In this document: in pieces, positions 1-44,356 of the stretch | Layout of the letters: every line of letters begins with the position of its first letter | How positions within the stretch are numbered: position 1 is the first letter of the stretch | Assembly (NCBI GenBank): GCA_018061265.1 | Contig: JAGOUM010000017.1 | Span: forward strand, 1 to 44,356 | DNA length: 44,356 bases | Direction: 5' to 3' | Origin: Rhodoferax sp. | Lineage (GTDB): Bacteria > Pseudomonadota > Gammaproteobacteria > Burkholderiales > Burkholderiaceae_C | Made by a program: the position numbers and the translations under genes | Notes under the pieces: generated by a model | The model's database searches: none | Seen by the model: the letters and a program-made list of their open reading frames with translations, nothing else | What the model was told of the DNA's origin: nothing

Positions 1-182
1 GCGTGCTGACCCGAGACCAGATCATGGAGGCGGTGCGCGGGCGCGAGTTGGATGCTTTTGACCGGTCGATCGATGTCCACATGGGCCGGATTCGCTCCGC
101 CATCGAAGTCGACGCCAAGGCACCCAAACGGATATTGACGGTGCGTGGTGTGGGCTACGTATTTGCACGGCAGCAAGACTGA
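1..182 (+). CDS. OmpR-family response regulator, C-terminal fragment
   Basis: The gene runs off the left edge; the last 60 codons are visible, read from base 3 to the TGA at 180-182. They match the C-terminal half of an OmpR/PhoB winged-helix DNA-binding domain. The pattern is LTRDQIMEAVRG, then FDRSIDVHMGRIRSAIE (recognition helix), then the wing hairpin ILTVRGVGYVF. The receiver domain lies outside the window. A sensor kinase gene begins 16 bases downstream on the same strand, so this is the regulator half of a two-component operon. The signal cannot be told from this fragment. Confidence 0.93.
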   Translation, partial: VLTRDQIMEAVRGRELDAFDRSIDVHMGRIRSAIEVDAKAPKRILTVRGVGYVFARQQD

Positions 183-198
183 ATGCGAGCTGTCGGGC

Positions 199-1557
199 AT
201 GCTGAACAAACTCTATTTCCGCATCTGGCTGGCTGTGGTACTGGCCGTTGCGGTACTTACGCTGCTGGTCGGCTGGATCTGGCGCATGGCGGCAGAACCG
301 CCGCTTCGTGATGTGGTGGTGCGAAATGAAGCCGGGCAGGTGATCGGAAGGGGTCGCCGTCCCTTGGCCCCCAACGAAATCACCGACCGACCTGAACTCG
401 AATCCGGGCCGCAATGGCGTCAGCGTTCGCCGGAAGATCCAGCTTCAAGGGCGCGTGGTTCGCGTGGCCGAGGGCCACGCGCTGATGCTGATCATGACAT
501 GGAGCCCGGCACTGATCAGGATCGTCCTGGTGGAACCGAGTTCATGGTGCGAATGCACGACGGGCAAACCATGCGGATGCGTTTTTTGCGTGCGCCCCCG
601 TCCATCTGGAGTCGGCCTCCGTTTGGCTTTGCCTGGATGCTGGTGTGGGTTGGTATCGCGGTGGCGTTGGCAACCTACCCGATTGTGCGTACTTTGACGC
701 GGCGTCTTGAAGGTTTGCAGGACGGCGTAAAACAATGGGGGGACGGTGATTTGTCCGCCCGCGTACCAGAAACCGGGCATGATGAAGTGGCTTTTCTGGC
801 GCGTCGCTTTAATCACGCGGCTGAGCGCATCCAGACCTTGGTGCAATCACATGAGTCTCTGCTGGCGTCACAAAAGTCCTTGCTGGCCAACGCCTCTCAT
901 GAGCTCCGTTCTCCATTGGCAAGGATTCGCATCGGACTGGAGCTGTTGGGTCCCGCTGCCTCGGTTGAGTTCAAGAGCGAAATTGCACGCAACATCAACG
1001 AACTGGATCAACTGATCGAGGAGATTCTGCTGGCCAGTCGCTTGGATGCACGAGAGGCCGACATGGGCACGGTAGAGTCGGTCGACCTGATCGGCCTGGC
1101 CGCGGAGGAATGTGCAAGGGTGGGCGCTGAACTCGATATCGCCGCGTCAAATGCAGGGACCACAGATGGGTCAGGTGCCACCGAACTGGCCGTCCAGGGG
1201 GTTGCCAAGCTGCTGCGTCGGGCCGTTCGCAACCTGCTTGAAAATGCCCGCCGACACGCCGCCGGAGAGATCCGGCTGCAACTCGCACAACGAAAGGGCA
1301 CGGTTGTGCTTCGAGTCTGTGACCGTGGGCCTGGCGTACCGAGCGCATTGCAGGAGCGTATTTTCGAGCCGTTTTACCGCCTGCCAGGCGCCACTGAGCG
1401 TGATGGCGGGGTTGGACTGGGTTTGGCCTTGGTCAAGTCCATCACATTGCGTCACGGCGGACGCGTATTCTGTGAGGATCACCCGGGCGGCGGGGCCTGT
1501 TTTGTGATCGAACTGCCCCAATCTGTGAAGCCTACGACTGTAAGCGCGCCTGAATGA
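199..1557 (+). CDS. Sensor histidine kinase (CpxA/RstB-like architecture)
   Basis: This is a membrane sensor kinase of 452 residues, partner of the response regulator just upstream. The domain order is TM1 (about 6-28), a periplasmic segment (30-140), TM2 (about 142-165), HAMP (about 160-213), HisKA with the phospho-accepting His at about 234 in NASHELRSPL, and HATPase. The HATPase shows an N box (NLLENARRHA), a G1 box (DRGPG) and a G2 box (GVGLGLALVK). The periplasmic part has a low-complexity stretch rich in Arg, Gly and Asp (about 84-112). I chose the ATG at 199 because it starts directly before TM1; an upstream ATG at 145 lies inside the regulator gene. The ligand is unknown. Confidence 0.9.
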   Translation: MLNKLYFRIWLAVVLAVAVLTLLVGWIWRMAAEPPLRDVVVRNEAGQVIGRGRRPLAPNEITDRPELESGPQWRQRSPEDPASRARGSRGRGPRADADHDMEPGTDQDRPGGTEFMVRMHDGQTMRMRFLRAPPSIWSRPPFGFAWMLVWVGIAVALATYPIVRTLTRRLEGLQDGVKQWGDGDLSARVPETGHDEVAFLARRFNHAAERIQTLVQSHESLLASQKSLLANASHELRSPLARIRIGLELLGPAASVEFKSEIARNINELDQLIEEILLASRLDAREADMGTVESVDLIGLAAEECARVGAELDIAASNAGTTDGSGATELAVQGVAKLLRRAVRNLLENARRHAAGEIRLQLAQRKGTVVLRVCDRGPGVPSALQERIFEPFYRLPGATERDGGVGLGLALVKSITLRHGGRVFCEDHPGGGACFVIELPQSVKPTTVSAPE

Positions 1558-1595
1558 TCATTTTTATCGTGGTTTTTTTCAAAAAAACCCTTCAA

Positions 1596-1615
1596 TATCC
1601 CCCAAACGGGGGATA
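1596..1615. promoter_or_regulatory. Perfect inverted repeat, possible operator
   Basis: This is a perfect palindrome with 8-base arms (TATCCCCC and GGGGGATA) around a 4-base loop (AAAC). It starts 38 bases after the sensor kinase stop and just before the structured RNA candidate. A second inverted repeat with 9-base arms of GG+T7 and A7+CC and a 1-base centre lies next to it at 1571-1589. A weak -10-like GATACA at 1612-1617 overlaps its right arm. It could be an operator for the downstream transcript, or a hairpin in the 3' end of the kinase mRNA. No binding protein can be named. Confidence 0.4.
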
Positions 1616-1619
1616 CACA

Positions 1620-1779
1620 ACTTCGGATGGACCCGATACAGTACCTGTCAGCTGCTGTCACAGCCACGAAGCAAAAGGATTTGGAGAGCGACAGGACCTT
1701 GGTCCTCGCTACGGAGAGTTTCCAACGACGGTTCCCCACGGGGAATCTTTACAAGCCACCTCACGGTGGCTTTTTTTTG
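1620..1779 (+). ncRNA. Candidate structured small RNA with intrinsic terminator
   Basis: This non-coding stretch lies between a sensor kinase gene (stop 1557) and the convergent waaF (stop 1816). It holds three successive hairpins on the plus strand. The first is AGGACC-TT-GGTCCT (1693-1706), with an outer AGCG/CGCT pair at 1687-1690 and 1707-1710 around a two-base bulge. The second is TTCCCC-AC-GGGGAA (1732-1745). The third is a terminator hairpin followed by eight T's. No start codon with a ribosome site opens a convincing frame here. It is either an independent small RNA of about 150 bases or a structured 3' UTR of the kinase mRNA. I do not recognise it as 6S RNA, tmRNA or another named family. 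The 5' end is a guess. Confidence 0.45.
1753..1778 (+). terminator. Rho-independent terminator
   Basis: The stem AAGCCACC (1753-1760) pairs with GGTGGCTT (1765-1772) around loop TCAC, followed by a T-tract at 1771-1778. It is a strong intrinsic terminator on the plus strand only, because the minus-strand side lacks a U-tract. It lies about 200 bases past the kinase stop, which suits a separate RNA ending here. Confidence 0.88.
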
Positions 1780-1815
1780 ATTCAATTCAGCCGCTGCGGC
1801 AATACCCGTATAGGA

Positions 1816-2820
1816 TTATTGCTTTAAAAGTTGAAGCACATCATTCACGCCGATATCGTTCAGGCAGCGGGAGTGGCCCAGCGGGCAGACACGTTCAAAA
1901 CACGGTGCGCAGTCCAGCGGGGGCTGGTACGCGGGTCGTTGCGCGAGCCATAACACCTGAGCCTTGTCACTCAAGGGCGGTGTATGCAAGGGGCTGCTCG
2001 ATCCAAACAGTGCCACCTGCGGTACACCAAACCCCGCGGCCACATGCATCAGACCGGAGTCGTTACTCACCACACATTGACTGGCCTCGATCAAACACAG
2101 CGCTTGAGCGAGTGTGGTTTTTCCTGCCAGATTGAGAACTGGCCACTGGCTGACCCCCATATACTGCATGATCTCATCACAAAGCAGTGCTTCTTTCGCT
2201 GACCCCAGCAACACCACCGGCAGTTCCAACTGCCTGGCCAGCGCGGCGAAATGTGTTGTGGGCCAACGTTTTGCCGGGCCAAATTCGGCCCCAGGTGCCA
2301 GGACAAAGTAAGCACCACGCTGCAATCCCAGGGTTTGTAAGGTGGCATCGACTTGCGCGACCTCAAGATGCAGACGGGGACGGTCGTTTGAAAAGTCAGA
2401 TTCACCACTCAACGCCGAATAAAACGCCACCATCGGCGGCCGCTGGGATTTGGGTGGATTTTTCAGCCGGTGCGTCAACAGTCCGACCCGTGCTTCACCC
2501 AAATAGCCTACCCGTCGGGGAATACCGGCGAGAAACGGTAACAAGGCACTTTTGAGCGAGTTGGGGCAAATGTAGGCGATGTCAAACTGTGCATCCAACT
2601 GCCGGGCAAGACGTTTGCGTTCGCGAAATTGCAATCCGCCATGGGAAAAGGGGAACTCGATCACTTCTGCCACCTGTGGCATGGCGCGATAGACCGGCGC
2701 TACCCATGGCAAGGCACCAACCGTCAGTTGCTCTCCCCGTGCATACAAACGCCGCAACAGCGGCTCGGTCATGACAGCGTCACCGATCCACTGGGGCGCA
2801 ATGATGAGAGCGCGAGTCAA
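1816..2820 (-). CDS. waaF: ADP-heptose:LPS heptosyltransferase II
   Basis: WaaF adds the second heptose to the lipopolysaccharide inner core at the cytoplasmic face of the inner membrane. The product has 334 residues, close to the family norm, and belongs to the GT9 family. The N-terminal LIIAPQWIGDAVMTEPLLRRL matches the GT9 acceptor-side motif. Family blocks CPNSLKSALLPFLAGIPRRVGY and, near the C-terminus, a VSNDSGLMHVAAGFGVPQVALFG segment (ADP-heptose site) are clear. It is the last gene of a minus-strand operon ilvE - zf-CHCC - waaF, 43 bases after the zinc-finger gene. It converges on the structured RNA region. I consider the assignment secure at family level; heptosyltransferase II rather than I rests on the NSLKSAL block. 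Confidence 0.93.
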   Translation of the reverse strand: MTRALIIAPQWIGDAVMTEPLLRRLYARGEQLTVGALPWVAPVYRAMPQVAEVIEFPFSHGGLQFRERKRLARQLDAQFDIAYICPNSLKSALLPFLAGIPRRVGYLGEARVGLLTHRLKNPPKSQRPPMVAFYSALSGESDFSNDRPRLHLEVAQVDATLQTLGLQRGAYFVLAPGAEFGPAKRWPTTHFAALARQLELPVVLLGSAKEALLCDEIMQYMGVSQWPVLNLAGKTTLAQALCLIEASQCVVSNDSGLMHVAAGFGVPQVALFGSSSPLHTPPLSDKAQVLWLAQRPAYQPPLDCAPCFERVCPLGHSRCLNDIGVNDVLQLLKQ

Positions 2821-2863
2821 GTCGGGTGACGCTGGTGTTCAGTCCGAGAGCCGATTGTCAGAC

Positions 2864-3067
2864 TCAATGGCCGTGAAAATGCTCACCGGGTTTAAGTTGA
2901 TACACCGTGCCGCAGTAGGGGCACTTGGCTTGCCCGGTTGCGGCAACGTTCAGGAAAACCTTGGGGTGGCTGTTCCAGAGCTTCATGTCCGCCAACGGGC
3001 TGGGGCAAAAAATGCCTCCTTGCGGGTTGAGGTCTTTGGCCAAAAGTTCAATGCTTGCGTTTGCCAT
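2864..3067 (-). CDS. zf-CHCC zinc-finger domain protein
   Basis: This is a 67-residue protein with one small zinc-binding domain of the CHCC type. Cys in GGIFCPSP, His in NSHPKVF, and Cys-x2-Cys in AKCPYCGTVY form the four ligands. The same fold occurs in the mitochondrial complex I accessory subunit NDUFS6. The bacterial proteins have no proven role that I know of. It sits between ilvE (22 bases upstream) and waaF (43 bases downstream) on the same strand, an arrangement I recall from many Burkholderiales, so it is probably co-transcribed. The role in complex I assembly is only an analogy. Confidence 0.88.
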   Translation of the reverse strand: MANASIELLAKDLNPQGGIFCPSPLADMKLWNSHPKVFLNVAATGQAKCPYCGTVYQLKPGEHFHGH

Positions 3068-3089
3068 GGTGATGATGTGGGTACGAAGT

Positions 3090-4040
3090 TCAGACTTTGC
3101 TTAGCCAGTGTGCATACGTGGGATTGCGGCCGTTCACAATGTCAAAAAAGGCGCTCTGGATCTGCTCTGTGATCGGGCCACGGCTGCCCACATAGGGGGC
3201 TTTGCCAAGCTCAATGCGGTCAAGCTCGCGAATCGGTGTCACCTCCGCTGCAGTGCCGGTAAAAAACGCTTCGTCGGCAATATAAACCTCATCGCGGGTG
3301 ATGCGTTTTTGCACCAGCTCCAAACCCAGATCCTTGCAGATATGCAGTACCGTGTTGCGTGTGATGCCGTTTAAGGCACCGGCCGACAGGTCAGGGGTGT
3401 AAACCACGCCATCCTTCACAACGAACAGATTTTCACCCGCACCTTCGGAGACAAAACCGCTGGCGTCGAGCAACATTGCCTCGTCGTAACCGTCATCCGT
3501 GGCTTCCAGGTTGGCCAGAATCGAGTTGGTGTAGTTGCTCACCGCCTTGGCCTGTGTCATGGTGATGTTGACATGGTGTCGAGTGAAGCTCGAAATTTTG
3601 ACCCGAATGCCACGTCTCATCCCTTCCTCGCCCAGATAAGCGCCCCAGGGCCAGGCAGCAACCATCAAATGAATGGTGTTTCCCTTGGGGGAGACACCCA
3701 GTTTTTTATCGCCAATCCAGGTCAGCGGTCGGATGTAACCGGAATCGAGCTTGTTTTCACGAATCACGGCCTTTTGTGCCTCCATCACCTGCTCTTTGGA
3801 AAAAGGGATATTCATGCGCAGAATCTTGGCACTGTTGAATAACCGCTCGGTGTGCTCTTCAAGGCGGAAGATCGCTGGGCCATTCACCGTGTTGTACGCG
3901 CGCACCCCCTCGAATGCGCCGCAGCCATAGTGCAGCGTGTGGGTCAGCACATGAATTTTCGCGTCGCGCCAGTCCACCATCTGGCCGTCCATCCAGATTT
4001 TGCCGTCACGGTCTGCCATTGAGGGAGGTAGGGGGCTCAT
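3090..4040 (-). CDS. ilvE: Branched-chain amino acid aminotransferase
   Basis: IlvE transfers the amino group between glutamate and the 2-keto acids of valine, leucine and isoleucine, in the cytoplasm, using PLP. The protein has 316 residues, typical of class IV aminotransferases. Recognisable blocks are HYGCGAFEGVRAY near residue 37, the PLP-binding lysine at about K165 in QAKAVSNYTNSILA, and SEGAGENLFVVKDG. The start has a good ribosome site (AAGGAAC, 4046-4052 on the minus strand). It is the first gene of the ilvE - zf-CHCC - waaF operon. A -10-like TAAAAT lies at 4087-4092. Confidence 0.95.
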   Translation of the reverse strand: MSPLPPSMADRDGKIWMDGQMVDWRDAKIHVLTHTLHYGCGAFEGVRAYNTVNGPAIFRLEEHTERLFNSAKILRMNIPFSKEQVMEAQKAVIRENKLDSGYIRPLTWIGDKKLGVSPKGNTIHLMVAAWPWGAYLGEEGMRRGIRVKISSFTRHHVNITMTQAKAVSNYTNSILANLEATDDGYDEAMLLDASGFVSEGAGENLFVVKDGVVYTPDLSAGALNGITRNTVLHICKDLGLELVQKRITRDEVYIADEAFFTGTAAEVTPIRELDRIELGKAPYVGSRGPITEQIQSAFFDIVNGRNPTYAHWLSKV

Positions 4041-4093
4041 CGGTCGTTCCTTAAAAATCCAGCGTGGCGCTGCGGTTCAAAAGCGCTATTTTA

Positions 4094-4120
4094 CGGGCTG
4101 GCGGCCCCCCGGCCAGCCCG
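4094..4120 (-). terminator. GC-rich hairpin between fccB-like gene and ilvE
   Basis: Perfect 9-base arms CGGGCTGGC (4094-4102) and GCCAGCCCG (4112-4120) surround a G/C-rich loop. On the minus strand it follows the stop of the flavoprotein gene (4147) and precedes ilvE. The following bases (TAAAATAGCGCTTTT) are AT-rich, but there is no clean U-tract directly after the stem. It may be a weak terminator for the flavoprotein operon. Confidence 0.45.
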
Positions 4121-4146
4121 AATTGTGGTGTCGTTCGGCCGGTCTA

Positions 4147-5472
4147 TCAGGCGAAGCTGTCAGCCATCAGCGCATTGAACCAGGTGTTCATTTCCTTGAA
4201 GTTGTCGGTATCCCAACTCTCCGAAGCTGCCACACCCGCACCTGCGACCACCATCTTGGCGCTCACAGGGTCGTACTGGTACACCGCTGTAAGCCAGGAC
4301 GCTTGTGTCATGGTGATGGTGGAGTAACAGGCGGAGTTGGTTACCGGTGCAGGGTCTGCCGGCAATTTGGCCAAGGCGCGCACAATGGCGTCGGCACAGA
4401 CTTTGGCTTCCTGATTGGCAATGTGCCCGGCCTTGGGTTGAGTGGTGTCGGCAGCGTCCCCGATCACATGGATTTTTGCCGCCTTGGTGCTTTCGTAGGA
4501 GAGCGGGTGGACGGTGGCAAAGCGTGCGTCTGCGGAATTATTCAGTCCGGCCATCGCGATCAGGCTGCCTGCCTTTTGGCGCGGAATCAGGTTGACACAG
4601 CCCAAATTGTCGAATGCCCCCATGGTGGTTGACAGTCGCATATTGCCCGGATCCACACCTTGTACTTCGGCGTTGGGGATGTAATCGATATTGTGCATTT
4701 TGAACGCCGCCTCAAAAACCAGTTTTTCTGCCTGGATGAAGGCATTGGCATCGAGCACCAGGACTTTGGATCTTGGCTTGTTTTTCTTCAGCCAGTCAGC
4801 GATAAGGCAAGCCCGCTCGTAGGGTCCTGGAGGGCAGCGGTAGGGCGCTTTGGGAATGGCCAGGACAAATGTGCCCCCGTCCGCCATCGCCCGCAACTGG
4901 CTCGACAACAGCGTGGTTTGGGTGCCGGCTTTCCAGGCATGGGGCATACGATCAGACGCGCCCAACCCCGGAACATCATCAAAATCAATGCCAGGGGCGA
5001 GCACGATGCGATCGGCCGACAGAATGGTGTTGTCAGCCAGTTTGACACGCACGCCAACGGTATCGATTTCCTTGACGTCGCTGCGAATGACAGTGACCCC
5101 ATACGCCGACATCAGCTTGCTGTAGTTATAGGTCAAGCTCGCCATGGTGCGTTGCCCTGACAGCACCAGTGAGCTCATGATGTTGGAGACGTAGCTGGCT
5201 TCGCGTTCAATCAGCGTGACTGCGATGCCATCACCCCACAGGCGCAGGTATTTGGCCACTGTGGCACCCGCCATGCCGCCGCCAATCACAATCACCCGTG
5301 CCTTGGCTCCAGGGGCTGGTGCCGGTGTCGGGTTGGGTGCCGGGGTTGACGTTGGGGCATCGTCGTCAGACCGGTCTTTCCTGCGTTTTTTTCTGTCGTC
5401 GTCAGCCCAGGCCATGGGTGAGCCTGCTGCCAGCAGCAGACCGCTCTTGGAAAGGAAATATCGTCTATGCAT
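4147..5472 (-). CDS. FccB-like sulfide dehydrogenase flavoprotein (FAD-dependent oxidoreductase)
   Basis: The 441-residue protein resembles the flavoprotein subunit of flavocytochrome c sulfide dehydrogenase, a periplasmic enzyme that passes electrons from sulfide to cytochrome c. A twin-arginine export signal opens it (RRYFL, cleavage near AWA at 22). A charged, Pro-rich linker (23-56) follows, then the FAD site VIVIGGGMAGATVAKYL (60-76) and the PHAWKAG and RCPPGPYERAC blocks, with Cys213 and Cys222. Compared from memory with the Allochromatium FccB, the covalent-FAD cysteine position reads SNIMSS without Cys, and the second redox cysteine (IGDAC) is IGDAAD. The flavin is then probably non-covalent and the active-site disulfide altered; Cys292 (GCVNLIP) is nearby. 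It lies 22 bases after the cytochrome gene. True sulfide oxidation is not certain. Confidence 0.82.
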   Translation of the reverse strand: MHRRYFLSKSGLLLAAGSPMAWADDDRKKRRKDRSDDDAPTSTPAPNPTPAPAPGAKARVIVIGGGMAGATVAKYLRLWGDGIAVTLIEREASYVSNIMSSLVLSGQRTMASLTYNYSKLMSAYGVTVIRSDVKEIDTVGVRVKLADNTILSADRIVLAPGIDFDDVPGLGASDRMPHAWKAGTQTTLLSSQLRAMADGGTFVLAIPKAPYRCPPGPYERACLIADWLKKNKPRSKVLVLDANAFIQAEKLVFEAAFKMHNIDYIPNAEVQGVDPGNMRLSTTMGAFDNLGCVNLIPRQKAGSLIAMAGLNNSADARFATVHPLSYESTKAAKIHVIGDAADTTQPKAGHIANQEAKVCADAIVRALAKLPADPAPVTNSACYSTITMTQASWLTAVYQYDPVSAKMVVAGAGVAASESWDTDNFKEMNTWFNALMADSFA

Positions 5473-5494
5473 GATGTGCTCCGTATTCTGGGGT

Positions 5495-5803
5495 TTAGCG
5501 CTGGGTCGACAGCCAGCTGGCGAGTGACAACAATTGGGCGTCGGTGTAACCCATGGCGTGTTTTGCCATGATTCCCTTGCCTTCCTTGCCGGCCTGGAAC
5601 TCCTTGAGTTCCTTGTAAATTTCAGAGGCGGACTCCCCCGTCAGTTTGTCGAACCCCGGCCCCTTGCCGTTGGTGCCGTGGCACTGAAAACAATTGGATG
5701 CCAGCAGCCGTCCAGCCGGTGGCGCGGTTTGGGCCTGAGCCAGGCCGCACACCGCCAGTGCGCCAGCGATCAGGCCAGCAGTTGCCTTGTTGGAAAACTT
5801 CAT
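5495..5803 (-). CDS. Periplasmic monohaem cytochrome c (FccA-like)
   Basis: This is a 102-residue class I cytochrome c. A Sec signal peptide ends at about residue 25 (GLAQAQ). One haem-binding motif, CFQCH, follows near residue 38, and the likely axial Met is in IMAKHAMGYTD. The size and position match the small cytochrome partner of flavocytochrome c sulfide dehydrogenases. The FccB-like gene starts 22 bases downstream on the same strand, so the two probably form one periplasmic complex or redox pair. The ribosome site is AAAGGGG, close before the ATG. A CTTAC direct repeat lies upstream, next to the kinase stop codon. Confidence 0.88.
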   Translation of the reverse strand: MKFSNKATAGLIAGALAVCGLAQAQTAPPAGRLLASNCFQCHGTNGKGPGFDKLTGESASEIYKELKEFQAGKEGKGIMAKHAMGYTDAQLLSLASWLSTQR

Positions 5804-5870
5804 AAATCCCCTTTCGTGAAAAGACAGACACGAGTTTCGTGCCGACGCTTGTTACTGTCTGTTGGGTTTG

Positions 5871-5885
5871 GTAAGCAGATGTAAG
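5871..5885 (-). promoter_or_regulatory. CTTAC direct repeat upstream of the cytochrome gene
   Basis: Read on the minus strand the sequence is CTTAC-ATCTG-CTTAC, two identical half-sites 10 bases apart. It directly abuts the stop codon of the QseC-like kinase and lies about 70 bases before the cytochrome start. Tandem half-sites about one helical turn apart are typical for OmpR-family regulators; the local QseB-like protein is an obvious candidate. The spacing is one base shorter than the usual 11. Confidence 0.35.
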
Positions 5886-7268
5886 TCAGCGAGGCCAACG
5901 TACAGTCACGCACAGTCCACCCAGGGCGGCTGAGCGCTGCACGTCGACCTCTGCCTGATAGACCGCTGCAATACGGCGCACGATGGACCAACCCAATCCG
6001 CTGCCTGCTTGGTTGTTGCCCAGGACCCGAAAAAAGCGCTCGCCCAGGCGTGTGATATCCGAGTCGGCCAGTCCGCAACCACTGTCCTGTACCTGCAAGG
6101 TCACCACCAAATCAGACCGGCTGATTGAAATCAGCACTTCAGCGCCGTGCGGGCTATACCGCAGCGCGTTGTCCACCAGATTGCGCAGAAGAACGGAGGT
6201 GAGAATCTCATCGGCCTGAATCAAACACGAACCGGAAGCGTCCAGCGCCAGATCCTGCTTTCGGCACAGTGCATCGGGTGCCATATCTGCCGCAACCCGT
6301 TGTGCCAGCACTGCAAGGTCGATCACATGGGTTGGTGGTGCGGCGCTGGCGGCTTCCAGTCGGGAAAGTGTCAACAACTGCTCAACCAAATGCGTGGCAC
6401 GGTCGCAGCCCTCCAGCGTCTGTTCCAGGGCATGGGTGCGCTGCTGTGCGTCGGTGCCGGCCCCGAGAGCCACCTGTGCCTGCATCCGGATGGCGGCGAT
6501 GGGGGTGCGCAACTCGTGCGCTGCGTCCGCGGTAAACCGTCGCTCATTGGCCAGCATCTTGTGGATGCGCTCCAGCAGTGCGTTGAGTGCTTGCACCACT
6601 GGCTCGATCTCGCTGGGCATGTCACCAACCTTCACCGCATCGAGTGCCTGCGGTTGTCGCAGGGACAGCTCCCGACTCAGGCGGCGCAGGGGCGTCAGCC
6701 CATGGCGCACCGCCAGCCATCCCACCAGGCCCAGCAAAGGCAGGGCATATACCAGCGGCATCAGAACACCTTGGAGAATGGCCCAAAGAATGGCACTGCG
6801 CGATGACACCTGTTCGCCAATATAGACCTGCACATCACCCTCGTTGCCCCGCGCAGCAAATACCCGCCAGCGGGTCTGGTCTGCCAGTTCCACGGTGTCA
6901 AAGCCCCGGCTGACCTGGGTCATTGGGGTGGCCGGCGCATTGGCAGAGCGCAGGGTCATATGGCCCTCATGAAAAACCTGAAACGCCACCCGTGGTGCGT
7001 ACTTGTGTAATGGCGGTGCATCGTCATCGTCGTGATGATCGTCATTGCCGAGTTCGGGCGGGGGGGTGCCGTCCGCCCCATGCCCCGTTTGCTGTGCCAC
7101 CAGCAAGGCAGCAGATTGCGCCAAATGCCCATCGAGCAGTTCGTCCAGTTCATGCTGGATGTCCAGCCAGGTGAAAATGGCTGTGGTGAGCCATACCAGC
7201 GCCACCATCAGCAGCAACAAGGCAAGCAATCGGGCTTGCAGGGATTTCAACGCAGGAAGTCGCGGCAC
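5886..7268 (-). CDS. QseC/PmrB-like sensor histidine kinase
   Basis: The 460-residue membrane kinase has TM1 (about 13-35), a periplasmic sensor (36-158), TM2 (about 160-187), HAMP, HisKA with His251 in ADAAHELRTPIAAIR, and HATPase. The HATPase shows NLVDNALRYS, DSGCGL and GSGLGWSIV. The family is QseC-like (QseC_N periplasmic type). Its periplasmic domain holds an unusual acidic and His-rich patch at about 75-88 (NDDHHDDDD, then LHK), a possible metal-binding site. It starts 8 bases after the regulator gene. A cytochrome c and an FccB-like gene follow on the same strand, so redox or sulfur metabolism may be part of its regulon. The signal is unknown. Confidence 0.9.
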   Translation of the reverse strand: MPRLPALKSLQARLLALLLLMVALVWLTTAIFTWLDIQHELDELLDGHLAQSAALLVAQQTGHGADGTPPPELGNDDHHDDDDAPPLHKYAPRVAFQVFHEGHMTLRSANAPATPMTQVSRGFDTVELADQTRWRVFAARGNEGDVQVYIGEQVSSRSAILWAILQGVLMPLVYALPLLGLVGWLAVRHGLTPLRRLSRELSLRQPQALDAVKVGDMPSEIEPVVQALNALLERIHKMLANERRFTADAAHELRTPIAAIRMQAQVALGAGTDAQQRTHALEQTLEGCDRATHLVEQLLTLSRLEAASAAPPTHVIDLAVLAQRVAADMAPDALCRKQDLALDASGSCLIQADEILTSVLLRNLVDNALRYSPHGAEVLISISRSDLVVTLQVQDSGCGLADSDITRLGERFFRVLGNNQAGSGLGWSIVRRIAAVYQAEVDVQRSAALGGLCVTVRWPR

Positions 7269-7276
7269 AGTCCGGC

Positions 7277-7948
7277 TCAGTGTGATGCCTTTGGCCTGGG
7301 CAGGGTGTAGCCCACACCGCGCACGGTCTGTATCAGGTCAGGGCGAAGTTTTTTTCGCAGATGGTGGATGTGCACCTCGATGGTATTGCTCTCAACTTCA
7401 GCACCCCAACTGTAGAGTTGCTGTTCCAGTTGTTCTCGCGACAGTACACGCCCAATGTTCAGTAACAGGACGTGGAGCAGGTCAAACTCACGGGTTGACA
7501 GTACAACCTCCTGACCGCCAAGGCTGACCTTGCGGGCTGACAGGTTCATTTGCAGATCTGCGCAGTCGATCAGGTCCTGCGTCTGCCCGTGGGCACGCCT
7601 GACCAGCGAGCGCAGACGCGCACCCAGTTCAAAAAGATCCACGGGTTTCAGGACATAGTCATCAGCGCCCAGATCGAGTCCCTTGATGCGGTCCGGCACC
7701 GCGTCACGCGCGGTCAGCACCAATATCGGCAAGGTCATCTTCCTTAGCCGAAGGGACTGCAATACCTCCAGTCCGTCTTTGAACGGCAGGCCCAGGTCCA
7801 GCACGGCCGCCTGGTATTCGCCACCCATTATTTCTCGTTCAGCGGCCAGACCGTCTCGTACCCAGTCCACCAGGTACCCTTGCTGCCGCAAGCCGGCACG
7901 CAGGCCGTCACCCAGCATGGCGTCGTCCTCAGCAAGAAGGATGCGCAT
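7277..7948 (-). CDS. QseB/PmrA-like response regulator
   Basis: This is a 223-residue OmpR-family regulator. The receiver domain has the acidic pocket AEDD (7-9), phospho-acceptor Asp51 (VLDLGLP) and Lys in KPVDL. The winged helix has TREFDLLHVLL, then NTIEVHIHHLRKKL as recognition helix and VRGVGYTLPRP as wing. It pairs with the kinase 8 bases downstream. Its start codon lies inside the end of an upstream transposase-like gene (20-base overlap), which implies translational coupling. Regulators of this clade bind TTAA-containing direct repeats 11 bases apart; such repeats occur at 8836-8852 and 13596-13622. Confidence 0.92.
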   Translation of the reverse strand: MRILLAEDDAMLGDGLRAGLRQQGYLVDWVRDGLAAEREIMGGEYQAAVLDLGLPFKDGLEVLQSLRLRKMTLPILVLTARDAVPDRIKGLDLGADDYVLKPVDLFELGARLRSLVRRAHGQTQDLIDCADLQMNLSARKVSLGGQEVVLSTREFDLLHVLLLNIGRVLSREQLEQQLYSWGAEVESNTIEVHIHHLRKKLRPDLIQTVRGVGYTLPRPKASH

Positions 7949-8813
7949 GCCCGACCACTTGATTGGTGGCGCGCCAGGTGCGCCACTGAGCCGCTGGTTG
8001 AGCGACAGCCGTGTCTCCCAAGGTGTGCAGAGTCAGGCGTTTGTGCGTGATTTGCAATTGTTGCCGAACCTTGTCGTTCAGCGTCAACTGGCTGGCACTC
8101 AACACCAGACAAACCGGGCGGTTGCGCCCACGCATCAGTTTGTTGGCCAATGCCAGCCACAACGGGTCATCGTCCAGACCCGGGCAGTTCCAGAACCAGA
8201 ACGCACCCTGCGCATTCACGGTCCAGAACTGCCGCCCGGAACCAGAAGGGCATTCCAGGGTTTCGCCAAACAGCAATTCAGCCCCTTTGGCTTTGGCGCG
8301 TTCGACCAGCGCAGGCAAGGTGTTTCTGCGCCAACTGGCAGTCACTTCAGGGTCGATGGTTGCTGCCGCCTGCAAAGGCTTCGGTGGCGTCAGGCCAATA
8401 CGGGACAACAGGGCCGCCACTGTCAGCAGTGAAATCTTGACGCCGAGTCGTGCATGAATCAGATCCCTGACCAATCCCTGGGTCCAGAGGCTGCCTCGCA
8501 GCCCACATTGATCCGGGCGTTTGCCATCCAGACAGGCCAAAACCTGACGCTGTTGCGCCGCCGAGAGTTTGCACGGGCGTCCACCTCCGGGACCTGCGCG
8601 CATACCACTTGCCCCGTCTTCTTTCAGGGCTGCGTAACATTGGTATGCCCAGGCGCGGCTCATGCCCAGTGACACTGCGACATCCGACGGAGGCTCACCC
8701 TGGCCGATGCGCCGGGACGCCAGAGCCCGCAAAGCCGCCAGAGCGGGCCTCGGCAGCTTGCGACCATTGGGTCGAGGGTCAGTGGTCGCCGTGGCCGCAA
8801 GCATCTCGTTCAT
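7929..8813 (-). CDS. Helix-turn-helix protein derived from an IS630-type transposase
   Basis: The 294-residue protein starts with a helix-turn-helix (about 40-65, DVAVSLGMSRAWAYQCYAAL), then the linker GPGGGRPCKLSAAQ. A second winged helix-turn-helix follows (about 105-140, QGLVRDLIHARLGVKISLLTVAALLSRIG). Both are typical of IS630/Tc1-type transposases. The C-terminal half keeps the outline of the DDE fold, but the catalytic acids appear lost: LLFGETLE stands where a DE pair is expected, VLSASQ where the second Asp should be, and no final Glu is clear. There are no inverted repeats beside it. It overlaps the QseB-like gene by 20 bases. I infer a domesticated, non-transposing DNA-binding protein, probably a regulator. 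Confidence 0.78.
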   Translation of the reverse strand: MNEMLAATATTDPRPNGRKLPRPALAALRALASRRIGQGEPPSDVAVSLGMSRAWAYQCYAALKEDGASGMRAGPGGGRPCKLSAAQQRQVLACLDGKRPDQCGLRGSLWTQGLVRDLIHARLGVKISLLTVAALLSRIGLTPPKPLQAAATIDPEVTASWRRNTLPALVERAKAKGAELLFGETLECPSGSGRQFWTVNAQGAFWFWNCPGLDDDPLWLALANKLMRGRNRPVCLVLSASQLTLNDKVRQQLQITHKRLTLHTLGDTAVAQPAAQWRTWRATNQVVGHAHPSC

Positions 8814-8835
8814 GCAACCAATGTATTTTTTTCAG

Positions 8836-8852
8836 ATTAAGGCTGGCTTAAC
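8836..8852. promoter_or_regulatory. QseB/PmrA-type direct repeat (TTAA-N7-TTAA)
   Basis: The plus strand reads ATTAAG-GCTGG-CTTAAC, two TTAA half-sites 11 bases apart. This is close to the published PmrA/QseB consensus of YTTAAK-N5-YTTAAK, which is nearly symmetric and can act either way. It lies between the divergent transposase-like gene (start 8813) and the glycine-zipper gene (start 8919). A -10-like TATCCT at 8868-8873 would put it at the -35 region of the plus-strand gene. Confidence 0.5.
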
Positions 8853-8918
8853 GCAGAGCAGGCGCGGTATCCTTGATCCACTTCGTTACAGGTTGAACCG
8901 TCTTGAGGAGTCCATTGG

Positions 8919-9428
8919 ATGTCAAGCCAGCTGGTGATTTGGTTTCGTATGGCAATGGTTTTGGTCGCTGTGATCGGACCCATGGGTCTGACACGGGCAC
9001 AGGGCAGTTGGTCGTCCAGCCCGCAGGCTGCGGCCAGTCAGAGCGCCAACCCGTCCTCGGGTGGGGTGTACAGCACACAGTTCCCTGTCGTCACCTGCAC
9101 AGATTGTGGTCGCGTAACCTCCATCACCCAGGCCGAAAAACCGGGTGATAACGCGACATTGGGCATGATTGCCGGGGGTGTGGCGGGCGCTGTGCTGGGG
9201 CGGCAGATTGGGGCCGGACGCGGCAGGGACGTGGCCACCATTGCTGGCGCGGTTGGCGGTGCCTACGCAGGGAAAAAAATCCAGGAGAACATGGGCCTGC
9301 AGAAAACCTGGACGGTCAGTGTGACCTACACCGATGGTCGCAGCGCCAGCTTTGACTTTGACCAGGATCCCGGGCTGGCGGTGGGTGATCCTGTCAGGAA
9401 CGCTGGCAGCTCGCTGGTGCGTCAGTAG
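8919..9428 (+). CDS. Glycine-zipper 2TM domain protein
   Basis: This exported protein has 169 residues. A signal peptide covers about 1-28 (hydrophobic core MAMVLVAVIGPMGLTRAQ). A Cys pair, CTDC, follows at about 60-63. The glycine zipper is LGMIAGGVAGAVLGRQIGAGRGRDVATIAGAVGGAYAG, at about 81-118. The C-terminal beta-rich part is WTVSVTYTDGRSASFDFD. The fold resembles the SlyB / Rickettsia 17-kDa antigen group of outer membrane proteins, but no lipobox is visible, so it may be periplasmic or membrane-associated. A good ribosome site (GAGGAG, 8905-8910) decides the ATG at 8919. It is divergent from the QseBC operon, across a QseB-type repeat. Confidence 0.83.
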   Translation: MSSQLVIWFRMAMVLVAVIGPMGLTRAQGSWSSSPQAAASQSANPSSGGVYSTQFPVVTCTDCGRVTSITQAEKPGDNATLGMIAGGVAGAVLGRQIGAGRGRDVATIAGAVGGAYAGKKIQENMGLQKTWTVSVTYTDGRSASFDFDQDPGLAVGDPVRNAGSSLVRQ

Positions 9429-9438
9429 ATTGACTGGC

Positions 9439-10806
9439 TTAGGCCAGGCCACGCACGATCTCCATGGCGTGTTCCACCCGGTCCACGGCATGAATGGTCA
9501 GGCCCTCAATGGCTTTTTTCGGCGCATTCGCCTTGGGCACGATGGCCATGGAAAAACCCAGTTTGGCGGCTTCCTTGAGCCGCTCCTGGCCCCGTGGTCC
9601 GGGCCGCACTTCGCCGGCCAGACCGATCTCACCAAAGGCAAAAAAGCCCCTTGGCAACGGCTTGCCACGCAACGACGAGTGAATGGCCAGCAGCACTGCC
9701 AGGTCTGCTGCCGGTTCGGAAATCCGCACGCCGCCAACAGCGTTGACAAAAACGTCTTGATCCATGCAGGCAATACCCGCATGCCGGTGCAACACCGCCA
9801 GCAACATGGCCAACCGGTCTTTGTCCAAGCCCACACTCAGCCGCCTGGGACTGGGGCCGCCCGAGTCAACCAGTGCCTGAATCTCGACCAGCATCGGGCG
9901 CGTACCCTCCAGCGTGACCATCACGCAGCTGCCGGGCACTGGCTCGGTGTGCTGGCTTAAAAAAATGGCGCTCGGATTGCTGACACCCTTGAGTCCGCGC
10001 TCGGTCATGGCAAATACGCCGATTTCATTCACCGCACCAAAGCGGTTTTTGATCGCCCGCACCAGCCGAAAGCTGCTGTGGGTGTCACCTTCAAAGTACA
10101 GCACCGTGTCGACCATGTGTTCCAGCACCCGCGGGCCAGCCAGTGCGCCTTCTTTGGTGACATGCCCCACCAGGACAATTCCCACACCACTGGCTTTGGC
10201 GGCGCGTGTCAGGTGGGCGGCACATTCGCGCACCTGCGCGACTGACCCGGGTGCCGAGGTGAGCTGTTCCGAATAAACCGTCTGGATTGAGTCGATCACC
10301 GCAATGTCGGGCTGCGTGGCCTCGAGTGTGGCAAGGATTTTCTCCAGCTGAATTTCGGCCAGAACCCGTACCTGTGAGCCATTCAGACCAAGTCGATGCG
10401 CACGCATCGCCACTTGGGCACCGCTTTCTTCACCCGTCACGTACAAGGTGTTGTGGCCACTGCGCTGCAGTGAGTCCAGTGCCTGCAACAGCAGGGTTGA
10501 CTTGCCTATACCGGGGTCGCCGCCGATCAGCACCACGCCGCCTTCCACCAGACCACCACCCAGCACCCGATCCAGCTCGTCATGCCCGGTGGGTGTGCGT
10601 GCCATGTCGACTGCGTCGATGTCACCCAGGACTGCCACCTCCGCCGTCCGGGCCAGCGAGGCAAAGCGGTTTTTGGCCGGGGTGCTGCTCTCGGGTACGG
10701 ACTCAATCAGCGTATTCCAGGCGTTGCAATGCGGACATTTCCCCAACCACTTGGGGCTGCTGCCGCCACAGTCGGAGCAAACAAATTGTGTTTTTTCTTT
10801 GGCCAT
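9439..10806 (-). CDS. radA: DNA repair protein RadA (Sms)
   Basis: RadA is a RecA-like ATPase that drives branch migration of recombination intermediates and, in naturally competent bacteria, helps transformation. The protein has 455 residues, the usual length. An N-terminal zinc finger uses Cys10, Cys13, Cys24 and Cys27. Walker A is GGDPGIGKS (95-103). The RadA-specific KNRFG motif (IKNRFGAVNEIGVF) is near residue 257. A Lon-protease-like C-terminal domain ends the protein (GGVRISEPAADLAV, FGEIGLAGEVRP). In related genomes I recall alr and radA as near neighbours; here they are separated by the electron-transfer operon, an ATPase and an HD-like gene. Confidence 0.96.
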   Translation of the reverse strand: MAKEKTQFVCSDCGGSSPKWLGKCPHCNAWNTLIESVPESSTPAKNRFASLARTAEVAVLGDIDAVDMARTPTGHDELDRVLGGGLVEGGVVLIGGDPGIGKSTLLLQALDSLQRSGHNTLYVTGEESGAQVAMRAHRLGLNGSQVRVLAEIQLEKILATLEATQPDIAVIDSIQTVYSEQLTSAPGSVAQVRECAAHLTRAAKASGVGIVLVGHVTKEGALAGPRVLEHMVDTVLYFEGDTHSSFRLVRAIKNRFGAVNEIGVFAMTERGLKGVSNPSAIFLSQHTEPVPGSCVMVTLEGTRPMLVEIQALVDSGGPSPRRLSVGLDKDRLAMLLAVLHRHAGIACMDQDVFVNAVGGVRISEPAADLAVLLAIHSSLRGKPLPRGFFAFGEIGLAGEVRPGPRGQERLKEAAKLGFSMAIVPKANAPKKAIEGLTIHAVDRVEHAMEIVRGLA

Positions 10807-10870
10807 TGCGGCATGATACTGATTAAAAACACAGACCCCACGGTTGTCAATTGAGGGGGTTTTAAGTGAT

Positions 10871-10929
10871 TCAAAAACAATAGCTATAAATGCTTACAGG
10901 AAAAGCGCTAGAGCACGATTTTACTTGAA
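10871..10929 (+). repeat. Dispersed imperfect repeat, copy A
   Basis: The core reads AATAGCTATAAATGCTTACA, followed by GGAAAAGCGCTAGAGCACGA and a T-rich end. It shares the frame ATAGCT-(n)-AAGCGCTAG-(n)-CGATTT with a copy at 30551-30606 (opposite strand) and ATAGCT-(n)-GCTAGAGC with a copy at 24793-24853. It is AT-rich compared with its surroundings and lies between radA and the stop codon of the octahaem cytochrome. I recall such elements from Comamonadaceae genomes. Confidence 0.6.
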
Positions 10930-10933
10930 TTTA

Positions 10934-11680
10934 TCAGTCTCGTTCTTTCTTGCGGATTTTCCCGCCGGGTTTGTCCGAGCCCCTGTTTTGCGGCTCATCG
11001 TCGGCACTGCGGTGGCATTCGACACAATTCTCAAAGTCCCGAATGCCCTCTTCCTGATGCTCAGCCAGGATTTTGGCGGGCGTGTGTTCGTGGCAGCCAT
11101 AACAGGTGTACCGCTTGTAGTCATTTTTCAGATGGCATGTCTCACACTGGGTGTTGTGGTCTTTGTCGAGCAGGAAATACTTGTCATGGTCAAAAGTAGC
11201 AGGTTTCCAGGCAGTCTGGCTGTGGCACTGAGTGCAGTTGCCGGTGACCTGACGGTGCAGACTGTCGGTGGGTAACTTGTGGCAGCTTTGACATTGCTCG
11301 CGCACTGCAAGCTTCAACAGCGCGTGCGAAAACGGCTTGCGGCTGCGCTGGGTGAGTTTGGGGCCTTGGTGGTCAACGTGGCAGGCCATGCAATCCTGCT
11401 CGGTCAGGTCCTGGTGAAACGAGGTCTTGACGGTTTTCTTGACCAGGGGAACGCCTTTGCTGGTGCGCACGCCAATATCAGGCAGTGCGTGGCAACTGAC
11501 GCAGCGTGCGCTGGATGCGCCAAGCAGCGGTGCATGGCAGGCAAAACAATCCGTGGCGATCTCGCCGTGCGCCACCACCACCGCACCTGGGCTGACCATC
11601 AAGTGCGGGTAAACAAACACCAGAACAGCCAGCACCAGCAGGTTGAAGGTGATCAGCATCATGAGCCAGCCGCGCTTCAT
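10934..11680 (-). CDS. Membrane-anchored octahaem cytochrome c
   Basis: This is a 248-residue multihaem cytochrome with one N-terminal membrane anchor (about 5-27) and eight CXXCH haem motifs: CFACH (45), CVSCH (60), CMACH (97), CQSCH (130), CTQCH (149), CETCH (179), CYGCH (193) and CVECH (219). The pattern fits the class III / cytochrome c3-like superfamily, with bis-His haems in a periplasmic domain. The tail is short and Lys/Arg-rich (KIRKKERD). I chose the ATG at 11680 because it overlaps the upstream stop as ATGA; a second ATG lies 12 bases upstream. It is the last gene of the reductase - cytochrome b - cytochrome c operon and probably hands electrons to a periplasmic or outer acceptor. 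The acceptor is unknown. Confidence 0.87.
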   Translation of the reverse strand: MKRGWLMMLITFNLLVLAVLVFVYPHLMVSPGAVVVAHGEIATDCFACHAPLLGASSARCVSCHALPDIGVRTSKGVPLVKKTVKTSFHQDLTEQDCMACHVDHQGPKLTQRSRKPFSHALLKLAVREQCQSCHKLPTDSLHRQVTGNCTQCHSQTAWKPATFDHDKYFLLDKDHNTQCETCHLKNDYKRYTCYGCHEHTPAKILAEHQEEGIRDFENCVECHRSADDEPQNRGSDKPGGKIRKKERD

Positions 11681-12255
11681 TTCCAGCCCCAAAACAAAAA
11701 GATGGCCACAATGTGCCCCAGGCCCAGTACGGCAAACGCCAGGGTGATCGGAAAATGAATGGCACGCCAGTGCTTGACGGCATCAAAGGTCAGGCTGTCC
11801 CAATAGGTCTGGTCTTCCAGTTCAGCCGGGGCCAGGCCACTGGCCCGCATCTGCTGCCGTGCGGCTTCCAGACGTTTGCGTGAACTGTCAAGCAAATATT
11901 TGCCCACCAGCCCGCTGGCGACGTTCACCAGCATGGCGATGACGGCCAGCCAGCCGAGGATCGAGTTGAAGTGAATTCCTGCGTGCACCAGCACCAGGAG
12001 CGAGCCCAGCCAGGCCAGGAGTTCATGCCAGCGCAGTAACTGCACCGGCTGGCCAGACTTGATCAGCTTGCGTTTGCGCATAGAGTAGCCAAACGACCCC
12101 AGAATCAGTAGCGTGCCGGGAATCCCCAAGTAGCGGCCGATCCAGACGATGTTGGCCAGGTGCAAAGCCGCATCGATCAGCAGAGCGGCCACCACCAGCA
12201 GGGCAAAAGACAGCAAAAATGGCAACACCTCGCGACGGATCAGACGGGCTTTCAT
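11677..12255 (-). CDS. Membrane cytochrome b-like protein with two His pairs
   Basis: This 192-residue protein has about five hydrophobic segments (10-36, 44-60, 77-97, 99-121, 166-190). Two helices each carry two His residues 14 apart: His77 and His91 in RWHELLAWLGSLLVLVHAGIH, and His167 and His181 in HFPITLAFAVLGLGH. That geometry is what a transmembrane diheme b-type cytochrome needs, with one haem near each membrane face. I chose the ATG at 12255, 5 bases after the reductase stop; a longer frame upstream only reads through the reductase gene. Its stop overlaps the octahaem cytochrome start (ATGA). It resembles ferric-reductase / cytochrome b561-type membrane parts, but I do not recognise a named family. 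Confidence 0.75.
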   Translation of the reverse strand: MKARLIRREVLPFLLSFALLVVAALLIDAALHLANIVWIGRYLGIPGTLLILGSFGYSMRKRKLIKSGQPVQLLRWHELLAWLGSLLVLVHAGIHFNSILGWLAVIAMLVNVASGLVGKYLLDSSRKRLEAARQQMRASGLAPAELEDQTYWDSLTFDAVKHWRAIHFPITLAFAVLGLGHIVAIFLFWGWK

Positions 12256-12260
12256 GGGCT

Positions 12261-13565
12261 TCAGGCCTCCAGTTCCATGTCTGAGCCGGGTATGGCCACA
12301 CACAACAGGCAGTGCCCAGGAGCAGGGTCGTGATCTGGCGGGTTGGCATAACGCACCACGCCCTTGAGCAGACGCGTCTGACAGGCACCACAGCCGCCGG
12401 AGCGGCAACCGGATTCGACTGCCACGCCGTGGCGCTCGGCAAAGTCCAGCAGATTCAATTGCTGGCCATCCCAAGACAAAGTGCGCTGCGACCGGGCGAA
12501 GCGCACCGCTACCGGGGTGGACAGCGCAGTCGGCGCAGCGGTGCTGGTCAGCCGCACTGAGGCCGGGCCAAAGGCTTCAAAATGAATGTCTTGCGAGTGC
12601 ACACCCCAGGCCGCCAGCGCCGGCACCAGCGATTCCATCATGGATGCCGGGCCACAGATGTAAAACTGGTGCGCTCCCAGCGGCAGTTCCTGGCGCAGCA
12701 TGGCCACATCCACATGGCCGTGGTGCCGGTAGTCACGGCCCGGCAAATCGTCTGGCTCTGGCTGGCTGTACACCACATGCAGATGTAATTGCGGGTGGTC
12801 GGCGGCGAACTGCTCCAGCACTGATTTAAAGGCATGTTCGCGACCGCTGCGCAGTCCGTAGAACAGGTGCACCGTGCGCTCGGGCTGCCTGGCCAGACAC
12901 CAGCGCAGCATGCTCATCATCGGGGTGATACCGATACCGCCGCCAATCAGCACAACCGGGGTGAGGCAGGAGGTGTCGAGAAAAAAGTGACCAGAAGGCG
13001 CCTTGACCTGCAATACATCGCCCGGCTGAACCTGATCATGAAAATGGTTGGACGAAACACCGGGCGGCAGACCCGGCATGCCACGGGGTGCCGGAACTCG
13101 CTTGACGGTGATGCGGAAATGCGTTGCCTCAGGCATGTCGGACAAAGAGTAGCAACGTGTCACGGTCTGGGGCTTGGTGTTGGTCTGGGCACAGCCAGTC
13201 ACCTGCAGCTGAAAGGTCAAAAACTGACCGGGTTTGAAGGGTGCCAGCAGTTTGCCGTCCACCGGTGCAAGGTAGAACGAACACTGGCTCCCTGCCGGGT
13301 CTTCAATTTCACGTCGAAGTACACGAAACCCCCGGTGACCGGCCCACGCCAGATCCCGTTGGCTGTCAGCGGGTGGCGCAACCGGGATGGCAGTCGGGGC
13401 TTGCAGGGTGGTGTGCCTGCGCCACACCGCAAATCCGGCAAGAACCAGAATCTGCAACAAGATGCCCGAGAGAATATAAGAAAGGAGCTGGCTGGCAGTC
13501 ACGGCGCTGGTTTCAAGAATAAGGGGCGATTGTGCAAACTGGCGAACGATCGGTCGGTTCGGCAA
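12261..13565 (-). CDS. Membrane-anchored FAD/2Fe-2S NAD(P)H reductase
   Basis: The 434-residue flavoprotein has one N-terminal membrane segment (about 24-47), then a ferredoxin-reductase-type FAD domain (RCYS, 137-140), and an NAD(P)-binding domain (GGGIGITP at 208-215, YICGPASM at 302-309). A C-terminal plant-type ferredoxin domain has Cys387, Cys392, Cys395 and Cys422 for a 2Fe-2S cluster. Such proteins take electrons from NAD(P)H and pass them on singly. A membrane cytochrome b and an octahaem cytochrome c follow within 5 bases and a 4-base overlap. The first codon at 13565 is TTG without a clear ribosome site; a GTG at 13502 is an alternative start. Three CTTA repeats and an FNR-like site lie upstream. 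Confidence 0.87.
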   Translation of the reverse strand: MPNRPIVRQFAQSPLILETSAVTASQLLSYILSGILLQILVLAGFAVWRRHTTLQAPTAIPVAPPADSQRDLAWAGHRGFRVLRREIEDPAGSQCSFYLAPVDGKLLAPFKPGQFLTFQLQVTGCAQTNTKPQTVTRCYSLSDMPEATHFRITVKRVPAPRGMPGLPPGVSSNHFHDQVQPGDVLQVKAPSGHFFLDTSCLTPVVLIGGGIGITPMMSMLRWCLARQPERTVHLFYGLRSGREHAFKSVLEQFAADHPQLHLHVVYSQPEPDDLPGRDYRHHGHVDVAMLRQELPLGAHQFYICGPASMMESLVPALAAWGVHSQDIHFEAFGPASVRLTSTAAPTALSTPVAVRFARSQRTLSWDGQQLNLLDFAERHGVAVESGCRSGGCGACQTRLLKGVVRYANPPDHDPAPGHCLLCVAIPGSDMELEA

Positions 13566-13595
13566 AACACGCAGTCCCGAGCATGCACCCGAAAT

Positions 13596-13622
13596 CTTAG
13601 CGATGTCTTAACGTAGCCTTAT
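13596..13622. promoter_or_regulatory. Three CTTA-type half-sites at 11-base spacing
   Basis: CTTAG (13596), CTTAA (13607) and CTTAT (13618) are direct repeats on the plus strand with exact 11-base steps. This is the layout of PmrA/QseB-type operators bound by OmpR-family regulators. The array lies in the 164-base region between the divergent reductase operon (start 13565) and the P-type ATPase (start 13730). The QseB-like regulator at 7277-7948 is a natural candidate to bind it. Confidence 0.55.
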
Positions 13623-13664
13623 CCAGAAGAGGTATTTGCCTTGTCTCTGTGCGTTGTCAAACAG

Positions 13665-13678
13665 TTGATTAAAAGCAA
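13665..13678. promoter_or_regulatory. FNR/ANR-like site
   Basis: TTGAT-TAAA-AGCAA differs from the FNR consensus TTGAT-N4-ATCAA at one base. Its centre is about 58 bases before the ATPase ATG and about 106 before the reductase start. It suggests oxygen-dependent control of one or both divergent units. Confidence 0.5.
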
Positions 13679-13729
13679 GGCGTCAAATAATCGAATGCCA
13701 GTTCCGATATTTCCTTTCAGGGGCCAAAT

Positions 13730-16384
13730 ATGATCAATTCGCCATCAAATGATGCCCTTCATGGCAGTCTGTCTGCTCCGGTCGGCCTCAGTGCCGAGCA
13801 GGCTGCCCATCGCCTTGCAGAAGATGGACCCAACACCTTGCCGTCAGAACAGACGCGTGGCTGGCTAGGGATCGCGCGTGAAACCTTGTCCGACCCCATG
13901 TTTGCATTGCTGTTGGGTGCGGCTGTGTTGTACCTGATTCTGGGCGATTTGCAAGAGGGGATGATTCTGTTTGGCCTGGTCTTGGTTGTGCTGTCGCTCA
14001 CCTTGTACCAGGAGGGCAAAACCGAACACGCTCTGGCCTCGCTGCGCGACCTGACCAGTCCGCGTGCTTTGGTGATGCGCGAAGGTGCACCGCTGCGCAT
14101 CGCCGGACGCGACGTGGTGCAAGGCGACTTGTTGATTCTGGCAGAAGGTGATCGAATCGCAGCCGATGCGGTGCTGGTACATGGCGTTGATGTCCAGACG
14201 GACGAGTCTTTACTGACCGGTGAGCCAATGCCGGTTGAAAAACAGCCTTGTGGCAGTGACAACTCACCGCAAAAAACTGCAGGGCCAGAGTCGTTGCTGT
14301 TCTCGGGTACGTTGCTGGTGCGCGGACATGGCATGGCGCGGGTGACAGCCACCGGGCCGCGAAGCGAGATCGGCCACATCGGCCGTGCGCTGGATTCCCT
14401 CTCGCTCGAGGCATCTCCACTAAGACAGCAGACGGCAAAACTGGTGCGCAACCTGGCAATGATTGCCCTGCTTGCCAGTCTGCTCCTGATACTCGTGGTG
14501 GGCCTAACTCAAAATGACTGGATGGCTGCACTGCTGGCCGGTATTGCACTGGCGATGGCGCTGCTGCCACAGGAGTTCAGTGTGGTGCTTACCGTAATTC
14601 CGGCACTGGGCGCGTGGCGACTGTCCAGGCACCAGGTACTGACCCGGCGTATTGCCGCCATAGAGACCCTGGGTGCGACCAGCGTATTGTGTGTCGACAA
14701 GACTGGCACGCTGACCGAAAACCGCATGACCGTGGTGCAGTTGTACGCCTGGCCTCCGATCCGTGCCGCCAGCCTGGCAGACCCGAACGACCACCTGCCT
14801 GAGGACAGTCTGATGATCAACGATGGCAACACGGCGAATTTGCCCGAGGCGTTTCATACGCTGGTTGAGTTCTCGATACTGGCCAGTGTCACTGACCCCT
14901 TTGACCCGATGGAGAAGGCCTTTCACCGTCTCGGGCAACATTTTTTGCAAGGCACCGAGCATCTGCACCATGACTGGACACTGGTGCAGCAATACGGTTT
15001 GACCCCCGAACTTCGCGCCATGTCACACGTCTGGAAAGCCCAAGCCGGTCGGGCGCATGTGGTGGCGGCCAAAGGGTCGCCCGAAGCGATTATTGATTTG
15101 TGTCACCTGGACCCTTTAGCGCAGTTGCGGGTGGCGCGCATGGTGGATGCCATGGCGGCCAAGGGTTTGCGGGTGCTGGGTGTGGCGCGAGCGCGTTTTG
15201 AAGGTGTTGACTGGCCAGCGATTGAGCACGATTTTGAGTTTGAGTTTGTCGGTCTGCTTGGGCTGGCAGACCCGTTGCGCCCTGGTATCCCGGCAGCCGT
15301 TGCCGAGGCACGCGGCGCAGGGATACGGGTGGTCATGATTACCGGTGACTATCCGGCCACTGCCACTGCGATTGCCCGACAGGCACAACTCGAGGTTACC
15401 TCGGACCACAGCTTGGCCAAAACCAGTGACTGGCTCCTGACGGGTGAAGCCATGGACCAACTGACCGACTTGCAATTACAGCAGCGAATAAACGCCGTGC
15501 GTGTGTGTGCCCGCATTGCACCGATGCAAAAGCTGCGTATTGTTCAGGCCCTCAAAGCGGGCGGTGCGGTGGTGGCAATGACCGGAGACGGGGTGAATGA
15601 TGCACCCGCGCTGAAAGCGGCTCATGTCGGGGTCGCGATGGGTGAGCGCGGCACCGATGTGGCGCGCGAGGCCGCGTCGATTGTGCTGCTGAACGACAAC
15701 TTTGCCGCGTTGGTGCAGGCGGTACGGCTTGGTCGGCGCATTTTTGACAACCTGCGCAAGTCGATGTCGTACATCCTTGCCGTCCATGTGCCCATTGCGG
15801 GCATGGCGTTGCTGCCAGTGCTGCTGGGCTGGCCTACCATGTTGTTGCCATTGCATATCGCTTTTCTCGAGCTGGTGATTGACCCGGCGTGTTCGATGGT
15901 GTTTGAGAACGAACCACCTGAACCGGACCTGATGCAGCGTCCACCTCGCGATGTCAACGCGCCGCTGTTTGCTGGTGTCACGCTGCTTTGGGCACTGCTG
16001 CAAGGTCTGGTTGCGTTGGGCATGGTGCTGGCAGCCGCCTGGTGGGGGCTGAATCACTTAAGCGAAGGCATGGCGCGGGCGTTTTCGTTTGCCACATTGG
16101 TGGCTGGCAATCTGGCCCTGATTCTGGTCAATCGGGCGGGTTCGGGCTCACTCTGGCAAAGCCTGCGGGTGCCCAACCGCACACTGTGGCTGGTGTGTGG
16201 CACCGCTCTGGCATTGATGGCTGCGGCCCTGTACCTGCCCTGGCTGACAGCGGCATTCCGGTTTGAGTTGCTGCCCTTGCCGCTTCTGGGTACCGCCTTT
16301 GGACTGGGATTGCTGGTGCTGTTGGGTTTTGGCGTTGTCAAACCCCGTGCTGCTGGCGCAGGCGTCGCACCTTCTCCAGGCTGA
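13730..16384 (+). CDS. P-type cation-transporting ATPase (P2-like)
   Basis: This is an 884-residue ion pump of the Ca2+/cation P2-type layout. A cation ATPase N-terminal domain covers about 15-50. Paired membrane helices (56-92 and 240-296) flank the actuator domain (LLTGEPMPVEK, 161-171). The phosphorylation site is Asp323 in CVDKTGTLTEN. The hinge TGDGVNDAPALKAAHVGVAMG lies in the P domain, and six C-terminal helices follow. In the fourth helix the usual PEGLP is replaced by LLPQEFSVV (278-286), so the ion-binding site differs from Ca2+ pumps; I recall PEEFP variants with unknown ion. It is divergent from the electron-transfer operon and shares its FNR-like site and CTTA array. Its last 47 bases overlap the convergent HD-like gene. 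Confidence 0.9.
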   Translation: MINSPSNDALHGSLSAPVGLSAEQAAHRLAEDGPNTLPSEQTRGWLGIARETLSDPMFALLLGAAVLYLILGDLQEGMILFGLVLVVLSLTLYQEGKTEHALASLRDLTSPRALVMREGAPLRIAGRDVVQGDLLILAEGDRIAADAVLVHGVDVQTDESLLTGEPMPVEKQPCGSDNSPQKTAGPESLLFSGTLLVRGHGMARVTATGPRSEIGHIGRALDSLSLEASPLRQQTAKLVRNLAMIALLASLLLILVVGLTQNDWMAALLAGIALAMALLPQEFSVVLTVIPALGAWRLSRHQVLTRRIAAIETLGATSVLCVDKTGTLTENRMTVVQLYAWPPIRAASLADPNDHLPEDSLMINDGNTANLPEAFHTLVEFSILASVTDPFDPMEKAFHRLGQHFLQGTEHLHHDWTLVQQYGLTPELRAMSHVWKAQAGRAHVVAAKGSPEAIIDLCHLDPLAQLRVARMVDAMAAKGLRVLGVARARFEGVDWPAIEHDFEFEFVGLLGLADPLRPGIPAAVAEARGAGIRVVMITGDYPATATAIARQAQLEVTSDHSLAKTSDWLLTGEAMDQLTDLQLQQRINAVRVCARIAPMQKLRIVQALKAGGAVVAMTGDGVNDAPALKAAHVGVAMGERGTDVAREAASIVLLNDNFAALVQAVRLGRRIFDNLRKSMSYILAVHVPIAGMALLPVLLGWPTMLLPLHIAFLELVIDPACSMVFENEPPEPDLMQRPPRDVNAPLFAGVTLLWALLQGLVALGMVLAAAWWGLNHLSEGMARAFSFATLVAGNLALILVNRAGSGSLWQSLRVPNRTLWLVCGTALALMAAALYLPWLTAAFRFELLPLPLLGTAFGLGLLVLLGFGVVKPRAAGAGVAPSPG

Positions 16385-17555
16385 TGCGGACGTTGACCGA
16401 CTTGCCAGGCACCGGTGCGCGCACCACAAATCCCGCATTGCGCGGAAACGCTGTATCGTGGTAGACATAGGCGCTTAGCGGTATACCTTTGACATTCATG
16501 ATGCTGGCCACGTGCGGCGTGTTGGCGCGGTTGCCACGTTTGATGACAACGGCGATTTCGCCATTGGCCAGCTGTACAAAACTGCCCGGGGGGTAAAAGC
16601 CCAAGGTGGCTGCAATGGCGTGGCGCAAGTCAGTGGTGCCCGGATTGTTCTCCAGCAACAGCATTTTGGTGGCGCCCAGAGGGACCATGGCCGGGCGACT
16701 GACACGCGGTGCCATCTTGGCGATCAGACCGTCGGCCAGATTCAGCAGACGAAGGCGGGTCAGGTCCTCGGCAACCAAGGGGGCCTGTTCTGGCGCGTGG
16801 TGCCAGTTCACCACGCCGAGAACCTCTTCATCAAAGATGCCGAATCCACGCAGAATATCAGTGCTGGTGGGTGGGTGCGCCACGATGATCTGGCGCTGGT
16901 TGGGGTCTGGCGGCTGGTATTGCCGGGTCAGGCTGTCTTGAGGGCGGGCCATACCGATGTTCATGACCATGGCCGACCGAAGCAGCAAGGATGGGCTTTC
17001 TTCCGAATGCGCCATCTTGTCTGCCGCCAGCGCGCACACCACACCCGCCAGCAGTGCCTGGGTGGCGCAATAGCCCAGGTTGAGATCCGGCAGCGCCTGA
17101 AAAAGCACAAACAGGGCTTCGTCAGGATCATGGCGCAAAAGGGCCATGGCTTTTTCCTCCAAACCCTGCAAGCGGGGCAACGGGTTGGTTGCCTCCGCAC
17201 CCTGGTAAAGCAGGCTGCGCAAGACTTCCTGCAGGTCCAGCCAGCCACCATCCACACCACTGCCTTCGAGGTAGTCGGTATCGAGAATCTCGTGCGGCAT
17301 GGGTGCGCGCGAAATGACCGCCATGTCCACACCCGCTGCGCGCATGGAGCGCATGCTGCGCTCCATGCTGCGCAGCCACGCGCGTGAATCTGCCTCGGTG
17401 GTGCAGGCGTGGTGCGCGGCCAGCATGTCGCGGTGCGATAAGGATTGCAGGATCTGACCACGGCGCAACAACAATCGGCCATCAGGTGTCCAGATGTCCA
17501 CCGGCAGTGGCTTGCCGATCTGCAGACGGTTGAATGGAACCGGGACGTAAACCAT
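16338..17555 (-). CDS. Degenerate HD-GYP-like protein
   Basis: The 405-residue protein looks like an HD-GYP cyclic-di-GMP phosphodiesterase that has lost its catalytic residues. The expected HDIGK reads MNIGM (SAMVMNIGMARP), while HPPTSTDILRGF, VNWHHAPEQ and a LADGLIAKMAPR block keep the family outline. No GYP loop is visible. The end (PPGSFVQLANGEIAVVIKRG) matches the usual C-terminal beta part. The N-terminal 150 residues carry no family I recognise. I chose the ATG at 17555 because it overlaps the alr stop as TGATG, which suggests coupled translation; a longer start exists at 17597. The likely role is a c-di-GMP effector or structural protein, which is inference. Confidence 0.72.
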   Translation of the reverse strand: MVYVPVPFNRLQIGKPLPVDIWTPDGRLLLRRGQILQSLSHRDMLAAHHACTTEADSRAWLRSMERSMRSMRAAGVDMAVISRAPMPHEILDTDYLEGSGVDGGWLDLQEVLRSLLYQGAEATNPLPRLQGLEEKAMALLRHDPDEALFVLFQALPDLNLGYCATQALLAGVVCALAADKMAHSEESPSLLLRSAMVMNIGMARPQDSLTRQYQPPDPNQRQIIVAHPPTSTDILRGFGIFDEEVLGVVNWHHAPEQAPLVAEDLTRLRLLNLADGLIAKMAPRVSRPAMVPLGATKMLLLENNPGTTDLRHAIAATLGFYPPGSFVQLANGEIAVVIKRGNRANTPHVASIMNVKGIPLSAYVYHDTAFPRNAGFVVRAPVPGKSVNVRISLEKVRRLRQQHGV

Positions 17556-18661
17556 CACGCGCCAACCACCACCGGCACCCGCGCGGTCAGTGCACACATC
17601 AGCTCATAACCCAGGGTCCCGGCGGAGCTGGCGACCTCATCAATGCCAAGGACCTCGCCGTTGCTGGAGCGACCCCACAAGGTCACCTCGGAGCCGAACC
17701 CCACCGTTGGATCTGCTGCCAGTGGTGCGGTCAAGTCCACCGTGATCATGTCCATGCTGACCCTCCCGAGCGTGCGTGTGCGCACGCCTGCCACCAGAAT
17801 GGGTGTCCCGGTTGGACAGACCCGTGGGTAGCCGTCGGCATAGCCACACGCCACGACGCCGATCTGTATCGCCTGTTCAGCCACAAAAGTAGAGCCATAG
17901 CCGATGCAGGCGCCCTTATCTATTGATTGTGTTGCTATTAACTTGGATGAAAGGGTCATGGCCGGCTGCAGCTTCCATTGGGCATCGTTGTGGGCGGGAA
18001 AATCTGGCGAACTGCCGTACAGCAAAATCCCGGGCCGAATCCAGTCGCTGGTCAGATTGGCTTCATTGTGGCGCAGCGTCGCCGCGCTGTTGCTCAGCGA
18101 ACGCTCACCGGGCAACTCGCGGGTACTTGATTCAAACACCTGTAACTGATGGTCAATGCCACGGGCACCGTCCGCATCACTGAAGTGAGTCATCAGCGAT
18201 ATTTCCTCGACCTGAGGCAATGCGTTCAGACGGGCCCAGGCGGCGCGGTACTGCTGAGCCGGAAAGCCCAAGCGATTCATCCCGGAGTTCAGTTTCAGGA
18301 ACACGCGGTGACCTTGACTGGTCTTGTGTGCGGCCAGCATGTCGATCTGCTCGTCACAATGGACCGTGTGCCACAGGTCCAGGCGCGAGCAGAGTTCCAG
18401 ATCCCGCATTTCAAACACACCCTCGAGCAGCAGGACCGGGCCGCGCCACCCGAGTGCGCGCACCCGCTGCGCTTCGTCGAGGTCCAGCAGCGCAAACCCA
18501 TCCGCGCCACTCAAGCCCGCATAGACGCGTTCGATACCGTGCCCGTAGGCGTTGGCCTTGACCACGGCCCAGACCTTGGCTTCAGGCGCAGCCCGCCTCG
18601 CACGGGACAAGTTGTGTTGCAGTGCAGCAGAGTGAATGGTGGCAAGAATCGGGCGTGGCAT
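17555..18661 (-). CDS. alr: Alanine racemase
   Basis: Alr interconverts L- and D-alanine with PLP and supplies D-alanine for peptidoglycan. The protein has 368 residues, a normal length. The PLP lysine is K35 in WAVVKANAYGHG, and the second catalytic base is the Tyr in CIGYGSTFV. Further family blocks are HCDEQIDML, LKLNSGMNRLGF, RPGILLYG and GRVSMDMITVDLT. I chose the ATG at 18661 because the N-terminus MPRPILATIHSAALQHN fits other Alr proteins; a longer frame starts at 18709. A short AT-rich patch at 17923-17950 codes LIATQSID. It is divergent from lplT and coupled to the HD-like gene. Confidence 0.95.
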   Translation of the reverse strand: MPRPILATIHSAALQHNLSRARRAAPEAKVWAVVKANAYGHGIERVYAGLSGADGFALLDLDEAQRVRALGWRGPVLLLEGVFEMRDLELCSRLDLWHTVHCDEQIDMLAAHKTSQGHRVFLKLNSGMNRLGFPAQQYRAAWARLNALPQVEEISLMTHFSDADGARGIDHQLQVFESSTRELPGERSLSNSAATLRHNEANLTSDWIRPGILLYGSSPDFPAHNDAQWKLQPAMTLSSKLIATQSIDKGACIGYGSTFVAEQAIQIGVVACGYADGYPRVCPTGTPILVAGVRTRTLGRVSMDMITVDLTAPLAADPTVGFGSEVTLWGRSSNGEVLGIDEVASSAGTLGYELMCALTARVPVVVGA

Positions 18662-18784
18662 AAGCACAAAGGTAAATACGGCAGGTGCAATTTTGACATT
18701 GCCGGGCATGCTATAACCTGCCCCACGTTTGGAGACACATCACATACGCCGGGCACCTCTTTGGGCAAGGCACATCAGGACCCC

Positions 18785-20068
18785 ATGAAACGCGGTTTTT
18801 TCACCATCATGGCGGCGCAGTTTTTCAGCTCGCTGGCCGACAATGCCCTGTTTGTAGCTGCAGTGCAGTTGCTGCGCACCAGTCACGCGCCGGCTTGGCA
18901 ACAGGCCGCGCTGGTGCCGATGTTTGCGTTGTTCTACGTGGTGCTGGCCCCTTTTGTCGGCGCGTTTGCTGATTCGATGCCCAAGGGCAGGGTCATGCTG
19001 ATCAGCAATTTCATCAAGGTTGCGGGTTGTCTGTTCATGTTGTTTGGGACCCATCCGCTGCTGGCGTACGCGGTGGTGGGCCTGGGTGCAGCCGCCTATT
19101 CACCGGCCAAATACGGCATCCTCACCGAGCTATTACCGGCGTCTCAGCTGGTCAAGGCCAACGGCTGGATCGAGGGGCTGACGATCGGCTCGATCATTCT
19201 GGGTGTGCTGCTGGGCGGCCAGCTGGTCGGGCCGCATGTGGCACATCACCTGCTGGCTTTGGACCTGCCGTTGATCAATACGCCCATTGACACCCCGCCC
19301 GAGGCCGCCATCGTGGTGCTGATCTTTGTCTATCTCCTGGCTGCCTGGTTTAACACACACATACCCTTGACAGGGGTGCTGATGCGGCCCATGCCCAAAC
19401 ATCTGGCGTCCTTGCTGCCTGACTTCTGGTCCTGTAACGCCCGACTCTGGCGCGACAAGCTCGGCCAGATTTCGCTGGCGGCAACCACGCTGATCTGGGG
19501 TGTGGCGGGCAACTTGCGATTCATCGTGCTGGCCTGGGCCGCTGCGGCGCTGGGCTACTCGGTGACGCAGGCCTCCGCACTGCAGGGTGTCGTGGCGATC
19601 GGCATGGCCGTGGGCGCGGTGATTGCGTCAATGCGCATGCGTCTGGAGGATGGTCCGCGTGTGATCACCCTGGGAATCGGCATGGGCTTGTTGATCATCC
19701 TGTTGATATTTATCGACAACGTCTGGCTGGCGGCGCCGTTCTTGATTGTGCTGGGTGCTTTGGGTGGCTTTTTGGTGGTGCCGATGAATGCACTGCTGCA
19801 GCACCGCGGGCACAACCTGATGGGCGCTGGGCGCTCCATCGCAGTGCAGAATTTTAATGAACAGGCCTGTATTCTGGTGCTGGGCGCGCTCTACAGTCTG
19901 TCGACTGGTTTGGGTCTGCCGACCTTTGGCGCCATTACCATGTTCGGGTTGGTGATTGCCGGATTTATGTGGGCCATTCAGCGTTGGCATCATCGCAATT
20001 GCCGCGACCACCGGGTGGAGGTGGACCGGCTGCTGGCCATTGCCCGCAACGACAAAGCCCATGGATAG
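18785..20068 (+). CDS. lplT: Lysophospholipid transporter LplT (MFS)
   Basis: LplT moves lysophospholipids across the inner membrane for re-acylation. The protein has 427 residues and the regular spacing of about 12 hydrophobic helices. The N-terminus GFFTIMAAQFFSSLADNALFVAAVQLL is the family signature. Others are AYSPAKYGILTELLPASQLVKANGWIEG and FLVVPMNALLQHRGH. E. coli encodes this step beside the acyltransferase Aas; no acyltransferase domain is fused or adjacent here. I chose the ATG at 18785; the reading frame stays open upstream, but that part is antisense to alr. Upstream, TTGACA (18693) and TATAAC (18712) look like promoter boxes but stand only 13 bases apart. Confidence 0.93.
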   Translation: MKRGFFTIMAAQFFSSLADNALFVAAVQLLRTSHAPAWQQAALVPMFALFYVVLAPFVGAFADSMPKGRVMLISNFIKVAGCLFMLFGTHPLLAYAVVGLGAAAYSPAKYGILTELLPASQLVKANGWIEGLTIGSIILGVLLGGQLVGPHVAHHLLALDLPLINTPIDTPPEAAIVVLIFVYLLAAWFNTHIPLTGVLMRPMPKHLASLLPDFWSCNARLWRDKLGQISLAATTLIWGVAGNLRFIVLAWAAAALGYSVTQASALQGVVAIGMAVGAVIASMRMRLEDGPRVITLGIGMGLLIILLIFIDNVWLAAPFLIVLGALGGFLVVPMNALLQHRGHNLMGAGRSIAVQNFNEQACILVLGALYSLSTGLGLPTFGAITMFGLVIAGFMWAIQRWHHRNCRDHRVEVDRLLAIARNDKAHG

Positions 20069-20205
20069 TGTGCCCGCAGAAAAAGACATCGCTGGCCGAA
20101 TTGCCGCTCACCGCGCCAATACGCCTGCGCTCAACAGGGCCAACAGCAATCCCTTACATTGCTGGTCTTTGATGCGACAACCCAGTGATTTGCGAAGGAA
20201 TGCTA

Positions 20206-20691
20206 ATGAGCACGGTGTATGACTTTGAGGCGCTTTCCATCGACGGCAAACCAGTGGCCCTCAAGAAATTCAAGGGCAAAGCGCTGCTGATCGTCAACAC
20301 CGCCAGCGCCTGTGGTTTTACGCCGCAGTTTGCCGGCTTGGAGAAATTGCACGAAACCTACGGTGCGCAGGGCCTGGTGGTGCTGGGCTTTCCCTGCAAT
20401 CAGTTTGGATCGCAAGACAGCGGCAGCAACGACGAGATTGCCAGTTTTTGTCAACTCAATTACGGCGTGACCTTCCCGATGATGCAGAAGATTGACGTCA
20501 ACGGGGCGCAGGCGCATCCGCTGTACCAGTGGCTGTCGGCCGAAGCACCGGGCCTGCTGGGCAGCAAGTCGATCAAGTGGAATTTCACCAAGTTTCTCGT
20601 CGGCAAAGACGGTGTGGTACTGAAACGCTACGCGCCCACCGACAGTCCTGAGAGTCTGACCGAAGACATCGAAGCCGCGCTGGCGGCTTGA
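20206..20691 (+). CDS. Glutathione peroxidase family thiol peroxidase
   Basis: The 161-residue protein belongs to the glutathione peroxidase family, Cys version. The peroxidatic Cys is in [12 protein letters not shown] at about 36. Other family blocks are [14 protein letters not shown] (second Cys) and [14 protein letters not shown], which holds the conserved Trp and Asn. Such enzymes reduce hydrogen and lipid peroxides, most with thioredoxin. The ATG at 20206 follows a ribosome site GAAGGA; an upstream in-frame ATG at 20185 lacks one. It follows lplT by 137 bases. No signal peptide is seen, so it is cytoplasmic. Confidence 0.93.
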
Positions 20692-20781
20692 ACTGCCCGA
20701 AACGTCGATCATCGGTCGGTCCGCCTTGCGGTCCGCCTCAAAAACCGGCTTGTGACCTCCAATATTGTGGACAATGGGTGC

Positions 20782-23709
20782 ATGACCTGTTGTGTGCATC
20801 GGAGCGCGTTGGAGGAGATCGCCACCTGCGGCAAGGTTAAATCTCGCCGCCTGTATCTTGCGCAACTATTGCTCTGGTTGGCGTGGCTGCTGGCGACCAC
20901 CGCGGGTTTGGCCGGGCAGGACACCAAGGCGCTGACCCAGTACAAGATTGACAACTGGCAAACCGAGCAGGGGCTGCCGATGGACCTGGTGCATGCGCTA
21001 CACCAAACTCAGGATGGCTACCTTTGGATTGGAACGGCTGGCGGGCTGGCCCGTTTTGATGGGCGACGATTCAGCACATTTGCCGTGTCCGAGACCGCCG
21101 AGGTGGCTCGTCAACCGGTTTTTGGTTTCATGCAAGACCGTGAGCAAAGCCTGTGGATAGCACATGGAAAGGGTGCCGTGCGGTACCGCAACGGCGTCTT
21201 TGAGGCGATGTTCGCCAGCGAGGTCACCGCTGGGCAACGCGTCTATGCATTTGCCCAGGCACCCGATGGCTCCGTCTGGTCGGCTACAGAAAATGGCTTG
21301 GTACATTGGAGCAACGGGGTTACCCGGCTGTACCAGCAAGCCCAGGGGCTGCCCACCAACCGCCTGCGCTCGCTGGCCTTTGACCGCGCTGGGGTGTTGT
21401 GGATCGCCACCTCGGGTGGCGGCCTGGTGTCGTATGCGGCGGGGCGCTTTCAGGTGCTGAACCCGAGCAATGGATTCCCTCACCTGCAAGTGCGCTTTGT
21501 GCTGGCAGACCCGGACGGCAGCGTCTGGGCGGCCACCGCCGGTGCTGGCCTGGTTCACGTCAAGCAGGGGCAGATCACGACCTATGGCGTGGCAGACGGG
21601 CTGCCCACCGATCAATTGACTTCCCTGGCATTTGACACCGCAGGCGATCTGTGGATCGGCACCTGGGGTGCCGGAGTTGGCCGCAAGCATGGGGATCAGT
21701 TCAGCGCAGTTTCCACTGCGGGCGGTCTGGCGGGTGACCAGATCTGGTCGATTCTGGGCGATCGTGAGGGTAGCGTCTGGGTGGGCACCTGGGTAGGCGG
21801 CCTGAACCGGCTGAGTCAGCGCAATTTTGAGGCTCTGGGCACGCCCGAGGGGCTGTCGCACGACAACGTGCGGTCGGTGGTTCACGACCTAAACGGCGTG
21901 ACCTGGGTTGCGACCGCCGGTGGCGGACTCAACCGCATAGAGACTGGGCGCATCACCACCGTGCGCCGCAAAGACGGCTTGCCCACCGATGAGCTCTCGA
22001 CGCTGCTGGCTGACCGCGATGGCTCGCTGTGGGTGGGAAGTTACACCGGAGGCATTGCCCGGCTGCAATCGGGGCGCATCCGGACCTATGGTGTGGCGCA
22101 GGGGTTGCCGTCGCCCGATATCCGGGTGCTTTACCAGGACAGCAAGGGCGTCGTGTGGGCGGGTACCCAAACGGGCCTGGCAAAGTTTGACGGGCAAGGC
22201 TTCAGCGCGGTGCGCGATGCCGGCGCCCCACGCGATGTCACCTCGACCATTTTGGAGGACCGCAGCGGCACCCTTTGGTTTGGCACCTCGGGGCAGGGGC
22301 TGTACCGCTTGCGCGACGGCGGTTTTTCAACGCTGACCCTGGCCGATGGCCTGGTTTCGAACTGGATCACGGCCCTGTACGAAGATGCCGATGCCAACCT
22401 GTGGATCGGCACCAATGGCGAAGGCCTGAACCGCCTGCACCACGGCGAGCTGACGAGCATTCTGGAGGACAGCGCCGGCCACCTCTGGATGACGAGTAAC
22501 CGCGGTTTTTACCGGGTGGCGCGCGCTGAGCTGATCAATTTTGCCGAGCAGCGGCAAAGCAAGTTCAGCGTCACGGCTTTTGGCCCGGGCGATGCCTTGC
22601 GCAGCACGCTGTTTTCAGGGGGTGTCAAGCCGGCCGGGGCGATTGACCGGGCCGGCAAGCTTTGGCTGCCCTCGAACAAAGGGCTGGTGATCGTTGACCC
22701 GCTCCATTTGCCCAGTGTTGGCAAGCCACCTTTGGCGCATCTGGAGAGGTTGGTGATCAACGGTGTGAGTCGCCCTGCGGACTCTCAGGTCATGCTGCCA
22801 GCCGGTTCGGTGCCGCTGACGATTCGTTACACCGCCATGACGCTGCGCCAGGCGGAGCGTGCCCGGTTTCGCTACCAACTGGTCGGTATCACACCGCAGT
22901 GGGTCGACGCCGGTATGGAGCGCGAGGTCACGTTTCCTGCCTTGCCGCACGGCAATTACCGGTTTCGGGTTGCCGCGTCCACGGACGGTCAGCAGTGGAG
23001 CGAGGCCGACGCTGGGCTGAACATTGTGGTGCAGCCGCACTTTTATCAAACCCTGTGGTTCCTGGCTTTGACCACGGTCCTGGCTGTGCTGTCCCTGGTG
23101 GCGCTGTTTCGATTGCGCATGCGCAGTCTGCGTCTGCGGCATGACGAAATGGAGTTGCTGGTGGCGCAGCGCACCGAAGAGTTGAAACTGGCCAACGAGA
23201 GCCTGTCGCGGTTGTCGTTTGTCGACGCACTCACCGGCCTGGCCAACCGGCGGCGCTTTAATGGCGCGCTCGACGAGGAGTGGCGGCGTGCCAGCCGTTC
23301 GCAAACCGATCTGGCCCTGGTGATGGCTGACATCGACAACTTCAAGCTGTACAACGACTCGCTGGGTCATCAGCAGGGTGACCGCTGTCTGGCGGCGGTG
23401 GCTGGGGTGTTCTTGCGCGCCGCGGGGCGCGCGGGTGATCTGGCCGCCCGTTATGGGGGAGAAGAAATGGTCTTTCTCATGCCGGGCGCCAACCACGCCG
23501 AGGCACTGGCCATGGCCGAGAATTTGCGCGCCGCCTGCGAGGCACTGGCCTTGCCGCATCCCACATCGCCCGTGAGTTCAGTGGTGACCATCAGCCTTGG
23601 CGTGGCGTCGTGCGTTCCTGGCGCTGACTTCTCCGCCGAGGGCCTGCTCGGCCAGGCCGATGCGGCACTTTACCGGGCCAAAGCGGCGGGGCGCAACCGC
23701 GTGTGCTGA
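20782..23709 (+). CDS. Two-propeller sensor diguanylate cyclase
   Basis: The protein of about 975 residues senses with a periplasmic double beta-propeller and signals with a cytoplasmic GGDEF domain. After a signal/anchor segment (RRLYLAQLLLWLAWLLATTAG) come 14 repeats of the Reg_prop type, each near W[IV]GT-x-GGL. A Y_Y_Y domain follows (about 650-750), then one membrane helix (FLALTTVLAVLSLVALF) and a coiled linker. The GGDEF domain starts at SFVDALTGLANRRRF. Its active loop is GGEEM rather than GGDEF/GGEEF, and an RxxD inhibitory site (RAGD) stands five residues before it. Fourteen blades make two seven-bladed propellers, as in hybrid sensors of polysaccharide use. A GTG at 20752 is another possible start. 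Confidence 0.88.
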   Translation: MTCCVHRSALEEIATCGKVKSRRLYLAQLLLWLAWLLATTAGLAGQDTKALTQYKIDNWQTEQGLPMDLVHALHQTQDGYLWIGTAGGLARFDGRRFSTFAVSETAEVARQPVFGFMQDREQSLWIAHGKGAVRYRNGVFEAMFASEVTAGQRVYAFAQAPDGSVWSATENGLVHWSNGVTRLYQQAQGLPTNRLRSLAFDRAGVLWIATSGGGLVSYAAGRFQVLNPSNGFPHLQVRFVLADPDGSVWAATAGAGLVHVKQGQITTYGVADGLPTDQLTSLAFDTAGDLWIGTWGAGVGRKHGDQFSAVSTAGGLAGDQIWSILGDREGSVWVGTWVGGLNRLSQRNFEALGTPEGLSHDNVRSVVHDLNGVTWVATAGGGLNRIETGRITTVRRKDGLPTDELSTLLADRDGSLWVGSYTGGIARLQSGRIRTYGVAQGLPSPDIRVLYQDSKGVVWAGTQTGLAKFDGQGFSAVRDAGAPRDVTSTILEDRSGTLWFGTSGQGLYRLRDGGFSTLTLADGLVSNWITALYEDADANLWIGTNGEGLNRLHHGELTSILEDSAGHLWMTSNRGFYRVARAELINFAEQRQSKFSVTAFGPGDALRSTLFSGGVKPAGAIDRAGKLWLPSNKGLVIVDPLHLPSVGKPPLAHLERLVINGVSRPADSQVMLPAGSVPLTIRYTAMTLRQAERARFRYQLVGITPQWVDAGMEREVTFPALPHGNYRFRVAASTDGQQWSEADAGLNIVVQPHFYQTLWFLALTTVLAVLSLVALFRLRMRSLRLRHDEMELLVAQRTEELKLANESLSRLSFVDALTGLANRRRFNGALDEEWRRASRSQTDLALVMADIDNFKLYNDSLGHQQGDRCLAAVAGVFLRAAGRAGDLAARYGGEEMVFLMPGANHAEALAMAENLRAACEALALPHPTSPVSSVVTISLGVASCVPGADFSAEGLLGQADAALYRAKAAGRNRVC

Positions 23710-23714
23710 GGGGC

Positions 23715-24791
23715 TTATCGCGGGCGTTCTTGTGGGTGGGTGGCGGCGCTTAGGCGCGCTGCGGCGTCCCGCAAGCCAGCCTCGGTGGCGTCCCAGCCCA
23801 GGCACGCGTCGGTGATCGAGACACCGTAGCTTAGGTCTTTGGGATCCGCCAGCTTCTGGTTGCCCTCAAAGAGGTTGGATTCGAGCATCACACCTTTGAT
23901 AGCACGGTTGCCCTCCACAATCTGGCCTACCACGTCCTTGAGCACCAGGTTTTGCAGCGCGTGGTTCTTGCGCGAGTTGGCGTGGCTGCAGTCGACCACG
24001 AGGTTGGTGGGCAGCTTGGCGGCCAGCAGAGCGCTGGTTGCCTCAGCCACCGCGACCGAGTCGTAATTGGGCTGGCTGCCACCGCGCAGGATCAGGTGGC
24101 CGTGGGCATTGCCGCGGGTTTGCGTCAGGGCCACCTGGCCTTCGCCGTTGATGCCCAAAAAGGTGTGGGGTTGCGCCGCAGACAGCATGGCGTTGACTGC
24201 CACGTCCAGGCTGCCGTCGGTGCCATTCTTGAAACCCACCGGGCTCGACAGACCGCTGGCCATCTCGCGGTGTGTCTGGCTCTCGGTGGTGCGTGCGCCA
24301 ATGGCGCTCCAGGCAATCAGGTCGCCCAGGTACTGCGGTGTGATCGGGTCGAGCGCCTCTGTGCCACAGGGCAGGCCCATGGCATTCAGTTCCACCAGCA
24401 GGCGGCGGGCGATGTGCAGGCCTTCCTCGACGTGAAAGCTGTCGTCCATGCGCGGGTCGTTGATCAGGCCCTTCCAGCCCACGGTGGTGCGCGGCTTCTC
24501 AAAATACACCCGCATCACCACGAATAACTGGTCTTGAAGCTCGTCGGCCAAGCCCTTGAGCCTATGCGCGTACTCCATGGCCGCAGCCGGGTCGTGGATC
24601 GAGCACGGCCCCACCACCACCATCAGGCGGGCATCTTGGCCTTGCAAGATACGTGCGACGGTGTTGCGCGCATTACTCACGGTGCGCATGGCGGCGTCGC
24701 TGGCAGGCACCGCGTCGTGTAATTGCGAGGGCGGAAGCAGCGTTTGCTGCGCCAGCACGTTGAGATTTTCGAAGGCGTTGGGGAAGGTCAT
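23715..24791 (-). CDS. aroG: 3-deoxy-7-phosphoheptulonate synthase (DAHP synthase, class I)
   Basis: DAHP synthase condenses phosphoenolpyruvate with erythrose 4-phosphate, the first step of the shikimate pathway. The 358-residue protein is a class I AroF/G/H-type enzyme. Blocks seen are VVVGPCSIHDPAAAMEYA with the metal-binding Cys, VMRVYFEKPRTTVGWKGLINDP, GARTTESQTHR, SPVGFKNGTDG, and VVDCSHANSRKN. Which amino acid inhibits it cannot be read with confidence. The stop is only 5 bases from the convergent cyclase gene. A repeat copy with short palindromes forms the sequence directly upstream of the ATG, where no strong ribosome site is seen. Confidence 0.95.
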   Translation of the reverse strand: MTFPNAFENLNVLAQQTLLPPSQLHDAVPASDAAMRTVSNARNTVARILQGQDARLMVVVGPCSIHDPAAAMEYAHRLKGLADELQDQLFVVMRVYFEKPRTTVGWKGLINDPRMDDSFHVEEGLHIARRLLVELNAMGLPCGTEALDPITPQYLGDLIAWSAIGARTTESQTHREMASGLSSPVGFKNGTDGSLDVAVNAMLSAAQPHTFLGINGEGQVALTQTRGNAHGHLILRGGSQPNYDSVAVAEATSALLAAKLPTNLVVDCSHANSRKNHALQNLVLKDVVGQIVEGNRAIKGVMLESNLFEGNQKLADPKDLSYGVSITDACLGWDATEAGLRDAAARLSAATHPQERPR

Positions 24792-24792
24792 G

Positions 24793-24853
24793 ATTTATCG
24801 ATAAAAATGGGCTCTAGCCCATATTCTAATTGCGCAACCAGCTATATTTATGA
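24793..24853 (-). repeat. Dispersed imperfect repeat, copy B (aroG leader)
   Basis: On the minus strand this copy reads AATATAGCTGGTTGCGCAAT and then TAGAATATGGGCTAGAGCCC plus a T-rich end. It shares ATAGCT and GCTAGAGC with copy A. It contains two palindromes, TTTATCGATAAA (24794-24805) and ATGGGCT/AGCCCAT (24807-24822). It fills the 72-base gap between the sensor kinase stop and the aroG start, so it probably supplies the aroG leader or promoter. Confidence 0.55.
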
Positions 24854-24863
24854 AAGTGCTTGG

Positions 24864-26198
24864 CTAGCCGGCCGTGCCGGCGGGGCGAGTTGGTTGGGCC
24901 GGTGGCACAAGCACCCAGGCCTGCAGACCACCACCCGGGCGGGGCGACAGGCTGACCGTCCAGCCGTTGGCCCGTGCCAACGCGCGCACGATGGCCAGGC
25001 CCAGGCCGGCACCACCCGTGGCAGGGCTGCGCGAATGCTCCAGGCGGGCAAAGGGCTCAAACATGGCCTCCATCTTCTCGACGGCAATGCCTGGTCCGCG
25101 GTCGAGCACGCCCATGTGCAGCACTCCGTCTTCAAATTTCGCCACCAGATCCAGCGGGCTGCCCGGCGCGTAGCGCTGCGCGTTTTGTAGCAGATTGCCC
25201 AGTAGGCGTTGCAAGGCGGTGGCTGCCACACTGACGTTGTGCACCGGGCAGTCCAGCCGCACGGGCTGCGACGGGGTGTCAAAGTCGCTGGCCAGTTGCT
25301 GCAGGAAATCAGCCAGATCCAGCATGCATGCCGGCTCCTGGGCCAGGCCGCGCGCCAGTGTCAGTACGTCGCCAATCAGCTGGTTCATCTGCGTGATGTC
25401 GCGCTCGATGCGGTCGATCAGCGCAGCATCGGGTGCTTCGCGCAGCATTTCCAGTGCCAGGCGCATGCGCGCCAGGGGCGTGCGCAAGTCGTGCGACACC
25501 CCGGCCAGCAGCGTGGTGCGGGCACTCAGCAGGTCTTGCACCTGCTGCGCCATGGCGTTGAAACGCCGACTCAAGGCTACCATCTCGCGCGGACCGGTCT
25601 CGGGCAGGCGCTGGCCCAGATTGCCCTGGCCAATGTCGGCGCTGGCGGCTTCCAGGCGCGCCAGCGGTTGTGTCAGACGCCGTGCCAGCCACATCGCCAC
25701 CGCCAGCGCCAGCGCCAGCCCGGCGACCAGGGCGACGACAAAGGCGGTGATGGGCTGGCTGTCCACCCGGTTGTCTGCCAGCCCCACGCTCAGGTAGCCT
25801 TGGCCCACCGGTACTTGCGCCCAGTACCAGATGCCGGTGTCGGTGGCCTCGCGGCTCAGGTGCCGCGCACGCTGCAGGCGCTGCGCCAGCGCGTCTTCAA
25901 GCAGGTAGAAATACGGCGGGTGCCATTCGTCACGGGCCAGCCCGGGCGGGTCGCTGCGCAGGGCCAGGGCATGTTTGTCAAATAGCTCCACCTCAAAGGC
26001 GGCGCGGGTTTGCGGCGGCAACTCGGCCCATGTCTGGGCCGAGAGCACCATCAACCCGGCCAGGTCGTCCGCGGAGCGGCGGGCCAGCGGCAGCAGCACC
26101 CAGACGGCAAACACCGCCATCACCAGCAGCTCCATGGCCACAAAGGCCAGCGCCAGCGCCACCGTATTTTGACGCGCCAGGCTGGGCTGCTGGTTCAC
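24864..26198 (-). CDS. EnvZ-like sensor histidine kinase
   Basis: The 444-residue kinase is paired with the OmpR-like regulator just upstream. It has TM1 (about 14-38), a periplasmic part (39-148), TM2 (about 150-172), HAMP, HisKA with His236 in AGVSHDLRTPLARMRLALEML, and HATPase. The HATPase shows NLLQNAQRYA, DRGPGI and GAGLGLAIV. VSHDLRTPLTR-like H boxes are characteristic of the EnvZ group. I chose the GTG at 26198: an AGGAG ribosome site lies 7 bases before it, and the start gives a proper N-terminal membrane helix. The open frame continues upstream into the regulator gene, but that extension has no recognisable content. The signal is unknown. Confidence 0.88.
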   Translation of the reverse strand: MNQQPSLARQNTVALALAFVAMELLVMAVFAVWVLLPLARRSADDLAGLMVLSAQTWAELPPQTRAAFEVELFDKHALALRSDPPGLARDEWHPPYFYLLEDALAQRLQRARHLSREATDTGIWYWAQVPVGQGYLSVGLADNRVDSQPITAFVVALVAGLALALAVAMWLARRLTQPLARLEAASADIGQGNLGQRLPETGPREMVALSRRFNAMAQQVQDLLSARTTLLAGVSHDLRTPLARMRLALEMLREAPDAALIDRIERDITQMNQLIGDVLTLARGLAQEPACMLDLADFLQQLASDFDTPSQPVRLDCPVHNVSVAATALQRLLGNLLQNAQRYAPGSPLDLVAKFEDGVLHMGVLDRGPGIAVEKMEAMFEPFARLEHSRSPATGGAGLGLAIVRALARANGWTVSLSPRPGGGLQAWVLVPPAQPTRPAGTAG

Positions 26199-26232
26199 GC
26201 GGCCGCTCCTGTCATGGCGCGCACGTCGCGCA

Positions 26233-26952
26233 TCAGGCGTCGCTGCCTTTCGGGTTGAACAGGTAACCTTCGCCGCGCACGGTGCGGATGTAGGTGGGCG
26301 CGGCGGGGTCGGCTTCGATCTTGCGGCGCAGGCGCGTGACCCGGTTGTCGATGCTGCGGTCAAACGGGTCGCGGTCGTAGCCACGCAGCATGTCGACCAG
26401 GGTGTCGCGTGACAGCACCCGGTTGGGGTGCGCCACCAGCGCGGCCAGCAGGTCGTACTCGGCGCTGGTCAGGCTCAGTTCAACCCCGTCTTTGAACAGG
26501 CGATGGCCCAGCGTGTCGAGCTGGTAGGGACCAAAGCGCGGCAAAGTGGGCTCAGCCAATGGCGTGCTTGGCGCCACCTGGCCACGGCGCAGCAGGGCGC
26601 GCAGGCGCGCCAGCAGTTCGCGTGGGCCAAAGGGTTTTGCCAGGTAGTCGTCAGCACCGACTTCCAGGCCAATCACCCGGTCGAGCTCTTCACCGCGCGC
26701 CGAGAGCATCAGGATCGGGACCTGTGAGCTGGCACGCAGCGCGCGGGTGAGGGAAAGGCCGTCTTCGCCGGGCAGCATCAGGTCGAGCACGATGGCGTCG
26801 GCTGCACGCGTGGCCAGCTCAGCGCGCATGGCCACGCCGTCGGCGGCCACCGCCACCGAAAACCCGTTGCTCCCCAAATAACTGCGCAGTAGCTCAAGCA
26901 GGTCGGGGTCGTCGTCGACGACCAGGATGTGGGGTGCGGTCATGGTGTTCAT
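26233..26952 (-). CDS. OmpR-like response regulator
   Basis: This 239-residue regulator has a receiver domain (VVDDD at 11-15, phospho-acceptor Asp57 in VLDLMLPGEDG, Lys in AKPFGPREL) and an OmpR-type winged helix. The helix-turn-helix region reads LTSAEYDLLAALVAHPNRVLSRD, the recognition helix is FDRSIDNRVTRLRRKIE, and the wing is VRGEGYLF. The sequence fits the EnvZ/OmpR clade more than PhoB. The kinase gene follows 34 bases downstream. It is divergent from a cassette of three exported proteins across a 162-base gap, which suggests direct control. ATG codons at residues 1 and 4 are both possible. Confidence 0.92.
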   Translation of the reverse strand: MNTMTAPHILVVDDDPDLLELLRSYLGSNGFSVAVAADGVAMRAELATRAADAIVLDLMLPGEDGLSLTRALRASSQVPILMLSARGEELDRVIGLEVGADDYLAKPFGPRELLARLRALLRRGQVAPSTPLAEPTLPRFGPYQLDTLGHRLFKDGVELSLTSAEYDLLAALVAHPNRVLSRDTLVDMLRGYDRDPFDRSIDNRVTRLRRKIEADPAAPTYIRTVRGEGYLFNPKGSDA

Positions 26953-27030
26953 GGTGTGGGTCTGGCGTGCAGTTTAAGGCGGATATCTGGGTTGTAATGG
27001 CGCTGGTGCCGCTTTGATGACAGGCTGCGA

Positions 27031-27059
27031 CAAACCGATACACAGCGCGGCCAAACCGA
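27031..27059 (+). promoter_or_regulatory. CAAACCGA direct repeat, 21 bases apart
   Basis: CAAACCGA occurs at 27031-27038 and at 27052-27059, two helical turns apart and on the same face. It lies between the divergent OmpR-like gene and the first exported-protein gene. Tandem same-face half-sites fit an OmpR-family operator. No clear -10 box or binding consensus was found. Confidence 0.35.
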
Positions 27060-27114
27060 CATTCTGATGAGACACCGCTGACGCACCATACACCTACCCG
27101 AAAACAATACGACC

Positions 27115-27483
27115 ATGAAAGCCCGTACTTCCATCTTCTCATTGCTGCTGCTGACCGCAGCGACAGGCGCGTTTGCCCAGGTAGCACCCAAGGCGGCTGA
27201 CCCCAGCCTGCCGCGGCCGCTCAACCTGTCGGTACGCAAACCCGTCGCACCGGTGACAGACCCGGCCCTGCTGCTGCCTGAGTCGGTTACCCCGACCCAG
27301 GCCGCACAGGGCGCGGTTGTCGGCGGCAATGAAGATGCAGGTGCAGCGGCGCTGCCCTTTGGGACTGGCTTTGAGAGCCGACAACTGGGCAACGACGCTG
27401 GCAGCACCGGAGCAGGTAGCTCTGGCAATGCAGGTGGCGGCAGTGGTGGTGGTGGACGGGGCGGCTCCGGCCGCGGACGTTAG
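27115..27483 (+). CDS. Small exported Gly-rich protein
   Basis: This 122-residue protein has no recognised family. A Sec signal peptide ends near residue 21 (TGAFAQ). The middle is rich in Pro, Ala, Val and Leu (LPRPLNLSVRKP, VTDPALLLPES). The end, from about residue 95, is almost only Gly, Ser and Arg (GGGSGGGGRGGSGRGR). It is the first of three exported proteins encoded one after another, divergent from an OmpR-like regulator. I would expect it to be unfolded or to bind something outside the inner membrane. The ribosome site is weak. Confidence 0.7.
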   Translation: MKARTSIFSLLLLTAATGAFAQVAPKAADPSLPRPLNLSVRKPVAPVTDPALLLPESVTPTQAAQGAVVGGNEDAGAAALPFGTGFESRQLGNDAGSTGAGSSGNAGGGSGGGGRGGSGRGR

Positions 27484-27513
27484 ATCTTTTATCAACCTGT
27501 TTGGAGTGTCATC

Positions 27514-27804
27514 ATGAAATCGTTCTCTTATCTCTCTATCGCATTGGTCACCACTTTGGCCATCGGCGCAAGCGCTTTTGCACAAGGCCCGGGTGGCGCA
27601 CGCCAGGGTGCTGCAGCACAAACCCGTTCGGCCACCGCTGGTCAGGCCGGTGTGGGCACGGGCACCGCAACCCATGCACAACTGCACACCCCTGGGACCG
27701 GGTTGCTTGATCCGACACTGGCCGTGGGTCGCCAAGGTAGCGCCGGTACACCGCGCGGCATCCATACCCCTGGCACCGGGCTGGTGACGCCAGTCGCCAA
27801 CTGA
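27514..27804 (+). CDS. Small exported protein with HTPGTGL repeats
   Basis: This 96-residue protein has no recognised family. A Sec signal peptide ends near residue 24 (ASAFAQ). The mature part, about 72 residues, is rich in Gly, Ala and Thr and has no Cys. The motif HTPGTGL occurs twice, at 58-64 and 84-90, each next to a Leu/Val-Thr/Asp-Pro segment (LLDPTL, LVTPVAN). The ATG follows a GGAG ribosome site. It lies 30 bases after the Gly-rich protein gene, so the two probably share a transcript. Confidence 0.75.
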   Translation: MKSFSYLSIALVTTLAIGASAFAQGPGGARQGAAAQTRSATAGQAGVGTGTATHAQLHTPGTGLLDPTLAVGRQGSAGTPRGIHTPGTGLVTPVAN

Positions 27805-27904
27805 GTCCCAGGTACTCCGCGCCTGCCTGGTCACCAGGACAGGTGCCGGGTGGTGGGTCGGGCCGAGTCGGCGCGACCCCAATCGCATTCCTTGAAAGTT
27901 AACA

Positions 27905-28603
27905 ATGAAAAAATCAATCCGATCATTCACGCTGGTTTTGTTGGTGGCAGCAGCGCTGGCAGCCTGTGGTGGTGGTGACAGTGACAGCCCGATGAGCGGA
28001 CCACCCTTGCTGGTGGACGCCGAGGGCAACAGCACCTTTGACAGCACGACCCTGGGCAGTTCGTTGACCGCTTTGCCCATCGAGAGTCTGAGTGCTGCCG
28101 AGTCGGCATCGCTGGTGTTTATGCGCGAGGAGGAAAAACTGGCGCAGGATGTCTACACCTATCTGGCCACCGTGTGGGGCGGCCAGACACGCGTGTTTGG
28201 CAATATCGCTCGCAGTGAGGCCACACACACTGAGGCGGTGCGCCAGTTGCTGGCGCGGTACGCGCTCGCAGATCCAGCCGCAACCCTGGCTGCCGGGGTT
28301 TACGCCAACACCACCTTGCAGGGTCTTTATACCCAGCTGGTGGCAGCGGGGACGCCATCACTGGTTGAGGCACTCAAAGTGGGTGCTGCGATTGAAGAAA
28401 TCGACATGATCGACCTCAACAAGGCGCTGCTCGACATTGACAACCAGGATATCGTCTTGGTGTACCAGAGTCTGCTCAAGGGGTCCCGCAACCACCTGCG
28501 CGCCTTCGTCACCGCGCTGACCGCACAAGGCGTGATCTATGTGCCCCAGTACATGGCGCTGGCCGATTACCAGACCATCATCAATACGCCAATGGAGCGC
28601 TAG
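27905..28603 (+). CDS. DUF2202 ferritin-like lipoprotein
   Basis: The 232-residue protein has a lipoprotein signal (LAAC, Cys21) and a DUF2202 domain, a ferritin-like four-helix bundle. Residues fitting a di-iron or metal site lie in FMREEEKLAQDVYTYLA, NIARSEATHTEAVRQLL, GAAIEEIDMIDL and GSRNHLRAF, each with acidic or His residues. The function of the family is not established. It follows the two small exported proteins by 100 bases. Its stop overlaps the convergent DUF1697 gene by 3 bases. Being a lipoprotein, it should sit on a membrane facing the periplasm. Confidence 0.88.
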   Translation: MKKSIRSFTLVLLVAAALAACGGGDSDSPMSGPPLLVDAEGNSTFDSTTLGSSLTALPIESLSAAESASLVFMREEEKLAQDVYTYLATVWGGQTRVFGNIARSEATHTEAVRQLLARYALADPAATLAAGVYANTTLQGLYTQLVAAGTPSLVEALKVGAAIEEIDMIDLNKALLDIDNQDIVLVYQSLLKGSRNHLRAFVTALTAQGVIYVPQYMALADYQTIINTPMER

Positions 28604-29175
28604 AGTCCAGTGCTCAAGTCACCCGCACCTGTTACTAAGGCCTCGAGTTTGAGGACGGTTGCCCAATTGCGTGTTGTCATGCCCTTGCCGGCCTTGCCCA
28701 GCAAGGCTTCGCCGGCTTTGCTTTGGAGCAGCCCGTTGGGACAGTGCAGGTAAGCCGCTTCATCGCCAATCACCAAACGCTCAGGCGCCTGTACCAGCGG
28801 CTCGATGGCGTGCAGGTGCTGCAGTGTCTGGCGGTCCGGTGCGAAGGCCACAAGGAATCTTGCGTGCTCTTCGGAGGGAAGCTGCATTGGATTGGCACGA
28901 ACGATGGCCGACAGCTCAGCCGCCGATTTGACGATGGCTGTTGGGCTCAGCTGCAGCTGAGTTCGAATCGCCGCACCGACGCTGGCCGCCAGCTGAGTTG
29001 CAGACAGATCCTGACTGCGAAACACCGCATTGCCGCTGTTGAGCAATGTTTTGACCTCCGTACAACCCTGGCTTTCAAGGATCGCCTTGAGTGCAACCAT
29101 CGGCAGTCGATTGCCCCGTCCCACATTGACACCTCGAAGCAACAGGACGAAACGGGGCATGCGCTGCTCGGCCAC
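28600..29175 (-). CDS. DUF1697 family protein
   Basis: The 191-residue cytoplasmic protein starts with the family signature FVLLLRGVNVGRGNRLPMVALKAILESQGCTEVKTLLNSGNAVF. The C-terminus has KAGEALLGKAGKGMTTRNWATVLKL, also characteristic, with TTRNW conserved. DUF1697 proteins have no proven function. It lies 10 bases after glcF on the same strand and may be read with it. There is no signal peptide. The start ATG at 29175 could be replaced by the Met at residue 6. Confidence 0.9.
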   Translation of the reverse strand: MAEQRMPRFVLLLRGVNVGRGNRLPMVALKAILESQGCTEVKTLLNSGNAVFRSQDLSATQLAASVGAAIRTQLQLSPTAIVKSAAELSAIVRANPMQLPSEEHARFLVAFAPDRQTLQHLHAIEPLVQAPERLVIGDEAAYLHCPNGLLQSKAGEALLGKAGKGMTTRNWATVLKLEALVTGAGDLSTGL

Positions 29176-29185
29176 AGGTTTGGGT

Positions 29186-30439
29186 TTACGCGTGTGTCAG
29201 TGCTTCGTCAAGCAGCTCGATCCAGTGCCGCACCGGCGTGGCGGTGCCGCTTTGCAGGTGGGTGATGCAGCCAATGTTTGCCGACACGATCTGCTGCGGC
29301 TTGTCGGCGCCAAAGGTGGTGTCAAGGTTGGCCAGCTTGCGGTCGCGCAGCTGGTAGGCAATCTCGGGGTTGAGCACGCTGTAGGTGCCCGCTGAGCCGC
29401 AGCACAGGTGCGGCTCGCAGCCGGTGACCTTGATGTTGAAACCCAGTTCGGCCATGTATTTTTCGACGCCACCGCGCAGCTGCATGCCGTGCTGCAGCGA
29501 GCACGGGGGATGAAACGCAATGCGACCCGCTGTCGCCTTGACACGTTCGCGCAATGCCTGACTCAACTCGGGCAGCCATTCACTGATGTCCTGCGTGAGC
29601 TCGCTCACCCGTTTGGCTTTGACGGCGTAGGCCGGATCGTCACGCAGGATGTGGCCGTAGTCTTTCACCGTGGCACCGCAGCCCGATGCGTTGATGACAA
29701 TGCCCTCAACTGCCACCTGGCCCGGCGCAGGTTCGATGTGTGGCCACCAGGCGTCGATGTTGGCGCGCATCTCTTCCATGCCGCCGTGGTGGTCGTTGAG
29801 GTGAAACTTTACTGCGCCGCAGCAGCCAGCCTTGGCGGCCAGCATCGTCTCGATACCGGCTGCGTCGAACACGCGGGCGCTGGCGTGGTTGATGTTGGGG
29901 CTCATGGCGGGTTGCACGCAACCGGCCAGCATCAGGACCTTGCGCGGGTGCTTGCGTGTTGGCCAGTGTCCTGCGGGCTGTCTGGCAGGCACTTTGTTTT
30001 TTAGTGCGGCCGGTAACAGCGGGCGCATCAGCTGTCCCAAACCCAAGGCCGGTGCAAACAGGGGTGAAGGCAGGCCCTGCTTAAGTGTCCATCGAAGTGC
30101 GCGCTCACTTGCCGGGCGGGGTACCTGCTCGTCGACCAGTTTGCGACCGATGTCAAGCAGGTGGCCATACTGCACACCACTGGGGCAGGTGGTCTCGCAG
30201 TTGCGGCAGGTCAGGCAGCGGTCGAGATGCTGCTGCGTCTTGCGCGTCGGCGCGACACCTTCGAGCACCTGTTTCATCAGGTAGATGCGCCCGCGCGGGC
30301 TGTCGAGTTCGTCGCCCAGGAGCTGATAGGTCGGGCAGGTGGCGGTGCAAAAACCGCAGTGCACACATTTGCGCAATATGGACTCGGCGATCAGGCCGTC
30401 GGCGCTGCCTTGGTAGCGAGGTGCGAGTTGGGTTTGCAT
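29186..30439 (-). CDS. glcF: Glycolate oxidase iron-sulfur subunit GlcF
   Basis: GlcF is the Fe-S subunit of glycolate oxidase, which oxidises glycolate to glyoxylate and feeds the respiratory chain. The 417-residue protein has two 4Fe-4S motifs, Cys25/28/31/35 (CVHCGFCTATCP) and Cys75/78/81/85 (CLTCRNCETTCP), followed by two CCG-type domains. The latter include VLMLAGCVQP, KAGCCGAVKFHL, HPPCSLQHGMQ and HLCCGSAGTYSVL. It lies 11 bases after glcE. The flavin subunit glcD is not in this window, so it must be elsewhere or upstream of a split locus. Confidence 0.95.
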   Translation of the reverse strand: MQTQLAPRYQGSADGLIAESILRKCVHCGFCTATCPTYQLLGDELDSPRGRIYLMKQVLEGVAPTRKTQQHLDRCLTCRNCETTCPSGVQYGHLLDIGRKLVDEQVPRPASERALRWTLKQGLPSPLFAPALGLGQLMRPLLPAALKNKVPARQPAGHWPTRKHPRKVLMLAGCVQPAMSPNINHASARVFDAAGIETMLAAKAGCCGAVKFHLNDHHGGMEEMRANIDAWWPHIEPAPGQVAVEGIVINASGCGATVKDYGHILRDDPAYAVKAKRVSELTQDISEWLPELSQALRERVKATAGRIAFHPPCSLQHGMQLRGGVEKYMAELGFNIKVTGCEPHLCCGSAGTYSVLNPEIAYQLRDRKLANLDTTFGADKPQQIVSANIGCITHLQSGTATPVRHWIELLDEALTHA

Positions 30440-30450
30440 GGCAGTACGTG

Positions 30451-31578
30451 TTACAGGCCGGGGTACAGACGCCCGGGGTTGAGGATGCCAGCCGGGTCAA
30501 ACTCAGCCTTGAGCCGGCGGTGCACTGCCATGGTGGCTGCATTTAATGGGCTAAATCGACCGCTAGCGCTTATTTTGTAGGACTCGGTAGCTATAAAAAT
30601 TGTTGAGAATCCGCCGACGGATTCGGTCAACTCACGCAGGCGCACCTGCGCATTCAGGGGGGCCCATAACCAGCGCTGGCCACCATGCCACTCGATCAGT
30701 TGCGGCCAGGGCAAGTCCAACGCCGGTGTGGTTTGCGGCACACTCAGTCGCCACAGGACGTAGTCATCCGCTGGTGCGGTGGTGAAAAAAGGCAGGCGCA
30801 GGTCGCGGCACGCGGTCCAGTCGCGGTCGGCCTGTGCTGCGTCAACCATTTTTCCCGGCAGATCCCGGGACATCGTGGCAATCGCAGCGTCCACGGCCGC
30901 CGCGGCACCACGCAGCCGCACAAACAGCAGTTCGGGATTTCCGGGGGTGGTGGTGTCTTGCACCCAGCAGCTGGCATTCAGTGGCAAAGGCTGGCCGCCC
31001 CAGCGGTGTAATTGGGTCAATGCCCGCGCCTGATCCACTTCGAACACCAGTGTGGCCTGTGCCGGGGCCACTGGCAACACCTTGATCGACACTTCGGTCA
31101 AAGCACCCAGGCAGCCCAGGCTGCCCACCATCAGCCGGGTGACGTCGTAGCCGGCCACGTTTTTCATCACCTGACCACCAAAGGTCAGATGTTCACCGCG
31201 TCCATTGATGAGCTGCACCCCCAGCACATAGTCGCGCACGCCGCCGGCACTGGCGCGTGCCGGGCCACTCAGACCAGCGGCCACCATGCCACCGACGGTG
31301 CCGCCGTCGCCAAAACGGGGTGGCTCAAACGCCAGGCATTGGCCTTTTTCGGCGAGAGCCGCTTCCAGTTCCGCCAGAGGGGTACCGGCCCGCGCGGTGA
31401 CCACCAGTTCGGTTGGCTCATAAGCAGTGATACCACGCCAGGCGCCCAGATCGAGCAGCTCGCCAGAACAGGGTTCGCCATAAAAGTCCTTGCTGCCTGA
31501 ACCACGAATGCACAGCGGGGTCTTCTGTGTGGCGGCAGACTTGATCTGGTCGGTAAGGTGTTGCAATGCAGCGTCCAT
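30451..31578 (-). CDS. glcE: Glycolate oxidase FAD-binding subunit GlcE
   Basis: GlcE is the second flavin-binding subunit of glycolate oxidase. The protein has 375 residues. The FAD-binding PCMH domain shows GITAYEPTELVVTARAGT, FGDGGTVGGMVAAGLSGPARASAGGVRDYVLG and GGQVMKNVAGYDV. The C-terminus FDPAGILNPGRLYP is the family end. I chose the ATG at 31578; a longer frame to 31734 has no family support. Near the C-terminus the residues TIFIATESYKISASGRFS are encoded by a copy of the dispersed repeat, in the place where relatives have a short variable loop. glcF follows within 11 bases. It is divergent from an AbrB-type gene. Confidence 0.93.
   Translation of the reverse strand: MDAALQHLTDQIKSAATQKTPLCIRGSGSKDFYGEPCSGELLDLGAWRGITAYEPTELVVTARAGTPLAELEAALAEKGQCLAFEPPRFGDGGTVGGMVAAGLSGPARASAGGVRDYVLGVQLINGRGEHLTFGGQVMKNVAGYDVTRLMVGSLGCLGALTEVSIKVLPVAPAQATLVFEVDQARALTQLHRWGGQPLPLNASCWVQDTTTPGNPELLFVRLRGAAAAVDAAIATMSRDLPGKMVDAAQADRDWTACRDLRLPFFTTAPADDYVLWRLSVPQTTPALDLPWPQLIEWHGGQRWLWAPLNAQVRLRELTESVGGFSTIFIATESYKISASGRFSPLNAATMAVHRRLKAEFDPAGILNPGRLYPGL
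30551..30606 (-). repeat. Dispersed imperfect repeat, copy C (inside glcE)
   Basis: On the minus strand this copy reads TATAGCTACCGAGTCCTACA, then AAATAAGCGCTAGCGGTCGA and TTTAG. It matches copy A at ATAGCT, AAGCGCTAG and CGATTT. It lies fully within glcE and keeps its reading frame. Confidence 0.6.
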
Positions 31579-31734
31579 GGTGCTCGCTTTTGAAGATGGG
31601 CCAATGGTAGGGCCTGCACGGGCCGGAGTGCTTGAATTTTTTGAACGTCCCTGTTTCTCAAAATTTGCGGTCAGCGTTGGCCCCCGATCCAGCCTGAAAA
31701 AAGCAGTGGTGAAGACTCGGGGAGAATTCAGCAC

Positions 31735-32805
31735 TTGAATACAAAAATATTATCCCTACTGCGTGCCAACCGGGCACTGGCCTGGGCTGCGCTTTTGCCG
31801 CTCAGCATGGTGTTGGCCTGGCTGTTCACGGTGGTGCATTTGCCTGCGGCGGTGCTGCTGGGGTGTATGGCGACAGGCATCGTTTTTTCAACCCGGGACA
31901 TCTCCCTGTCGGTGCCGCCGCTCGGCTTCGCGCTGGCGCAGGGGCTGCTGGGCTGCCTGATGGCCGCCAGCATGAACCCGGCGGCGCTGGGACGGGTGGC
32001 CAGTGGTTGGCCGGTTTTTTTGCTGGTCTCCAGTTCGGTGATTCTGGCCAGCGCCATTCTGGGATGGATCATGATGCGCCGACAGGTGTTTCCCGGAACC
32101 ACCGCGGTCTGGGGCTTGGCACCAGGCGCCGCCTCGGCCATGGTGATGATGGCCGAGTCTTACGGTGCCGACGTGCGGCTGGTGGCATTCATGCAGTATT
32201 TGCGGGTGGCTGTGGTCACGGCCACGGCCGCATTGGTGGCGCGGATCTGGCTGCCTGCGGTGTCGGTCACTTCTGGCCACTCGGCCGGCTGGTTCTCGGT
32301 TCATGATTTCGGGGATGTGGGTGCAACCCTGCTTCTGGCTTTTGGCGGTGCGGTGCTGGCACGCCGGCTGCGCGTTCCGGCCGGGCCACTGGTATTTCCG
32401 CTGGTGTTGGGTACCATCCTGCAGGCGGGTGGCTGGCTGATCATCGAGCTGCCTGCGCCGGCCATGGTGCTGGCCTATGCGCTGATCGGCTGGAGTATTG
32501 GCCTGCGCTTCACCCGCGCCACGCTGGGGCATGCCTTTGCTGCGCTGCCGCAGGTGCTGGGGGCGATTGCGGCGCTGATGATGGTGGGTGTGTTGCTGGC
32601 TGCGGGCCTGGTATTTCTCACGGGAATTGACCCTTTGAGCGCCTACCTGTCCACCAGCCCGGGCGGCGCGGACTCCGTCGCGGTGATTGCCGCCACCAGC
32701 GCGGTCGACGCGGGTTTTGTCATGACCATGCAGCTGGCGCGGTTCCTGATGGTCCTGGTGTTTGGCCCGCAGGTAAGCCGATTTGTTGCCACCCGGGCCG
32801 GGTGA
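31735..32805 (+). CDS. AbrB-family membrane transporter
   Basis: This 356-residue membrane protein has about ten hydrophobic helices and an internal duplication of the AbrB type (Pfam AbrB, older name ammonia monooxygenase regulator-like). Blocks are LLGCMATGIVFSTRDISLSVPPL, WGLAPGAASAMVMMAESYGADVRLVAFMQYLRV in the first half and LSTSPGGADSVAVIAATSAVDAGFVMTMQLARF in the second. The substrate is not established; members near tricarboxylate transport genes are common. The start is a TTG at 31735 with a GGGGAG ribosome site about 10 bases upstream; I found no nearby ATG. It is divergent from glcE and precedes tctD by 75 bases. Confidence 0.86.
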   Translation: MNTKILSLLRANRALAWAALLPLSMVLAWLFTVVHLPAAVLLGCMATGIVFSTRDISLSVPPLGFALAQGLLGCLMAASMNPAALGRVASGWPVFLLVSSSVILASAILGWIMMRRQVFPGTTAVWGLAPGAASAMVMMAESYGADVRLVAFMQYLRVAVVTATAALVARIWLPAVSVTSGHSAGWFSVHDFGDVGATLLLAFGGAVLARRLRVPAGPLVFPLVLGTILQAGGWLIIELPAPAMVLAYALIGWSIGLRFTRATLGHAFAALPQVLGAIAALMMVGVLLAAGLVFLTGIDPLSAYLSTSPGGADSVAVIAATSAVDAGFVMTMQLARFLMVLVFGPQVSRFVATRAG

Positions 32806-32880
32806 GAACCTGCAGTGTCCGCTGCACGGTCATGCACAATCCGCAGCATCAACTTGTACTGGCACCTGCCTTGACTGACC

Positions 32881-33555
32881 ATGCGCATCCTGCTTGCTGA
32901 AGACGAAAGTGAACTTGCCAATTGGCTGGTGCGCGCGCTGCAGCAGGGCGGTTTTCAGGTCGACTGGGTGAACGACGGGCGCATGGTTCGGGTGTCACTC
33001 AAGGCCACCCGTTATGACGCCCTGGTTCTTGACCTGGGTTTACCCGGGCTGGATGGCCATGACGTGCTGGCCGATCTGCGTGAGGCAGACCACCGCTTGC
33101 CGGTGCTGATACTGACAGCGCGCGACTCATTGATGGAGCGTGTCAGTACGCTTCGCGAAGGTGCGGATGACTTCCTGGCCAAGCCGTTTGAGCTTGCCGA
33201 GCTGGAGGCGCGACTGTTGGCATTGATCCGTCGCGCCCGAGGCACGGAGCATCCACGTCTGGCGTGTGGTCCGCTGAGTTACGACCCCAACAACAAGCAG
33301 TTCACGCTCGGGTACGAAGCACTAAGTCTGACGCCGCGCGAGCATGCGGCGCTGCTGGCACTGATCCAGCACAGCGGGGAACCCCTGTCGAAACAGGAGA
33401 TTCTCGACCGGGTGTTTTCAGACGAGCAGGATGTGCATCCCGAGGCCATCGAGGTGTTGGTGCACCGATTGCGCAAACGTCTGGGGCAAAGCCCGGTGCG
33501 CATCAGTACCTTGCGTGGACTGGGATATGTTCTTGAAAGTTCGCCGTGCGGTTGA
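32881..33555 (+). CDS. tctD: Response regulator TctD
   Basis: TctD controls tricarboxylate uptake. The 224-residue OmpR-family regulator has Asp51 (LVLDLGLPGLDGHDVL) as phospho-acceptor, Lys in LAKPFELAELEARL, and a winged helix with LTPREHAALLALI, EAIEVLVHRLRKRLG and LRGLGYVLES. It overlaps the kinase tctE by 10 bases. The assignment rests on the neighbours: tctE, then tctC, tctB and tctA follow in the same direction. The start ATG at 32881 has no clear ribosome site. Confidence 0.9.
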   Translation: MRILLAEDESELANWLVRALQQGGFQVDWVNDGRMVRVSLKATRYDALVLDLGLPGLDGHDVLADLREADHRLPVLILTARDSLMERVSTLREGADDFLAKPFELAELEARLLALIRRARGTEHPRLACGPLSYDPNNKQFTLGYEALSLTPREHAALLALIQHSGEPLSKQEILDRVFSDEQDVHPEAIEVLVHRLRKRLGQSPVRISTLRGLGYVLESSPCG

Positions 33556-34958
33556 CGGCTTTGCATGCGCTAGGGCTTCGGCAGGCTCTGCTGATGCTTC
33601 TGGTACCCGGTCTGCTGCTGGTCGGTGCCGCCGAGGTCTGGCTGACCTGGCGCACGGCTGTCGACGCCGCCAATGCGGCTTATGACCGTTCGCTGTTAGG
33701 CGCGATCAAGGCCATGGACAGCAATATTTCAACCGACAGCGGTGGGCTGGCGGTTGAGCTTCCCTATCGCCTGCTGGAGTTTTTCGAGTTGACCGCCAGT
33801 GGCCATGTTTACTACCGTGTCACCACCGAAAACGCTCTGGTGGAAATCGGCAACGCCGACCTGCCACTGCCACCCGGAGTGCTGGTGACCGGCCAGGCCC
33901 GATTTTTTGACGCCCAGTATTTTGACGAACCGGTGCGTGTGGGTGCCTATGCACGAATGCTGGAGCGCCCATTGGGTGGCCACGGTGCCGGTCAGCGGTT
34001 GATTATTCAGGTGGCCGAAACACTGGAGTCGCGCCAGGCATTTACCCAGGCTTTGGTACTGCAGGCGGTGGCGCGCGACGTGATGCTGATGGTGGTGGCC
34101 ATCAGCCTGATGGTTCTCTCGGTGGCCTGGGCGCTGCGACCACTGGCACGCCTTCGTGGCGAGGTGCAGGCGCGTGCCTCGCAGGATTTACGGCCGATTG
34201 ATACCACGGGCATACCCGCCGATGTTCAGCCATTGGTTGATGCTATTAATTTTCATATTGAACGCAATCGTCACCAGACCGAGGCACGCCAGCGTTTTGT
34301 CGACGATGCCTCGCACCAGTTACGCACACCGCTGACCACGCTGGCCACCCAGGTGGGTTTTGCGTTGCGCGAGGTCGACCCGGCGCAGCAACGGGAGGCG
34401 CTGGCCGCCATCAAGGCGCAGTTGGAGGAGACTGTGCGTCAGACCAACCAGATGCTGGCATTGGCGCGTCTGGATGGTGCGGATGTGGCATTGGAGTGCA
34501 TGGATGTGACCCCGATTGCCGAGGCTGTGACCCGTGAGTGGTGGCCGGAGGCGCGCGCCAATGGCATTGATCTGGGTTTTGAACCCGACGACGGTCCACT
34601 GCGCCTTGCGGTGCATGCAGGTTTACTCAAAGAGGCCCTGTCCAACCTGCTGCACAACGCCATTCGTTACACACCTCGTGGGGCGCAGGTCACCGTCAAG
34701 CTGCGCCACACAACGACCGAGGGATTTCTTGCCGTGGTTGACAACGGGCCAGGCATGCCGGAGCAGGACCTGAATCGTGCTGGCGAACGTTTTTTTCGCG
34801 GCAGTCAGACCACTTTGCCAGGCTCAGGGTTAGGGCTGGCCATCGTGCGCTCGATTGCGGAGCGGTTTGGCGGGGTGTTGCACATCGCGATTGGTCCAAA
34901 TGGCCAAGGTCTTATCGTGTCGCTGGCGTTGCCGTTGACGCCGATGAACGCAGCGTAA
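33546..34958 (+). CDS. tctE: Sensor histidine kinase TctE
   Basis: This 470-residue kinase has TM1 (about 12-33), a periplasmic part matching the 2CSK_N sensor domain (35-175), TM2 (about 177-197), a HAMP-like linker, HisKA with His257 in FVDDASHQLRTPLTTLATQV, and HATPase. The HATPase shows NLLHNAIRYT, DNGPGM and GSGLGLAIV. FVDDASHQLRTPL is characteristic of the TctE group. The GTG start at 33546 overlaps tctD by 10 bases. It probably senses external citrate or another tricarboxylate and controls tctCBA 150 bases downstream. Confidence 0.9.
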   Translation: MRLTALHALGLRQALLMLLVPGLLLVGAAEVWLTWRTAVDAANAAYDRSLLGAIKAMDSNISTDSGGLAVELPYRLLEFFELTASGHVYYRVTTENALVEIGNADLPLPPGVLVTGQARFFDAQYFDEPVRVGAYARMLERPLGGHGAGQRLIIQVAETLESRQAFTQALVLQAVARDVMLMVVAISLMVLSVAWALRPLARLRGEVQARASQDLRPIDTTGIPADVQPLVDAINFHIERNRHQTEARQRFVDDASHQLRTPLTTLATQVGFALREVDPAQQREALAAIKAQLEETVRQTNQMLALARLDGADVALECMDVTPIAEAVTREWWPEARANGIDLGFEPDDGPLRLAVHAGLLKEALSNLLHNAIRYTPRGAQVTVKLRHTTTEGFLAVVDNGPGMPEQDLNRAGERFFRGSQTTLPGSGLGLAIVRSIAERFGGVLHIAIGPNGQGLIVSLALPLTPMNAA

Positions 34959-35107
34959 TTGCGGGTTTTCCCTGAGGTTTTGGCGTTTTTTCTGAAAGCC
35001 GGCCGAAAGCCTCGACTGACTACATTGGGGGCACTCTTGGTCAGGGCTGAACCTTTTGGGTTGGCGTCCTGGCGGTAAAGAGAAACCCTAAAACCTACGG
35101 AGAACCC

Positions 35108-36094
35108 ATGAACTTTGCCCTCAAGACCACCTTGATTTCCTTTGTCCTCGCTGGGGTTGCTGCCAGCGCCCAGGCCGGCCCGCTTGACAAGACCGAGTGT
35201 ATTGCTGCGGCAAAACCCGGTGGTGGCTTTGACTTGACCTGCAAGCTGGCGCAATCGGCATTGCTGGCTGGCAAATACATCACCGACCCGATGCGCATCA
35301 CCTACATGCCGGGTGGTATTGGTGCCGTGGCCTACAACACCATCATTGCGCAGCGCCCGGCGGAGGCCAACACCATCGTGGCGTACTCCGGTGGCTCGCT
35401 GTTGAACATTGCCCAAGGCAAATTTGGCCGCTACAACGAAAGCGACGTGCGTTGGGTATCAGCCGTGGGCAGCGACTTTGGTGCGGTCATCGTGGCTGAA
35501 AGCTCGCCGTTCAAGACGCTCAAAGACCTGATTGCTGCCGTCAAGACCGACCCCACCAAGGTGGTGTTTGGCGCCGGTGGCTCCATTGGCAGCCAGGACT
35601 GGATGAAAGCTGCATTGACCGCCCGCGCTGCCGGGCTGGACCCCAAGTCGATGCGTTTTGTGGCTTTTGAAGGGGGTGGCGAGGCCATCACCGCGCTGCA
35701 GGGTGGCCATGTTCAGGTGTATTCGGGGGACGCCTCGGAAGCCGAAGAACAGATCAAGGGGGGTGCGAAGATTCGTCTGCTGGCAGTGATGTCTGACAAA
35801 CGCCTGGAAGGCAGCCTGTCCAACGTACCGACCGCCAAAGAACAGGGCATGGACGTGGAGTGGCCCATTGTTCGTGGTTTCTACGTTGGCCCCAAGGTCA
35901 GCGATGCGGACTACAAGGTCTGGGTGGATACCTTCAACAAAATGATGGCCACGCCTGAGTTCAACAAGCTGCGCGGTGAGCGTGGCCTGTTCAAGTTTGC
36001 CATGACAGGCACCGAGCTGGACGCCTACATCAAGAAACAGGTCACAGCCTACCGTGGCATGGCGGCTGACTTTGGGCTGAACGTCGCCAAATAA
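35108..36094 (+). CDS. tctC: Tricarboxylate-binding periplasmic protein TctC
   Basis: TctC is the periplasmic solute-binding protein of the tripartite tricarboxylate transporter. The 328-residue protein has a Sec signal peptide (cleavage near SAQA at 23), then the Bug/TctC fold. Typical blocks are KPGGGFDLTCKLAQSAL, MPGGIGAVAYNTI, VVFGAGGSIGSQDW and YSGDASEAEEQIKGG. The sequence GGGFD contributes to ligand binding in this family. The ribosome site is GGAG before the ATG. tctB follows 60 bases downstream. Confidence 0.94.
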   Translation: MNFALKTTLISFVLAGVAASAQAGPLDKTECIAAAKPGGGFDLTCKLAQSALLAGKYITDPMRITYMPGGIGAVAYNTIIAQRPAEANTIVAYSGGSLLNIAQGKFGRYNESDVRWVSAVGSDFGAVIVAESSPFKTLKDLIAAVKTDPTKVVFGAGGSIGSQDWMKAALTARAAGLDPKSMRFVAFEGGGEAITALQGGHVQVYSGDASEAEEQIKGGAKIRLLAVMSDKRLEGSLSNVPTAKEQGMDVEWPIVRGFYVGPKVSDADYKVWVDTFNKMMATPEFNKLRGERGLFKFAMTGTELDAYIKKQVTAYRGMAADFGLNVAK

Positions 36095-36154
36095 GCGGCC
36101 CCGATGACCTGGCCCGCCGGGCTGGGTCTTTACCTTTCTCAAGGAGACAAGTCA

Positions 36155-36601
36155 ATGAGCGACCGCATTCTTGGCGCGGTGTGTATTGTCGTGGGCGCAG
36201 GCATGGCCTGGGCGGCGCGCGGCTATGTGGCACCCATTTCGTATGAGCCGGTGGGGCCGAGTTCTTTTCCGCTGCTGATGGCCGGGCTGATGGCCGCGGT
36301 CGGCGCCTGGCTGGTGGTGCGACCCGGACCCCATGTTTTTGACATGCCCCGCAGCCACCTTTTGCCGTTTGGACTGTCGGTCGGTGCCGTGTTCATCTAT
36401 GCGGCCTTGTTTCAGTTTCTGGGCTTTACGCTCGCCACCGCGCTGATGGCGCTGCCCGTGGGCATGGCCTTTGGCGGTGGTTGGAAAAAATCGCTGATGG
36501 GCGGCGTTGGCTTGGGACTGGCGCTGTACCTGCTGTTTGACAAATTGCTTGATGTGGTGTTGCCAACCGGCCTCCTTTCGTTCATTTTTGGAGGCCGCTG
36601 A
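36155..36601 (+). CDS. tctB: Tripartite tricarboxylate transporter small membrane subunit TctB
   Basis: TctB is the small membrane subunit, with about four hydrophobic helices in 148 residues. A clear ribosome site (AAGGAGA) decides the ATG at 36155; the frame is open further upstream but has no support. The start SDRILGAVCIVVGAGMAWAARGY and FGLSVGAVFIYAALFQFLGFTLATALMALPVGMAFGGGWK are as expected for the family. Its stop overlaps the tctA start as TGATG, so the two are translationally coupled. Confidence 0.92.
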   Translation: MSDRILGAVCIVVGAGMAWAARGYVAPISYEPVGPSSFPLLMAGLMAAVGAWLVVRPGPHVFDMPRSHLLPFGLSVGAVFIYAALFQFLGFTLATALMALPVGMAFGGGWKKSLMGGVGLGLALYLLFDKLLDVVLPTGLLSFIFGGR

Positions 36602-38103
36602 TGGATACCCTGAACTATCTCTTAACTGGATTTGGTGTTGCCCTGACACCGGCCAATCTGATGATCGCCGCCATGGGCGGCTTCATTGGCACCATGGTCG
36701 GCATGTTGCCCGGACTGGGGCCGATCAACGGCGTGGCGATTTTGATGCCTTTGGCGTTTGCCTTGCATTTGCCACCGGAGACGGCACTCATCCTGCTGGC
36801 CGCCGTTTACATGGGCTGTGAGTATGGTGGGCGGATCTCGTCGATTCTGCTCAATGTGCCGGGTGATGCCGGTGCCATCATGACGGCTCTCGACGGATTT
36901 CCGATGGCCAAAAAAGGCATGGCGGGTGTGGCTTTGTCGATATCTGCCTGGAGTTCGTTCGTGGGTTCACTCATTGCGACCATTGGCATTGTTTTGTTTG
37001 CACCGCTGCTGGCACGCTGGGCGCTGGCCTTTGGCCCGGCCGAGTATTTTGCGCTAATGTGTTTTGCGTTTGCCTGTATCACCGGGCTGATGGGTGACGC
37101 ACCAATGAAAGCGGTGCTTGCGGCTGTCATCGGCTTGTCGCTGTCCACCATTGGTCTGGACTCCAACTCCGGCGTCTATCGATTCACTGGCGACAACCTG
37201 CACCTGTCGGACGGCATTCAGTTCATCGTGGTGGTGATTGGCGTGTTCTCAATCAGCGAGATTTTGCTGATGCTTGAGTTGCACCACAGCAGTGACGGCA
37301 TTCTCAAGGTCACCGGACGCACCTTGTTCAGCTTCAAGGAACTGATGTACACCCGCTGGACCGTGCTGCGTTCGGCTGCCATGGGATTCGTCGTTGGTGT
37401 GCTGCCAGGTGCCGGGGCAACCATCGCCAGTGCCATGGCCTATTCAACAGAAAAGCGTCTGGCAGGTTCCAGTGGCACGTTTGGTGAAGGCGATATCCGT
37501 GGTGTGGCCGCGCCAGAAGCCGCCAACAATGCCTCCGCCGCCGGTTCTTTTGTGCCCATGCTGACGCTGGGTGTGCCGGGTTCGGGCACCACGGCGGTGA
37601 TGGTGGGTGCATTGTCGCTCTACAACATCACACCGGGTCCAGCGCTGTTCTCGCAGAACCCGACCCTGGTGTGGGGCCTGATTGCATCACTTTTTGTCGC
37701 CAATCTGATGCTGCTGGTGATCAATATTCCGATGGTCGGTGTATTTACCCGCGTGCTTCGTTTGCCCAACTGGGTGCTGGTGCCAGGAATTCTTGCGGTC
37801 AGTGCGGTGGGGGTGTATTCGGTACATGCCACCACCTTTGATCTGATGCTGATGTCAGCCTTTGGTGTGGTGGGTTTCCTGCTGCGCAAACAAGGCGTTC
37901 CGATGGCACCGCTAATTTTGGGCTTTGTGCTGGGCGACATGATGGAGCAAAACCTGCGTCGCGCCTTGTCGATCACCAATGGCGAACTCGGCATCCTGAT
38001 TGAGAGCCCGATCTCGAAAGGCCTCTGGCTGGGTGCGGTGGCCATGGTTGTGCTTCCGCCTTTGATGAGAATGCTGACTCAGCGCAGGTCTGTCAACGGA
38101 TGA
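36601..38103 (+). CDS. tctA: Tripartite tricarboxylate transporter large membrane subunit TctA
   Basis: TctA forms the transport path. The 500-residue protein has about 12 helices. Family blocks are [28 protein letters not shown] (a highly conserved first loop), [45 protein letters not shown] and [21 protein letters not shown]. Transport is driven by an ion gradient, with TctC delivering substrate. The ATG overlaps the tctB stop. A hairpin at 38142-38170 follows it. Confidence 0.95.
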
Positions 38104-38141
38104 TAGCTGCGATAAAAATAGCGTATAGGGTGCCTTGTGGG

Positions 38142-38170
38142 GCAGAGCCGACTGTAAGTGTTGGCTCTGC
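38142..38170 (+). terminator. Hairpin between tctA and the convergent SMP-30 gene
   Basis: GCAGAGCCGAC (38142-38152) pairs with GTTGGCTCTGC (38160-38170), with one G-U pair and a 7-base loop. It sits between two convergent stops and could serve either strand. The bases after the stem (TGTCTTGC) hold only a weak U-tract. Confidence 0.6.
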
Positions 38171-38187
38171 TGTCTTGCTCGGCCCGC

Positions 38188-39144
38188 TCAGTCTTGGAAG
38201 AACTTTACTGGCAAGCCGGGCACGTCAACCCGCATCGACAGAACGGCGCCAGACAGCGGAAACGCCGCCAGTTCGGCGGCACTGCGGTGGTGGCGTGCCG
38301 TGGTGAGGTACAGGGTCTTGAGGTCTTCGCCCCCAAAACACACCATGGTGGGGCATTGCACTGGTACGGGAATTTCAGCCAGTACACCGCCATCCGGTGC
38401 AAATTGGCAGACCCGCCGTCCGTCAAACATGGCTACCCAGTAGTTGCCATCCGCATCCACCGCTGCACCATCCGGGCGACCACGGTAGTTGCCGTTGTCG
38501 GGGTCTAGCGGATCGTTTAACCAGCCCTCAAGTTTTGGCCGGATGCTGGCAAACACGGTTCTGTTGGCCAGCGTATTGGCTTGCAGGTCATATTCCCAGG
38601 CCCAGATGGTGTGTGTGGGTGTGTCCGTCCAGTACAGCCTGCGGTTGTCCGGGCTGAAGGCCAGCCCGTTGGCGGTGCTGGCGGGCTGCTGCGCCGGATC
38701 CAGCACACATTGCACTTGGGCCGTGCCGCTGCGGGCGTCCACACAGTACAGTGCCGCATTGGCTTCGGTCCGGGTTTCGTCGAGGGTGCCGACCCAAAAA
38801 CGGCCTAGCGCATCACATTTGCCGTCGTTGGTGCGATGGTAAGCCGGGCTATAAGGCAGCAGGGTGAGCAGTTCAAGTGGGCCACCCCATTCTTTGGCGC
38901 GATAAACGCCGTCGCGCAGCGCAATCACCAGGCCACCTTTGCTGGCCGGTGCCATACAGCCCGGCTCACTGGGCATGGGCCAGGACTCGACCGTGCGCAT
39001 GTAAATGTTGGCACGCAGGATTTGTTTGCCAGAGATATCCAGCCAATACAGCATCTGCTCCTCGGGATGCCAGAAAGGCGACTCGCCAAGGGCGTAGGTG
39101 TCAGTGCTCACGGTTTGCCAGAGCGTGGTTTCGATTGGGATCAT
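38188..39144 (-). CDS. SMP-30/gluconolactonase family protein
   Basis: This 318-residue protein is a six-bladed propeller hydrolase of the SMP-30/regucalcin family, which opens sugar lactones. Metal ligands expected in the family are present: Glu in LGESPFWHPE, Asn in RTNDGKCDALGRFWVGTLDE, Asn in ASTANGLAFSPDNRRLYWTDT, and Asp in PDGAAVDADGNYWVAMF. No signal peptide is seen. The substrate cannot be read from sequence. It converges on tctA. Its neighbours do not point to a sugar pathway. Confidence 0.92.
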   Translation of the reverse strand: MIPIETTLWQTVSTDTYALGESPFWHPEEQMLYWLDISGKQILRANIYMRTVESWPMPSEPGCMAPASKGGLVIALRDGVYRAKEWGGPLELLTLLPYSPAYHRTNDGKCDALGRFWVGTLDETRTEANAALYCVDARSGTAQVQCVLDPAQQPASTANGLAFSPDNRRLYWTDTPTHTIWAWEYDLQANTLANRTVFASIRPKLEGWLNDPLDPDNGNYRGRPDGAAVDADGNYWVAMFDGRRVCQFAPDGGVLAEIPVPVQCPTMVCFGGEDLKTLYLTTARHHRSAAELAAFPLSGAVLSMRVDVPGLPVKFFQD

Positions 39145-39197
39145 GGTATTGGTCGTGAAAAAGTAAAAACAAGCTGATTTTGCTCCTTTGAGAAGTC

Positions 39198-39233
39198 AAA
39201 AAAAACCCACCGGGGCCAAGGCCGCGGTGGGTT
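39198..39233 (-). terminator. Rho-independent terminator after amtB
   Basis: On the minus strand AACCCACCG (39225-39233) pairs with CGGTGGGTT (39204-39212) around a 12-base loop, followed by a run of eight T's (39198-39205). It ends the glnK-amtB transcript, about 105 bases past the amtB stop. Confidence 0.88.
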
Positions 39234-39299
39234 AACTCTCAAGGAAACAACTCAGGAGACACACACAACAAAAAAACGATAACAAATCCTTCGTCAGAC

Positions 39300-39330
39300 G
39301 TTGTACCTGGCGGCAATGGCCAGGTACAAC
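39300..39330 (-). other. Strong 12-base-pair hairpin after amtB
   Basis: GTTGTACCTGGC (39300-39311) and GCCAGGTACAAC (39319-39330) form perfect 12-base arms around a 7-base loop. It starts 8 bases after the amtB stop and precedes the real terminator by about 65 bases. It lacks a U-tract, so it is more likely an mRNA-protecting or attenuating element than a terminator. Confidence 0.7.
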
Positions 39331-39338
39331 CTAGGGGT

Positions 39339-40886
39339 TTAACGGCCGTAGGCCGATTCACCGTGTGACGAGATGTCCAGACCTTCGCGCTCTTGCTCTT
39401 CAGTCGCACGCAGGCCAATGGTCAGGTCAACGATCTTGTAGGCCACCACCGACACCACGCCCGACCAGATAACCGTCACCAGCACGGCCTTGGTCTGCAC
39501 CCAGACTTGCGAGGCGATCGAGTAGTCAGCGGCTGTCACCATGGACGCCGTAACCCAGTCTGCCACGTAGCCAGGGCCACCGAGCGCCGGGCTGTTGAAC
39601 ACACCGGTCAGGATGGCACCCAGGATGCCGCAGACACCATGCACGCCAAACACGTCCAGCGAGTCGTCAGCGCCAAGCAGCTTCTTCAGACCATTCACGC
39701 CCCACAGACCGGCAAAGCCCGCCAGGAAACCGATGATCAGCGCGCCGCCGATACCGACATTACCCGCAGCGGGTGTGATTGCCACCAGGCCCGCCACACA
39801 ACCGGAGGCTGCACCCAGCATGGATGCCTTGCCGCGCATCAGCGCTTCGCCCACACACCAGGCCAACACCGCCGCTGCCGTCGCACCAAAGGTGTTGATA
39901 AAGGCCAGGGCTGCAAAACCATTGGCTTCCAAAGCGGAGCCGGCGTTAAAACCAAACCAGCCCACCCACAGCAGAGAAGCACCCACCATCGTCAGCGTCA
40001 GGCTGTGAGGGGCCATGGACTCTTTGCCGTAGCCGATGCGCTTGCCCACCATGTAAGCGCCCACCAGACCCGCTACGGCGGCGTTGATGTGAACCACTGT
40101 GCCACCGGCAAAGTCGAGTGCACCCGTCTGCCAGATGTAGCCGGCCTTGGCATTCATGGCGTCGACAACGTCTTTGGCACCGTACGCATCCGGACCCATC
40201 CAGAACCACACCATGTGGGCGATCGGAGCGTAGCTAAAGGTGAACCACAAGACCATGAACATCAATACCGCGCCAAACTTCATGCGTTCGGCAAAGGCAC
40301 CCACAATCAGTGCCCCGGTGATGCCGGCGAAAGTGGCCTGGAATGCAGCAAAAACGATTTCAGGAATGTAGACACCCTTGCTGAAGGTTGCGCCGTTGGC
40401 AAAGGTTCCGGCAGCGTTGTCCCAGACACCGGCCATGAACAGGCGGTCAAAGCCGCCAAAAAATGCGCCGCCCTCCGTGAATGCCAGGCTGTAGCCGTAA
40501 ATAAACCACAACACCACAATCAGCGAGAACGTCACCATCACCTGCATCAGCACCGACAGCATGTTCTTCGATCGCACCAGACCGCCGTAGAACAGCGCCA
40601 GACCAGGCACTGTCATCAAAATCACCAGCAGGGTGGAGACCATCATCCAGGCAGTGTCACCCTTGTTCGGCACCGGTGCCGGTGCAGCCGCTGCAGCAGG
40701 TGCGGCCTCACTTGCTGCAGCGGCTGCGGGTGCTGCGGCCTCTGCCGGCTTGGCTTCGGCGCTTGCGGGTGCCGTTGCAGCGGCTGGGGCGGCTTCAGAG
40801 GCGGCGGGTGCGGATTGCGCAATAGACACCGTGCTGCCGAGCAGCAGGCTGATGCCTAGCGCGAGTGACGCAAGAAGTTTTTTCAT
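39339..40886 (-). CDS. amtB: Ammonium transporter AmtB
   Basis: AmtB takes up ammonium across the inner membrane. The 515-residue protein has a signal peptide (MKKLLASLALGISLLLGSTVSIAQ), then an unusual Ala/Pro/Glu-rich stretch (about 25-73), then the 11-helix Amt core. Core motifs are WMMVSTLLVILMTVPGLALFYGGLVRSKN, the two pore-lining His regions (GGTVVHINAAVAGLVGA and FGVHGVCGILGAILTG) and WFGFNAGSA. It follows glnK by 44 bases, the standard glnK-amtB pair, in which GlnK blocks the pore. The transcript probably starts at the sigma-54 promoter at 41356-41371. Confidence 0.96.
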   Translation of the reverse strand: MKKLLASLALGISLLLGSTVSIAQSAPAASEAAPAAATAPASAEAKPAEAAAPAAAAASEAAPAAAAAPAPVPNKGDTAWMMVSTLLVILMTVPGLALFYGGLVRSKNMLSVLMQVMVTFSLIVVLWFIYGYSLAFTEGGAFFGGFDRLFMAGVWDNAAGTFANGATFSKGVYIPEIVFAAFQATFAGITGALIVGAFAERMKFGAVLMFMVLWFTFSYAPIAHMVWFWMGPDAYGAKDVVDAMNAKAGYIWQTGALDFAGGTVVHINAAVAGLVGAYMVGKRIGYGKESMAPHSLTLTMVGASLLWVGWFGFNAGSALEANGFAALAFINTFGATAAAVLAWCVGEALMRGKASMLGAASGCVAGLVAITPAAGNVGIGGALIIGFLAGFAGLWGVNGLKKLLGADDSLDVFGVHGVCGILGAILTGVFNSPALGGPGYVADWVTASMVTAADYSIASQVWVQTKAVLVTVIWSGVVSVVAYKIVDLTIGLRATEEQEREGLDISSHGESAYGR

Positions 40887-40930
40887 GATTTTTCCAATCT
40901 TTGAGGTACAGCCGACGGGACTGCAGGTGT

Positions 40931-43060
<2,130 letters not shown>

Positions 43061-43099
43061 TCTTGTCGACCATTGGGGTGATCCAGCACAATCTGGCGC

Positions 43100-44098
43100 A
43101 TGACAGAACAATATTTCGAAATGTTGTGGGACTGTCCGCAGTGTGATGCCAAAGACCTGCTGAGCAAGACCCACCGGCACTGCCCAAGTTGTGGTGCCGC
43201 ACAGGACCCTGAGCGTCGCCATTTCCCGCGGCCAGACCAGGAGGTCGAGGCACTTGGCCATCGCTTTGTCGGCGTTGACTGGCATTGCGGCTATTGCGAA
43301 GCCCCCAACTCTGCTGCCGCGGCCTTTTGTATCAACTGTGGTGGCCCGCAGGACGGGGCTGCCAAAGTCAAGCTGGTGCAGGAGCCGGCCGCAACAGCGC
43401 CATCGGTAGCACCACCACCCAAAGTGCCGCCGCCACCCAAATCGGGCCTGCCCTGGTTCAAGCTGATCCTGATATTTCTGCTGCTGGCGGGTGTCGGCCT
43501 GGGGTACCTTTTTTTCAGCAAACACGACGAACAGGTGACTGTGGTTGACAAGACCTGGAACCGGCAAGTTGACGTCGAGCGGTTCATGGCCGTGCGCGAC
43601 TCGGCCTGGTGTGACGCCATGCCCGCCGACGCCTACCAGATCACACGCAGCCGCGAGCAGCGCAGCACGCGCCAGATCCCCGACGGGCAGGACTGTGTGG
43701 ATGTGCGGGCCGACGCAGGCGATGGCACCTTCAGCAAACGACAGGAATGCACCCCGCGGTACCGGGAAGAGCCGCAATACGACATGAAGTGCAGCTTTCG
43801 CGTGAACCGATGGCGGTTGGCGCGCACCGACCGGCTGGTGGGTGATGCCCGTCTGGCCCCGGCGTGGCCCACGCCCATGCTGGCCAACAACCTGCTTGGC
43901 AGCAACAGCCTGGGCGGCGAACGCCTGGGTGCCCGACGTGAGGTTTACAGCGTCAGACTTCAGTCCAGTCAGGGCCGCAGCTGGGACTGCCCCTTGAACG
44001 CGCAGTCCTGGCCTCAGCTCGAACAAGGCCAGACCCTGGCGTTGCGCGTGCGGGGCACCGGTGGTGCCGATTGCGACAGCCTGTTGATGCGTCAATGA
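43100..44098 (+). CDS. Double zinc-ribbon single-pass membrane protein
   Basis: The 332-residue protein has two N-terminal zinc-ribbons: CPQC...CPSC (12-15 and about 28-31) and WHCGYCEAPNSAAAAFCINCGG (about 61-82). The second has the W-x-C-x2-C...N...C-x2-C spacing of RanBP2-type fingers. A Pro-rich linker follows (PPPKVPPPPK), then one membrane helix (LPWFKLILIFLLLAGVGLGYLFF, about 117-139). A C-terminal domain of about 190 residues has several Cys and no named family. The topology would place the zinc ribbons in the cytoplasm. It starts 39 bases after comM. Function unknown. Confidence 0.82.
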   Translation: MTEQYFEMLWDCPQCDAKDLLSKTHRHCPSCGAAQDPERRHFPRPDQEVEALGHRFVGVDWHCGYCEAPNSAAAAFCINCGGPQDGAAKVKLVQEPAATAPSVAPPPKVPPPPKSGLPWFKLILIFLLLAGVGLGYLFFSKHDEQVTVVDKTWNRQVDVERFMAVRDSAWCDAMPADAYQITRSREQRSTRQIPDGQDCVDVRADAGDGTFSKRQECTPRYREEPQYDMKCSFRVNRWRLARTDRLVGDARLAPAWPTPMLANNLLGSNSLGGERLGARREVYSVRLQSSQGRSWDCPLNAQSWPQLEQGQTLALRVRGTGGADCDSLLMRQ

Positions 44099-44145
44099 GC
44101 CTGCTGCCGGTGCGACTATTGATGATTGACGTTGCTGGAGCGTGA

Positions 44146-44356
44146 TTGGCTGACCACCTGCCAGCCGCAGGCCGCTACCAGCCGCAACTGGTGCTGTGGC
44201 TGTCAATGGGCCAGTTGGTCAGCTGGGGCAGCGTTTTTTACCTGTTTGCCTTGCTGGTGGCCCCACTGGAGCGTGACCTGGGTTTGAGCCGCACCGAAGT
44301 GTCCCTGGCATTCAGTCTGGCCTTGCTGGCCGAAGGCTTGGCGGCTTATCCGGTGG
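44146..44356 (+). CDS. MFS transporter, N-terminal fragment
   Basis: The frame is open to the right edge. The 70 visible codons read as a major facilitator N-terminus: an amphipathic start, a helix beginning LVLWLSMGQLVSWGSVFYLFALL, then LERDLGLSRTEVSLAFSLALL (loop and start of helix 2). The TTG at 44146 follows a GGAG ribosome site by 5 bases and an in-frame stop lies directly before it; an ATG at 44206 is another choice. Substrate unknown. It starts 47 bases after the zinc-ribbon gene. Confidence 0.75.
   Translation, partial: MADHLPAAGRYQPQLVLWLSMGQLVSWGSVFYLFALLVAPLERDLGLSRTEVSLAFSLALLAEGLAAYPV

Follow-up and report, generated by a model that had tools for sequence, protein, structure and literature searches.

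In the window, the whole 44,356-nucleotide stretch of Rhodoferax sp. DNA that was analysed, three minus-strand genes run from position 13502 to 10934: first that of a reductase, then that of a five-helix protein, then that of a cytochrome. The reductase gene (12261..13502) encodes 413 amino acids from a GTG at 13502, the five-helix gene (11677..12255) translates into 192 residues of a putative di-haem b subunit, and the last gene (10934..11680) specifies a membrane-anchored octahaem cytochrome c of 248 residues. The initial annotation had described the FAD/2Fe-2S reductase and the octahaem cytochrome c as membrane-anchored, with a five-helix protein encoded between them, and all three genes are confirmed, as is their spacing: a 5-base gap (12256-12260) followed by a 4-base ATGA overlap (11677-11680). 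The reductase reading frame is open up to a TTG at 13565, which had been taken as its start but is probably not; the start used here was set by homology to an M-T-A conserved in most homologues, which corresponds to GTG 13502. The overlap that places the cytochrome start inside the end of the five-helix gene is found in 37/40 homologous loci (the exceptions being L003, L017 and L041), and cofactor motifs are kept across all three protein alignments (41, 37 and 31 rows), so the layout is not due to chance. Searches of the window's genome, which is 89.5% complete, returned no second copy of the five-helix protein at E 0.001 or of the cytochrome at E 0.01. Plasmid carriage of the trio was rejected, the five-helix protein having no match among plasmid sequences.

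The reductase begins with one hydrophobic segment followed by five lysine or arginine residues. Its Pfam matches all score above cut-off (NAD_binding_1, 72.4 bits; Fer2, 41.5; FAD_binding_6, 30.3), and it contains the motifs RCYS, GGGIGITP, CGP and CX4CX2C. The FAD, NAD and Fer2 domains in that order, together with four cluster cysteines, point to a reductase of the FAD/NAD/C-terminal 2Fe-2S type. By the predicted positive-inside topology, the reductase domain would be cytosolic and the c haems periplasmic.

The cytochrome also has one hydrophobic segment at its N-terminus, and carries eight CXXCH motifs (residues 45, 60, 97, 130, 149, 179, 193 and 219). Pfam class III cytochrome families are matched above cut-off by the window's protein, and such families are matched by 37/37 homologues. 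Ten histidines lie beyond those of the CXXCH motifs, nine of them conserved in at least 38/40 rows, a number that would allow every haem to be bis-His ligated in the manner of an electron wire. Membership in the enzymatic octahaem families (nitrite, hydroxylamine and tetrathionate enzymes) is unsupported, as all eight motifs are plain CXXCH and the spare conserved histidines suffice for bis-His ligation. Among 40 homologous loci the motif count varies: 23 encode eight-haem and 14 ten-haem proteins, two have seven motifs and one is split. A search of solved structures gave weak matches only, the best being cytochrome nitrite reductase (E 0.005), and a structure model of the cytochrome was too poor for use (mean pLDDT 54.6).

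Histidines of the five-helix protein occupy positions 32, 77, 91, 95, 162, 167 and 181. With the exception of His162 (3/70), each is present in 70/70 rows of an alignment in which the window is counted twice. Four of them (77/91 and 167/181, each pair 14 residues apart) had been singled out by the initial annotation and are indeed invariant; the equally invariant His32 and His95 had been missed. A structure model of modest confidence (mean pLDDT 75.0) predicts helices at residues 2-33, 44-54, 70-95, 99-139 and 151-188, with both 14-residue pairs at matching depth on two helices that run the same way. A b-haem pairing of His77 with His167 and His91 with His181 is suggested by this topology and spacing. 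Also present in 70/70 rows are S114, G115 and G118, which form an SGXXG on helix 4, and W163, H167 and H181, which form a WX3HX13H on helix 5. Position 73 on helix 3, four residues before His77, is a nearly invariant leucine, so WX3HX13H is absent there. In the ferric reductase domain superfamily, two HX13H motifs bind two b haems; both motifs are present here and are candidate haem ligands. Ferric-reductase or MsrQ membership was rejected on sequence, though the architecture is alike. Ferric_reduct (Pfam PF01794) matches one of 41 five-helix proteins (E 0.019) and leaves the window's protein without a match, and comparison of local profiles with 16 MsrQ-like and 9 FRE-like proteins gave no detectable similarity to either (Prob below 1). 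The profile did align over helices 2-4 with a remote relative that is encoded just ahead of a long multihaem c at seven inspected loci (Prob 98.5, E 3.7e-15, hhalign E-values being one-template comparisons of small local profiles with 9 to 16 members).

The trio follows the same logic as the NOX/FRE ferric reductase domain and as MsrPQ with the flavin reductase Fre, which we take to consist of a cytosolic flavoprotein, His-paired transmembrane b haems and a periplasmic acceptor; unlike MsrPQ, it has no MsrP-type partner among its three genes. To judge from the accessible portion of the paper, its nearest published relatives are five-helix HX13H proteins encoded beside multihaem cytochromes in Fe(II)-oxidiser genomes (He et al., 2017, PMC5566968). 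In the clusters listed there as 'other multiheme cytochrome c', as here, a multihaem c adjoins a short protein of five helices that bears HX13H on helices 3 and 5; another redox protein is usually present and a porin usually absent. The five-helix gene is, however, downstream of the cytochrome in those clusters and upstream in the trio, and the accessible text does not identify the partner as an NAD(P)H/FAD/2Fe-2S reductase, which it is here. The PCC3/PCC4 inner-membrane proteins, as that text describes them (He et al., 2017), share the five helices, the SGXXG on helix 4 and HX13H on helices 3 and 5, and the profile match to the remote relative is counted as a further likeness to them; their WX3HX13H is matched on helix 5, while helix 3 lacks the tryptophan. 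Unlike PCC3/PCC4, the trio's cluster contains no porin or extracellular cytochrome, and its cytochrome is anchored and has 8-10 haems. A literature search, with most subscription journals outside its reach, produced no paper recognised as naming the trio.

The initial annotation had staked its proposal on the three genes forming a conserved neighbourhood, and the trio does recur in Burkholderiales and Alphaproteobacteria. The cytochrome gene adjoins the five-helix gene for all 69 distinct five-helix proteins (window included) and a reductase adjoins the pair in 49/69, the gene ends in many cases overlapping or almost meeting. The core of the unit is therefore the b/c pair, which the reductase frequently accompanies. 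Strictly speaking it is no trio, since no reductase above 250 bits stands beside 20/69 pairs and, when whole pair-carrying genomes were searched, four had no match at E 1e-10 or better. Two of those 20 loci (L034, L100) have too little upstream sequence to judge and at least two (L021, L099) keep only an N-terminal remnant of the reductase; the reductases of L090 and L094, though broken or partly masked, were counted as present. The pair can thus work with another donor, which leads to an alternative in which it functions as a quinol dehydrogenase like CymA or NetBCD, the five-helix protein drawing electrons from the quinone pool and the reductase being an optional second input. b561-type cytochromes exchange electrons with quinones, and 9/41 five-helix proteins weakly match the b561 family (best 2.4e-5); 32/41 give weak matches to DUF4405. 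Quinone exchange is also proposed for related five-helix proteins in the accessible text of He et al. (2017, PMC5566968). We nevertheless regard a quinol-fed pair as unlikely, as the position of the reductase immediately upstream in most cases argues for a main and not an incidental donor.

CymA and NetBCD are described in the available part of Baker et al. (PMC8805035) as quinol dehydrogenases that feed MtrCAB from the inner membrane. The trio would likewise pass electrons on from the inner membrane to multihaem cytochromes of the periplasm. Unlike these systems, it would have NAD(P)H as a dedicated donor, and its c subunit matches class III cytochrome families, with no NapC/NirT family among the Pfam matches of 37 members at E 0.001. 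According to the same part of that paper, the search for feeders did not extend to genomes beyond the mtrCAB loci (PMC8805035).

The initial remark that no porin or outer-membrane cytochrome is present is true of the locus, where no porin gene is found among the genes read around the trio in the window, but MtrC-MtrA-MtrB is encoded elsewhere in the genome, on a different contig. Of 250 genomes of the family, 10 have both the five-helix gene and MtrB, where about 1 would be expected. By Fisher tests that treat related genomes as independent, MtrB is enriched in family carriers (10/14 versus 9/236 non-carriers; 3.7e-10, or 3.5e-9 without the window's genome) and in carriers of a phylum sample (7/24 versus 15/374; 1.1e-4, or about 0.003 with the window's family left out). 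One cell of the fourth table, 'neither', was entered as 352 instead of about 350, with negligible effect. In ten family genomes the five-helix protein is represented by its remote relative alone, and one of these genomes has MtrB above cut-off. MtrB above cut-off is missing from 4/14 family carriers (G042, G192, G014 and G112) and from 17/24 in the phylum sample. The trio and the Mtr cluster are unlinked, being on different contigs in the window's genome and far apart in G199, G091 and G121, and a separate inner-membrane candidate is encoded within the Mtr cluster, where a b-type cytochrome adjoins a nine-haem c. Shared lifestyle or ancestry may be the source of the co-occurrence, and it is plausible that the trio supplies MtrCAB. 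The earlier guess of metal or extracellular reduction gains indirect support from the genome's MtrC-MtrA-MtrB and from the co-occurrence.

Between the reductase gene and a divergent neighbour lies an FNR/Anr-like box (13665..13678), with one mismatch to TTGAT-N4-ATCAA, which we take to be the FNR/Anr consensus and used for scoring. With up to two mismatches allowed within 300 bases upstream of the reductase gene, a box is present at 22/31 loci, against 2.4 expected from first-order resampling; in the same loci, this threshold is reached by 10.6% of 1060 random 300-base windows and by 13.2% of 197 regions that precede other genes. Eighteen of the 22 boxes fall between -78 and -120; the one in the window, at -176, is off this usual range. 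The closest relative, L002, has no box (3 mismatches), and alphaproteobacterial loci are at chance (2/20), as, nearly, was a scan for Sigma-70 promoters and terminators. For the proteins related to the five-helix subunit, the available text of He et al. (2017, PMC5566968) judges extracellular electron transfer unlikely because no porin is nearby; the genome's MtrC-MtrA-MtrB, the MtrB co-occurrence and the box point in the other direction for the trio.

The divergent neighbour (13730..16384, plus strand) encodes a P-type cation ATPase of 884 residues, a linked gene outside the electron path. It matches the NCBIfam HAD-IC P-type ATPase model (253.1 bits; cut-off 62.3) and falls below every substrate-specific cut-off, so no metal can be named for it. 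VIT-type and cation-diffusion transporters, named by reading and not by family search, also recur near the trio, at four loci each. Strict linkage of the trio with the ATPase was rejected, as only some carriers have it. Such neighbours invite the interpretation that the trio is a periplasmic metal reductase serving metal or cation homeostasis and not respiration: the same ATPase cluster is present at 13/40 loci in several arrangements, and lies no more than about 3 kb from the five-helix gene in 5/28 genomes (G000, G091, G192, G199 and G204), and the transporters add to it. This role seems improbable. The ATPase is not needed, since 13 of the 28 carrier genomes searched have no match at E 1e-20 and 10 others have it elsewhere in the genome; it passes no substrate-specific cut-off, and homeostasis does not predict co-occurrence with an outer-membrane conduit.

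The trio is best explained, and on balance probably so, as a system for NAD(P)H-driven electron export, an inner-membrane NAD(P)H:periplasmic-multihaem-cytochrome oxidoreductase with MtrCAB as a plausible large consumer and an operon probably induced by FNR/Anr at low oxygen. The initial annotation had read the gene order as a path from NAD(P)H through flavin, Fe-S, two b haems and eight c haems, and that reading holds. The cytosolic reductase would take hydride from NAD(P)H onto FAD and pass single electrons through the 2Fe-2S cluster to the five-helix protein. There, two stacked b haems, one held by His77/His167 near the cytosol and one by His91/His181 near the periplasm, would conduct them through the membrane to the anchored octahaem cytochrome c, which would deliver them to periplasmic acceptors. 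For this organism and its relatives, the likeliest large consumer would be the MtrA-MtrB-MtrC outer-membrane conduit. In Burkholderiales, an FNR/Anr-type regulator probably turns the operon on at low oxygen. The sequences themselves show the domains, the haem motifs, the invariant histidines, the linkage of the genes, their co-occurrence with MtrB and the conserved box upstream, from which haem binding, topology, the direction of electron flow, the acceptor and the regulator are inferred.

Electrons could instead flow inward, from reduced periplasmic or extracellular donors through the c haems to reduce NAD(P)+ inside. Because NAD(P)H donates electrons more strongly than iron(II) or manganese(II), such uptake would cost energy, and the trio has no feature that hints at coupling to the proton gradient. 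In its favour, some carriers come from habitats where iron or manganese is deposited; paper titles mention an iron-precipitating biofilm for Ideonella sp. A 288 (L015) and manganese oxidation for Rubrivivax sp. A210 (L018). Inward flow is nonetheless very unlikely.

A bolder form of the export model, which we put forward tentatively and with more doubt than belief, makes the trio a direct entry of NAD(P)H to extracellular electron transfer: an FNR-controlled, conserved module that feeds MtrCAB in Betaproteobacteria, bypasses the quinone pool and may have a third periplasm-side haem or metal site at His32/His95. In the characterised cases MtrCAB is fed by quinol dehydrogenases, and the trio is a concrete, deletable candidate for the missing step. 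If the bolder form is true, part of electron export would skip energy conservation at the quinone pool, and growth yields on iron or electrodes would have to be reckoned differently. If the acceptor is a different one, the trio would still be a widespread, unnamed NAD(P)H-to-periplasm conduit, worth naming.

The trio occupies the minus strand at 13502-10934, in the order reductase, five-helix protein and cytochrome c. The initial annotation of these genes was correct, including the 5-base gap and the ATGA overlap between them, which are borne out on the window sequence, and the trio is slightly richer than first described. The reductase would be 413 aa long from a GTG at 13502 or 434 aa from a TTG at 13565; in an alignment of homologues, the conserved M-T-A with which most of them start matches the GTG. 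Its FAD-binding, NAD-binding and 2Fe-2S domains score above their Pfam cut-offs, and the cytochrome c (minus strand, 248 aa, eight CXXCH motifs) exceeds those for class III cytochrome families. For the five-helix protein (11677-12255, minus strand, 192 aa), a Pfam search gave no notable family match and an NCBIfam search at E 1 gave no match.

Scanning genome contigs with the five-helix protein recovered 40 loci from Burkholderiales, Sphingomonadales and other Proteobacteria. In 37 of them the start of the cytochrome gene overlaps the last 4 bases of the five-helix gene. Of the 40 cytochromes, 23 carry eight haems and 14 carry ten. Scan loci and whole genomes together yielded 69 distinct five-helix sequences, window included, all accompanied by the cytochrome and 49 by a reductase scoring above 250 bits. 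Among the 20 without it, two loci (L034 and L100) have too short an upstream sequence, and two (L021 and L099) retain an N-terminal reductase remnant. Whole genomes were searched for the reductase for eight reductase-less loci, with four trio genomes as a comparison. Four of the eight (G251, G253, G255 and G256) gave no match at E 1e-10 and the others gave weaker matches (best E 1.0e-70, 5.3e-71, 9.7e-63 and 3.5e-30), while the trio-bearing genomes matched at 2e-179 or better. Because the reductase is missing beside part of the pairs and from some genomes, the five-helix protein and cytochrome c (the b/c pair) are, judging from gene content, the core; the reductase is a common partner that the pair can do without. 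Upstream of the pair, two reductase-less loci encode what read as a b561-type cytochrome (L107:816-1430) and a di-haem cytochrome peroxidase-like protein (L041:1807-2859), possible alternative donors or acceptors.

Hydropathy and charge predict that the five-helix protein has its N-terminus inside and its C-terminus outside; helix 2 falls under the hydropathy threshold, yet appears in the structure model (mean pLDDT 75.0, pTM 0.55). In this topology, helices 3 and 5 would each carry one histidine towards the cytosolic end (His77 and His167, respectively) and one towards the periplasmic end (His91 and His181). In an alpha-helix, a spacing of 14 residues puts both histidines on one face, about 21 angstroms apart. 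Two further histidines are on the periplasmic side, His32 at the end of helix 1 and His95 at that of helix 3; none of the six varies across the 70 aligned rows, in which the window is counted twice. The His32/His95 pair marks a candidate third haem, metal site or cytochrome docking point. The reductase and the cytochrome each have a single N-terminal hydrophobic segment; judging by the charges, the flavin domain is on the inside and the c haems are on the outside.

In seven inspected loci (L055, L056, L057, L058, L061, L065 and L067), a long multihaem cytochrome rich in CXXCH motifs is directly preceded by a remote relative of the five-helix protein, about 280 aa long, which resembles a PCC3/PCC4-type inner-membrane protein. 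Profile comparison aligned this relative with the five-helix protein across helices 2-4 (Prob 98.5); for the five-helix protein it gave no signal against local MsrQ-like, FRE-like and b561-like sets. Since His95 has a variable counterpart in these relatives and none was seen for His32, that pair seems particular to the clade of the trio. Weak matches among 41 five-helix members were to DUF4405 (32, best 3.4e-4), the b561 family (nine, best 2.4e-5) and the ferric reductase model (one, 0.019). The available text of He et al. (2017, PMC5566968) describes, for the PCC3 and PCC4 porin-cytochrome clusters, five-helix proteins that carry HX13H motifs, and shorter ones adjoining other multihaem cytochromes without a porin, for which a role in extracellular transfer was judged unlikely. 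As described there, this porin-less group is closest to the trio, which differs in its reversed gene order and defined NAD(P)H reductase.

Neighbouring genes vary. In the window, as in 13 of 40 loci, the trio has a P-type ATPase from a single cluster nearby; across 28 carrier genomes this ATPase lies within about 3 kb of the five-helix gene in five and has no match at E 1e-20 in 13. The genes that surround the trio or pair in sphingomonads encode a two-component system, a VIT-like protein and a b-type cytochrome. At 4147-5803 (minus) the window encodes an FAD oxidoreductase like sulfide:quinone reductase (101.7 bits, below cut-off), adjoined by a small class I cytochrome c; the two read as flavocytochrome c sulfide dehydrogenase-like. 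A QseBC/PmrAB-like two-component pair follows at 5886-7948 (minus), and a similar response regulator (cluster 5) is near the trio in six homologous loci. The end of the window's own response regulator gene is overlapped by a 294-aa ORF (7929-8813, minus) that reads as an IS630-type transposase.

For 31 reductase genes (the window and 30 intact-reductase loci), the preceding 300 bases were scanned for the FNR/Anr-type consensus TTGAT-N4-ATCAA. Boxes with at most two mismatches occurred in 22 regions (2.4 expected), 18 of them starting between -78 and -120, and boxes with at most one in 14. Among 1060 random windows from the same loci, 10.6% reached two mismatches and 1.1% one; for 197 upstream regions of other genes, the values were 13.2% and 4.1%. 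The window's box (13665-13678) has one mismatch and lies at -176; none was found at L002, the closest relative of the window locus. Alphaproteobacterial loci of the phylum sample had a box in two of 20, and nine loci scanned separately (eight reductase-less and L024) in four, with at most two mismatches.

The window's genome also encodes a full set of the outer-membrane conduit MtrC-MtrA-MtrB (MtrCAB) on a separate contig (L145, G000:C223:8000-17718), with OmcA/MtrC decahaem (557.8 bits, cut-off 209.3), MtrA/DmsE decahaem (270, cut-off 192.2) and MtrB/PioB (438.5, cut-off 240.05). Nine-haem, b-type and monohaem cytochromes share this contig, and at its end a helix-turn-helix ORF similar to the 294-aa ORF adjoins MtrB (L145:9371-9721). 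Counting the five-helix gene at E <1e-60 and MtrB over its own cut-off, 14 of 250 family genomes have the former, 19 the latter and ten, from nine genera, both (Fisher 3.7e-10; with the window's genome left out, 3.5e-9; related genomes are not independent). One of ten family genomes with only the remote relative, taken as a control, has MtrB over cut-off. In the phylum sample (398 genomes) the counts are 24, 22 and seven (Fisher 1.1e-4; leaving out the window's family, about 0.003; again with non-independent relatives). Baker et al. (PMC8805035) count the carrier Ideonella sp. A 288 (L015) among those encoding MtrCAB. Against a link with MtrCAB, four of the 14 carriers in the family and 17 of the 24 in the phylum sample lack MtrB over cut-off, trio and Mtr cluster show no chromosomal linkage wherever comparable, and the cluster has an inner-membrane candidate of its own.

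The likeliest reading is NAD(P)H-driven electron export, for which we infer haem content, direction and acceptor: electrons would pass from NAD(P)H through the FAD/2Fe-2S reductase and two b haems to eight c haems. The boldest reading with support, that the trio supplies MtrCAB as its putative acceptor at low oxygen, is plausible.
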